From contig JAOZPE010000024.1 in NCBI GenBank assembly GCA_029932915.1, positions 1 through 43,683 on the forward strand: 43,683 nucleotides of DNA, given 5' to 3'. Shown in pieces: positions 1 to 43,683 of the stretch; position 1 is the stretch's first letter; the number at the start of each line of letters is the position of its first letter. Source of the stretch: Candidatus Krumholzibacteriia bacterium. Its GTDB lineage: Bacteria > Krumholzibacteriota > Krumholzibacteriia > JAJRXK01. The translations under genes were made by a program, and so were the position numbers. The notes under the pieces are model-generated. The model searched no databases, was not told the DNA's origin, and worked only from the letters and a program-made list of their open reading frames with translations.

Positions 1-110
1 GGAATGGATTGGACCGGGCCGGGCGACGGGTCGCCAGCGGTTCGTACCTCGCGGTTCTTCGAGTCGACGGTGAGCCCGCCGACTCGAGGAAGCTCACCCT
101 GGTGAAGTAG
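1..110 (+). CDS. 3' end of a secreted protein with FlgD-like sorting tail (partial)
   Basis: Reading from base 3 in frame gives 35 codons and a TAG at 108-110. The peptide contains GRRVASGSYLAVLRV and ends RKLTLVK. This matches the last third of the C-terminal domain seen in the other sorting-tail proteins of this window (pattern G-x-x-V-A-S-G-x-Y ... K/R-x-x-L-x-K/R end). The start lies upstream of the window, so the body of the protein and its function cannot be told. The gene points the same way as the next one, 125 bp downstream. Confidence 0.8.
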   Translation, partial: NGLDRAGRRVASGSYLAVLRVDGEPADSRKLTLVK

Positions 111-187
111 GCAGCCGCCGGACGACGGCCACCCCTCACCGGGAAGAACAGAGGGAGATTGGGCCTCTCCCCCTCAAGTCCGTCACC

Positions 188-230
188 GGATCCTGGCCCG
201 GGATCCCAACTCGAGTTGCTCGAGGGAGAG
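188..230 (+). promoter_or_regulatory. inverted repeats next to the ribosome binding site
   Basis: GGATCC occurs at 188-193 and 201-206 and could form a 6-bp stem with a 7-nt loop. It is followed by the 10-bp palindrome AACTCGAGTT (208-217) and then the ribosome binding site GGGAGAG just before the ATG at 236. The hairpins could end transcription from the upstream gene or affect translation of the next one. No regulator is known. Confidence 0.3.
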
Positions 231-235
231 TCATC

Positions 236-1390
236 ATGAAACGCATCGGTCCCAAGAACTGGGCCCTTCTCCTGGTCATGGTCGCGCTGTGGGCGGTCTC
301 TCCGCTGACGGCCGCGGCGCAACAGGACTACGACTGCCCCAGTGTATCGACCTATCTCGGATTCACGCTCCATTTCGAAGGGGTGGACGTCGACAACGAC
401 GCCGGCACCTCCACCTGGAACTACTGCCTGGAGTGGAACGGCGAGCCGCCTTCGTTGAGCCATCTGACGATCAGCATGTGCGCGGACGTCACCGATGAGA
501 ACCTCATCGACGTCTCACCGATGGGTGCGGTGGCCATCGGCTACGACGGCTCGACCGGACTGTACGGCATCAAGTGGGATTTCGATCCTGGCCTGGTACA
601 AGGGCAGTGCTATCCCTTCAGCTTCACCATCAACGAGATCATCGACGTCGGTCCGGTGAACTGGATCGCCAAGGCCGGACCCGGCCGCGATACCGATCAG
701 TACATCTGCGGCCCGAGCCTGGAGTGCAGCAGCAATCCCTGCATCGATGAAGAAGCCACCCTCAAGCTCGACAGCTACGAGACGGTGGCCTGGGACGAGG
801 AAGCTCTTCTGTGGACCGTCCGCATGAGCGTGAAGAACTTCGGGCCGGGTATGGCCACCAACGTCGCCGCTTCGATCATCGAGGAAATCCCCTGGGTGGA
901 GCCCATCCAGGGCGTCGTCTCCTTCCCCGATATCCCGGCCGGCGAGAGCATGTGGAGTGAGAACGACTTCGTGCTCGACCTGAGTGGGCGTCCCGGACCC
1001 GGTGGGTTCAACGTCTTCTTCGACGTCACCTACCAGACGAACTGCGGCAACGGGCGCCACATCCTCCTCGATCCGGAAGCCCTCGTGCCCGGTGAGAAGT
1101 CGATGCGCAGCCGGCCCTTCGTCCTCGATCAGAACATCCCGAACCCCTTCAACCCCCAGACCACGATCTCGTTCAGCCTGGCCAGGGAAGGCCATGTCAG
1201 CCTGGACGTCTACGACCGCAAGGGGCGGCTGGTGCGCCAGCTCATCAATGACAACCTGGCGGCGACGCAGCACAGCGTGATCTGGAACGGAAGGGATGAG
1301 CTGGGACGTCCGGTGAGTTCAGGGGTGTATTACTACCGGCTCAGCACCGAGGAAGGCATGGAGACCAAGAGCATGATCCTCGTCAAGTAG
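236..1390 (+). CDS. secreted protein with FlgD-like C-terminal sorting domain
   Basis: The 384-residue protein starts with a clear signal peptide (hydrophobic residues about 10-27, cleavage near AAAQQ). The middle is Cys-containing and beta-rich, without a family I recognise. Residues about 205-270 (WTVRMSVKNFGPGMATNV...) resemble a CARDB/DUF11-type adhesion Ig fold. The last 85 residues carry NPFNPQTTISF, VYDRKGRLV, ELGRPVSSGVYYYRL and end in LVK, the sorting-tail pattern. The start is supported by GGGAGAG five bases before the ATG. It lies 125 bp after another sorting-tail gene and ends at a strong hairpin. Its role is probably surface or extracellular; the substrate is unknown. Confidence 0.85.
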   Translation: MKRIGPKNWALLLVMVALWAVSPLTAAAQQDYDCPSVSTYLGFTLHFEGVDVDNDAGTSTWNYCLEWNGEPPSLSHLTISMCADVTDENLIDVSPMGAVAIGYDGSTGLYGIKWDFDPGLVQGQCYPFSFTINEIIDVGPVNWIAKAGPGRDTDQYICGPSLECSSNPCIDEEATLKLDSYETVAWDEEALLWTVRMSVKNFGPGMATNVAASIIEEIPWVEPIQGVVSFPDIPAGESMWSENDFVLDLSGRPGPGGFNVFFDVTYQTNCGNGRHILLDPEALVPGEKSMRSRPFVLDQNIPNPFNPQTTISFSLAREGHVSLDVYDRKGRLVRQLINDNLAATQHSVIWNGRDELGRPVSSGVYYYRLSTEEGMETKSMILVK

Positions 1391-1411
1391 GATCGGTCGA
1401 TGAATCGATGC

Positions 1412-1447
1412 CCCCCCGCTGCCGTGACGCCCCACGGCGGCGGGGGG
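1412..1447. terminator. strong GC hairpin, probably bidirectional terminator
   Basis: A 15-bp stem (1412-1426 with 1433-1447, one G-T wobble) encloses a 6-nt loop. It begins 21 bp after the stop of the 236-1390 gene and lies between convergent genes. There is no long U tract, so termination is inferred from stem strength and position. Confidence 0.6.
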
Positions 1448-1468
1448 AAGGACACCCTCCCTCCCGAT

Positions 1469-1505
1469 GGCGCACGCCCCGGCCGGCATGGCTGGGGCGC
1501 GCGTC
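1469..1505 (-). terminator. GC hairpin downstream of the RdhA-like gene
   Basis: CGCCCC (1475-1480) pairs with GGGGCG (1494-1499). After one mismatch the outer bases 1469-1473 also pair with 1501-1505. It lies about 120 bp beyond the stop of the minus-strand 1625 gene, so it probably ends that transcript. No U tract is seen. Confidence 0.4.
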
Positions 1506-1624
1506 CTTGGTACCCCTGTCGTGCTCTCTCCGGCATCCCGGTCCTGTCCTCTCCGGCACCCTTTCTCCATACCATCGGGGCCAGCGGATCGGCGCGAGCG
1601 ATGAGGCCATCGGCTGCGGGGGGA

Positions 1625-3100
1625 TCACCCGCTTCCACGGCGGTCCGAATCCGGCCGGCCCAACCAGGACGGCAAGGGGCGTCGCCGCGGCTTCCTCCCG
1701 TAGAAGAAATCGTCCATCTCCAGGGCGAAACGCCGGAACAGCGGAGAACGGCGGATGCCCCAGCGAATGAGGTTGTGGTAGGGATGATCGGGATGCGAGA
1801 AGGGGCAGGTGACGACACAGCGTCCGCAATCGGTCCCCGCGTCGCCCCAGTACGAGAAGCAGGCCACCGGATCGATCCGCCACCGGCGCACCCCGTCCTC
1901 CTCCTTCGGATCCTCCCACGAGATGGCCTGTGACGGACAGACTGCCGCGCACTTGCGGCAGATGCGACAGAACGCCTCGACGGTGGGATCCTCCCGCGGC
2001 GGGCTCGCCACCAGGGGTGCGTCGGTGGTGACCACCCCGATCCGCACCCGTGGACCCAGCCGGGGGGTCATGAGCAGTCCCATGCGGCCGATCTCGCCCA
2101 GGCCGGCGTCCCGGGCCACCAGCGGGCAGATGACCTCGTAGTTGGCGTCGATGTGCGCCCGGGCCCGGTAGCCCAGCTTGCGCAATGCCACCGCCATCTG
2201 TACCGCGATCGCCCCGGCCGTGAGGTACTGCTGTGCCGACTCCATCACCGTGGAGGCGTCCGGAGCGGACCGCATCATCCGCCCGTCCATCTCCACCGTG
2301 AAGGCCACCGCCCACCGGTGGCGCAGATGGATCGGGCGGCCCCAGCGTTCCCGCCTTCCCCCGACGGTGTACAGATGGCCCTCACGAAGGGGGGTCACCC
2401 CGCAGCCGACCGCTCCGAGTTTCTTCGCCCATCCACACAGGAAACGGGTCAGCTCGGTGGAATCGTCCCCGGCACCGGGATCGGACGGGCGAGCTCCCGT
2501 CTCATCCACTGTCGATTCCTGTGATCCATCCTCCAGACCGGAAACGGCATGCTCATCTACCCCGGAGCCCTCGACCAGCCGGTGAAGCTCCTCGACGGTA
2601 TCGAAGCTCGCGGCGGCCGCGGCGAAGGCGAAACGGTGATGGAAACGGGTTCGAGGAGCCAGGAGGCCCGCCCGCGAGCGCCAGGCGTCATCCACCGCCT
2701 TCAGCTCGGGATGCATCCGGTAGTACTGCCGGAAACGAGCGCTGCCCTCGACCAGTTCGTCGCGGGCGAACATGGTATCCCGCTCGTCGACACGCTGACG
2801 GGGGAATCCCCGTTCGACTGTACGGCGAGAGGGAACGGGCCAGAGCAGGATTCCAGAGACCAACGGCGGTGCCAGGACGAGCACCCAGCGCAGGATCGAT
2901 CCCCCCGAAGTGTGCAGCTGAGCGGCCCAGAGATAGAGGCCGGCGCCGGCCAGGGCGAAGACAGCGGACCAGAGACAGGCCCGGCGCTCGCCTTCCCTCC
3001 AGGACACCACGGCGAAACCGCCCAGGCCGAGGAGGAAGAGGATGGCGAAGAGTTCCAGGATTGTGGTCATGATCTCCATTCCACGGGGAAGGGAGATCAT
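1625..3100 (-). CDS. reductive dehalogenase-like protein with N-terminal membrane anchor
   Basis: The 491-residue ORF has three hydrophobic helices (about 14-32, 42-60, 70-88) and then a soluble domain. Residues about 290-365 match the corrinoid-binding core of reductive dehalogenases/epoxyqueuosine-reductase relatives (YEVICPLVARDAGLGEIGR, GLLMTPRLGPRVRIGVV). Two 4Fe-4S clusters follow: C378, C381, C384, C388-P and C414, C425, C428, C432-P. Known RdhA enzymes reduce organohalides with cobalamin. There is no Tat signal here; the three helices replace it and resemble an RdhB-like anchor fused to RdhA. Later starts at 3079 or 3070 are possible and keep all helices. It follows the 3131 gene by 30 bp, probably in one operon. 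The substrate is unknown, and a corrinoid/Fe-S reductase not acting on halides is equally possible. Confidence 0.8.
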   Translation of the reverse strand: MISLPRGMEIMTTILELFAILFLLGLGGFAVVSWREGERRACLWSAVFALAGAGLYLWAAQLHTSGGSILRWVLVLAPPLVSGILLWPVPSRRTVERGFPRQRVDERDTMFARDELVEGSARFRQYYRMHPELKAVDDAWRSRAGLLAPRTRFHHRFAFAAAAASFDTVEELHRLVEGSGVDEHAVSGLEDGSQESTVDETGARPSDPGAGDDSTELTRFLCGWAKKLGAVGCGVTPLREGHLYTVGGRRERWGRPIHLRHRWAVAFTVEMDGRMMRSAPDASTVMESAQQYLTAGAIAVQMAVALRKLGYRARAHIDANYEVICPLVARDAGLGEIGRMGLLMTPRLGPRVRIGVVTTDAPLVASPPREDPTVEAFCRICRKCAAVCPSQAISWEDPKEEDGVRRWRIDPVACFSYWGDAGTDCGRCVVTCPFSHPDHPYHNLIRWGIRRSPLFRRFALEMDDFFYGRKPRRRPLPSWLGRPDSDRRGSG

Positions 3101-3130
3101 TGCCCGGATCGGGCCATTCGTCCAGGCTGC

Positions 3131-3802
3131 TCAGCGCCTGGCCTTGCCTTCGCCGGCGATCACTTCCAGCATGATCTCGATGGTGCGGATGAGTCCTTCC
3201 CGGCGCTGGGGCGACTCCTTCTCCCACTCGTTCTTCAAGCCGTAGATGCGACGGAAGGCCTCATAGGTCTGTCGCGCGATCGTGTCCACTTCCTCGCGGC
3301 CGTGGGTCAACAGTTCCTGCCGCACGTCCTTTCTCAGCTCCTCGCGCATGGGCTCGGCCCGCCCGCATACGAGGTCGACGATCGCATCGTGCTTGTGCAT
3401 GCGGGCCCGCATCCGGGCCTCGGCCTCCTCGCAATCGTGGATGGTCTTCTCCGCCTCGGCCTGGAGCTTTCGGGCCCGATCCTCCCAGTTTCCCGCCGAG
3501 ACCCTCCACACCTCCGCAAGCTGCAGCGCCTCGGTCAGATCGGCCACGGCCTTCCATAGCTCCAGGGCCAGGGCCTTCTGGTCGAGTTCGCCCAGCAGGG
3601 CGGCGTCGATCCGCTCCTGCCATTCCTCGAGCGTCCGGTGAAAAGGCATGTCTCGTTCCGCCTCCTGGAGGATCTCTGTGAGGCGGTGCAAGTGAGAGGC
3701 CAGTCTCCGCCGCCGACGATCTTCCGCACGAGGCCAGGCGGAGCTCTTCCGGCCGGAGGGGCTGTCCCCGGCGGCGGGCCCATCTGCCGGGGAGCCGGAC
3801 AT
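3131..3802 (-). CDS. hypothetical helical (coiled-coil) protein
   Basis: No family is recognised. The product is rich in charged residues with long heptad-like stretches (for example LTEILQEAERDM, KLQAEAEKTIHDCEEAEARM) and no signal peptide or membrane segment, so it is probably cytoplasmic and helical. The open frame reaches 3847, but its first 15 codons overlap the terminator hairpin of the upstream gene (3811-3837), so I prefer the ATG at 3802 (223 residues). A later ATG at 3649 is preceded by AGGAGG at 11 nt spacing and would give 172 residues. The RdhA-like gene starts 30 bp downstream on the same strand, suggesting cotranscription. Confidence 0.6.
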   Translation of the reverse strand: MSGSPADGPAAGDSPSGRKSSAWPRAEDRRRRRLASHLHRLTEILQEAERDMPFHRTLEEWQERIDAALLGELDQKALALELWKAVADLTEALQLAEVWRVSAGNWEDRARKLQAEAEKTIHDCEEAEARMRARMHKHDAIVDLVCGRAEPMREELRKDVRQELLTHGREEVDTIARQTYEAFRRIYGLKNEWEKESPQRREGLIRTIEIMLEVIAGEGKARR

Positions 3803-3810
3803 ACGAAGAA

Positions 3811-3837
3811 CAGCCCGGGGGAAGACCCCCCGGGCTG
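3811..3837 (-). terminator. Rho-independent-type hairpin after the GYW-motif gene
   Basis: A perfect 11-bp stem (CAGCCCGGGGG at 3811-3821 with CCCCCGGGCTG at 3827-3837) has a 5-nt loop. On the minus strand it lies 31 bp past the stop at 3869 and is followed by TTCTTCGT. Confidence 0.7.
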
Positions 3838-3868
3838 CCGTCGGCACCAGGGCCGCTATCGAGCGATC

Positions 3869-4708
3869 CTACTTCCGGTACGATGCCTTCATCGTACCCC
3901 AGGAACTGGAATCCTGGGCGGGCATCGTCGCATTCAGAGTGGAAGCGGGCATGACCATGTCATCCATGTCATCCTTGCCATCGCACTCGTACTTGTTGTT
4001 GTACTCGTCGAGCGTGTCCTTGAGCGCAGTGGCCTCGCACTTCAAGGCACCCTTGGGCTTGCTGAACAGGGGATGGTCACACAGGAAATCGTCGGCCAGG
4101 TCGATCGTGTCGTTGATCTCATCGGGCGCGCCGGACAAGACATTCAGCTTGGCCGCCACCAGGTGGTGGAAGAGCTTGATCGTCATGTCGCCGTGGGTGG
4201 GCATCCACAGGATATTCAGCATCTCCTCCTGGACGTAGTCCACGCAGCCGACGGTGAACTCGGTGGAAGGCCACGCCTCAGCGTGTGTCTTCCAGTAACC
4301 CGGGGTGCGCGTGCATCCCTCCGGAGGAGGCAGAGGACAATCACAGGTGAAGGAGGTGGTGAAGTGTTCGTCGTCCACGTTCACCGGGCTGGCCAGATGC
4401 AGGTCGACGGTGACGTCGTAGTCGCCGCACAGGTCCATCCCCCACACGTCGGCGTACGAGAAGTACGGAGCGTCGGGGAAGATCCTCTCTGAGCCAGTGA
4501 ACTCCGTCACCAATGAGCCATTGCTCATGAGTTGGACGCTGTAGTCCACATCAGCGTATTCGACGTTGCCGAAAGCGATGTTGCCATCGATACTCCAACC
4601 TTCACAGTCGGCAACCGGCGTGACCTGATCGAAGTGACAAGCCCAAGCGGAACCGGCCAGGGCCAGCACAAACAGGGACGTGAGTGACAGCAGAGCCAGC
4701 TTCTTCAT
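3869..4708 (-). CDS. secreted protein with TPGYWKTH motif
   Basis: The start at 4708 gives 279 residues with a textbook signal peptide (MKKLALLSL...AGSAWA, then CHFDQ); AGAAGG lies 8 bases upstream. The open frame could extend to 4801, but those 31 codons overlap the promoter at 4766-4774. The N-terminal half is beta-rich with several Cys (CHF, DCEGW, DLCGDY, CDCP). Next comes EGCTRTPGYWKTHAEAWP, a Cys/GYW motif recurring in uncharacterised secreted bacterial proteins. The helical second half is Cys-containing and Asp-rich near the end (DGKDDMDDMV). It has no sorting tail, unlike most secreted proteins here. Function unknown; it is monocistronic between a promoter and a terminator. Confidence 0.8.
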   Translation of the reverse strand: MKKLALLSLTSLFVLALAGSAWACHFDQVTPVADCEGWSIDGNIAFGNVEYADVDYSVQLMSNGSLVTEFTGSERIFPDAPYFSYADVWGMDLCGDYDVTVDLHLASPVNVDDEHFTTSFTCDCPLPPPEGCTRTPGYWKTHAEAWPSTEFTVGCVDYVQEEMLNILWMPTHGDMTIKLFHHLVAAKLNVLSGAPDEINDTIDLADDFLCDHPLFSKPKGALKCEATALKDTLDEYNNKYECDGKDDMDDMVMPASTLNATMPAQDSSSWGTMKASYRK

Positions 4709-4765
4709 GGTAAGAACCTTCTTTGTCGAGGTGAGGCGCCTCATTGCTGTCGGATTTACCCGGAG

Positions 4766-4774
4766 ATCATAGCA
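4766..4774 (-). promoter_or_regulatory. extended -10 promoter for the GYW-motif gene
   Basis: On the minus strand the sequence reads TGC-TATGAT, an extended -10 element five of six bases from TATAAT, 58-66 bp upstream of the ATG at 4708. No good -35 is visible, which is usual for extended -10 promoters. Confidence 0.5.
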
Positions 4775-4975
4775 CAAAGTCCGGTTGGGAACGATGTCCA
4801 TCGGTGCGGTCCGGCCCCGGTCGGAACCGACCGCCCCGACGATTGCATTTCCCGGCCATCCACTGGATGGCGCCTGCCCCGGCGGACTCGTAAGTTCAAG
4901 ACATCATTGGGAATTGAGAGAAAGTACAACCACCTTCTCCCTCCGGGGCATGGCCCCCCCACAATCATTCCTGTG

Positions 4976-5002
4976 TTGTCAATCCATCCGGGCATGTATC
5001 CT
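4976..5002 (+). promoter_or_regulatory. possible promoter for hflKC
   Basis: TTGTCA (4976-4981) and TATCCT (4997-5002) are separated by 15 bp, shorter than ideal, and lie 70-96 bp upstream of hflK. The whole 4709-5071 gap holds only this, the divergent -10 element and the hflK ribosome binding site; no other gene is seen in it. Confidence 0.25.
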
Positions 5003-5071
5003 CCGCAGCGCGACCGTCCCGTCGCAGAGGAATCCGTCCGCGGATCGTCCCGTCATCGAGGAGAAACGGCC

Positions 5072-6085
5072 ATGACCGACGAGGTGTTCGAGGAGATCCG
5101 GAGCCGCATGCCCCGGAATCCCTTCACCGGAAACGTCTTTCGATCGATCCTGATCGTCCTGCTTGCCATCATCCTGCTGTCGACGAGTTTCTATACCGTC
5201 GACCCGGAGGAGGCAGCGCTGGTCCTTCGTTTCGGCAAGTACGTCCGCACCGCCGATCCGGGTCTCCATTTCAAGATTCCCTTCGGAGTGGAAACCGCAC
5301 TGAAGGTGCCGGTCCAACGCCAGCTCAAGGCCGAATTCGGCTTCCGTACCCTCCGGGCGGGGGTCAAGAGCCAGTTCACCACCCGCGGCTACACCGGTGA
5401 GTCGAACATGCTCACCGGTGACCTCAATGCGGCGGTGGTAGAATGGGTCGTCCAATACCGGATCGTCGACCCCTACAAGTACCTCTTCCGGGTCCGCAAC
5501 GTCGACGAGACGCTGCGGGACATGAGCGAAGCGGTGATGCGCAGTGTCGTAGGCGACCGCCTGGTCAACGAGGTTCTCACCATCGGGCGCGCCGAGGTAG
5601 CAAGCGAAGTCGACAAGCGGCTTCAGGAGCTCTGTGAACAGTACGAGACCGGTATCAAGATCGAGCAGGTCGTCCTGCAGGACGTCAATCCGCCCGACCC
5701 GGTCAAGCCCTCGTTCAACGAGGTCAACCAGGCCCAGCAGGAGCGGGAACGCCTCATCAACGTGGCCCAGAGCGAGTACAACAAGGTCATCCCCCGCGCC
5801 AAGGGCGAAGCCCAGCAGACCATCCAGGAAGCCGAGGGATACGCCCTCGATCGGGTCAACCGGGCCGAAGGTGACGCCTCGCGCTTCACCGCCCTGTTCG
5901 AGGAATACCGCAAGGCACCGGATGTCACACGAACGCGGATCTACCTGGAGACGATGAACCGGGTCTTGCCCAAGGTCCAAAGGAAGATCGTCGTGGACGA
6001 TGAGATCAATGGCATCCTGCCGCTGTTGAATCTCTCAGGAACTCCTCTGCCCGTCTCAGGGACGGAGAAAGGAGGTGATCGCTGA
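5072..6085 (+). CDS. hflK: HflK, SPFH-domain membrane protease modulator
   Basis: The start at 5072 follows GAGGAG by 8 nt and gives 337 residues; the open frame upstream to 4907 is not homologous. A short N-terminal tail and one transmembrane helix (about 24-41) lead into the SPFH/band-7 domain (FYTVDPEEAALVLRFGKY, DPGLHFKIPF), then a long Glu/Ala/Arg-rich coiled coil (about 200-285). In known bacteria HflK and HflC form a large periplasm-facing cage around FtsH and modulate degradation of membrane proteins. The next gene is hflC in a 1-bp TGATG overlap, the conserved order. No ftsH is in the window. The extended Gly-rich cytoplasmic N-terminus of enterobacterial HflK is absent. Confidence 0.95.
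   Translation: MTDEVFEEIRSRMPRNPFTGNVFRSILIVLLAIILLSTSFYTVDPEEAALVLRFGKYVRTADPGLHFKIPFGVETALKVPVQRQLKAEFGFRTLRAGVKSQFTTRGYTGESNMLTGDLNAAVVEWVVQYRIVDPYKYLFRVRNVDETLRDMSEAVMRSVVGDRLVNEVLTIGRAEVASEVDKRLQELCEQYETGIKIEQVVLQDVNPPDPVKPSFNEVNQAQQERERLINVAQSEYNKVIPRAKGEAQQTIQEAEGYALDRVNRAEGDASRFTALFEEYRKAPDVTRTRIYLETMNRVLPKVQRKIVVDDEINGILPLLNLSGTPLPVSGTEKGGDR
6068..6080 (+). promoter_or_regulatory. full-length Shine-Dalgarno before hflC
   Basis: AAAGGAGGTGATC matches the complement of the usual bacterial 16S rRNA 3' end over 13 bases and lies at a good distance from the ATG at 6085, inside the last codons of hflK. It should give strong reinitiation and keep HflC expression at least equal to HflK. Confidence 0.8.
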
Positions 6086-7017
6086 TGCGTACGGTCACTC
6101 TCATCGTCATCGCCATCATCCTCATCTCCATTCTCAACCCCTTCTACGTGGTCAAGGAATACGAGCAGGTGGTCATCACCCAGTTCGGCCGGCCCATCGG
6201 GAATCCAATCAGCACTCCGGGCTTGAAGCTCAAGATCCCGTTCATCCAGAAGGTGCACCGCTTCGAGAAGCGTTTCCTCGAATGGGATGGTGACGCCAAC
6301 CAACTTCCCACCAAGGACAAGCGCTTCATCTGGGTGGACACCTATGCCCGTTGGCGCATCACCGATCCTCTGCTGTACTTCCAGCGGCTTCGGGATGAGC
6401 GCGGGGCCCAGACCCGTCTCGACGACATTCTCGACGGTGAGACACGCAATGCCATCGCCAACTACGATCTCGTCGAGGTGGTCCGCAGCACCAACCGTAC
6501 ACCCAATGAGGGAGACACCCTCCCCGAGGATCAGGACGTCCTCGAGCCCATCAAGTACGGTCGGGACAAGGTGCGGGCCGAGGTTCTGCGTAACGCACGG
6601 TCGAGGACACAGGACCTGGGCATCGAGATCCTCGATATCGAGTTCAAGCGCATCAACTACGTCGAACAGGTGCAACAGAAGGTCTACGAGAGGATGATCG
6701 CCGAGCGCAAGCGCATCGCCGACCGTTTCCGCAGCGAGGGCGAGGGTGAAGCCTCCCGCATCCGCGGTGAGAAGGACCGCGAACTGCTGCGCATCCGTTC
6801 GGAGGCCTACCGAAGAGCCCAGGAGATCAAGGGAGAGGCCGACGCCAAGGCCACCGCCATCTACGCGCGGGCCTACGACCAATCGCCGCAGTCACGCAGC
6901 TTCTTCGGGTTCCTTCAGACCATGAAGAGCTACGAGAACACCATCGACGACCAGACCCTGCTCCTGCTGTCGACCAAGGGAGAGTTCTACCGCTTCCTGA
7001 AGAACACCCGCGAGTAG
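6085..7017 (+). CDS. hflC: HflC, SPFH-domain membrane protease modulator
   Basis: The 310-residue protein begins with one transmembrane helix (about 4-19), then the SPFH domain (FYVVKEYEQVVITQFGRPIG, STPGLKLKIPFIQKVHRFEKR) with the HflC-typical RWRITDPLLYFQ segment and the DIEFKRINYVEQVQQKVYERM helix leading to a long charged coiled coil. The C-terminal FLQTMKSYENTI...LLLSTKGEFYRFL is characteristic of HflC. It acts with HflK in the inner membrane. Its start overlaps the hflK stop (TGATG). A hairpin shared with the convergent protease gene follows 46 bp after the stop. Confidence 0.95.
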   Translation: MRTVTLIVIAIILISILNPFYVVKEYEQVVITQFGRPIGNPISTPGLKLKIPFIQKVHRFEKRFLEWDGDANQLPTKDKRFIWVDTYARWRITDPLLYFQRLRDERGAQTRLDDILDGETRNAIANYDLVEVVRSTNRTPNEGDTLPEDQDVLEPIKYGRDKVRAEVLRNARSRTQDLGIEILDIEFKRINYVEQVQQKVYERMIAERKRIADRFRSEGEGEASRIRGEKDRELLRIRSEAYRRAQEIKGEADAKATAIYARAYDQSPQSRSFFGFLQTMKSYENTIDDQTLLLLSTKGEFYRFLKNTRE

Positions 7018-7062
7018 GAAAGCGGCAGCCGGTGTGGACCGGCGAGCGCGTATGGGATGAAT

Positions 7063-7099
7063 GGGGGTCGTGGCCTCCTCGACGGAGACCACGACCCCC
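7063..7099. terminator. bidirectional terminator hairpin between hflC and the protease gene
   Basis: GGGGGTCGTGG (7063-7073) pairs perfectly with CCACGACCCCC (7089-7099). The loop itself can add CTCC/GGAG pairing around TCGAC. It sits in the 89-bp gap between convergent stops, so it can serve both transcripts. Confidence 0.7.
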
Positions 7100-7106
7100 T
7101 CTGAAG

Positions 7107-10100
7107 CTACTTCAACAGCAGCATCCGTCTGGTGGCCGTGTAGTCCCCGGCCACGATGCGATAGTAGTAGACGCCGGACGCCACCTGATGGCCTCCCTTG
7201 TCCATACCATCCCATGTCACGTGTTGCCGACCCGCCGACATCCATTCGGACAGCAGGGTCTTCACCACGCTGCCTCGTACATCGTACACCGTGATGCTCA
7301 CCTGCTCGTCCCTGGGCAGGTCGAAGGTGATGACGGTGCGAGGATTGAACGGGTTGGGCACGTTCTGCATGAGTGCGTGCTTCACGGGAACCGTCGGCGT
7401 TTCCACACCGGTCACCTGTTCCCTCATCTTGAAGAACTCATCACTGGAGTCATAGCCCAGCAGTCCCTGGCTGTCGAAGATGAACACCCTGAGACGGGCC
7501 TGATCGGTGATGGTGATGGGAGATTGCCACTCGCAACTGTTGCCGTGGACGTCCCTCGCCACCTCGTACCAGTTCTCCCCGCCGTCGATGGTGAAGAACA
7601 CGTCGGCATGATCCACATGCCAGCCCTGGGGAATGGTCCAGCTCACGGTATGCATCGCTCCGGTCTGCCATACCTCGCCACCGTTCGGGGTGACCATATG
7701 CGGATTGATCACCCGAATGGTATCGGCGGCGACGAACCAGGTCGTGTCCCTGATCTCGCCGGTGATCATGACCGGCACCATCTCTCCTTCGGCCAGGATG
7801 CCTTCGATCTGTGATCGGTCGAACTTGAACAACAGATCCGGCACCCCGTTTCCATTGAAGTCATCCGACGAGGAGAACGGCCGTAGCTCGGCGGGAACGA
7901 CACCGTTGAAGCGGACCGTCTCGATCACGACCTCGGACGGGTCGTACTCGGCCGGCAATTCCACCCTGGCCGACATCCACTTCCCGTTGCTGTCGAGGTT
8001 GAGGGTGTTGGGCTCGACGCTGCAGGCGGCTGCATCGATCGTTCCCACGTGGAAGAGTACCGGCACGTTCACGATGGGATCTTCCAGATCGTTGCTGACG
8101 ATGCGAATCGCCCCGTTGTAATCACCCTCGCCCAACGAAGCCGCATCCATGGTCACCTGGACATCCACGCATTCGCCCGGAGGCACGACGCCGGATTCCG
8201 GAGCCACACTCAACCAGGCGGGAACCGCGCTGAACAGGATGGCCATGTTCTCATGGACGTAACTGTCGTTGTACACGACGGTCAGGCCGTCGTCCTTGGT
8301 GGCGTTCTGGATCCCGATGGTGGCGCTGGTCGTCGTCGTACCCAGGGTGTGGTACTGGTACACGATACGCCCGTCGGGATAGAGGATCACCTCGAACTCG
8401 TAGTACGGGGGACTGAACGCCCCGATCCTCCGGATGTCGTACTGAACGATGAGTCTCGTTCCATCGTTGTAGTAGTACACATCGAGGCCCCGCGAAGGAT
8501 CGACCACCATGTCGTCCCAGAACGGCGCCAACAGATTCTCCGGAGCATACGAGTTGGGAAGAGGCTCGTTCGTATAGCGGCTCAAGGTACTGGTGAAGCT
8601 CATCCACCCGTTGCTGCAGACGTAGAACTCATTGAAGCTCTCTCCGTAGAACGGGAAGTTGAACCCGATGGGCAGCGGACCACGGTTTCCGTCGTCCGCG
8701 TATGATCCGAAGATGACCGTGCCCATCGAACTGATGTCCACCCAGTCATAGACTGGGCCATCCGGATCATCGCTGTCCACCCAGCTGTAGCCGAAGGCGT
8801 CGGGACCACCACTCCCCAGGATTCCGGGTCGGGTATCCTCGACCTCCTTGGGCAATTCCTCGATCCCGCTGTACTGCTCGACCGACACGCCCGACTGCTC
8901 GGAGGTGCCCAGGTTGAAGGTGAGATCACTCTCGCCCTCATTGCAGATCTGCAGGGTCTTGACCTTCTGGTCTCCGGGCATCGCCGCGCCTTCGACCAGA
9001 TCCGGCGACCATGCCAACTGCGGCGGCTCCAGGGCCACCCCGGTCAGATCGACGGTGGAGGGCGAATCGTCGGCATTGTGCTCGAAGACCATGGAGGCCT
9101 GGTGCGTGCCCGCCGTCAGCGGCGAGAAACGCACCTGCAGGGTCCGCGATTGCAACGGCTCCACCTCGAAGGAGCTGAGATCGACGCTGAACTCAGGATC
9201 GTCGAAGCTGACGCCGGTGACGATCAGGGTCTGCGTACCCGGATTGCTGACCACCAGCGGCAGGGTCGCGGACTGCGACACGTAGATCGTACCGAAGTCC
9301 AGAGCCGTGGGATCGGCGGCGAAGAGAGGAATGCCGGTGACATCCAGGTGTGCCGGCACGTTGATCTCTCCGTGCATGGGGTCGTTCGTATGGAACTGCA
9401 GAGCTCCATCATAGGCCCCTCCGAACAGACCGCTGGCATCGAAGGTCACCAGAATGGGCAGGCTCTCTCCCGGCGGGATCGTGCCCGATGCGGGATTCGA
9501 ACTCAGCCACTCCGGAGTCGTCCCCAACCGGATCGCCAGGTCATCGTGGACGTAGTCCGCGTTGTAGACCACGGTGAGACCGTCGTCGCGGGCGTCGTTC
9601 TGGATGCCGATGGTGGCCTCGTCCAGACGCGTGCCCTGCATCGAGAGGTACTGGTACACGATGGTCCCGTTCGGATAGAGCAGGATCTCGAAGGTGTACG
9701 GCCCCCCGGAGCCGTAACGAGGTACCGCATCGTACTGGATGACCAGGCGCGAACCGTCGTTCTCGTAGTAGACGTTCGCCCCCTGACTCACGTCCACCTT
9801 CAAGTCGTCCCAGAACACCGCCAGCAGGTTCTCGGGAGCACCCGAGGCCGGAAGCGGATCGTTCGACAGATCGGTCGAAGTGGAGGTGAAACTCACCCAG
9901 CCGTTGCTGCACACCCGGAACTCGGTGAAGGTGTTCCCATAGAACGGGAAACTGAAACCGATCGGGAACGGACCCCAGTTGCGGTCGTCGCCGGTTGTCG
10001 AAGTCACCGGCGTACCGGTGCCGGAGATCTCCACCCAGTCGAAGACAGGACCTCCCGGTTCATCGCTGTCCACCCAGCGATAGCCGAAGACGTCCGGACC

Positions 10101-13100
10101 TCCGCTTCCCAGGATTCCCGGTCGGGTGTCTTCCTCGTCCTTGCCCAGGTCGGGGCTGTCGTAGATCACCGCCTCGTCCAGGGTGAGTTGCGACGAGGTG
10201 GTGAACTCCAGATCGCTCCCGCCCGAGTTGGTGAGCATCACTGTCTGCGTCTCGCTCGTCCCGGTGAACAGGGAGGAGCTCAGGCTGGTCGGATCGACCG
10301 ACGCCACCGGAGGTACCAGGCCCACCCCGGTCAGAGCCACCTCGACCGTCGGATGACTCACGTCGTTGCTCACGATGGACAGAGTGCCGGCGATCGTCCC
10401 CTCGCTGGAGGGAAGGAAGTTCAGGTCGATCAGCAGTTGCTGACTCGGCCCCAGGGTGACCGGCGGAGAGAGGTTGGTCACGAAGTCGGGATTGTCGATG
10501 GACGCGCTGGAGATGACCAGGTCGTCGGTCCCGATGTTCATGATCGTCAATCCGCGCAAGGTCGGGTATCCGATGAAGTTCTCCCCGAAATCGATCAGGG
10601 TGTCGGAAACCTCGATCTGCGGTGCGCCGGTGACGTGCATCGTCACCGGAATGGGCATGGTCGGCACCGCCGGATCGTTGCTGTTGACGACGATATCCGC
10701 CTCGTAGGTGCCTCCGAACAGACCCGAGGCATCGAAGTAGGCCGCGACCGTCTCCGATCCTCCCGGCGGAATCGTTCCCGCGGCCGGGGACACCGTCAGC
10801 CACTCGGGGAAGGCGGCGATGCGCACCGCCAGCCCGTCATGTACGTAGTCGGTGTTGTAGGCCACGGTGAGACCATCGTCCCGCGCGTCGTTCTGGATGC
10901 CGATGGTGGCCTCGTCCAGGCGCGTGCCCTGCATCGAGAGGTACTGGTACACGATCGTCCCGTTCGGATAGAGCAGGATCTCGAAGGTGTACGGCCCCCC
11001 GGAGCCGTAACGAGGCACCGCGTCGTACTGGATGACCAGACGCGAACCGTCGTTCTCGTAGAAGACGTTGGCGCCCGCGCTGACATCCACCTTCAGGTCG
11101 TCCCAGAACGGAGCCAGGAGATTCTCCGGTGCTCCGGTCGCGGGAAGAGGATCGTTGGAGTAGTCGGTCGAGGTGGAGGTGAAACTCACCCAGCCGTTGC
11201 TGCACACCCGGAACTCGGTGAAGGCGTTCCCGTAGAACGGGAACTCGAAACCGATGGGGAACGGGCCCCAGTTGTGGTCGTCGCCGGTGATCGTCGTCAC
11301 CGGCGTCCCGGTACCGGAGATCTCCACCCAGTTGAAGAGAGGTCCTCCGGCCTCATCGCTGTCGATCCAGCGATAGCCGTAGTTGTCCGGACCGCCCTGT
11401 CCGTCGATGACCGGCGTCCCCGTCCGCGTGTCGATCTCCTCCTTGCCCAGTTCGACCGACTCGTGGACGGTCACGTCGGCGTGGAAATCGACGCTCAGGG
11501 TATACTCGAAATCGCTTCCGCCGGTGTTGCCCAGCTCGAGCGATTGGGTCTCGTTCTCACCGGTATAGAGGTCCGAGACCAGCGAGTTCGGGGTCACCGA
11601 GAACTCCGGCGGTTCCAGGCCGGTTCCGCTGAGCGGAACGCTGATCACCGGATCACCCGGGTCGTCCGAAGCGATCTCCAGACTGGTCGAGTAGAACTGG
11701 GCCATGGCCGGAGTGAAGGTCACCGTCACCACACGCGTCTCTCTCGGGTGCAGAACGAAGGACTCGTTGAGGACGGAGAATGCGGCATCCCCCACGGTGA
11801 GCGACGAAATCGTCAGATCGTCGGTTCCGATATTGCTCACGGTGAAATCAGCAGTGGCGGAGGCTCCAAGGAAGAGTTCCCCGTAGTCGTGCGATTCGGG
11901 GTTCACCGCGATGTCCGGCGCTCCGGTCACCGAAAGCTGGACGGGTACCTGGAACTCCGGCTCGTCGGGATCATTGCTCAGGATGCGGATGATCCCGTCG
12001 TAGTCGCCGCCCATCAGGCCGGTGGCGTCGAAGTCGACGTTGAGAACTGCGGTTCCCGGCGCCCAGACCGTTCCCCGGTCGGGACTCACGGTCACCCACT
12101 GAGGAACCGCCTGCACCTCGACGGCCAGACCGTTCTGCACGTAGGCCGTGTTGAAGGCCACATGCAGCCCGTCGGTTCCGGTGCCGTTCTGCCAGCCGAT
12201 GGTGGCTTCGTTCACCGGATCAGCCATGTCGAGATACTGGAAGCGGAAGCTGCCGTCGGGATAGAGCATGGCCTGGAAGGTATAGGGACCTCCCGATCCG
12301 TAGTGCAGGACACCGTCCCACTGCACGATGAGCCGTGATCCGTCGTAGTAGTAGTAGACCGTCCCGGAAGCCACCGTCAGATCGTCCCAGAACGGAGCGA
12401 TCATGTGGGGTGGAGCCCCTGGGGTGGGCAGCGGCTGGTTCTGATACGAAGCCTGATTGCTCGAGAGGCTGATGTAGCCGTTCGAGCAGACGTAGAATTG
12501 GCTGAACGATCCCTCATAGAAGGGGAAGTCGAAACCAATGTCGATGGGTCCGACCGACTCGTCGTCGCCGGTGGTCAACGCGACCGATCCGACGGCGGAG
12601 ATGTCCACCCAGTCGAAGGCCGGTCCGAAGGCATCGTTGCTGTCCACCCATCGATAGCCGTAGCCGTCGGGGCCTCCGCTATCGGTGACGACCTCGTCGC
12701 CGCTGCGGGTGTCCGGCCAGCCCTTGCCCACCTCGGTGAAGCTGTGGATGGTCGGAGGAATCCCGATCAGGGCCGGCGTCGGCACGTCGAAGTCCAGTGT
12801 CCCTTCACCCACGTTGTGGATGGTCAGGGTCTGCGTCGAGGTCTCACCGGTCATCAGGGCCTCGGCCAGGGTGGCCGGAGTAACGTCGATGTCCGGCGCA
12901 CCGAGGGTGGTGGCCATGGCCACGTTCGAAACGGCGGAGGCATTTCCGAACTCGTCGAGGACCTTCACCGCGAAGTAGTATGCGGTATTGAAATCGAGAC
13001 CCTGCACCCGCATCTGCTCGGGTGTCCCGGGCATTCCAGGATGAGGTACGCCGGGCGCAAGCGTCGCTCCCTCCCAATTGAACTCATCGATGGGAGAGGT

Positions 13101-14516
13101 CGAATACCGCATCTCGTAACGGCTGGCCTGTCCGGTGTGACCGTCGTCGCCGGTGGCGGTCCACTCCAGATCGACCCAGTTCGAACCCGTCTGCGCCGCC
13201 ACCAGATCACTCACCGGATCGGGCGGGATGCTGTCGGGCTCGGCGATCGGCCAGAATGCGTTCAACCGTCCCCCGGTCAGGACCACTCCGTCGAGCGAGG
13301 CCACCGGATCGACCGCATCGAGAACGAGCGCCTTCGCGTCCAGGGCGGAGATGCCGGGGAAGCGGCCGAAGACCAACCCCAGCACGCCGGAGACGTGAGG
13401 CGTCGCCATCGAGGTCCCGCTGTGCGTGCCGTAGGCATTGCCGGGCAGGGTGCTCAGGATGTCCACTCCCGGAGCGGCGAGATCGACCGAGGTCGGACCG
13501 TAGCAGGAAAAGCTGGCCAGCTCATCGTTGTGATCGGTGGCCGCGACCGAGACGATGTTGTCCAGGTCGTAGGACGAGGGATAGTGCGGGTTGACATCGT
13601 TGTTCGAGCTGGAGTTGCCCGCCGCGGCAACGAAGAGCACGCCCGCCGCCCCCGCGTCGGCGATCGCCTGCCGCATCGCTTCGGAGTATCCACCGCCACC
13701 CCAACTGTTGCTGGTGAGGCGGACACCCATCATCGTGGCGTATTCGATACAGTCGATGGCGTCGGAGGTCGAACCTGATCCGCTGGCGCTGAGGAACTTC
13801 AACGCCATGATCTTGACCGTATGGTTGACGCCGGTGACCCCGATCCCGTTGTTTCCGATCGCACCGATGGTACCCGAGGTGTGGGTACCATGGCCGTTGT
13901 CGTCCATCGGATCGTTGTCATCGTTGATGAAGTCCCAGCCATGGATGTCATCGACGAAACCGTTGCCGTCGTCATCGATGCCGTTGCCGGGAATCTCGCC
14001 CGGATTGGTCCAGATATTGGCGGCGAGATCGGGATGGAGATAATCCACACCGGTGTCGATCACTCCGATCACCACATCCTCGCTCCCGGTGAACACATCC
14101 CATGCGTTCACCGCACTGATGTCGGCTCCCGGAGTTCCACCGGTCTGACCGGTGTTCTGCATCGCCCAGAGCTGATCGAACATCGGATCGTTGGGAACAT
14201 CATCGGCGGTGAGAACGTAGTCGGGCTCGATGAACTCGATCTTCGGGTTGCCGTGATAGCGCTGCACGGCGTCCTCCACGGATACTCCGGAGATCTCTTC
14301 CAGGTCCGACTTGATTCTCTTGAAGTGTTTCAGGTGTTTCGCACCCAGGTCTCTCAGGATGAGATCCTTGTCATGCTGTGACGCATTCGCCTTGAACTTG
14401 ATGATGACCCGATCGGGAACGTGTCCATTCGCCGGCGGGTCGGCCCATGCCGCCACTGCGGGCAACAGCAGGAGCAGGACCAGGACCAAGGCAAGGTACC
14501 TGTGTCTTGGATTCAT
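7107..14516 (-). CDS. giant secreted subtilisin-like (S8) protease with four repeated beta modules and sorting tail
   Basis: The protein has 2,469 residues. Order: signal peptide (1-25); inhibitor I9-type propeptide (about 30-102, VPDRVIIKFK...IEFIEPDYV); S8 catalytic domain (about 130-410) with D154 (IDTGVD), H209 (NGHGTHTSG), oxyanion N301 (AAAGN) and S369 (GTSMATPHVSG), all present; fibronectin III (about 435-537); four modules of about 431 residues, each with a nidogen-like part (GYRWVDSD, FPFYG, CSNGW, PFWDD, LLYPNG) and Ig-like ASH/HYDIN parts (SNDP, NIGTDDL); FlgD-like sorting tail (about 2385-2469) ending LLLK. It probably degrades protein outside the cell or at the surface; the target is unknown. 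Start: GGAGGT lies 8 nt upstream. Most S8 proteases are 350-1,200 residues, so the size is unusual. Confidence 0.93.
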   Translation of the reverse strand: MNPRHRYLALVLVLLLLLPAVAAWADPPANGHVPDRVIIKFKANASQHDKDLILRDLGAKHLKHFKRIKSDLEEISGVSVEDAVQRYHGNPKIEFIEPDYVLTADDVPNDPMFDQLWAMQNTGQTGGTPGADISAVNAWDVFTGSEDVVIGVIDTGVDYLHPDLAANIWTNPGEIPGNGIDDDGNGFVDDIHGWDFINDDNDPMDDNGHGTHTSGTIGAIGNNGIGVTGVNHTVKIMALKFLSASGSGSTSDAIDCIEYATMMGVRLTSNSWGGGGYSEAMRQAIADAGAAGVLFVAAAGNSSSNNDVNPHYPSSYDLDNIVSVAATDHNDELASFSCYGPTSVDLAAPGVDILSTLPGNAYGTHSGTSMATPHVSGVLGLVFGRFPGISALDAKALVLDAVDPVASLDGVVLTGGRLNAFWPIAEPDSIPPDPVSDLVAAQTGSNWVDLEWTATGDDGHTGQASRYEMRYSTSPIDEFNWEGATLAPGVPHPGMPGTPEQMRVQGLDFNTAYYFAVKVLDEFGNASAVSNVAMATTLGAPDIDVTPATLAEALMTGETSTQTLTIHNVGEGTLDFDVPTPALIGIPPTIHSFTEVGKGWPDTRSGDEVVTDSGGPDGYGYRWVDSNDAFGPAFDWVDISAVGSVALTTGDDESVGPIDIGFDFPFYEGSFSQFYVCSNGYISLSSNQASYQNQPLPTPGAPPHMIAPFWDDLTVASGTVYYYYDGSRLIVQWDGVLHYGSGGPYTFQAMLYPDGSFRFQYLDMADPVNEATIGWQNGTGTDGLHVAFNTAYVQNGLAVEVQAVPQWVTVSPDRGTVWAPGTAVLNVDFDATGLMGGDYDGIIRILSNDPDEPEFQVPVQLSVTGAPDIAVNPESHDYGELFLGASATADFTVSNIGTDDLTISSLTVGDAAFSVLNESFVLHPRETRVVTVTFTPAMAQFYSTSLEIASDDPGDPVISVPLSGTGLEPPEFSVTPNSLVSDLYTGENETQSLELGNTGGSDFEYTLSVDFHADVTVHESVELGKEEIDTRTGTPVIDGQGGPDNYGYRWIDSDEAGGPLFNWVEISGTGTPVTTITGDDHNWGPFPIGFEFPFYGNAFTEFRVCSNGWVSFTSTSTDYSNDPLPATGAPENLLAPFWDDLKVDVSAGANVFYENDGSRLVIQYDAVPRYGSGGPYTFEILLYPNGTIVYQYLSMQGTRLDEATIGIQNDARDDGLTVAYNTDYVHDGLAVRIAAFPEWLTVSPAAGTIPPGGSETVAAYFDASGLFGGTYEADIVVNSNDPAVPTMPIPVTMHVTGAPQIEVSDTLIDFGENFIGYPTLRGLTIMNIGTDDLVISSASIDNPDFVTNLSPPVTLGPSQQLLIDLNFLPSSEGTIAGTLSIVSNDVSHPTVEVALTGVGLVPPVASVDPTSLSSSLFTGTSETQTVMLTNSGGSDLEFTTSSQLTLDEAVIYDSPDLGKDEEDTRPGILGSGGPDVFGYRWVDSDEPGGPVFDWVEISGTGTPVTSTTGDDRNWGPFPIGFSFPFYGNTFTEFRVCSNGWVSFTSTSTDLSNDPLPASGAPENLLAVFWDDLKVDVSQGANVYYENDGSRLVIQYDAVPRYGSGGPYTFEILLYPNGTIVYQYLSMQGTRLDEATIGIQNDARDDGLTVVYNADYVHDDLAIRLGTTPEWLSSNPASGTIPPGESLPILVTFDASGLFGGAYDGALQFHTNDPMHGEINVPAHLDVTGIPLFAADPTALDFGTIYVSQSATLPLVVSNPGTQTLIVTGVSFDDPEFSVDLSSFEVEPLQSRTLQVRFSPLTAGTHQASMVFEHNADDSPSTVDLTGVALEPPQLAWSPDLVEGAAMPGDQKVKTLQICNEGESDLTFNLGTSEQSGVSVEQYSGIEELPKEVEDTRPGILGSGGPDAFGYSWVDSDDPDGPVYDWVDISSMGTVIFGSYADDGNRGPLPIGFNFPFYGESFNEFYVCSNGWMSFTSTLSRYTNEPLPNSYAPENLLAPFWDDMVVDPSRGLDVYYYNDGTRLIVQYDIRRIGAFSPPYYEFEVILYPDGRIVYQYHTLGTTTTSATIGIQNATKDDGLTVVYNDSYVHENMAILFSAVPAWLSVAPESGVVPPGECVDVQVTMDAASLGEGDYNGAIRIVSNDLEDPIVNVPVLFHVGTIDAAACSVEPNTLNLDSNGKWMSARVELPAEYDPSEVVIETVRFNGVVPAELRPFSSSDDFNGNGVPDLLFKFDRSQIEGILAEGEMVPVMITGEIRDTTWFVAADTIRVINPHMVTPNGGEVWQTGAMHTVSWTIPQGWHVDHADVFFTIDGGENWYEVARDVHGNSCEWQSPITITDQARLRVFIFDSQGLLGYDSSDEFFKMREQVTGVETPTVPVKHALMQNVPNPFNPRTVITFDLPRDEQVSITVYDVRGSVVKTLLSEWMSAGRQHVTWDGMDKGGHQVASGVYYYRIVAGDYTATRRMLLLK
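8200..12850 (-). repeat. four tandem module repeats inside the protease gene (about 1.29 kb period)
   Basis: The anchor GGPD-x-x-GY-x-W begins near 12677, 11396, 10105 and 8808, a spacing of 1,281-1,297 bp. The second and third modules are nearly identical in DNA over long stretches: for example the segment starting tggatgccgatggtggcctc at 9601 recurs at 10894, exactly 1,293 bp (431 codons) away. The first and fourth modules have diverged more. Confidence 0.85.
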
Positions 14517-14871
14517 GCGCGTCTACCTCCAGAGATGCGAGAGGAACAGAGGTAGCCGGTTGCCGGCCCTTACCCTCGGCGAGGGAGGTCGGTCAGCATT
14601 CCGCCGATGGCGCGCAGCCAAAGCGCCCGGTGCCTGAATGGGCACCGGGTGGATCCATCAACTGAGTATTCCGTCTGTACTCAGGGATCGTTGGGGATCG
14701 GGCGAAGAATCATCACACGGGAACCGAAGTGTTCCGTCGTGCCGCCGTGGATGGATCTTTCGGTTCGTACGCGTCATCAGAGGGACCTGACACGAAATGA
14801 CTGGTGACAAACCGGCTCACTACCAGAAGACCACATTCCGTGTGTCTTGTCCAGGGTCCCCCACTGTTTTC
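14517..14871 (-). promoter_or_regulatory. hairpin-rich leader of the protease gene
   Basis: This 355-bp gap has no gene. On the minus strand it holds an ATCACACG-complement element (14711-14718) shared with the upstream regions of the two neighbouring giant genes, a 7-bp hairpin (14662-14668/14678-14684), the terminator-like hairpin at 14626-14649, and near the ATG a set of competing stems: CCCTC-GGC-GAGGG (14573-14585), GCCGG-TTG-CCGGC (14555-14567) and CTACCTC/GAGGTAG (14549-14555 with 14523-14529) that would bury the ribosome binding site. It does not match a riboswitch class I know. Confidence 0.45.
14626..14649 (-). terminator. hairpin, terminator or attenuator
   Basis: CCCGGTGCC (14626-14634) pairs with GGCACCGGG (14641-14649) across a 6-nt loop and is followed on the minus strand by CGCTTTGG. 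It is 223 bp past the stop at 14872 and 110 bp before the protease ATG, so it could end the upstream transcript or attenuate the downstream one. Confidence 0.5.
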
Positions 14872-17800
14872 TCACCTCACCAGGCCGAGCTTGCGCACTT
14901 TCGCCTGTCCTTTCGCCCTCACTTGCACCAGGTAGACACCAGAGGCCACCTCTCTTCCACGATCATCCGTTCCATTCCACACCACCTCGTGGCGGCCCGC
15001 TCCCATCTCTTCATGGACCAGGACGGTCACCCGCCGCCCGGAGGCACTGTAGATCACCACATCCACCGGCCCACCCTGCGGCAGCGAGAAGGCGATGGTG
15101 GTGCGGGGATTGAAGGGATTCGGCACGGCCGCCTCCAGCACGAGCTCGCTCACGACCGCCTGTGGGGTCTCCGGGACATCGGTGAGCACGCATCCCAGAT
15201 CGAAGGCTCCCACCTGCGATCCACAGGGACTGTGCTGGGCCAGGCACGGTGAGTTGCTGGCCAGGTTGTAGTCGCCGCCGTAGCGGTCACAGAAGGAGGG
15301 GTTGGCCGAGAAGTTGTCACTGCCACTCAGCAGACCGTCCAGATCGTTCACCCAGTCGCCGCCGGCATTGCCGTAGACATCGGAGCACGAGATGTGGACG
15401 ACACCGGTACCGTCGCCGGTCACCGCCGAGCCACTCGAGGCGAACACGAGGATCGAGCGCGTCCAATCGATTTCCGCACTGGAGGCCAGATAGGCCGCCG
15501 CGCCGCTCGGCGAGGAGTTCCCGCTGAAGGTGCAGGCGGTGAAAACGGGGTGTGATGCGTCCCGTCCATAGACCGCCCCCCCGGTAGCCCCCGTGTTTCC
15601 CACGAAAACACAGTCGTCGAAGGTCGGAGCGCTCTCACTGTAGCGGTTGTGCACTGCCCCACCCCAGTGGTCCGAACTGTTGTTCTCGAAACGGCAGTCG
15701 GTGAGACTGGAAGTGGAACTCTGGTTGTACAGGGCGCCACCGCCCCAATAGGCGCTGTTGCCCTTGAAGACGCAGCCGACGATCTGCGGAGCGCTGGCAT
15801 TCGCGTAGATCGCGCCGCCGGCATCGCTGACCTCGTTGTCCTCGAAGACGCAGTCCTCGATCAGCGGTGCCGCCCCGTTGGCCAGGATGATTGCGCCACC
15901 GTCGCCGCCGCCGTTCCACTGGAAGATCACTCCTCGAATGGTGGGACTGGAGCTGTCGATCCGCATGCCACCGCCATAGGTACCCCAGGCATTGCGGATG
16001 GTCACGTTCTCCAGGACCGAGTTCGCTGTCTCGCCATGGATGAAATAGAAGGCCTTGTGCGCGTCGCTGGAGCTGGCCTTGCAGTCGATGATGCAGTCCG
16101 AGGCGTTCCCGCTCTGGGAGCGGACGGTGATCTCCTTGCTCTTGAAGTCGAGATCGCGATTGCCGTCTCCGGTGTACGACCCGTCAGCGAGCACGACGCT
16201 TTCCCCATCCACCGCTGCGTCGATCGCCTCCTGGATGGTGGCGAAATCTCCGCTTCCATCTGCCCGAACCAGCCACGAGCCGGTGCAGGCTACGCCCAGC
16301 GCACCCACCTGGCCGCATTCGACATTGTTCACCGCTGCGCAGGGAGAGTCTCCCCGCAGGGTCAGGTTTCCATTGGCACGATCGCAGAACAGAGGATCGG
16401 CGCTGAAGTTCCCGTCGACTCCGAGCTGATCGGAGATGAACGTGGTCCAGTCGCCCAGGGCATTCCCGTGGATGTCACTGCAGCTGAAGACGGGATTGCA
16501 GTCATCCGCGTAGCGGTCGACGGCCGCTCCGTTGCGTCCGGCAGAGAGAATACATGACGCGAAGGTCGGCGAAGCGTTGGACCTCATGTACACACCCGCC
16601 CCATGCGCCGACGCGTTGTCGTACATGGTGCAGTTGGTGAAATCGGAATGTGCATTCCCGTAACATTGGACTGCTCCGCCGTAGTCGGCCGAGTTGGACC
16701 AGAACACACAATTGGTGACCGGACCGTAGGCATAGACGAAGTCCACGCCGCCGCCGTTGGCCGCTTCGTTGCCCTGGAAGGTACAACCATCGAGTTCGGG
16801 GAAGCTGTTCACCACGAAGAGCGCTCCGCCTCCACGATTCGTGGCCAGATTCCCGATGAACTTGCAGCCGTGGATCTTCGGCGAGGACCAATCGTAGGCG
16901 TAGATTCCGCCGGCGTCGTCGTAGCCGGCGTTGTTCTCGAAAATACAATCCTGGACGACGGGAGAGGCGTGATCGGTGCAGTACAGACCACCGCCGTCCC
17001 CCGTGGCGTTGTTGTCGGCGATGTACAGGTTCAGCAGGGTGGGCGAGGCGGCCTCGCAGTAGATGCCGGCTCCGCTCGAGGCCAGACCGCTGAAGACCCC
17101 GATTCCCTGAACGGTGGTCTCCGGCGTTTCCCCGTTGACGAAGCGGAAGAGTTGATGGGTCTCCTGGCCGTCGATACGGCAGGCCAAGGGATCGCCGCTG
17201 GCCGAACGGATGACGATTCTCAGGCCCTGGGTGTCGATCTCGTAGTTGCCGGTACCGGTATAGGTTCCGTCGGCCAGCTCCACGATGTCCCCGTCGACGC
17301 AGTCGTCGATCGCGGACTGGATGGTCGGATAGGCTCCGGTCCCGTCGGCCTTGACCGAACGGATGGTGCCGCCCATCGGACCGCACTGGGCGCCGTAGAC
17401 CCCGATCTGGCCACAGCTCTCGTTCACCTCGGACGCACACGGTGAATTCGAGGCCAGTGTGTAGTCGTCATTGGAGAAGTCACAGAACAGGGGGTCCGAG
17501 CTGATGTTGCCGCTGGTTCCCAACAACAGTTCGATCCCGTTGACCCAGTCGCCTCCCCCATTGCCCCAGATGTCGGTACAACTGAAAGAGGGATGGGGTT
17601 CTCCCAGATTCGTGTCTCCGTAATAGGCTCCGGTGCTCCCGTAGTTGCTGGCGATGAGGCTGCGGCGGAACTGGGGAGCGCTGTTCCTGGACAGGTAGAC
17701 GGCTTCGCCCAGGTCGGCGGAGTTCTTGGTGAAGGTGCAGCCGTCGATCATCGCGTGATAGAGATCGTTGTCCGTGGAGAAGGCGATCGCCCCTCCCACG

Positions 17801-19914
17801 TCGGCGTGGCAATGGTGGATGACGCACAGTTCGATGGTGGGCTGGGCGTCGCCGATGAAGATCCCCCCTCCCGCCCCGTACTCGTTCCAACCGTTGGTGA
17901 TGACGATCCGGCTCACCACCGCCGTAAGCCCTTCTCCCGAATGGAAGTAGAAGGCCCGGTGCGTCTCCTCGGGATTGCCCCCGCAGTCGATGATCGCGCC
18001 GCCGCCGAAGGCCCCGACCACCGTCAGATTCTTTCCGTGGAAGTCGATGTCGCGGTTGCCCACACCGGAATAGACCTCACCGCCGACGAGCATGACCTGA
18101 CTGCCCGAGGGCATGGCGTCGACCGCCTCCTGGATGGTGGCGTAGTAACCCGATCCGTCGGCGTAGACCACGGTGGCGGTCGGAACCATCTCCACTGCCA
18201 CGGCCAGGGAATTGTCGCTCTCGTCGTTCTCGGCAACGGCGCTGGTGACATCCGCCTGGGCCATGACGGTGTGATCACCGGGTTCGAGCGAGGTACCAGG
18301 GCAAACCACCGTGAGAGTCCCCCCGGCGGGAACCGGAGCGGTGGAGATGGCGCCGCATTCGACATCTCCATCGACCCACAACCCGGTATGGCTGCTGCCG
18401 GAATCGACGGTCCCCGTATTGCGGATGGTGATCTGGAAATTCGGCTCCCCGTCCCCGTAGACCGTCGTCGGTGTGATCGAGTCGATCACCAGGTTCGGAC
18501 CTTCGGCGACCAGGTTGAACTCGTAGCGGTTGTTGTTCTCATCGGATTCGCTGACCTGATCGTCGTAGTCGGCCAGCACGACGATACCGTGCGACCCTTC
18601 GGACAGACCGGATACCGTACCGTTGAGTTTGACGGTGTCGCCCGGACCCAGAGCAGGCGTGGCGAGATGAAGGGAGACGGCGCCTGAATCGGTCCAGTAG
18701 AGAGTGGTGGAAGCCGGGGCGCTGGAAGCTCCGATATTCTGGACCGACACACTCACCACGAAGGAGTGGTTCGGAACGGTCGTGCTCGGACTCACCTCGG
18801 TGACGATCAGGTCGGCGGCCCCCGGCGCCAGGATCGAAAGACTGCTCGAGGAGGTGTTGTTGTCCTCGTCGGCCTCGGCCACCGTGTCGTCGGAGTCCAC
18901 GGTGACGCTGATGGTGTGTGAGCCCACCGCCGGCGTCCCCAGCGAACAGTTGATCGTAGCCCAGTCTCCGGCGCCGATCGCCGGCGTGGCGATGCCGGCA
19001 CACGTCACTGAACCGTCGAGACTCACCTGGGTGACACAGGCGGAAGAAGCGGCGGTTCCCTGGTTCTTCAGATGGATCTCGGCGGTCACGGAACTGCCAT
19101 AGGTGGCCGAACCGGGCCCGATCCAATCCACCAGCAGGTCGGGGGTGTTCACCGGGGGATCGTATTCCTCGAAGCTGACGGTGTACTCGCCGCCGCTGGC
19201 TCCCACGTCGTTCACGAACACGACCAGTGCGTAGTTGCCCGTATTGCTTGCGGTGAAGGTGGTGGGCGTGGCGGCACCCGGTGTGTCAGCCAACTTCTCG
19301 AAGAGCGCGTCACTGCGCGCCACCCAGCCGTCCGGCAGATCGCTCGACCACAGCAGGGCCATCCGGACATCGTCACCCGCCTCGTCACGGATGAGATTGA
19401 AGTGGTACTGCTGACCGGCGTTCAATGCGACCTTGAAGACACGGATGAGGCCGCATTCGTAGGTGATTCCCCCGTAATCGTAGGTGTGTTCCTCGTCGAT
19501 AAGCAGAGCGCCCTGGCCCGGATCCCAGTCCATCACGTAACCGAGGTTCTGGGGCGGATCGGTCCACGTCTTCACGAAGACCCATTGGTCCTCGACGGTG
19601 GAGAAATCCTTCACCAGGAAGTTCACCGCGACCGACTGGGTCGAGACCACCCGGGGCGAGTAGGCCGTCGTGTCGGTCCAGCTCTCGCCCTGCATGATCT
19701 CCAGGTACACGTCGTTCAGCAGGGGGTTCGGGGCCACCGCGATGCCCATCCAATCCCTCTGGTCCTGCCACGCCTGGAATCCCCACGGCAAGACGGTGTT
19801 ACCGAAACACTGCTGGGGCAGCAGCTCGTTCTGGGCCCGCGCCGCCGGGACCGCGGAAAACAGGATTCCCACCAGGGCCAGAAGCGGAAACAGGATGCGG
19901 CGGGTGCGTGACAT
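14872..19914 (-). CDS. giant secreted CARDB / parallel beta-helix protein with sorting tail (paralogue A)
   Basis: The protein has 1,680 residues. Order: signal peptide (1-27, ARA-QN); a beta domain with a pre-peptidase-like end (about 28-250, GNYALVVFVND...GGEYTVSFEEY); three CARDB adhesion domains (about 258-362, 367-470, 473-577; each with ADEDNN/SDENNN-type ends); three right-handed beta-helix units starting near 583, 855 and 1215 (DGSG-x-Y/F-x-TIQEAID, then GGAIY-type rungs); FlgD-like tail (1595-1680) ending LGLVR. The ribosome binding site GGGGAGAG supports the start. Beta-helix proteins of this kind often bind or cleave polysaccharides, but no catalytic triad is evident, so an adhesin or surface role is as likely. 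It is a tandem paralogue of the next gene upstream. Confidence 0.9.
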   Translation of the reverse strand: MSRTRRILFPLLALVGILFSAVPAARAQNELLPQQCFGNTVLPWGFQAWQDQRDWMGIAVAPNPLLNDVYLEIMQGESWTDTTAYSPRVVSTQSVAVNFLVKDFSTVEDQWVFVKTWTDPPQNLGYVMDWDPGQGALLIDEEHTYDYGGITYECGLIRVFKVALNAGQQYHFNLIRDEAGDDVRMALLWSSDLPDGWVARSDALFEKLADTPGAATPTTFTASNTGNYALVVFVNDVGASGGEYTVSFEEYDPPVNTPDLLVDWIGPGSATYGSSVTAEIHLKNQGTAASSACVTQVSLDGSVTCAGIATPAIGAGDWATINCSLGTPAVGSHTISVTVDSDDTVAEADEDNNTSSSSLSILAPGAADLIVTEVSPSTTVPNHSFVVSVSVQNIGASSAPASTTLYWTDSGAVSLHLATPALGPGDTVKLNGTVSGLSEGSHGIVVLADYDDQVSESDENNNRYEFNLVAEGPNLVIDSITPTTVYGDGEPNFQITIRNTGTVDSGSSHTGLWVDGDVECGAISTAPVPAGGTLTVVCPGTSLEPGDHTVMAQADVTSAVAENDESDNSLAVAVEMVPTATVVYADGSGYYATIQEAVDAMPSGSQVMLVGGEVYSGVGNRDIDFHGKNLTVVGAFGGGAIIDCGGNPEETHRAFYFHSGEGLTAVVSRIVITNGWNEYGAGGGIFIGDAQPTIELCVIHHCHADVGGAIAFSTDNDLYHAMIDGCTFTKNSADLGEAVYLSRNSAPQFRRSLIASNYGSTGAYYGDTNLGEPHPSFSCTDIWGNGGGDWVNGIELLLGTSGNISSDPLFCDFSNDDYTLASNSPCASEVNESCGQIGVYGAQCGPMGGTIRSVKADGTGAYPTIQSAIDDCVDGDIVELADGTYTGTGNYEIDTQGLRIVIRSASGDPLACRIDGQETHQLFRFVNGETPETTVQGIGVFSGLASSGAGIYCEAASPTLLNLYIADNNATGDGGGLYCTDHASPVVQDCIFENNAGYDDAGGIYAYDWSSPKIHGCKFIGNLATNRGGGALFVVNSFPELDGCTFQGNEAANGGGVDFVYAYGPVTNCVFWSNSADYGGAVQCYGNAHSDFTNCTMYDNASAHGAGVYMRSNASPTFASCILSAGRNGAAVDRYADDCNPVFSCSDIHGNALGDWTTFISDQLGVDGNFSADPLFCDRANGNLTLRGDSPCAAVNNVECGQVGALGVACTGSWLVRADGSGDFATIQEAIDAAVDGESVVLADGSYTGDGNRDLDFKSKEITVRSQSGNASDCIIDCKASSSDAHKAFYFIHGETANSVLENVTIRNAWGTYGGGMRIDSSSPTIRGVIFQWNGGGDGGAIILANGAAPLIEDCVFEDNEVSDAGGAIYANASAPQIVGCVFKGNSAYWGGGALYNQSSTSSLTDCRFENNSSDHWGGAVHNRYSESAPTFDDCVFVGNTGATGGAVYGRDASHPVFTACTFSGNSSPSGAAAYLASSAEIDWTRSILVFASSGSAVTGDGTGVVHISCSDVYGNAGGDWVNDLDGLLSGSDNFSANPSFCDRYGGDYNLASNSPCLAQHSPCGSQVGAFDLGCVLTDVPETPQAVVSELVLEAAVPNPFNPRTTIAFSLPQGGPVDVVIYSASGRRVTVLVHEEMGAGRHEVVWNGTDDRGREVASGVYLVQVRAKGQAKVRKLGLVR

Positions 19915-19966
19915 GACACTCTCTCCCCAGGTGGATAGGACGGATATGGACCAAAGGCGGTCGGAG

Positions 19967-20024
19967 TCTAGGACACCGCAGGGAGGGGTGAATCACACGC
20001 CCCCGTGTAAATCGTGGAAAATAA
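19967..20024 (-). promoter_or_regulatory. conserved upstream element of paralogue A
   Basis: The block GTCTAGGACAC...CAGG...GGGG...AATCACACGCC (plus-strand reading) lies 52-90 bp upstream of the ATG at 19914. It aligns with the block at 25256-25294 upstream of paralogue B. It probably contains a shared promoter or operator kept after duplication. Confidence 0.4.
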
Positions 20025-20057
20025 TGGAAATCGGGGAAACAGGGCCCGTCTGCGCTC

Positions 20058-23000
20058 TCAACGGATGAGCGCCAGCTTGCCCACCTTCACCTCCCCCCCG
20101 GCCCTCAGCTTCACCAGATAGACCCCGGAGGCCACCGAGCTTCCCTGATCGTCGGTTCCGGTCCAGATCACCTCGTGGCGGCCGGCGCCCAGGGACTCAT
20201 GTACGAGAAGCTTCACCCGGCGCCCATCGGCGCTGTAGATGTTCAGATCCACCGCGCCGGCCCGTGGCAGCGTGAAGGCGATGGTGGTGCGGGGATTGAA
20301 GGGATTCGGCACTGCCGCCTCCAGCACGAGATGGTCCACCGCGAGCTGGGGGGTGTCGGGCACGTCGGTCAGGACGCAGCCCAGGTCGAAGGCGCCCACC
20401 TGCAATCCGCAGGGGCTGCGTGAGGCCAGGCAGGGCGAATTGCTCGCCAGGCTGTAGTCCCCACTGTGGAGGTCACAGAAGGAGGGGTTGGCCGAGAAGT
20501 TGTCGCTGCCGGCGAGCAGTCCGTCCAGACCGTCCACCCAGTCGCCGCCCGCGTTTCCGTACACATCCGAGCAGAAGACGTATGCCGTACCGGTGCCGTC
20601 GGTGGTCACCGCCGAACCATCGGTGGAGAACACGGCGATCGAACGCGTCAGATTGATCAGGGCACTGGAGACGAGATGGGCCACCGCCCCATTCGAGGAA
20701 TAATTGCCGCTGAAGGTGCAATCGGTGAAGGTGGGATACGATTCTTCCCGCCCGTAGGCCACACCGCCGTAGGGTGCGTTGTTGCCCACGAAGAGGCAGT
20801 TGTTGAAGTGGGGATTGCTCTCGCTGTAGCGGCTGTGGACGGCGCCGCCCCAGTAGTTCGAATGGTTGTTCTCGAAGCGACAGTCGATGAGGTTGGGACC
20901 GGCGTGTTGGTTGTACAGGGCCCCGCCACCCCAGTGGGCGCTGTTGCCCTTGAAGACACAGCCGGAGATCTGTGGATAGCTGGCGTTGGCGTAGATCGCG
21001 CCACCGGCGTCGGTGACCTCGTTGTCCTCGAAGATGCAGTCCTCGATCACCGGCGAAGCGTTGGCCAGGATGATGGCGCCACCGTCACCACCGCCGTTCC
21101 CATCGAAGATCACTCCTTGAATGGTGGGATTGGCGCTGTCGATCCGCATTCCTCCTCCATAGGTGGACCAGGCATTGCGGATGGTCACGTTCTTCAGAAC
21201 CGAATTCGCCGTCTCCCCACTCCCGAAGAAGAATCCACGGTGGGGATGATCAGCGTCCGCCTGGCAATCGATGATGCAGTATTTCGCGTTTCCGCTCTGG
21301 GAGTGGATGGTGATCTCCTTACCCTTGAAGTCCAGATCACGATTGCCGTCTCCGGTGAACGTCCCGTCGGCGAGCACGACGCTTTCACCATCCACCGCTG
21401 CGTCGATCGCCTCCTGGATGGTGGCGAAATCTCCGCTTCCATCCGCCCGCACCAGCCACGAACCCAAGCAGCCCACAGGCAGAGCACCCACCTGACCACA
21501 TTCGACGTTGTTGGCCATCGCACAGGGCGAATCCCCCCGGAGAGTGAGGTCGCCGTTGCCGGCGTCACAGAACAGGGGATTCTCGCTGAAATTTCCCCGC
21601 AGCTCGAACTGATCGGAAATGATGGCGGTCCAATCACCCAGGGTATTGCCATAGATATCGGTGCAACTGAGCGTGGGATTGCAGTCGTCGCTGTAGCGAT
21701 CGATGGCCGCTCCTTCCTGGCCGAAGGAGAGGATGCACGCCTCGATGGTCGGTGAGGAATTCCCACGCAGATACAGGCATGCCCCTTGTGCCGCTTCGTT
21801 GCCGTTCATCGTGCAGTTCGTGAAGCTCACCTGGGCATTTCCGTAACATTGGATGGCCCCGCCATAGTCGGCGGTATTCTCGTGGAACTGACAGTGGCGC
21901 ACTGGACCGTAGGCATAGACGAAGATCAGACCGCCCCCGTTGGCCGCCGCGTTCTCCCGGAATTCACAGTCATCGAGTTCGGGGAAACTGTTCACCACGA
22001 AGAGGGCACCACCCCCACGGTCGGTGGCCTGATTGTAGATGAAGCTGCATCCGCGCACGATCGGAGAAGACCAATCATAGGCGTACAGGCCTCCTCCATC
22101 GTCATAGGCGCTGTTCTTGTCGAAGGTGCAGTTCTCCACGATCGGTGACGCATGGTCGGTGCAGAACAGGCCACCGCCATCCTCCGTGGCGTCATTGCCG
22201 GCGACATACAGGTTCATCAGGGTGGGCGAGGAGGCCTCACAGTAGATTCCCGCACCGTTGGCCGCCGCTCCGTTGACGATGCCGATGCCCTCGACCGTGG
22301 TCTCCGGTGTCTCTCCGTTGACGAAGCGAAAGAGCTGATACGTGTCCTGGCCATCGACGAGGCAGGCATGGGGATCGCCGCTGGCCGAACGGATGATGAT
22401 CTTCCGCCCCAGGGGGTTGATCTCGTAGTTCCCGGTACCGGTGTAGGTTCCATCGTCAAGCTCGACGATGTCCCCGTCCACGCTGGCGTTGATCGCCTGC
22501 TGGATGGTGAGATACTCGCCGCTTCCATCGGCTTTGACCGATCGGATGGTTCCACCCATCGGACCGCATTCGGCGTCGTATACTCCGATCCTGCCGCAGC
22601 TTGCGTTCACGTCGGACGAACACGGTGAATTCGAAGCCAGGGTGTAGACGTCGTTGGCGAAGTCACAGAACAGGGGATTCTTGCTGATGTTGCCGTCCAC
22701 CCCCAGCAACGAACTGACGCAACCGACCCAGTCGCCTCCCCCGTTGCCCCAGATGTCGGTGCAGGAGAAGGAGGGGTGAGGGGTCCCCAGGTCCGTATTG
22801 CACACGATGGCTCCGGTGGTGCCGTAGTTGCTGACGATCAGACAGCGGTTGAAGTCTGGAGCGCTGTCCTTGGCCAGATACACCGCGTCCCCACTATTGG
22901 CCGAGTTCTTGGTCAGGGTGCACTCCTGGATCAAGGGATGGTAGGAGTCATAGTCCGAGGAGAAGCCGATCGCCCCGCCGACATCGGCGTGGCAATGGTG

Positions 23001-25103
23001 GATGACCGTTTTCTCGATGGTGGGTTCGGCGTTGCCGATGAAGATTCCCCCGCCGGTCCCATACTCATTCCAGCCGTTGGTGATGATGAGATTGGACACC
23101 ACCGCGTCCCGGCCCTCTCCCGAATGGAAGGTGAAGGCCCGGTGCGCCTCCTCGGGGTTGCCTCCGCAGTCGATGATCGCGCCGCCGCCGAGGGCTCCGA
23201 TGACGGTCAGGTTCTTGCCGTGGAAATCCAGGTCGCGGTTGCCGGGGCCGGAGTAGACCTCTCCGCCGACCAGCAGGATCTCGCTGCCGGCGGGCATGTC
23301 GTCGATCGCCTCCTGGATGGTGGCGTAGTAGCCCGATCCATCAGCGTAGACCGTGACGGAGGTCGGAATCATCTCGGTGACGATGGTCCGAGTGTTGTCG
23401 TTCTCGTTGCTCTCCAGGACGATATGGGTGACGTCCGCGTAGGCGGTGACGGTGTGCTCCCCGGGATCGAGCGTCGAACCGGGGCATTCCACGGTGACCG
23501 TCGCCCCCGACGCCAGCGCAGGCGTGTAGATGGCGCTGCACTCGGAGACCCCATCCACCTGCAGACGGGTGTAGCTGTAGTCCGAAGACCCATTGCCCGT
23601 GTTGTGGACGACGATCTGGAAGTCCGGAGCGCCTTCGCCGTAGACCTGCGTCGGTGTGATCGAGTCGATCACCAGGTTCGGCCCCTCCGCCTGGATCGTG
23701 AAGGGGGCACCGTTGTTGAATTCATTCGACTCGTTGACCACATCGTCGTAGTCGGCCACTGCCACCACATCGTGCAGACCTTCGGACAGACCGGAGATGG
23801 TGCCGCTGAGTCGGGCAGTGTCTCCGGGAGCCAGCGACGGGGTCGGCAACTGGAGATCGAACAATCCCGAGTCGATCGAGTAATCGGTGGTGGTTGCGCC
23901 GGCAGTGGCGTTTCCATCGTTGCGGACCACCACGTTCACCTGGAAGGGCTGGTTGGGAACCACCGTGGTCGGACCCACCTCGGCGATGACGAGATCCGGT
24001 CCGCCGGTCGACTGCACCCAGAGGGTTTCCGAGAGCGTATTGTTGGCCTCGTCCTCTTCGTCGATCTCATTCCCGAAATCGACGGCAGCGGTGATGGTAT
24101 GGGTTCCCGCCGAAGGCGTTCCCAGGTTGCAGGTGACCGTCGCCCACTCGCCCACCCCGATTGCGGGCGTAGCGACGCTCGCGCAACTCACCGCCCCGTC
24201 GAGGCTGACCTGGGTGACACAACTGGGAGCAGCTGCCTCACCCTGATTGTACAGATGGATCGTCGCCGTGACACTGGAACCGTAACTGACGTAGTCGGGA
24301 TCGATCGATCTCACCACCAGATCGGGGGCGTTCACCGGAGGATTGTACTCCTCGAAACTCACCGTGTAATCGCCGCCGCCGACGGTCATGTCGTTCATGA
24401 ACACCACCAGCGCGTAGTTGCCGGTGTGGCCGGCGGTGAAGGTGTAGGGCACCGCCGAGGTGGGCGTGTCGGCCGCCTTCTCGAAGAGCGCGTCGCCTCG
24501 ATTCGCCCATCCATCGAGCTGAGAACCCGACCACAGCAAGGCCATCCGCACATCCTCGTCCTCGTGTTCGCGGGTGAGATAGAAGTGGTACCTCTGGCCG
24601 GCATCCAGTGCGACCTTGAAGACGCGGATGAGGCCGCAATCGAAGGAGATTCCGCCGTAGCCGAAGCTCTGCGGCGTGTCGATGGGCAGGGCGCCTTGAC
24701 CCGAGTCCCACTCGACGACGTAGCCGAGACTCTGTTCGGGATAGGTCCACGCCTTGGCGAAGAGCCATTGGTCCGGCTCGGTGGAGAAGTCCTTCACCAG
24801 GAAGTTGGTCTCGCCGGAGATCGTCGACAGCACGCGGGGCGAGTAGGCCGTCGTATCGGCCATGGTGTTTCCCTGCAGGACCTCCAGATACACATCGAAC
24901 TCGTGGGGAAGTTGAGGGGACACCGCGATTCCCATCCAGCCTCTCTGGTCCTGCCACATCTGGAAACCCCAGGGGAGCTGGGTGTTGGCCACGCAACTGT
25001 GGGCCGGGGGCGCGTTCTGGGCCCGGACGGACGAGGCCGGAAGCAGGAGGATCCCGATGAGGAAGGCGATGAGAATCGGAAGGACGCGACGAATACGTGA
25101 CAT
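20058..25103 (-). CDS. giant secreted CARDB / parallel beta-helix protein with sorting tail (paralogue B)
   Basis: The start at 25103 (GGGAG, 8 nt spacing; signal peptide MSRIRRVLPILIAFLIG...VRA-QN) gives 1,681 residues; the open frame to 25223 adds 40 residues unlike a signal peptide. Architecture is the same as paralogue A: N-terminal beta domain, three CARDB domains, three beta-helix units (each opening with ADGSG-x-TIQ-x-AI), and a FlgD-like tail (NPFNPRTTIAFTLP, SADGRRVKLLV, SVASGVYLVKL) ending LALIR. DNA identity to paralogue A is visibly high in the third helix unit (about 21388-21470 versus 16205-16287). The two genes are 143 bp apart on the same strand, indicating tandem duplication. 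The two may form a surface pair or be phase partners; the ligand is unknown. Confidence 0.9.
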   Translation of the reverse strand: MSRIRRVLPILIAFLIGILLLPASSVRAQNAPPAHSCVANTQLPWGFQMWQDQRGWMGIAVSPQLPHEFDVYLEVLQGNTMADTTAYSPRVLSTISGETNFLVKDFSTEPDQWLFAKAWTYPEQSLGYVVEWDSGQGALPIDTPQSFGYGGISFDCGLIRVFKVALDAGQRYHFYLTREHEDEDVRMALLWSGSQLDGWANRGDALFEKAADTPTSAVPYTFTAGHTGNYALVVFMNDMTVGGGDYTVSFEEYNPPVNAPDLVVRSIDPDYVSYGSSVTATIHLYNQGEAAAPSCVTQVSLDGAVSCASVATPAIGVGEWATVTCNLGTPSAGTHTITAAVDFGNEIDEEDEANNTLSETLWVQSTGGPDLVIAEVGPTTVVPNQPFQVNVVVRNDGNATAGATTTDYSIDSGLFDLQLPTPSLAPGDTARLSGTISGLSEGLHDVVAVADYDDVVNESNEFNNGAPFTIQAEGPNLVIDSITPTQVYGEGAPDFQIVVHNTGNGSSDYSYTRLQVDGVSECSAIYTPALASGATVTVECPGSTLDPGEHTVTAYADVTHIVLESNENDNTRTIVTEMIPTSVTVYADGSGYYATIQEAIDDMPAGSEILLVGGEVYSGPGNRDLDFHGKNLTVIGALGGGAIIDCGGNPEEAHRAFTFHSGEGRDAVVSNLIITNGWNEYGTGGGIFIGNAEPTIEKTVIHHCHADVGGAIGFSSDYDSYHPLIQECTLTKNSANSGDAVYLAKDSAPDFNRCLIVSNYGTTGAIVCNTDLGTPHPSFSCTDIWGNGGGDWVGCVSSLLGVDGNISKNPLFCDFANDVYTLASNSPCSSDVNASCGRIGVYDAECGPMGGTIRSVKADGSGEYLTIQQAINASVDGDIVELDDGTYTGTGNYEINPLGRKIIIRSASGDPHACLVDGQDTYQLFRFVNGETPETTVEGIGIVNGAAANGAGIYCEASSPTLMNLYVAGNDATEDGGGLFCTDHASPIVENCTFDKNSAYDDGGGLYAYDWSSPIVRGCSFIYNQATDRGGGALFVVNSFPELDDCEFRENAAANGGGLIFVYAYGPVRHCQFHENTADYGGAIQCYGNAQVSFTNCTMNGNEAAQGACLYLRGNSSPTIEACILSFGQEGAAIDRYSDDCNPTLSCTDIYGNTLGDWTAIISDQFELRGNFSENPLFCDAGNGDLTLRGDSPCAMANNVECGQVGALPVGCLGSWLVRADGSGDFATIQEAIDAAVDGESVVLADGTFTGDGNRDLDFKGKEITIHSQSGNAKYCIIDCQADADHPHRGFFFGSGETANSVLKNVTIRNAWSTYGGGMRIDSANPTIQGVIFDGNGGGDGGAIILANASPVIEDCIFEDNEVTDAGGAIYANASYPQISGCVFKGNSAHWGGGALYNQHAGPNLIDCRFENNHSNYWGGAVHSRYSESNPHFNNCLFVGNNAPYGGVAYGREESYPTFTDCTFSGNYSSNGAVAHLVSSALINLTRSIAVFSTDGSAVTTDGTGTAYVFCSDVYGNAGGDWVDGLDGLLAGSDNFSANPSFCDLHSGDYSLASNSPCLASRSPCGLQVGAFDLGCVLTDVPDTPQLAVDHLVLEAAVPNPFNPRTTIAFTLPRAGAVDLNIYSADGRRVKLLVHESLGAGRHEVIWTGTDDQGSSVASGVYLVKLRAGGEVKVGKLALIR

Positions 25104-25206
25104 GCCAAGCTCTCCCACGAGAAACGTACACGACTGGAGATGACCGGGCAGGGTCGTTGCCATGGGCAGCCGAAGACAGCGTGGACCGCGAAGGACGCCG
25201 GACGGG

Positions 25207-25264
25207 CCAAGACCTCCGATCACCGGGCGGAGGAGCCTTCAGATGGGCGCCTCCGAGGTCTTGG
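25207..25264 (-). promoter_or_regulatory. two-tier hairpin in the leader of paralogue B
   Basis: An outer perfect 10-bp stem (CCAAGACCTC 25207-25216 with GAGGTCTTGG 25255-25264) encloses an inner stem (25229-25237 with 25246-25254, one mismatch) that abuts the right arm. It lies about 100-160 bp upstream of the ATG and is absent from the otherwise similar leader of paralogue A. It could be an attenuator or an mRNA stability element. Confidence 0.4.
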
Positions 25265-25294
25265 ACACGCCAGGAGGGGAGAAATCACACGCCG
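25256..25294 (-). promoter_or_regulatory. conserved upstream element of paralogue B
   Basis: GTCTTGGACAC...CAGGAGGGGAG-AAATCACACGCC (plus-strand reading) aligns with 19967-20003. Here it lies 153-191 bp upstream of the start, so the leader is about 100 nt longer than in paralogue A. Confidence 0.4.
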
Positions 25295-25337
25295 GACACG
25301 GAAAATTCGTTGGTCGAACGAAGCCCCCGGAGAAAAC

Positions 25338-25408
25338 CGCAGGGAATCGGTCCTCCACAGGCGTGTCCACGGACGGGGCGCAGGGAATCCGTCCCCCAGG
25401 AGCGTGTC
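25338..25408. repeat. two 30-bp direct repeats with 41-bp period
   Basis: Copies at 25338-25367 and 25379-25408 agree at 25 of 30 positions (both begin CGCAGGGAATC and end GCGTGTC). They lie directly after the CHAT gene stop, in the 305-bp gap before paralogue B. That gap otherwise holds the conserved element and hairpin listed separately and no gene. Confidence 0.7.
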
Positions 25409-28120
25409 TCACGGGCGGGAGCGCAGCGATCGCGCGACCAGGGGTACCATCAACAAGGCAAGGACGGCGGCCCAGACCCCCGGACGCGCCAGGAGCGGGC
25501 GACGGCGCAGGACCACCCTCGAATCGGGATCCCCATCGAGGACGAAGGCCGCCCAGTAGAAGGGGTGTCTCCACTCTCCGTCCACCCGGAAACGCTGCCG
25601 GGTTCGGTAGATGGCCTCACCCGCGCTGGCACCCCCCGCCAGCTCTTCGTAGAACCGCCGCATGAAATCGAAGGTCGCCTCGTCCTGGACCGCCCACAAG
25701 GTAGCCACCACCGTGCGCGTCCCTCCCACCATCAGGGCCGTCGACAGGCTCTGCACGCCCTCACCCGAGAGGGTCATTCCCGCGCCCGAGGCACAGCCCG
25801 CCAGGACCGCCAGACCGGTTCCACTGTGTTGCTGCATCAACTCGTGGGCGCTCACACTCCTGGCGGGTCCGAGGATGATTCTCGAACGCCACGGCCGGCG
25901 GTCATCGGCGATGGTGTGGGCGGCCACGTGGAGGATCTGCCCGCCCGGGTCTTCTTCGAAACCTTCCACCCTGCACACGCCCTGGAAGCGCCGGCTCAGC
26001 CAACGCATCTCCCTCTCGGCGCCCGGCAGACGCAGGCCGCCCAGGCCACCTTCGGTGGACACGAGCAGGATGGCATGGCCAGCGGTGGCCTCCGCGTCCA
26101 CTCCTCTTGCCGCATCTTCGCCCCGCTCGCCCTCCATCCGCAGCGAGGCGAGCAGGCCAGCCGAGGAGATGCGGCTCCAACGCGGTCCGCCGGGCGTCTC
26201 GAAGAGGGCTGGAGGCAGGAGGTTCAGGATCCCGTCGGGTGAGAAGAAGACGCGCGCATGCTTCGGCAGATCGTCCTCGATGGGGCCGAAGAGTTCGTGG
26301 GCCACGGCCCGGCTGATCGGAGCGAAATCGTCGGGGGACAGCCCGCCCTGTGGCTGGGAGAGTTCCTCGATCAAGCGGGTCAGACGAGGACGGAGTTCGC
26401 CCTCGGCCGGCAACAGCCAGGCCCGGCAACGATCGCGATCGACGGCGAAGACGACCGAAACCGAAGGTCCGAGATAGGCGTCGATGAAAAGTTCACCTTC
26501 TCTCAATACCTTCGACTGCAGAGAGGCGGAATCGATCTTCCGTGAATCGAGCGAGTCGGGGGAAGCCACCAGGGGACCCTGCATCCGTTCGAGGAGACTG
26601 TGACCCTTGTAACGTTGCAACAGGTCGAAGGCAGTGGTCTCTCCGCCGGGTCGCTCGAGCCACGAACGCGCCAGTTCGGTGAAGAGTCTGCGCCCCTGCG
26701 CTCCCCGCAATGCCCGCCAGTCCGGATCGGCCGGAAGTCCACGCTCGGCTTGCCACACCTTTACCGCCCGCTCCAGGACCCGGTGGGCCTCGTCCCTTCG
26801 TCCCTGCCGGCGCAGGGCCTCGGCAGTGGAGGTCAACACCGCAAGGCGCAGGGCCTGGACCCCACTGCTGGCGGCGATCGTATCGGCCCGTCGAAGATCC
26901 TCGAGGGCGCCGGCTGGATCCCCCAGCTCGAGCCGCCGCCGGCCGACAGCCAGCTCCAGACGCGCACAGAACACATCCTCGACGCTCTGACGGCACCACT
27001 GTCGCCCCGCATCGAGCACCCGCAGGGCAGCCATGCTGCTGTCCCGGCCGGCCAGGGACTCACTGAGCCCGAGCATGCTGTTGCGGGCCGCCTCGAACTG
27101 AAGGCCCTCGCTCAAACGCAACGCCCGCCGGAAGAGCGAAGCGGCGTCCTCCCATCGTTCCTTCCGAAGACTCAGCTGACCCAGGCTCTCCAGGGCGATC
27201 GCCTCCAGATCGGGAGCGCGCATCTGCCGGCTCGCTTCGAGACAGGACAACAGGGTGTCGCGCGCCGCCGCAGAATCACCCATCTCGGCCAGACATTGGG
27301 CCAGGTTGATGCGGGGGAAGATCGCCTCCCGGTACTGGCCTCTCTGCAGATGGAAGGCCGCCGCCTCGGCGAACTCCCGCATCGCCCGCCCCGGATCGCC
27401 GACGGTCCATTCCAGGTTCGCCAGATTGTTCAGGGCGATGCCTTCCACCATCGGCACATGGTGGCTCCGGGCGAGTTCGACCACCCGCCGATACCCCAGC
27501 CGGGCCCCCTCCAGATCCCCCTGATTGCGCCGAGCCAGGGTCACTCCGTTCAGGGCCCATACCTCTCCGTCGATCCGTCCCGCCCGCTGGAAGAGACGCA
27601 CCGCATCCTCGTAGTGTTCCTGTGAACGGGGGAAATCCCCCCTCTGGGCCGCGTCCCATCCCATCCCGACATGCGCCCATCCCTGCAGGGCCGGCTCTCC
27701 CAGGCGATCGGCACAGTCCAGCAGTTCATCGTACAGCCGGCGGGCCTCTTCCCGCTCTCCCAGCAGTCCCACCGCCAGGCTCAACCAGCGCCGGGCCTTG
27801 CAGGCGAGCAGCGAATCGCCTTCGGACCGCGCCAGATGCAGTCCCTCCCGCAAGAGGGGTTCGGCCAGGGGGGCCTGCCCCATGGACAATCGGCGCGCAC
27901 CCTGTTGGATCAGCAGCAAGGACAGCGCGGCCGAGTCCTCTTCGGCTCGACTCTGCTGCAGGGCGAGCTCGCCACGACCGAGCGATTCCTCCCGAAGTCC
28001 GGCCGCCCACAAGCTGTCCAACTCGGCCAGGACAGCTGGACGCCCGGCGGCGCGGCATGGAGCCGTCACCGCCATCAGCGTCATCAGCAGCAGAAGAAGA
28101 AGGGCTCGGGATCGGATCAT
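25409..28120 (-). CDS. exported TPR-CHAT cysteine-protease-like protein with C-terminal membrane anchor
   Basis: The ATG at 28120 overlaps the anti-sigma stop (ATGA) and gives 903 residues; the longer open frame lacks support. Order: signal peptide (about 1-25); tetratricopeptide-like helical repeats (about 60-480); CHAT domain (about 540-870) with the caspase-type dyad H735 (LHVAAH) and C776 (LAGCASG), followed by TVVATLWAVQDEAT; a C-terminal hydrophobic helix (about 882-896) with basic tail. CHAT proteins are caspase-clan peptidases or scaffolds, some acting in defence or programmed proteolysis. Here the signal peptide and the C-terminal anchor place it in the periplasm, tethered to the inner membrane. 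The operon with ECF sigma and anti-sigma genes suggests a role in signalling. The cleavage target is unproven. Confidence 0.88.
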   Translation of the reverse strand: MIRSRALLLLLLMTLMAVTAPCRAAGRPAVLAELDSLWAAGLREESLGRGELALQQSRAEEDSAALSLLLIQQGARRLSMGQAPLAEPLLREGLHLARSEGDSLLACKARRWLSLAVGLLGEREEARRLYDELLDCADRLGEPALQGWAHVGMGWDAAQRGDFPRSQEHYEDAVRLFQRAGRIDGEVWALNGVTLARRNQGDLEGARLGYRRVVELARSHHVPMVEGIALNNLANLEWTVGDPGRAMREFAEAAAFHLQRGQYREAIFPRINLAQCLAEMGDSAAARDTLLSCLEASRQMRAPDLEAIALESLGQLSLRKERWEDAASLFRRALRLSEGLQFEAARNSMLGLSESLAGRDSSMAALRVLDAGRQWCRQSVEDVFCARLELAVGRRRLELGDPAGALEDLRRADTIAASSGVQALRLAVLTSTAEALRRQGRRDEAHRVLERAVKVWQAERGLPADPDWRALRGAQGRRLFTELARSWLERPGGETTAFDLLQRYKGHSLLERMQGPLVASPDSLDSRKIDSASLQSKVLREGELFIDAYLGPSVSVVFAVDRDRCRAWLLPAEGELRPRLTRLIEELSQPQGGLSPDDFAPISRAVAHELFGPIEDDLPKHARVFFSPDGILNLLPPALFETPGGPRWSRISSAGLLASLRMEGERGEDAARGVDAEATAGHAILLVSTEGGLGGLRLPGAEREMRWLSRRFQGVCRVEGFEEDPGGQILHVAAHTIADDRRPWRSRIILGPARSVSAHELMQQHSGTGLAVLAGCASGAGMTLSGEGVQSLSTALMVGGTRTVVATLWAVQDEATFDFMRRFYEELAGGASAGEAIYRTRQRFRVDGEWRHPFYWAAFVLDGDPDSRVVLRRRPLLARPGVWAAVLALLMVPLVARSLRSRP

Positions 28121-28758
28121 CGCTGGAGCATCTGGCGGGCGGTGTGAACCTGCCGCCCGTCTCGGCCCACGGCCACCGCCGACCACAGGAGGATCTCCCC
28201 CCGGCGAAGAGATGGCGGCAGATCCGTCGGATCGAGGTGGAGATGGTCGCCCTCGGGTGCGGGAATGCGGGCGATCTCACTCAGGTCGAGGGCATAGAAG
28301 ACCACGTCCACCCGCTCGGAATCGGAGAAAGCAGGCCATCTGAGGTCGAGGCCTCCATCCTCATTCCATACCGCCTCCCCCTTCACCGGCGCCGGCGGCA
28401 GGGACGCTTCACCCCGCAGTGGAACCGGTGAGGAAGTGTGCTGGGCCGCGAAGCGGGGAAGCGAGATGGAGATGACGAGCACGGCCGCCACGGCACCCAG
28501 CAGCCACCATTGCCGCTTCGCACTGCGCCGGCCCTTCAGCGCAGGAAGACGTCGGGGATCGAGAAACTCGGCCAGTCGCCGCTCGGCGTCTTCGACCCTC
28601 GCCCCGGGGGCGGGCCGGGAAGGGTCGTTGAACAGTCGCAGTGCAGCCAGAAGAGCCGAACAGCGGGGACAGCGCTCGGCATGGATGCGCCGGGGATCGT
28701 TCCGATCCATCCGCGGTACGCTTTCCAGTTCACTCATCGAAAGACAGTGCTCACTCAC
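28117..28758 (-). CDS. ZAS-type zinc anti-sigma factor, membrane-spanning
   Basis: I place the start at a GTG (28758) that overlaps the sigma stop (GTGA), giving 213 residues; the ORF-type ATG at 28896 would run far into the sigma gene. The N-terminal cytoplasmic part carries H26-x3-C30-x2-C33 with an extra H4/C5, the zinc anti-sigma pattern. One transmembrane helix (about 84-100, WWLLGAVAAVLVISISL) follows. The periplasmic part (about 120-210) looks like a fibronectin III-like beta domain (LDLRWPAFSDSERVDVVFYAL, LLWSAVAVGRDGR). It should hold the ECF sigma factor inactive until a signal arrives. Coupling to sigma upstream and CHAT downstream by 4-bp overlaps argues for fixed stoichiometry. 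Confidence 0.85.
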   Translation of the reverse strand: MSEHCLSMSELESVPRMDRNDPRRIHAERCPRCSALLAALRLFNDPSRPAPGARVEDAERRLAEFLDPRRLPALKGRRSAKRQWWLLGAVAAVLVISISLPRFAAQHTSSPVPLRGEASLPPAPVKGEAVWNEDGGLDLRWPAFSDSERVDVVFYALDLSEIARIPAPEGDHLHLDPTDLPPSLRRGEILLWSAVAVGRDGRQVHTARQMLQR

Positions 28759-29366
28759 GATGCATCCTCCTGCTCGGCGCGTTCCGAGAGAGCCCGTCGC
28801 AATCTCCGGCGGGCACGTTGCAGGACCACGCGCGCGCCGTCGCCTTGCAGATCGAGAGCCTGGGTGATGACATCCACTGGCATCCTCTCGAAACAACGCA
28901 TCCAGAGGGCCCGTTGTTCCTCTTCATCCAGGTGATTCTGGATGAGTTGAAGAAGTGCTTCCTCGTCCTCCCGTTCGAGCAATTCGTCCTGCGGGTCCGA
29001 CCCATGTGCCATGCAATCGTCCGGGTCGGCTTCGGGATCACAGAGCAGGTGCGGCCGTGCCAGTTCGTTGATGCTGCGATTGCGGGCGATGGCGAACAAC
29101 CACGTGCTCACACTGCTTCGCCCGTCGAAACGGTCGAGGGCGCGATAGGCCGACAGCAAGACCTCCTGACTCAGGTCGAGCGCGCGCTCGTGATCGCGCA
29201 CGAAACGGTGGCACCAGACATAGACCTGCCGTCGGTAACGACCCAAGAGCTCGGAGGCTGCGGCGCGCCCGCTCTCGTCTCCACTTCCCAGACGGACCCG
29301 GCGCAACAGCGCCTCGTCGGTGAGTCGCCGCAAGGAGAGTCCACTGGGTGCCGATCGTTTGGACAT
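28755..29366 (-). CDS. ECF-family RNA polymerase sigma factor
   Basis: The product has 203 residues. Region 2 (about 37-103) shows the core helix HERALDLSQEVLLSAYRALDR and FDGRSSVSTWLFAIARNRSIN; region 4 (about 136-195) shows the helix-turn-helix RMPVDVITQALDLQGDGARVVLQRARRRLRRAL. Region 3 is absent, as in ECF factors. It should direct RNA polymerase to envelope-response promoters, probably including its own operon. An asparaginase gene lies 47 bp upstream on the same strand, and the anti-sigma gene overlaps by 4 bp downstream. The tandem GCAAATCA-GCAAATCG just upstream may be regulatory. I could not identify a matching -35 AAC-type promoter with confidence. Confidence 0.93.
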   Translation of the reverse strand: MSKRSAPSGLSLRRLTDEALLRRVRLGSGDESGRAAASELLGRYRRQVYVWCHRFVRDHERALDLSQEVLLSAYRALDRFDGRSSVSTWLFAIARNRSINELARPHLLCDPEADPDDCMAHGSDPQDELLEREDEEALLQLIQNHLDEEEQRALWMRCFERMPVDVITQALDLQGDGARVVLQRARRRLRRALSERAEQEDAS

Positions 29367-29413
29367 GGAAGGCCGCCTGGAATCACAGATGGTGGTTCGA
29401 TTTGCTGATTTGC

Positions 29414-30529
29414 CTAGTTTCCGGCGGATTCGCCCTCATTTTCCCCGAAGAGAAAGACCTGAGCCGTACCATCGGCGGTGATGAAGCCCCGGAACATCCC
29501 CGCGGTGTTGAAGACCATCGAGACATGGCCTTCCCGGTCGAGCGCGATGACCCCGCCGGCCGCTCCCTGATCCTTCAGCTTGCCGAGAACCACGCTGCGG
29601 GTGGCCTCCTCCAGACGGAGACCACGGTACTTCATCAGGGCCGTGATGTCATAGGCGACCGCATTGCGGATGAAGTACTCGCCGTGACCGGTACAGGAGA
29701 CTCCGCAGCTCGCGTTGTCGGCATAGGTGCCGGCGCCGATGATCGGCGAATCACCGATGCGACCCCACATCTTCATCGTCATCCCCCCGGTGGAAGTGCC
29801 AGCCGCGATGTCCCCGTTGCGGTCGAGGGCGACGCAGCCCACGGTTCCGTGCTCGTCGTTGGACCCGCTTCCCTCTTCACGGCTCTCCTTCTCGCTCTCT
29901 TCCTTCCGGCGCAGGTAGTCCTTCCAGCGTCTCTCGGTCCAGAAGTAGTCGGGCGGAACGATCTCCAGTCCCTGTTCGGCGGCGAAGCTGTCGGCCCCCT
30001 CACCGGCCAGCATCACATGGGGCGAGTGGCCCATGACCGCCCGGGCGGCGGAGATGGGGTGTTTGACGGTCTTCACTCCGGCCACCGCGCCGGCGTCCAG
30101 GGTCCGGCCGTCCATGATGGAGGCATCCATCTCATTCGTGCCGGCGGCGGTGAAGACCGCCCCCTTGCCGGCGTTGAACAGCGGGCAATCCTCCATGGCG
30201 CGGATGACCGCTTCGACCGCATCCAGACTGGACCGGCCGTCCTCCAGCATCGCCGCCCCCAGATCCAGCACCTCACGCAGTTTCCGTCGATAGGCCGCCT
30301 CATCCTCCTCGGACATCGCATCCGGCACGATGGTCCCCGCTCCCCCGTGGATCACCAGCGCCCAGCCGGGCCGGGCCGAAGGCGCGCTTCCGGCGTCCTC
30401 GGCCGCCCAGGCCACCGCGGCGAAGGCCGACAAACCGACCATCACCGCCACCGCCGCCATCACCACTTGCAGGCCCGGCAGCCACCCGAATGCCATCTGC
30501 TTCTGCGATCGTCTTCCGATGAGGCTCAC
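29414..30529 (-). CDS. exported isoaspartyl peptidase / type III L-asparaginase (Ntn hydrolase, T2 family)
   Basis: I favour a GTG start at 30529 (GGAG six bases upstream) giving 371 residues; alternatives are ATG 30496 and the long frame from 30604. The N-terminus is basic then hydrophobic (RRSQKQ...VVMAAVAVMVGLSAFAAVAWA), a signal peptide. The fold begins WALVIHGGAGT. The linker EEGSGSNDEH precedes the autocleavage site HGTVGCVALD, with the nucleophile Thr229 (GTG numbering), then GDIAAGTSTGGM, GDSPIIGAGTYAD and GHGEYFIR. The family cleaves itself into alpha and beta subunits and hydrolyses isoaspartyl dipeptides and asparagine. An exported form would salvage damaged peptides outside the cytoplasm. 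It may be cotranscribed with the downstream ECF sigma gene. Confidence 0.9.
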   Translation of the reverse strand: MSLIGRRSQKQMAFGWLPGLQVVMAAVAVMVGLSAFAAVAWAAEDAGSAPSARPGWALVIHGGAGTIVPDAMSEEDEAAYRRKLREVLDLGAAMLEDGRSSLDAVEAVIRAMEDCPLFNAGKGAVFTAAGTNEMDASIMDGRTLDAGAVAGVKTVKHPISAARAVMGHSPHVMLAGEGADSFAAEQGLEIVPPDYFWTERRWKDYLRRKEESEKESREEGSGSNDEHGTVGCVALDRNGDIAAGTSTGGMTMKMWGRIGDSPIIGAGTYADNASCGVSCTGHGEYFIRNAVAYDITALMKYRGLRLEEATRSVVLGKLKDQGAAGGVIALDREGHVSMVFNTAGMFRGFITADGTAQVFLFGENEGESAGN

Positions 30530-30759
30530 TTTGGACTCCACCTCCGCGCGCTCGGGGCCGCAGGAACCAGGGAATGGGCCCTGCTTTCCATTCCCAACGG
30601 CCATTATCCAAGCATTTCCAGGAATTTCCAGCCGTCATTGGACCCCGTCGGACATGGCCGGGGCAGTCAGCAGGTGCAGTGCAGCCGCCGGTGGAGTAGA
30701 ATGGAGGGGATCGGCGGATATCCGACCCGAAACTCCTGTCCAGGTGGAGATTCCTCAAC

Positions 30760-31347
30760 ATGAAACGATCGAGCCTTCTCTTCGTCCTCATCGCTCTGAT
30801 GACCCTTCCCACGAGCGGCTGGGCGGGAAGCCTCTTCCCCGGCCACATCGAGTCCGGAGGCTTCGTCGCCCCGCTGACCCTCATCGGCGAGTTCCACGGC
30901 AGCAACGAAGTGTTCCTGGGCGGCCGGGGTGGATGGATCCTCGACCACAACCTGGTCCTGGGCGCCGGGCTCTACACCATGGTCAGCGATGTCATCGTGA
31001 AGAACCTCGAGGATCTCGATCGGGTGGTGAAGTTCACCTACGGTGGAATGGAGCTCGAATACGTCTTCTTCACCGAATCGGTGGTCCATCCCACCCTCTC
31101 GGCCCTGGTCGGTCTGGGCGGAATCAAGTTGCGCGATCCGGTCGAGGGATCGGAGGAAGACCCCGACTCCGATTCGGTCTTCGTCTTCCAACCCGCTCTC
31201 CATCTGGTGCTGAACCTCACGGACTTCGCGCGTCTGACGGTGGGTGGAGGCTACCGCTACGTCAGTGGGGTCGACCTGCCCGTCCTCAGCAACGAGGACG
31301 CCACCGGCGCCTTCGGGATGGTCACCCTGAAACTGGGGATGTTCTAG
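30760..31347 (+). CDS. small outer-membrane beta-barrel-like protein
   Basis: The 195-residue protein has a signal peptide (MKRSSLLFVLIALMTLPTSGWA). The rest is alternating polar and hydrophobic strands with Gly turns (FLGGRGGWILDHNLVLGAGLYTM..., RLTVGGGYRYVSGVDL) ending in VTLKLGMF, where the final Phe is typical of BamA-inserted barrels. An acidic loop (EGSEEDPDSDSD-like) lies near residue 130. GGAG lies 10 bases before the ATG. No named family is recognised. It is convergent with the next gene and shares its CTAG stop. Confidence 0.75.
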   Translation: MKRSSLLFVLIALMTLPTSGWAGSLFPGHIESGGFVAPLTLIGEFHGSNEVFLGGRGGWILDHNLVLGAGLYTMVSDVIVKNLEDLDRVVKFTYGGMELEYVFFTESVVHPTLSALVGLGGIKLRDPVEGSEEDPDSDSVFVFQPALHLVLNLTDFARLTVGGGYRYVSGVDLPVLSNEDATGAFGMVTLKLGMF

Positions 31348-32957
31348 GGAGTGCTCCGCCGCTGCCCGGTCGATCCACCGGCTGAACCGGCCCCCTTCAC
31401 GGTTCGGAATTCCCACACCTGGAAGCGTCCCCGTCTCCAGGTGGACGGCTGCCCGGGAGGAATACCAAGTTCCCGGAGAGTTCCAAGATGCCGCGGCTGG
31501 GTATTCTCCTTCTCGAGATAAACGTAGACTCGGGGCAGTTCACCCATCTGCATCTGCGCGAGAGGAACGAACGAGGCATCGGGGATCCGCAGGAAATTGC
31601 TGAAATCATCCCCGGCCAGATACCAGGGATAGAGCCCCTCGACCACCACATCCCGGTGAGACAATTCCCGGTTCAATTCCTTCCAATCGGCAGTGATATC
31701 CTCAGACTGCCCGCTCAGTTCCTGCATCCGCATGACCCGGGTGGCTTGCCTCTTCTCAATGAGACGGGGAGAAAGTGCCACGACCAGAGCCAGGCCGGCC
31801 ACGGTCAAGCCGACCGCGCCCGCGGCGACGAAGCTTCCACGCGAAAGACCTCCCCGGGCCGCAGACTCAGGAAGCGAGCCCGCACCTGTCGGATACGAAG
31901 ATGCAGTCCCAACGGCGGATCGGCGCGAGACGAGCGATTCCAGGACCACCCCCAGAGAGATCACCAACAGGGAAAAAGGGGCGAAGGCATAGCGCACCAT
32001 CGAGTAGCCGTGCTGCAACCAATCGGGAATCCCACCCGCCTCCTTCCGGGGAAAGGCCGGGAAGATCCAGGTCAAGACGATCATCAACCCCGCCCCAACC
32101 AACACCACGAGCAACGGGCTGCGCATCCGGCGGCGCAGCAGGGCTATCGGACTCAGGGCAAGGCCGATGAGGGGAACCAGCCAAAGGTAATGTCTGACGG
32201 CTCGAAGATAGAGCAGCCGCGCCTCTGCCGAACTCCTCAAGAAGGGCCACAGTGAAATCGTCGCTTGATCAGAGCCAAACGACACGCCATGCACGGAATC
32301 CGGGAACAAGACCCATCCAAACAAGCTGATCTGCCCTGGATACCAGGGGTTTCCCGTAATGACCCAGTTACGCAAGTAGGGAGGCGAGGCAATCAGCAGG
32401 ATCAACGCGAGAATTCCTGACAGGGAAATCAGACGGGCGATTCCCAGGGTTCTCCTTCCTCCTGCAAAGAATGAGATCACCAGCACAATTGACACCAGGA
32501 AGAGCCCCGTGTACTTACAGGCAGCACCCAGACCCAGCGCTATCCCCATCATCCACCGCTCGGCCGCACTGGTGAGCGGTCCCAGACCCCAGGACAGACC
32601 AGCCATCAGCAGAGCCGCCACCCAGAGGTCTGCCTCCTGCGTACCAAGTTGCCGTTGCAAGGAACGAGCTCCGGCAAGATACAGACCGATCACGAGCCAC
32701 CGCAGCCACCGGCGCCGGCCAGCCATCCATCCCAACAACAGTGCGGAAACCCCGCCCACCATGCCGTGGACGGCCCAGGGTTTCAGCCATCCGAAGGCCG
32801 ACAATACGAGTTGGGAAATCACCACCAAGGCCATCCAGAAAACGATGGCAGCCACAAGGACGGAATCCAGACCGTCCCGGCGAAAACGCAATCCCCAGAT
32901 CAAGGAGACGGTAATGGACAACAGCGTGCCCAGGACGAACAACAGGACATCAACCAT
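31344..32957 (-). CDS. polytopic membrane protein, PMT/GT39 glycosyltransferase-like
   Basis: The start at 32957 (GGAG, 10 nt spacing) gives 537 residues with about ten transmembrane helices and a soluble C-terminal part (about 400-537). LGAACKYTGLFLVSIV and RNWVITGNPWYPGQ are typical of dolichyl-phosphate-mannose/GT39-like transferases. These use polyprenyl-linked sugars to glycosylate lipid or protein in the periplasm. The usual first luminal loop with acidic catalytic residues is not evident: the N-terminal helices pass almost directly into the ADLWVAALLMAG region, so activity is uncertain. Base use looks somewhat AT-richer than its neighbours. It stands alone, convergent with 30760-31347. 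Confidence 0.65.
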   Translation of the reverse strand: MVDVLLFVLGTLLSITVSLIWGLRFRRDGLDSVLVAAIVFWMALVVISQLVLSAFGWLKPWAVHGMVGGVSALLLGWMAGRRRWLRWLVIGLYLAGARSLQRQLGTQEADLWVAALLMAGLSWGLGPLTSAAERWMMGIALGLGAACKYTGLFLVSIVLVISFFAGGRRTLGIARLISLSGILALILLIASPPYLRNWVITGNPWYPGQISLFGWVLFPDSVHGVSFGSDQATISLWPFLRSSAEARLLYLRAVRHYLWLVPLIGLALSPIALLRRRMRSPLLVVLVGAGLMIVLTWIFPAFPRKEAGGIPDWLQHGYSMVRYAFAPFSLLVISLGVVLESLVSRRSAVGTASSYPTGAGSLPESAARGGLSRGSFVAAGAVGLTVAGLALVVALSPRLIEKRQATRVMRMQELSGQSEDITADWKELNRELSHRDVVVEGLYPWYLAGDDFSNFLRIPDASFVPLAQMQMGELPRVYVYLEKENTQPRHLGTLRELGIPPGQPSTWRRGRFQVWEFRTVKGAGSAGGSTGQRRSTP

Positions 32958-33086
32958 GGGGTCAGAACTCCGAAGATGGAGCAAATCCGTCTTTCTTCAC
33001 CTTAGTATACGGCCCTGTACCTGTCGAACTCCTGGAGCAGCATGTGTTCCGGCCCTTGCCCAGAACGAGCCATTGGAAGACAAGGC

Positions 33087-35333
33087 CTAAGCCCGAAAGG
33101 TCCAGCGAAGCTTCACCACGAGCTGGTCGTCGATCGGACGCAGGTAGTTGGGACGGTCGCTCAGATCCGAACGCAACCAGCCGCGGTTCCACACGAGGTA
33201 GAGATCCTTGCCCGGTTGGATCGTCCAGCGCAAGCGCGTGTTGATACCCAAGGTACGCGACGGGGAATCGTACTGGAGATTGAGCGAGAGCAGCAGGTCG
33301 GGATCGAAGGCGTAGGTGGTATTGAGGAGATACAGACGCTCGGTGAAATCGCCTTCGGGAAGTCTTCCCTCATCGAGTTCCCCGGAGAGTTCGAAGCGAA
33401 GGTGCCCCTCGCCGACGGTGGCGTTGGCGAAGACCTCCACCTGGGTGAGATGCCCGGTATAGAACTCCCCGAACCACACCGTGCTGCCCACGCGCCAGGG
33501 GCGGCTGCGTGAACTCTGTGCCTCCACCCGGTAGCGGGTGAAATGATAGTCTCCAGCGGGAATGATCACCCCGTCGGAGACCTCGAAATCCTCGTACAGG
33601 CTCTCGTACTGTGGAACCCAGTTGGCCTCGACGTGCTCACCCGACTCCAGCTCGATGTTGATCGGGGCGGTGAACACCCGCCACGACTCGACGTGCCCGT
33701 CGAGATTCTCCACGTAGGTCACGAAGGTCTCGAAGAACCATTGCCGGATCCAGGACAGCGCAGGCGCGGTCGGCCGGGGCTGGAAAGCGCCTCCACCCTG
33801 GACCCAACGCGTCCCGGGCCGGGGCAGGAAACCCAGCGCCGGATCCATTTCACGCCCGAATTGTTTGTAGATGAAGAAGAGGTCCCAGAGGTCGTTGGGA
33901 TAGTCCAGTTTGAGGCCCCAGCCGGCCGGGCGGCCCGAGGTCTCCGTCGTGGAGGTGAACGAGCCCCAGGCGCCGAAGGAGAGGTTCTTGTCTCCCTGGA
34001 AGGTGGACGTCCTCCACCGCACATCGGCCCCCATGAGGGTGTTGTCCCCTTCACCGCTGGGGTCTCCGTTGGTGGCGATCATGCCCATGGTCCAGTGTTC
34101 ACCCGCGTCGTAGGTGAAGCGCCCGGCGAAGAGATTGGTCGAGCGGGTCTGCTCGGTGGAACCCATCACCGTGTCCAGGGCTCCGATGTTCCAATGTCCC
34201 GCCCGGCCCAACACCTTCACGCCCACGTCGATGGGCACTTCCTCCCCAGCATAGAGACCGATCCGACGTGAGAAGAAGGGAATGAAATCGGCGTTCAGGC
34301 CCGAGCCGAAGGTGAACAGGCTCGATCCCTCCAGGAAGAACGCGCGCTTCTCCGGGTAGAACAGCGGAAATCGGGTGATGTTGATGCGACGGGTGTCCAC
34401 GTCGGTCTCGGCGAAGTCGGTATTCACCGTGAGCACCCCGGTCAGATTCGAGGTGAGATTGTAGGTTACGTCGCCGCCGACATCGCCGGTGGTCACCCGC
34501 TCGACTCCGTTCACCCCACCCTCACCGCGCACCAGTCCGTAGGGGCTCACCGAAAGACCGAGGCCCTGGCGCAACTCCCCGACTCCTTCGAGGAAGCCCG
34601 CCCGGCGGAAGTCTGACAACCTGGAGTCGAGAGTCGTCCCACTCCAACGCAGCACCATGCGGTTGCGGGCCACTCTGCGCTCGACGTTGAAGCCCCAACG
34701 GTCGAGATCGCGGGTGAAGCGCAGGGTCTGCGAGGGAATCACGAACTCGGCAGTCCAACCGTCCTTCACCCTTCGGGTGCGAACGTTCCAGATGCCGTCC
34801 CAGTTCGTGGACATGTCCTCCGAATTGGAGATGAGCCCGTCCTGGCGTGCGCCGGCTGCATTCGTGCGGAAGAAGTAGCCCGTGCGCTGGTCCCCGAAGG
34901 TGTCCAGGACGAAGGCGACGGTGTCGTCCCCCCAGATGTTGCCGTCGCGCGACATGGTGTGGACGGCGATGGCGCCCGGGTCGGGATCGTGACAGTACAC
35001 GCCCAGGTACAGGTTCTTCGCATCGACCAGGACACGGATCTCGGTGGTGAAGGGAGTCGGCTCGCCCGGATGCGGATCCTGCTGGGTGAGATCCTCGATG
35101 AGGCCGGCGTGTCGCCAGGCATCTTCGTCCAGGCGGCCGTCGATGTGGATCTCCCCGCTGAAACGCCCCGCGGTCACCACCGGTGTGGCCGGCGCCGGTG
35201 GTGCTGTCTGGGCCGCCACGGCCGCCTTCACCAGGACGATGGGCCCCATCAGAGCCAGGAGCAGGGAGAACGCAATCGCGGGCATGAAGGCCGCCGCCTT
35301 GGCCGTCCGGTCACGAGATCTGTCACCACACAT
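33087..35333 (-). CDS. DUF5916 outer-membrane protein with N-terminal CBM9-like domain
   Basis: The ATG at 35333 gives 748 residues with a signal sequence (FMPAIAFSLLLALMGPIVLVKAAVAAQ); the open frame to 35447 runs through promoter DNA. Residues about 50-210 are a CBM9-like domain (IHIDGRLDEDAWRHAG, LYLGVYCHDPDP, DDTVAFVLDTFGDQRTGYFF). The rest is the DUF5916 region (SPYGLVRGEGG, TVNTDFAETDVDTRRINITRFPLFYPEKRAFFLEG) and a beta-barrel-like end (VVKLRWTFRA). The family is common in Bacteroidota and relatives, often near transporters or peptidases; a role in binding or uptake of glycans or peptides is only suspected. It is divergent from the next plus-strand gene. Confidence 0.85.
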   Translation of the reverse strand: MCGDRSRDRTAKAAAFMPAIAFSLLLALMGPIVLVKAAVAAQTAPPAPATPVVTAGRFSGEIHIDGRLDEDAWRHAGLIEDLTQQDPHPGEPTPFTTEIRVLVDAKNLYLGVYCHDPDPGAIAVHTMSRDGNIWGDDTVAFVLDTFGDQRTGYFFRTNAAGARQDGLISNSEDMSTNWDGIWNVRTRRVKDGWTAEFVIPSQTLRFTRDLDRWGFNVERRVARNRMVLRWSGTTLDSRLSDFRRAGFLEGVGELRQGLGLSVSPYGLVRGEGGVNGVERVTTGDVGGDVTYNLTSNLTGVLTVNTDFAETDVDTRRINITRFPLFYPEKRAFFLEGSSLFTFGSGLNADFIPFFSRRIGLYAGEEVPIDVGVKVLGRAGHWNIGALDTVMGSTEQTRSTNLFAGRFTYDAGEHWTMGMIATNGDPSGEGDNTLMGADVRWRTSTFQGDKNLSFGAWGSFTSTTETSGRPAGWGLKLDYPNDLWDLFFIYKQFGREMDPALGFLPRPGTRWVQGGGAFQPRPTAPALSWIRQWFFETFVTYVENLDGHVESWRVFTAPINIELESGEHVEANWVPQYESLYEDFEVSDGVIIPAGDYHFTRYRVEAQSSRSRPWRVGSTVWFGEFYTGHLTQVEVFANATVGEGHLRFELSGELDEGRLPEGDFTERLYLLNTTYAFDPDLLLSLNLQYDSPSRTLGINTRLRWTIQPGKDLYLVWNRGWLRSDLSDRPNYLRPIDDQLVVKLRWTFRA

Positions 35334-35641
35334 CGGTCGCTTTGCCTTCCTTCGGCCAGGGCGCCTCAGGCGAAGTTGGAGAACCGGCCACTTGGTGTCA
35401 AGTGTTGAACTTTCAAGGGGTTGACCGCATATCCGCAACCCGGCCACGGGCTCTCCTCTCCTCCCTCTCTCCGATTCGTTTGACCCCGAGCCCCGCCGAT
35501 GGTATCGGATAGGACCATGATCGGCTCGTCGGGGTGCGTTTCCCGCCTCTCCACTCCGACCCGGCTCCCCCGATCACGATCGGCCTGTGGTTTTCCCATT
35601 GCGGGCATCCCGGACTACTCGAACAAGGAGCCAGAAGTTTC
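35334..35641. other. 308-bp intergenic region with divergent signals
   Basis: No gene is seen. On the minus strand TTGACA at 35396-35401 with CAACTT 17 bp further is a weak promoter candidate for the DUF5916 gene, and the imperfect palindrome TTGAACTTTCAA (35405-35416) beside it could be an operator. Toward the plus strand only the AAGGAG before the DRR peptide is recognisable. Confidence 0.3.
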
Positions 35642-35851
35642 ATGAACACGGAAGTCGACGGACGGCAGCGGCCCGAGGATGGAGACCGGCGTCGAGGTGG
35701 AGATCGCCGACAGGGCGAAGACCGGCGCAAGGGAGAGGATCGCCGCAGGTCGAACGAGCCCTACGAGGGCGACGACCGGCGAAGCGGAGGAGACCGGCGC
35801 AAGAACCCCGACCGGCGCAGCGGAGAAGATCGCAGAGGCAAAGGCGCCTGA
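35642..35851 (+). CDS. small DRR-repeat charged protein
   Basis: The 69-residue ORF from 35642 is preceded by AAGGAG at a rather long spacing. The product is almost wholly built from the repeat G-x-DRR-x-G (GDRRRGGDRRQGEDRRKGEDRR, and again later), with no hydrophobic stretch. It is low-complexity and strongly charged with nearly balanced Arg and Asp/Glu, probably disordered. Similar G-x-DRR runs occur as tails or linkers in other bacterial proteins, but I know no function. An RNA-binding or condensate-type role is speculation. The start could also be the upstream ATG at 35534. It stands between the divergent DUF5916 gene and satD. Confidence 0.5.
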   Translation: MNTEVDGRQRPEDGDRRRGGDRRQGEDRRKGEDRRRSNEPYEGDDRRSGGDRRKNPDRRSGEDRRGKGA

Positions 35852-36033
35852 GGCCTTCGTTCCCCATGGGAGAGACGCCACTTCCACTCCCGCTCTTCCA
35901 TCCCTGCCCGTCGATGGAATGCCGTTGGCTTCACGCAAGTCCTGTGGCATAAGGGACGAAGCGCGATAGGGGAAAGCGGGAAGCGGCTGCGCTCGCGGGC
36001 CGGTTCCGATGGATCGTTCGGGAGAGCGGGATC

Positions 36034-36783
36034 ATGGAACCATCACCGAAGTACTACGCCGTGCTCACCGGCGACCTGGTGAAGTCGTCCCGTCTGAGTG
36101 CCCAGCAGAGCCGTGAGGCCATGGATCGCCTCGCTGCGGCGGTGAGCGATTTCACGGCCGTCTTCCCCGATGCGGTCCACGGTGAGATCGACACCTTCCG
36201 TCACGACAGTTGGCAACTCCTGCTGAACCGCCCCGAGCTCTGCCTGCGAGCCGCCACCTTCCTGCGTTGCTCCCTCAAGAGCCTCTCCACGGCCGGTCTG
36301 CACTACGACAGCCGAGTGTCCATCGGGCTGGGGGAGGTCGAAGAGATCTCCCCTCGCATCTCCGATTCGCGTGGAGCCGCCTTCGTGAGTTCGGGAAAGG
36401 GACTGGATGGGATGGAGGGAGGCGCCACCCTTGCCTTCTCCTCCCCTCTTCAATGGTTCCGCGGACAGAACGCCCTGCCCCGGGCCGTCGTTCCCCTCCT
36501 GGATGCACTCGTTCTCGAGTGGTCGCCAGGGGAATCGAGGGCCGTGGCTGGATCCCTGCTGGGATTCACCCAGGAGAGGATCGCCCACCAGTGGCCTCCC
36601 AAGGCCGACGGCCGGCCGATCAGCCGGCAGGCGGTCACCAAGACCTTGAAGCGGGCTCGCTGGCGTCTGGCCGAGGAGGCCCTGCAATGGGTCGAGGAGG
36701 AGATCGATCGAGCTCTTCGGTCCGAAGAGGCCCGAGGCGATATCGACTCCGAAGGGGGAGTCGAAGGCCAGGGTGGGTTCTGA
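36034..36783 (+). CDS. SatD-family protein with C-terminal helix-turn-helix
   Basis: The 249-residue protein opens with YYAVLTGDLVKSSRLS, the hallmark N-terminus of the SatD family, followed by a DTFRHDSWQ segment and RVSIGLGEV. The last third (about 168-216: SLLGFTQERIAHQW...ISRQAVTKTLKRARWRLAEEAL) looks like a DNA-binding helix-turn-helix. SatD was named in the Streptococcus mutans sat operon (secretion and acid tolerance); its biochemical role is unknown. SatD genes are often next to DUF3307 membrane-protein genes, as here. GGGAGAG lies 8 bases before the ATG. A palindromic repeat array sits between it and the DUF3307 gene, a plausible binding site. Confidence 0.8.
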   Translation: MEPSPKYYAVLTGDLVKSSRLSAQQSREAMDRLAAAVSDFTAVFPDAVHGEIDTFRHDSWQLLLNRPELCLRAATFLRCSLKSLSTAGLHYDSRVSIGLGEVEEISPRISDSRGAAFVSSGKGLDGMEGGATLAFSSPLQWFRGQNALPRAVVPLLDALVLEWSPGESRAVAGSLLGFTQERIAHQWPPKADGRPISRQAVTKTLKRARWRLAEEALQWVEEEIDRALRSEEARGDIDSEGGVEGQGGF

Positions 36784-36815
36784 GGGAGACGAGACCCCGG
36801 GCTGGACCCGAAGAA

Positions 36816-36910
36816 TGCAACCTCCAGGGGTTGCATCTGGGGTTTGCAACCCTCAGAGGTTGCATCTGGGATCTGCAACCCCTGGAGTTTGCATTTCGGC
36901 CTTGCGAACC
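36816..36910. repeat. 29-bp palindromic tandem repeat array between satD and the DUF3307 gene
   Basis: Three inverted repeats of the form TGCAACC-N6-GGTTGCA start at 36816, 36845 and 36874, exactly 29 bp apart (the third has GTTTGCA). A degenerate fourth half-site TGCGAACC begins at 36903, again in register. The spacers between palindromes start TCTGGG/TTTCGG. The array ends 30 bp before the DUF3307 ATG. The layout suggests a multi-site operator or a series of RNA hairpins. The units are contiguous, so this is not a CRISPR. Confidence 0.85.
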
Positions 36911-36939
36911 CCAGAACCCGCCGCACGAAGGGAAGATCG

Positions 36940-37635
36940 ATGACCCCGTGTTTCCTGCTTCTCGTCGCCGCCCATTGCATCGCCGATTTCCTCCTCCAGC
37001 CCGACCCCCTGATCGAGCGCAAGAGGGAGAAGCGGTTCCTGCTGCTGCACGGGATCATCCACGCCGCCGTCTCCTGGCTGGCGGTCCAGGCCTGGGGCAT
37101 CTGGCAGTTGCCCGTGTACGTCTTCGTGGTGCATACCGCCATCGATACGGTCAAACAACGCTACGACGACACGGCCTTGGCCTTCGTCGCCGACCAGACG
37201 GCACACCTCGTGAGTCTCTTCGCCCTGGCCTGGTGGGTCTCCCACTTCTCCAGCCAAGCGGCCACGACCGCCCCACTGGTCTCGAGGATCGTGATCACCG
37301 TGGGTGGCTTCGTCGCCACGGTCCAGGGTTCGGCCTTCCTCATCGGCAAGTTCACCCGAAGACTCCAGGAGGAGAACGACCTCGAACTCGGCGGTCTGCG
37401 GGGCGGAGGGAAGTGGATCGGTCAACTCGAACGCGCCTTGATCTTCGTCCTGGTCTTCCTCGGACAGCCCGCGGCCATCGGTTTCCTCGTCGCCGCCAAG
37501 TCGATCTTCAGGTTCGAAGAGGCGAAAAAGCAGGAACTGGCCGAATATATCCTCGTGGGCACCCTGCTGAGTTTCCTGCTGGCCATCACCCTGGCCTCGG
37601 CAACCCTGTGGGCCCTGAAGCAGTTTCCCCTCTAG
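36940..37635 (+). CDS. DUF3307 membrane protein
   Basis: The ATG at 36940 (AAGGG seven bases upstream) gives 231 residues; the open frame to 36844 reads through the repeat array. It opens LLLVAAHCIADFLLQPD, the signature of DUF3307, followed by KREKRFLLLHGIIHAAVSWL and VHTAIDTVKQRY. Six or so transmembrane helices are apparent, with a charged cytoplasmic loop (KFTRRLQEENDLELGGLRGGGKWIGQLERALIF) also typical of the family. Function is unknown. Families pair it with SatD; the conserved His and Asp in membrane segments hint at ion or metal handling, but that is inference. Pcm follows 33 bp downstream. Confidence 0.85.
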   Translation: MTPCFLLLVAAHCIADFLLQPDPLIERKREKRFLLLHGIIHAAVSWLAVQAWGIWQLPVYVFVVHTAIDTVKQRYDDTALAFVADQTAHLVSLFALAWWVSHFSSQAATTAPLVSRIVITVGGFVATVQGSAFLIGKFTRRLQEENDLELGGLRGGGKWIGQLERALIFVLVFLGQPAAIGFLVAAKSIFRFEEAKKQELAEYILVGTLLSFLLAITLASATLWALKQFPL

Positions 37636-37668
37636 CCCACTCGTTCCAACCACCGCCGGGAGGTCGTC

Positions 37669-38415
37669 ATGAACACCTTCCTCACCCGCTTGCGAAAGAT
37701 CTTCACCGCTTCGCTGACTGCGCTCTTCGCCCTTCCCCTGCTGTTGGGCAACCAGGCATCGTGGAAGGCCCAGCGTCTGGCCATGGTCGACAAGCAGATC
37801 ATCCGCCGGGGCATCGACGACCCGCGGGTGATCGAGGCCATGCGCGAAGTGCCGCGGCACCGCTTCCTTCCCCCTGAGTACCGCGCCCTGGCCTACGCGG
37901 ACGCGCCCCAGCCGATCGGCTACGGGCAGACCATCTCCCAGCCCTACATCGTGGCCTACATGACTCAGGAGCTCGACCTGAAGCCCCAGCACAAGCTCTT
38001 CGAGCTGGGAACCGGCTCGGGCTACCAGGCCGCCGTTGCCTCACGCCTGGTCGAAGAAGTGTACACGGTAGAGATCCACAAGCCCTTGGCCGAGCGCGCC
38101 AGAAAGACCCTGAAGGAACTCGGCTATGACAACGTGCACGTGCGGGCGGGCGATGGCTGGGCCGGTTGGCCCGAGGCAGCGCCCTTCGATCGCATCATCA
38201 TCACCGCAGCCGCGCCCGAGTTGCCGCAAACTTTGCTCGAACAGCTTCGCGTGGGAGGAAAGCTGCTGATGCCCCTCGGTGAAGCCGGTGGTTATCAGGA
38301 ACTGGTGCTGGTGGAGAAGACCCAGGAGGGAAAATACACCACCCACAAGCTCCTGCCGGTGCGCTTCGTTCCGGTCACCGGAGAACATCTGCACAATGAC
38401 CCGGAGCGCCGATGA
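37669..38415 (+). CDS. pcm: protein-L-isoaspartate O-methyltransferase, exported form
   Basis: The 248-residue protein shows the PCMT domain from about 39: REVPRHRFLPPE, GYGQTISQPYIVAYM (substrate loop, 87-95 region), SAM motif I ELGTGSGYQ (112-120) and the closing VRFVPVTGE. It methylates isoaspartyl residues so that damaged proteins can return to Asp. Unlike the cytoplasmic E. coli enzyme (208 residues), it has about 38 extra N-terminal residues with a basic then hydrophobic segment (RLRKIFTASLTALFALPLLLG), a signal peptide or anchor. The long start is supported by GGGAGG five bases upstream; the internal ATG at 37783 has no ribosome binding site. It would act in the periplasm, where its methyl donor supply is unclear. 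Confidence 0.88.
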   Translation: MNTFLTRLRKIFTASLTALFALPLLLGNQASWKAQRLAMVDKQIIRRGIDDPRVIEAMREVPRHRFLPPEYRALAYADAPQPIGYGQTISQPYIVAYMTQELDLKPQHKLFELGTGSGYQAAVASRLVEEVYTVEIHKPLAERARKTLKELGYDNVHVRAGDGWAGWPEAAPFDRIIITAAAPELPQTLLEQLRVGGKLLMPLGEAGGYQELVLVEKTQEGKYTTHKLLPVRFVPVTGEHLHNDPERR

Positions 38416-38440
38416 GCTGAGACGCCGATTGCCAGCTCAT
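38412..38440 (+). terminator. weak hairpin at the pcm stop
   Basis: ATGAGCT (38412-38418) pairs with AGCTCAT (38434-38440) across a 15-nt loop and overlaps the stop codon. There is no U tract, so termination is only possible. Confidence 0.3.
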
Positions 38441-38461
38441 GGCCGGTGCCACGACATCGGA

Positions 38462-38599
38462 CTACTTCCTCCTCCGGGCATTGCTTGACAAGAGCACTCC
38501 TGCACGAACCACCTTCATCGGATCACCGTCCTCGTCCAGTCCCATCTCCCAGTAAGGCCAGACTCGTTGACAGATCTCACTGCTCTCCGATACAGTCAT
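38462..38599 (-). CDS. small 45-residue ORF in the gap before the LVIVD gene (doubtful)
   Basis: A minus-strand ATG at 38599 opens a frame to TAG at 38462-38464. The peptide includes QRVWPYWEMGLDEDGDPM and ends NARRRK; it reads like protein rather than random frame (WPYW, DEDGD) but has no known family. The ribosome binding site is weak. It could be the remnant of a longer gene or a real small protein, and it overlaps the putative plus-strand promoter at 38567-38594. The rest of the 326-bp gap holds no other gene. Confidence 0.3.
   Translation of the reverse strand: MTVSESSEICQRVWPYWEMGLDEDGDPMKVVRAGVLLSSNARRRK
38567..38594 (+). promoter_or_regulatory. possible promoter for the LVIVD gene
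   Basis: A perfect -35 TTGACA (38567-38572) is followed after 16 bp by GATACA (38589-38594), a poor -10. It lies about 150 bp before the ATG at 38742. Confidence 0.3.
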
Positions 38600-38741
38600 G
38601 AACACCGTCACCCGTAAGTGGTACGGTCACGTCAACAACGGTCCTGTCCCGCCCCAAACGCCGCCATTCAGACTGAACAGGGCTTGCATTCCATCGAATG
38701 GCATACGCGCTCGACATTTCAGGAGGATGGAAGGAGAAGCC

Positions 38742-41700
38742 ATGCGCACACCGGGATCTTTAGTGCTCTGTCTAGGTCTCCTGCTCGGTCTTTGCAATGC
38801 CACGATCGCTTCCGCACAGCACTCTCTCACCGAGAACTTCAGTTCCACGAGTTTCGAAGATACGATTGCCACCACCGCGGACTGGAACACCGCTCTCGGT
38901 GAGTTGCGCATGGTTCCGTTTGAGCCCCATCTTCAAGGATGGTGCGACACCCCCGGTGACGGTCTGAACCTGGCGATCTCCGGAAACTGGATCTACATCG
39001 CCGACGGAAGCGCGGGGATTCAGGTGATCGACGTCACCGATGTCGAAAATCCGACGATCAGCGGCAGCTATGACACGCCGGGCACGGCCTGTGGGGTGGC
39101 GGTGACAGGAAACATCGCCGTGGTGGCCGACGGAAACAGTGGTCTTCGAGTTCTGGACATCGCCAATCCTGTCAGTCCGGTTTCCACCGGCACCTGCACT
39201 ACCTCCGGTTACGCCCGGGGAGTTGCCGTCGCAGGCGATCTCGCACTGGTCGCCGACGATGCCTCAGGTCTTCAGGTCATCGACATTTCCGATCCATCGA
39301 ATCCCGTGGTCAGTGGAACCTTCAATACCGTGGGCACGGCCTACGGGGTAGCTGTCAAGGGCGACCTCGCTTTCGTGGCCGATGGAGAAAACGGACTGCA
39401 GATCATCGACATCAGCGATTCCACCAGTCCATCCCTGGTGGGAGGCCTGGACACCCCAGGGCGGGCCCGGGATGTGGCGGTGGCCGGCGATCTCGCAGTG
39501 GTGGCCGACGGGAAATCCGGAACCCTGCAATTGATCGACATCACCGATCCCGCCTCTCCCTCTCTCTTGAGTGCCTACTCAACCCCTGGTCTGCCCCAGT
39601 CCGTTGTTCTGGCCGGCAACTTTGTGCTGGTGGCCGACCTGGACTCGGGTCTGCAGATGGTCGATATCACCAACCCCACGATCCCCTCGGCCATTCTCAG
39701 CGTGGACACGCCGGGAAGCGCATCGGGCATCGTCTTGGCCGGAGATGTGGCATTCGTGGCCGACGGTTATTCAGGAATGCAGACCATCGTGGTGCGCAAT
39801 CTCATTTCTCCGACATTGACCGAAAGTGGAAGTACTACGTTCATCGTAGAGACCATCGCAGTGGACGATAATCTCGCCGTCATCGGCACTCATAGTGATA
39901 TGTACCTCTACGACATCACTGACCCCACGAATCCCTCCTTCCTCGGTATGATCGAAGATGCATATCCAACAGATATCTCCATCGCCGGGGATATCGTTTT
40001 CATCACATCGGGAATTGGATTGAAAGCCATTGACATCAGTGATCCAGAACACCCGGTTCAAATCGGTTTCTGTGATACATCGTTCTACGCTGGAAGAATT
40101 GACGTGAGTGGTGATCTTGCTGTGGTCAATGTCGACAATCATGGTCTGTACCTCATCGATATCACGGATCCAAGCAACCCAGTGATCATCGGATCCATCC
40201 ATGGCACTTTTCTTGATCCGGACCTCGGTCTCCAGATCGAAGGCAATCTCCTCTACTGGGGCGAGACCAATTCGTTCGCCATCTACGATATCAAGGATCC
40301 AACCAATCCAATCTACGTCGGCAGCCACTCGACTCCGTCAGCTTGCAGAGATATCAGCGTCGATGGTGATCATGTATTCGTAACGGCCCACATATCTCTG
40401 TACGTGTTCGATGTCAGTGACCCATCCACTCCTGTTCTCGTCGGCAGCGTAGACGCTCCGCATAACCTCTTCGATGTCGCCATTTCAGGTGATCGCCTCT
40501 TTGCGTTGGCCCTCTATGGCGGTTTACAGGTCTTCGACATCTCCAACCCGGCCCTGCCGGTCCTCCTCGAGTCCAGCGCTGTCTCCGATGACAACCGCGA
40601 CTTCGGCCTCGCCGGCAACTTCGCTTTTGTCGCCCACTATGGCGTCGGATTGGATGTCTACCAGGTATTCCAGACCGAGGTCGTCTACGGATCGGACACC
40701 GGCGTCTCCCTGCCCATCGACGAAGCAGACGATCGGATCATCAGAGCCCGCCTGACAAGCTCGGAAACCCAGGGCCTGTCCTGGCAGCTCAGCGCCGACG
40801 GTGGAGTGAATTGGCAATCGTCAGCCCCCGACAATCAGTGGAGACTCTTCGCCTTTCCCGGTGACGACTTCCTGTGGAAGAGCGACCACACCTGGGCCCC
40901 GGGATTGAATCCCACGGTCTCGGAGTTGTCTCTTCAGTGGCTCAACGATTTCGGGCCCATCACCGCCATCGAGGACGTTCCCGACGATCAGGGGGGGTGG
41001 GTCTACCTGCATTTCACGCGTTCGGGCTACGACTTCGCCGAGGAAGATTCCATCCCGGTGGTGGGCTATGACATCTTCCAACGCGTCGACGCTTCCACGC
41101 AGACGCTCCTGAAATCGGAGACGACGCCGGCGACCACCGAACAGGAATGGATCACTCGCGAAGGAACACCGGCCTTCGCCATTCCCGGAGCCCGGACCTT
41201 CACATCCAACGGCGTTCTCTACACCGACGCTTTTCCCCAGGGAAGCTGGGCCCTGGTGGCCAGTGTCTTCGCCACCCAGAGCGAACACTATACGGTGAAG
41301 ATTCCCACTTCGGCCGACTCGACCTCGACAGGAATCGCGTGGAACACCTTCCTCGTGACCACCCACACCACCACTCCATCCATTTGGTTCGCCTGCCATC
41401 CCGACAGTGGCTACTCGGTGGACAACATCGCCCCCGGCGTGCCCCAGGGCGTCACCGCCGACTACGAAGCCACCGGCGTGACCCTCAACTGGGACGATGC
41501 ACCGGAATCCGATTTCCAGTTCTATCGGGTATATCGGAACACGGATCCAGAATTTGTGCCGACAATGGACGATCTCGTTCAGGAGATCGCGGTTTCGGAT
41601 TGGACCGATCCCGTCGAGAACCCCTGGCACTACTCCTACAAGATCACGACCGTCGACCACAGCGGGAATGAGAGCGAGGCCGCTTCACCGATGGAAGTCA

Positions 41701-42005
41701 CGGGCGCGGACACCGGGAATCCTCCGGCGAGAACCGTCCTCTTGCAGCCCACCCCCAATCCCTTCAACCCCCTAACGACCTTGAGCTTTGAAACGGCCGA
41801 GGCCGGACGAGTTCGTTTGAGGGTGTATGACCCAGCAGGACGCCGGGTGAAGACGCTGGTCGATGAATTCCGTGACGCCGGCCGGTATCAGGTGTCCTGG
41901 GACGGCCGCGACCGGGTCGGGAGGATCTGTGCATCGGGAGTCTATTTCTTCCGCTTCGAAACCGGCACGACGGTGCAGACCCGAAGAGCCACCCTTGTGA
42001 AATAG
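38742..42005 (+). CDS. secreted LVIVD-repeat (beta-propeller) protein with sorting tail
   Basis: The ATG at 38742 (AAGGAG five bases upstream; signal peptide to about residue 26, SAQ) gives 1,087 residues; the ATG at 38727 has no room for a ribosome binding site. Residues about 65-640 hold fourteen repeats of about 42 residues (pattern DTPG-x-A-x-x-VAVAGDLA-x-VADG-x-SGLQVIDISDPSNPV), enough for two seven-bladed propellers. A beta region with DVPDDQGGWVYL (shared with the last gene), a fibronectin III-like domain (about 896-986) and a FlgD-like tail (about 1000-1087) ending TLVK follow. Repeats 8-14 are more diverged and their DNA looks AT-richer. It probably binds ligand at the surface; which one is unknown. 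Confidence 0.9.
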   Translation: MRTPGSLVLCLGLLLGLCNATIASAQHSLTENFSSTSFEDTIATTADWNTALGELRMVPFEPHLQGWCDTPGDGLNLAISGNWIYIADGSAGIQVIDVTDVENPTISGSYDTPGTACGVAVTGNIAVVADGNSGLRVLDIANPVSPVSTGTCTTSGYARGVAVAGDLALVADDASGLQVIDISDPSNPVVSGTFNTVGTAYGVAVKGDLAFVADGENGLQIIDISDSTSPSLVGGLDTPGRARDVAVAGDLAVVADGKSGTLQLIDITDPASPSLLSAYSTPGLPQSVVLAGNFVLVADLDSGLQMVDITNPTIPSAILSVDTPGSASGIVLAGDVAFVADGYSGMQTIVVRNLISPTLTESGSTTFIVETIAVDDNLAVIGTHSDMYLYDITDPTNPSFLGMIEDAYPTDISIAGDIVFITSGIGLKAIDISDPEHPVQIGFCDTSFYAGRIDVSGDLAVVNVDNHGLYLIDITDPSNPVIIGSIHGTFLDPDLGLQIEGNLLYWGETNSFAIYDIKDPTNPIYVGSHSTPSACRDISVDGDHVFVTAHISLYVFDVSDPSTPVLVGSVDAPHNLFDVAISGDRLFALALYGGLQVFDISNPALPVLLESSAVSDDNRDFGLAGNFAFVAHYGVGLDVYQVFQTEVVYGSDTGVSLPIDEADDRIIRARLTSSETQGLSWQLSADGGVNWQSSAPDNQWRLFAFPGDDFLWKSDHTWAPGLNPTVSELSLQWLNDFGPITAIEDVPDDQGGWVYLHFTRSGYDFAEEDSIPVVGYDIFQRVDASTQTLLKSETTPATTEQEWITREGTPAFAIPGARTFTSNGVLYTDAFPQGSWALVASVFATQSEHYTVKIPTSADSTSTGIAWNTFLVTTHTTTPSIWFACHPDSGYSVDNIAPGVPQGVTADYEATGVTLNWDDAPESDFQFYRVYRNTDPEFVPTMDDLVQEIAVSDWTDPVENPWHYSYKITTVDHSGNESEAASPMEVTGADTGNPPARTVLLQPTPNPFNPLTTLSFETAEAGRVRLRVYDPAGRRVKTLVDEFRDAGRYQVSWDGRDRVGRICASGVYFFRFETGTTVQTRRATLVK

Positions 42006-42067
42006 ATTCCGGAGTTCGTGAAGAAATGGACACCGGGCAGAGAGGCAACCTCCAACGAGGTCTTCTC

Positions 42068-43683
42068 CTATCTGCTCAGCACCATCTTCCTCGACTGCAC
42101 GCTCGATGGAGTCACCAGGCGGGCGAAATAGATCCCGCTGGCGGCCGCTCTTCCTCCCATGTCACGCCCGTCCCACACCACTTCGTGCGGACCGGCCTGC
42201 AGATCTTCGTCCACCAGGACACGCACCACACGACCGACGGCGTCATACACCTTCAGGCTCACCGGACCATCCTGGGTGATCTCGAAGCGCAGAACCGTCC
42301 GCGGGTTGAAGGGGTTCGGCACGTTCTGAGCGAGGACGTCACGGTACCGCTGCACCGGACCGTCCACCGCGGTCACGAGGTCCGGAGCGAGGGTGGCCGG
42401 GATGCTCTCGTTCTCGTGGATGTCCCGCGCAGTGACTTTGTAGTAGTAGTCGCTGCCGGGACTCCACTGCGGGTCGAACAAGGTGGTGTCGCTGAGAGCG
42501 GACAGGCGGCTGCTCGCATCGGGGACGAAGTCGGCGCTCGTGCCCCGGTACACCACGTAGCCCGCCAGGTCGCTCTCGCCGTTGCGGGCCCAGCTCAAGG
42601 CGAGCCCGAAGGGGGAGGTCTTCAGCTCGCCGGCCAGTTTCTGCGGGGTCGCCGGGGCGAGGTTGTCGAGCGAACGGCAACTGTCGGGAAGTGAAGTCCA
42701 CAGGCCCGACCAGGCGTGGGCGATGACCCTGAAGTAGTTGTATTCGCTCGATACCGAGGTCGAATCGAAGTAGGTCGGCACCACGGTGGCGTAGTTCTCC
42801 ACTCCCATGGAGCTGATCGTCTTGACCCACTCCCAGTACAGCGTGCCGGTGCTCGTCTGCTCGACGGTGACGACCGGTCCGGTGGGATCCTCGGGGAACT
42901 GCGAAAGGTCATCCAGGATGAGCGCGCCGGAGAGAAGCTGTTTCGCCGATCCATTCAGGGGCATCGATCGCCAGATGGTGTACTGATAGATCTCCGAATT
43001 GACCGGAGTATCCAGACGACTCGCATCCCAGCCGAGGAAGACCGATCCTCCCTGATCGCCGGGAACATCCCGGACGCCGGCGATCCGGGGAGCCGGGTAG
43101 CCCCAGTGTCCATAGCTTTCGATGCGCTGGGCGTAGACCCCACTGCCCGAAGGACGGATATCGTACCAGGCGAAGAGCGCCCCACCCGATCCGTCGGACT
43201 CCACAACCTGATTGTACTGACCGGAGGCCCCGACGCACACCGCAACTCCTTCGGCAGCCCAGAGCGCCTTCCCGTTGTCGCCGAGCTGTTGGGCATAGAG
43301 ATCCCAGTAGCTTCCGTTGCGCATGTCCTCCCAGACCAGGAATGCCCCGCCGGCCCCATTGGAGATCATGTCGATTCCGGCCTTCTGGCTCGCTTCCGTA
43401 CAGACGGAAACTCCATCGCTCGTCCATCGTGGGTATCCGGCGGAATCCAGTTTCTGGGCATAGACAGAAATGGGACTGTTCCTCCCGTCCAACCATGCGA
43501 TGATGGCGGCATCGACCCCATCGAAGACCACCACCGGATTGCTCTGAGGCCCGGCGATGGTACAGACCGGCACGCCATCGACATCCCACCTGATGCCTCC
43601 CCACGAGTCGATTCTCTGGGCGTAGATATCGGTCGAACCCGTGCGGTTGTCCTGCCAGACGATGATGGCCGTGCCCACGTCGT
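42068..43683 (-). CDS. secreted repeat protein with sorting tail (5' part beyond window)
   Basis: The frame is open to the window edge, so the N-terminus is missing; the ATG at 43678 is internal. The visible 536 residues start with repeats of the type W-x-D-x-R-x-G-x-x-DIYAQR-x-D...G-x-x-W-x-x-DGV-x-VC, probably a propeller. Then come VRDVPGDQGGSVFLGWDAS (also in the LVIVD protein), a fibronectin III-like domain (TPQKLAGELKTSPFGLALSW...GYVVYRG) and a FlgD-like tail (NPFNPRTVLRF, VYDAVGRVVRVL, ASGIYFARL) ending MVLSR. It is convergent with the LVIVD gene 62 bp away; a 5-bp hairpin at 42048-42061 is the only terminator candidate between them. Confidence 0.88.
   Translation of the reverse strand, partial: DVGTAIIVWQDNRTGSTDIYAQRIDSWGGIRWDVDGVPVCTIAGPQSNPVVVFDGVDAAIIAWLDGRNSPISVYAQKLDSAGYPRWTSDGVSVCTEASQKAGIDMISNGAGGAFLVWEDMRNGSYWDLYAQQLGDNGKALWAAEGVAVCVGASGQYNQVVESDGSGGALFAWYDIRPSGSGVYAQRIESYGHWGYPAPRIAGVRDVPGDQGGSVFLGWDASRLDTPVNSEIYQYTIWRSMPLNGSAKQLLSGALILDDLSQFPEDPTGPVVTVEQTSTGTLYWEWVKTISSMGVENYATVVPTYFDSTSVSSEYNYFRVIAHAWSGLWTSLPDSCRSLDNLAPATPQKLAGELKTSPFGLALSWARNGESDLAGYVVYRGTSADFVPDASSRLSALSDTTLFDPQWSPGSDYYYKVTARDIHENESIPATLAPDLVTAVDGPVQRYRDVLAQNVPNPFNPRTVLRFEITQDGPVSLKVYDAVGRVVRVLVDEDLQAGPHEVVWDGRDMGGRAAASGIYFARLVTPSSVQSRKMVLSR

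Follow-up and report, generated by a model that had tools for sequence, protein, structure and literature searches.

The window analyzed here is a 43,683-nt stretch of DNA from a Candidatus Krumholzibacteriia bacterium, and the locus of interest within it pairs a gene for a 249 aa SatD-like protein (36034..36783, forward strand; open reading frame, AF2 model, Foldseek and a profile match) with a gene for a 231 aa DUF3307 membrane protein (36940..37635, forward strand; PF11750 match and AF2 model). Between the two genes three palindromes begin at 36816, 36845 and 36874, in exact 29-bp steps. As putative operator sites without strand, the first, TGCAACC-TCCAGG-GGTTGCA (36816..36835), and the second, TGCAACC-CTCAGA-GGTTGCA (36845..36864), are perfect 7-6-7 palindromes when read in the sequence, and the third, TGCAACC-CCTGGA-GTTTGCA (36874..36893), carries one mismatch. 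A degenerate fourth site stands in register at 36903..36922, likewise without strand; its left half, TGCGAAC (36903-36909), matches at 5/7 positions and its right half is lost (2/7), making it weak on its own. Both the three-palindrome array and the in-register fourth half-site are thus as the first-pass annotation had described them. A protein-isoaspartate methyltransferase gene (pcm) follows at 37669-38415 and had been proposed as a possible further target, but it is not conserved in the unit and does not adjoin the pair at another satD-like locus, L015, and was rejected as a member. On the other side of satD, a short ORF at 35683-35851 encodes (G)DRRxGEDRR-type repeats that stem from tandem 36-bp DNA repeats. 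An Rfam search of the whole window gave no match.

The array is recovered by TRF with a period of 29 and a score of 102, and its array statistic is 18.5, whereas about 100 shuffled upstream regions reach 9.7 at most. TGCAACC-N6-GGTTGCA has zero further copies with 0-1 mismatch in the 2.92 Mb genome, so the window array is locus-specific, far beyond chance; five sites elsewhere with two mismatches come close to the control level. Tandem short palindromes do look like dispersed intergenic elements of the REP/BIME or MITE type, which might stand here by chance, and a whole-genome search had been proposed. Such elements should occur in many unlinked copies, which the search excludes in this genome, and the pattern is tied to satD across phyla with differing letters in the same geometry; a dispersed repeat is therefore hardly credible as an explanation.

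The SatD-like protein was modeled by AF2 with a pLDDT of 93.4, and consists of a class III nucleotide-cyclase-like N-terminal domain (residues ~7-136), a helix-turn-helix (HTH; 165-207) and a long C-terminal helix. The predicted HTH helices span residues 165-175, 180-186 and 198-207, in agreement with the earlier claim that SatD ends in such a motif. With Foldseek the N-terminal domain resembles several class III nucleotide cyclases (E 2e-4 to 1e-3, TM to the target at most 0.60), among them adenylyl cyclase Ma1120, Rv1264 and soluble guanylyl cyclase, with the cyclic UMP synthase 7r65 ranked below them; GGDEF domains also appear among the matches. The family profile likewise matches Ma1120 (E 7e-4), and both metal-binding Asp residues are kept, D14 in 101/104 and D58 in 102/104 SatD-like proteins. 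Unlike the class III cyclases, the SatD-like proteins are fused to an HTH and lack the transition-state Asn/Arg pair, as residue 122 is R in 40, E in 34 and K in 10 of the 104 and no Asn is conserved. Filing the protein as a cyclase was rejected on this ground; the domain may bind a nucleotide without cyclising it.

The family assignment is indirect. The window protein aligns full-length with its homologues, and PF16264, the Pfam SatD model, matches 11 of the 24 aligned (best 1.1e-10), which establishes homology to the SatD family, although the window protein itself lies below detection, with no match even at E 10. The earlier name SatD therefore holds at the level of the family and not of a direct match, and SatD-like is the accurate label. 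The adjoining DUF3307-type membrane protein gene and the GD...GD motifs are further points of likeness. No match was found for the window SatD-like and DUF3307 proteins in NCBIfam, for SatD or DUF3307 proteins from three loci in the PADLOC defence models, or for either family in the phage collection searched, and a genome_contigs scan gave one locus only. A second SatD-like gene in the same genome (G000:C47:52508-53038, locus L033) is the only PF16264 match there; DUF3307 does not adjoin it, its array is not significant, and TTGCTATT/AATAGCA-type repeats lie 5' of it.

The DUF3307 product is matched by PF11750 at E 1.5e-16 (61 bits against a cut-off of 23), and its AF2 model is all-helical (pLDDT 92.9), with conserved H, D, K and Q residues; a fold search against the PDB gave no match with E <1. 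By profile, DUF3307 lies immediately 3' of satD in 87/104 loci, and several more were recognized by eye. At L052 it is lost and at L044 a C-terminal remnant (TEYLLLGSLLRSG) is left, and satD and the array are retained at both. At four further loci (L023, L026, L028 and L030) the partner retains only the C-terminal signature IGxLER...AAKxxxR...EYxLIGTLxS, and the N-terminal H-D-H motifs modeled by Pfam DUF3307 are partly or wholly missing. As the signature outlasts the N-terminal motifs in these sequences, it may be the C-terminal part that is essential.

The array was compared across 104 satD-like loci from the window's phylum and Bacteroidota. Lag analysis of 102 upstream regions, set against shuffles and against control regions 580-800 bp upstream, found a direct-repeat lag of 28 in 59 regions (12.7 in shuffles) and of 29 in 39 (9.7 in shuffles), and the control regions were flat, with no 28/29 peak. 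Among the double lags, 56 occurred in 35 regions and 58 in 21 (10.2 each in shuffles) and 57 in only 13 (9.9 in shuffles), which indicates that each locus holds either 28 or 29; mixing of the two steps within one of the 104 loci is rare. A search for the best 2-3-copy 7-6-7 palindrome array per locus, with steps of 20 to 39 allowed and a 95% shuffle level as threshold, gave arrays at 76/104 loci, and the step was 28 or 29 in 76/76, whereas the best steps in shuffled sequences were scattered over the whole 20-39 range. The first-pass annotation had asked for the palindrome to be sought at other satD-DUF3307 pairs, and it is thus found there with its geometry intact and its letters changed: TGCAACC, TACAACC, TATAAGC, TATCGGC, TATTACC, ATCAACC and GTTGGCC are among the half-sites. 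About 28/104 loci hold no array above the shuffle threshold; some of these arrays fall in flanks that were not read, or are half-degenerate. Three copies are usual in upstream arrays; the longest, at L075, has thirteen near-identical 20-bp palindromes in exact 29-bp steps, from ~410 to 90 bp 5' of satD. The choice of 28 or 29 correlates with SatD residues 125, 178, 19 and 122 and not with the base-reading residues described below, a correlation that clade confounds.

At most Bacteroidota loci the array lies 5' of satD. Its last dyad is often found 17-19 bp ahead of the start codon, and TAnnTTTG, the Bacteroidota -7 motif, is enriched near these upstream arrays (0.29 vs 0.057). Placement between satD and DUF3307 is seen in the window, at L015, at most of L053-L063, at L065 and L066, and in Sphingomonas. 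The window array ends ~50 bp 5' of DUF3307, and a scan for sigma-70-type promoters and terminators near it gave no recognisable promoter and nothing useful. In a small control, two DUF3307 genes without satD had no 28/29 repeat array.

The strongest signal concerns the letters of the half-site. Mutual information was calculated between the seven operator positions and ~200 SatD columns over 77 confident loci, and the top four columns were residues 199, 203, 200 and 198, all of them at the beginning of AF2 helix 198-207, which is second in the HTH. In the window this recognition helix, RQAVTKTLKR, is encoded at 36625..36654 (forward strand), as placed by the mutual information over the 77 loci and by cross-validation. 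At residue 198, Q goes with A at position 2 in 61/62 cases and R with G in 7/8; Q199 goes with C3 and with A4, each in 12/12; A200 goes with A5 (29/33), S or T with G5 (31/38) and N with T5 (5/6); and K or R at 203 goes with C6, a G on the opposite strand, in 22/23, with Q, E or D mostly accompanying G6. This residue-to-base table is chemically sensible. When training was restricted to proteins whose N-domain identity was at most 35%, positions 2-6 were predicted from the four residues at 86%, where guessing the commonest base reached 57% and copying the nearest relative 49%, although position 4 was poorly predicted (40/59 in the strictest test). Since the columns had been picked on the same data, a cross-validation split by cluster was also run; it scored 0.66, while non-helix columns and the commonest-base baseline both scored 0.48, and residue 198 was picked for position 2 in 40/40 splits. 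Kinship alone cannot explain the code, because non-helix columns share the same ancestry yet predict nothing on held-out clusters. With training that left out its clade, the window combination of R198, Q199, A200 and K203 predicts.GCAAC., and the half-site seen is TGCAACC; the half-sites of both L015 and the window are correctly predicted in this way wherever a prediction exists. The recognition-helix residues thus co-vary with the operator bases as in an HTH factor, and R198, Q199, A200 and K203 are the putative base-reading residues of the window protein.

Four plasmid-borne satD-DUF3307 pairs, fetched after the code had been derived, served as an out-of-sample set. Vibrio lentus has TTAGCC-N6-GGCTAA sites in 28-bp steps 5' of satD, a 28-bp repeat and a related half-site are present in Salinivibrio, and Sphingomonas insulae has GTCAACC-N6-GGTTGAC between satD and DUF3307, followed after 28 bp by a near copy; no clear array is seen in Segatella copri (L134). 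On these loci the code is correct at most positions, but it misses position 4 in Vibrio (L135) and position 2 in Sphingomonas (L137), where R198 occurs with T2. The Sphingomonas satD-array-DUF3307 unit adjoins a gene annotated as a Pycsar effector (L137:3569-4072); Pycsar effectors are components of cyclic-pyrimidine defence.

The link between letters and helix bears on two further explanations. The palindromes could act as RNA, as leader hairpins of the DUF3307 mRNA that control translation or stability, and the folding check proposed in the first-pass annotation did give the array RNA an energy of -70.5 kcal/mol, far below that of shuffles (z -3.58); the window array may also be co-transcribed with satD. 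Any inverted repeat folds well, however, hairpins need no strict 28/29-bp steps, and in most relatives the array lies 5' of satD near promoter-like elements. As an RNA role would leave the half-site letters unlinked to the SatD HTH, it is ranked as very improbable. It is also improbable, if marginally less so, that the array serves as operator for an unlinked regulator and that SatD is merely co-regulated. Genes that lack a regulator of their own are common, and the connection between SatD and the array is drawn from sequence, but on held-out clusters the operator letters follow only the recognition helix among the parts of SatD, the arrays stay at satD where DUF3307 is no longer intact (L044 and L052), and the DUF3307 genes that lack SatD also lack the array.

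The best full explanation, which we hold with high confidence, is that the SatD-like protein, a putative one-component DNA-binding regulator, would have its operator in the adjoining array. Comparison of sequences and models shows the array, its fixed geometry, the helix-to-letter code, the linkage to the partner and the predicted fold. That SatD binds the array, as first proposed for this locus, is very probable and strongly supported by the sequence comparisons, given an array that is locus-specific, a geometry conserved across phyla and letters predictable from the helix. The C-terminal HTH would read the 7-bp half-site, with residue 198 reading positions 1-2, residue 199 positions 3-4, residue 200 position 5 and residue 203 position 6. 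We further infer dimeric occupancy, with each 20-bp 7-6-7 palindrome taken up by two SatD subunits and successive dimers seated on sites 28 or 29 bp apart, a spacing that would be characteristic of each SatD. The earlier suggestion that 29 bp is close to three helical turns, so that the sites present on one face, does not stand: the 28-29 bp pitch amounts to 2.67-2.76 turns (2.76 at 29 bp), which would rotate neighbouring dimers by ~85-120 degrees, and no significant array uses steps of 31-32 bp. The strict step instead suggests protein-protein contacts.

With the array 5' of satD, as in most relatives, SatD would autoregulate satD-DUF3307, and with the array between the genes, as in the window, it would control DUF3307. 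Repression appears the most likely outcome, by occlusion of the promoter or leader, with SatD released by a ligand, putatively a nucleotide, in its nucleotide-cyclase-like N-terminal domain. Activation of the operon through the array is unlikely, though it is the alternative with most to say for itself in the window, where an array that stops ~50 bp 5' of DUF3307, near no recognisable promoter, could be an activator site. Repression suits most relatives, in which the last site is centred ~18 bp ahead of the satD start and often lies over the promoter-like TAnnTTTG. Beyond repression by SatD, a more speculative and rather doubtful extension would make SatD a nucleotide-binding or -cyclising regulator. 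Alternating dimer contacts would let it polymerise along the array, and its N-domain would set the step. SatD and DUF3307 would then make up a self-sufficient switch for stress or defence: a nucleotide signal would free the operator and raise the level of a membrane protein, whether harmful or protective, and the unit would be the promoter-level counterpart of Pycsar-like cyclase-membrane-effector systems.

Autoregulated one-component repressors of the lambda or TetR/MarR type have tandem operators, and their genes lie beside their own palindromic sites. The satD gene similarly adjoins its palindromes, which at 20 bp are of dimer size; the differences are that SatD arrays usually have at least 3 sites (up to 13 at L075) at a strict 28 or 29-bp pitch, that SatD has a cyclase-like sensor domain, and that half-sites diverge between relatives. 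On the sequence evidence, the satD unit would therefore be an autoregulatory one-component operator system of a known type, with an unusual sensor domain and phased, co-evolving sites. The literature searched on SatD and DUF3307 yielded incidental mentions only and no operator or DNA-binding role, and the combination of a nucleotide-cyclase-like domain and an HTH on strictly phased arrays is undescribed in it. The satD gene has been tied to acid stress in S. mutans, and in Streptococcus pyogenes it is essential yet accessory (PMC11323703). Such a pairing of traits is what a regulator that keeps a harmful partner in check would be expected to show, and it is only suggestive of a toxin-antitoxin module; the streptococcal sat operon and the window gene are likened by the shared family name.

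SatD and DUF3307, widespread families of unknown function, hereby gain a testable role as a putative sequence-specific regulator and its conserved partner, with the half-site recognition code partly decoded. The pairing of SatD and array holds in distantly related bacteria, and it illustrates how site and recognition helix can diverge in step under a regulator whose array geometry stays constant. The regulon looks local, judging from one Bacteroidota genome (G126) in which the operators are found only at satD and as a second pair after DUF3307, with one lone 1-mismatch site elsewhere. This second pair is a two-copy array with a 28-bp step (L049:2853-2900, G126:C28:118312-118359), located just 3' of DUF3307 and before a convergent gene, such that the cassette is flanked by arrays; a single similar site is present in the equivalent place at L036.
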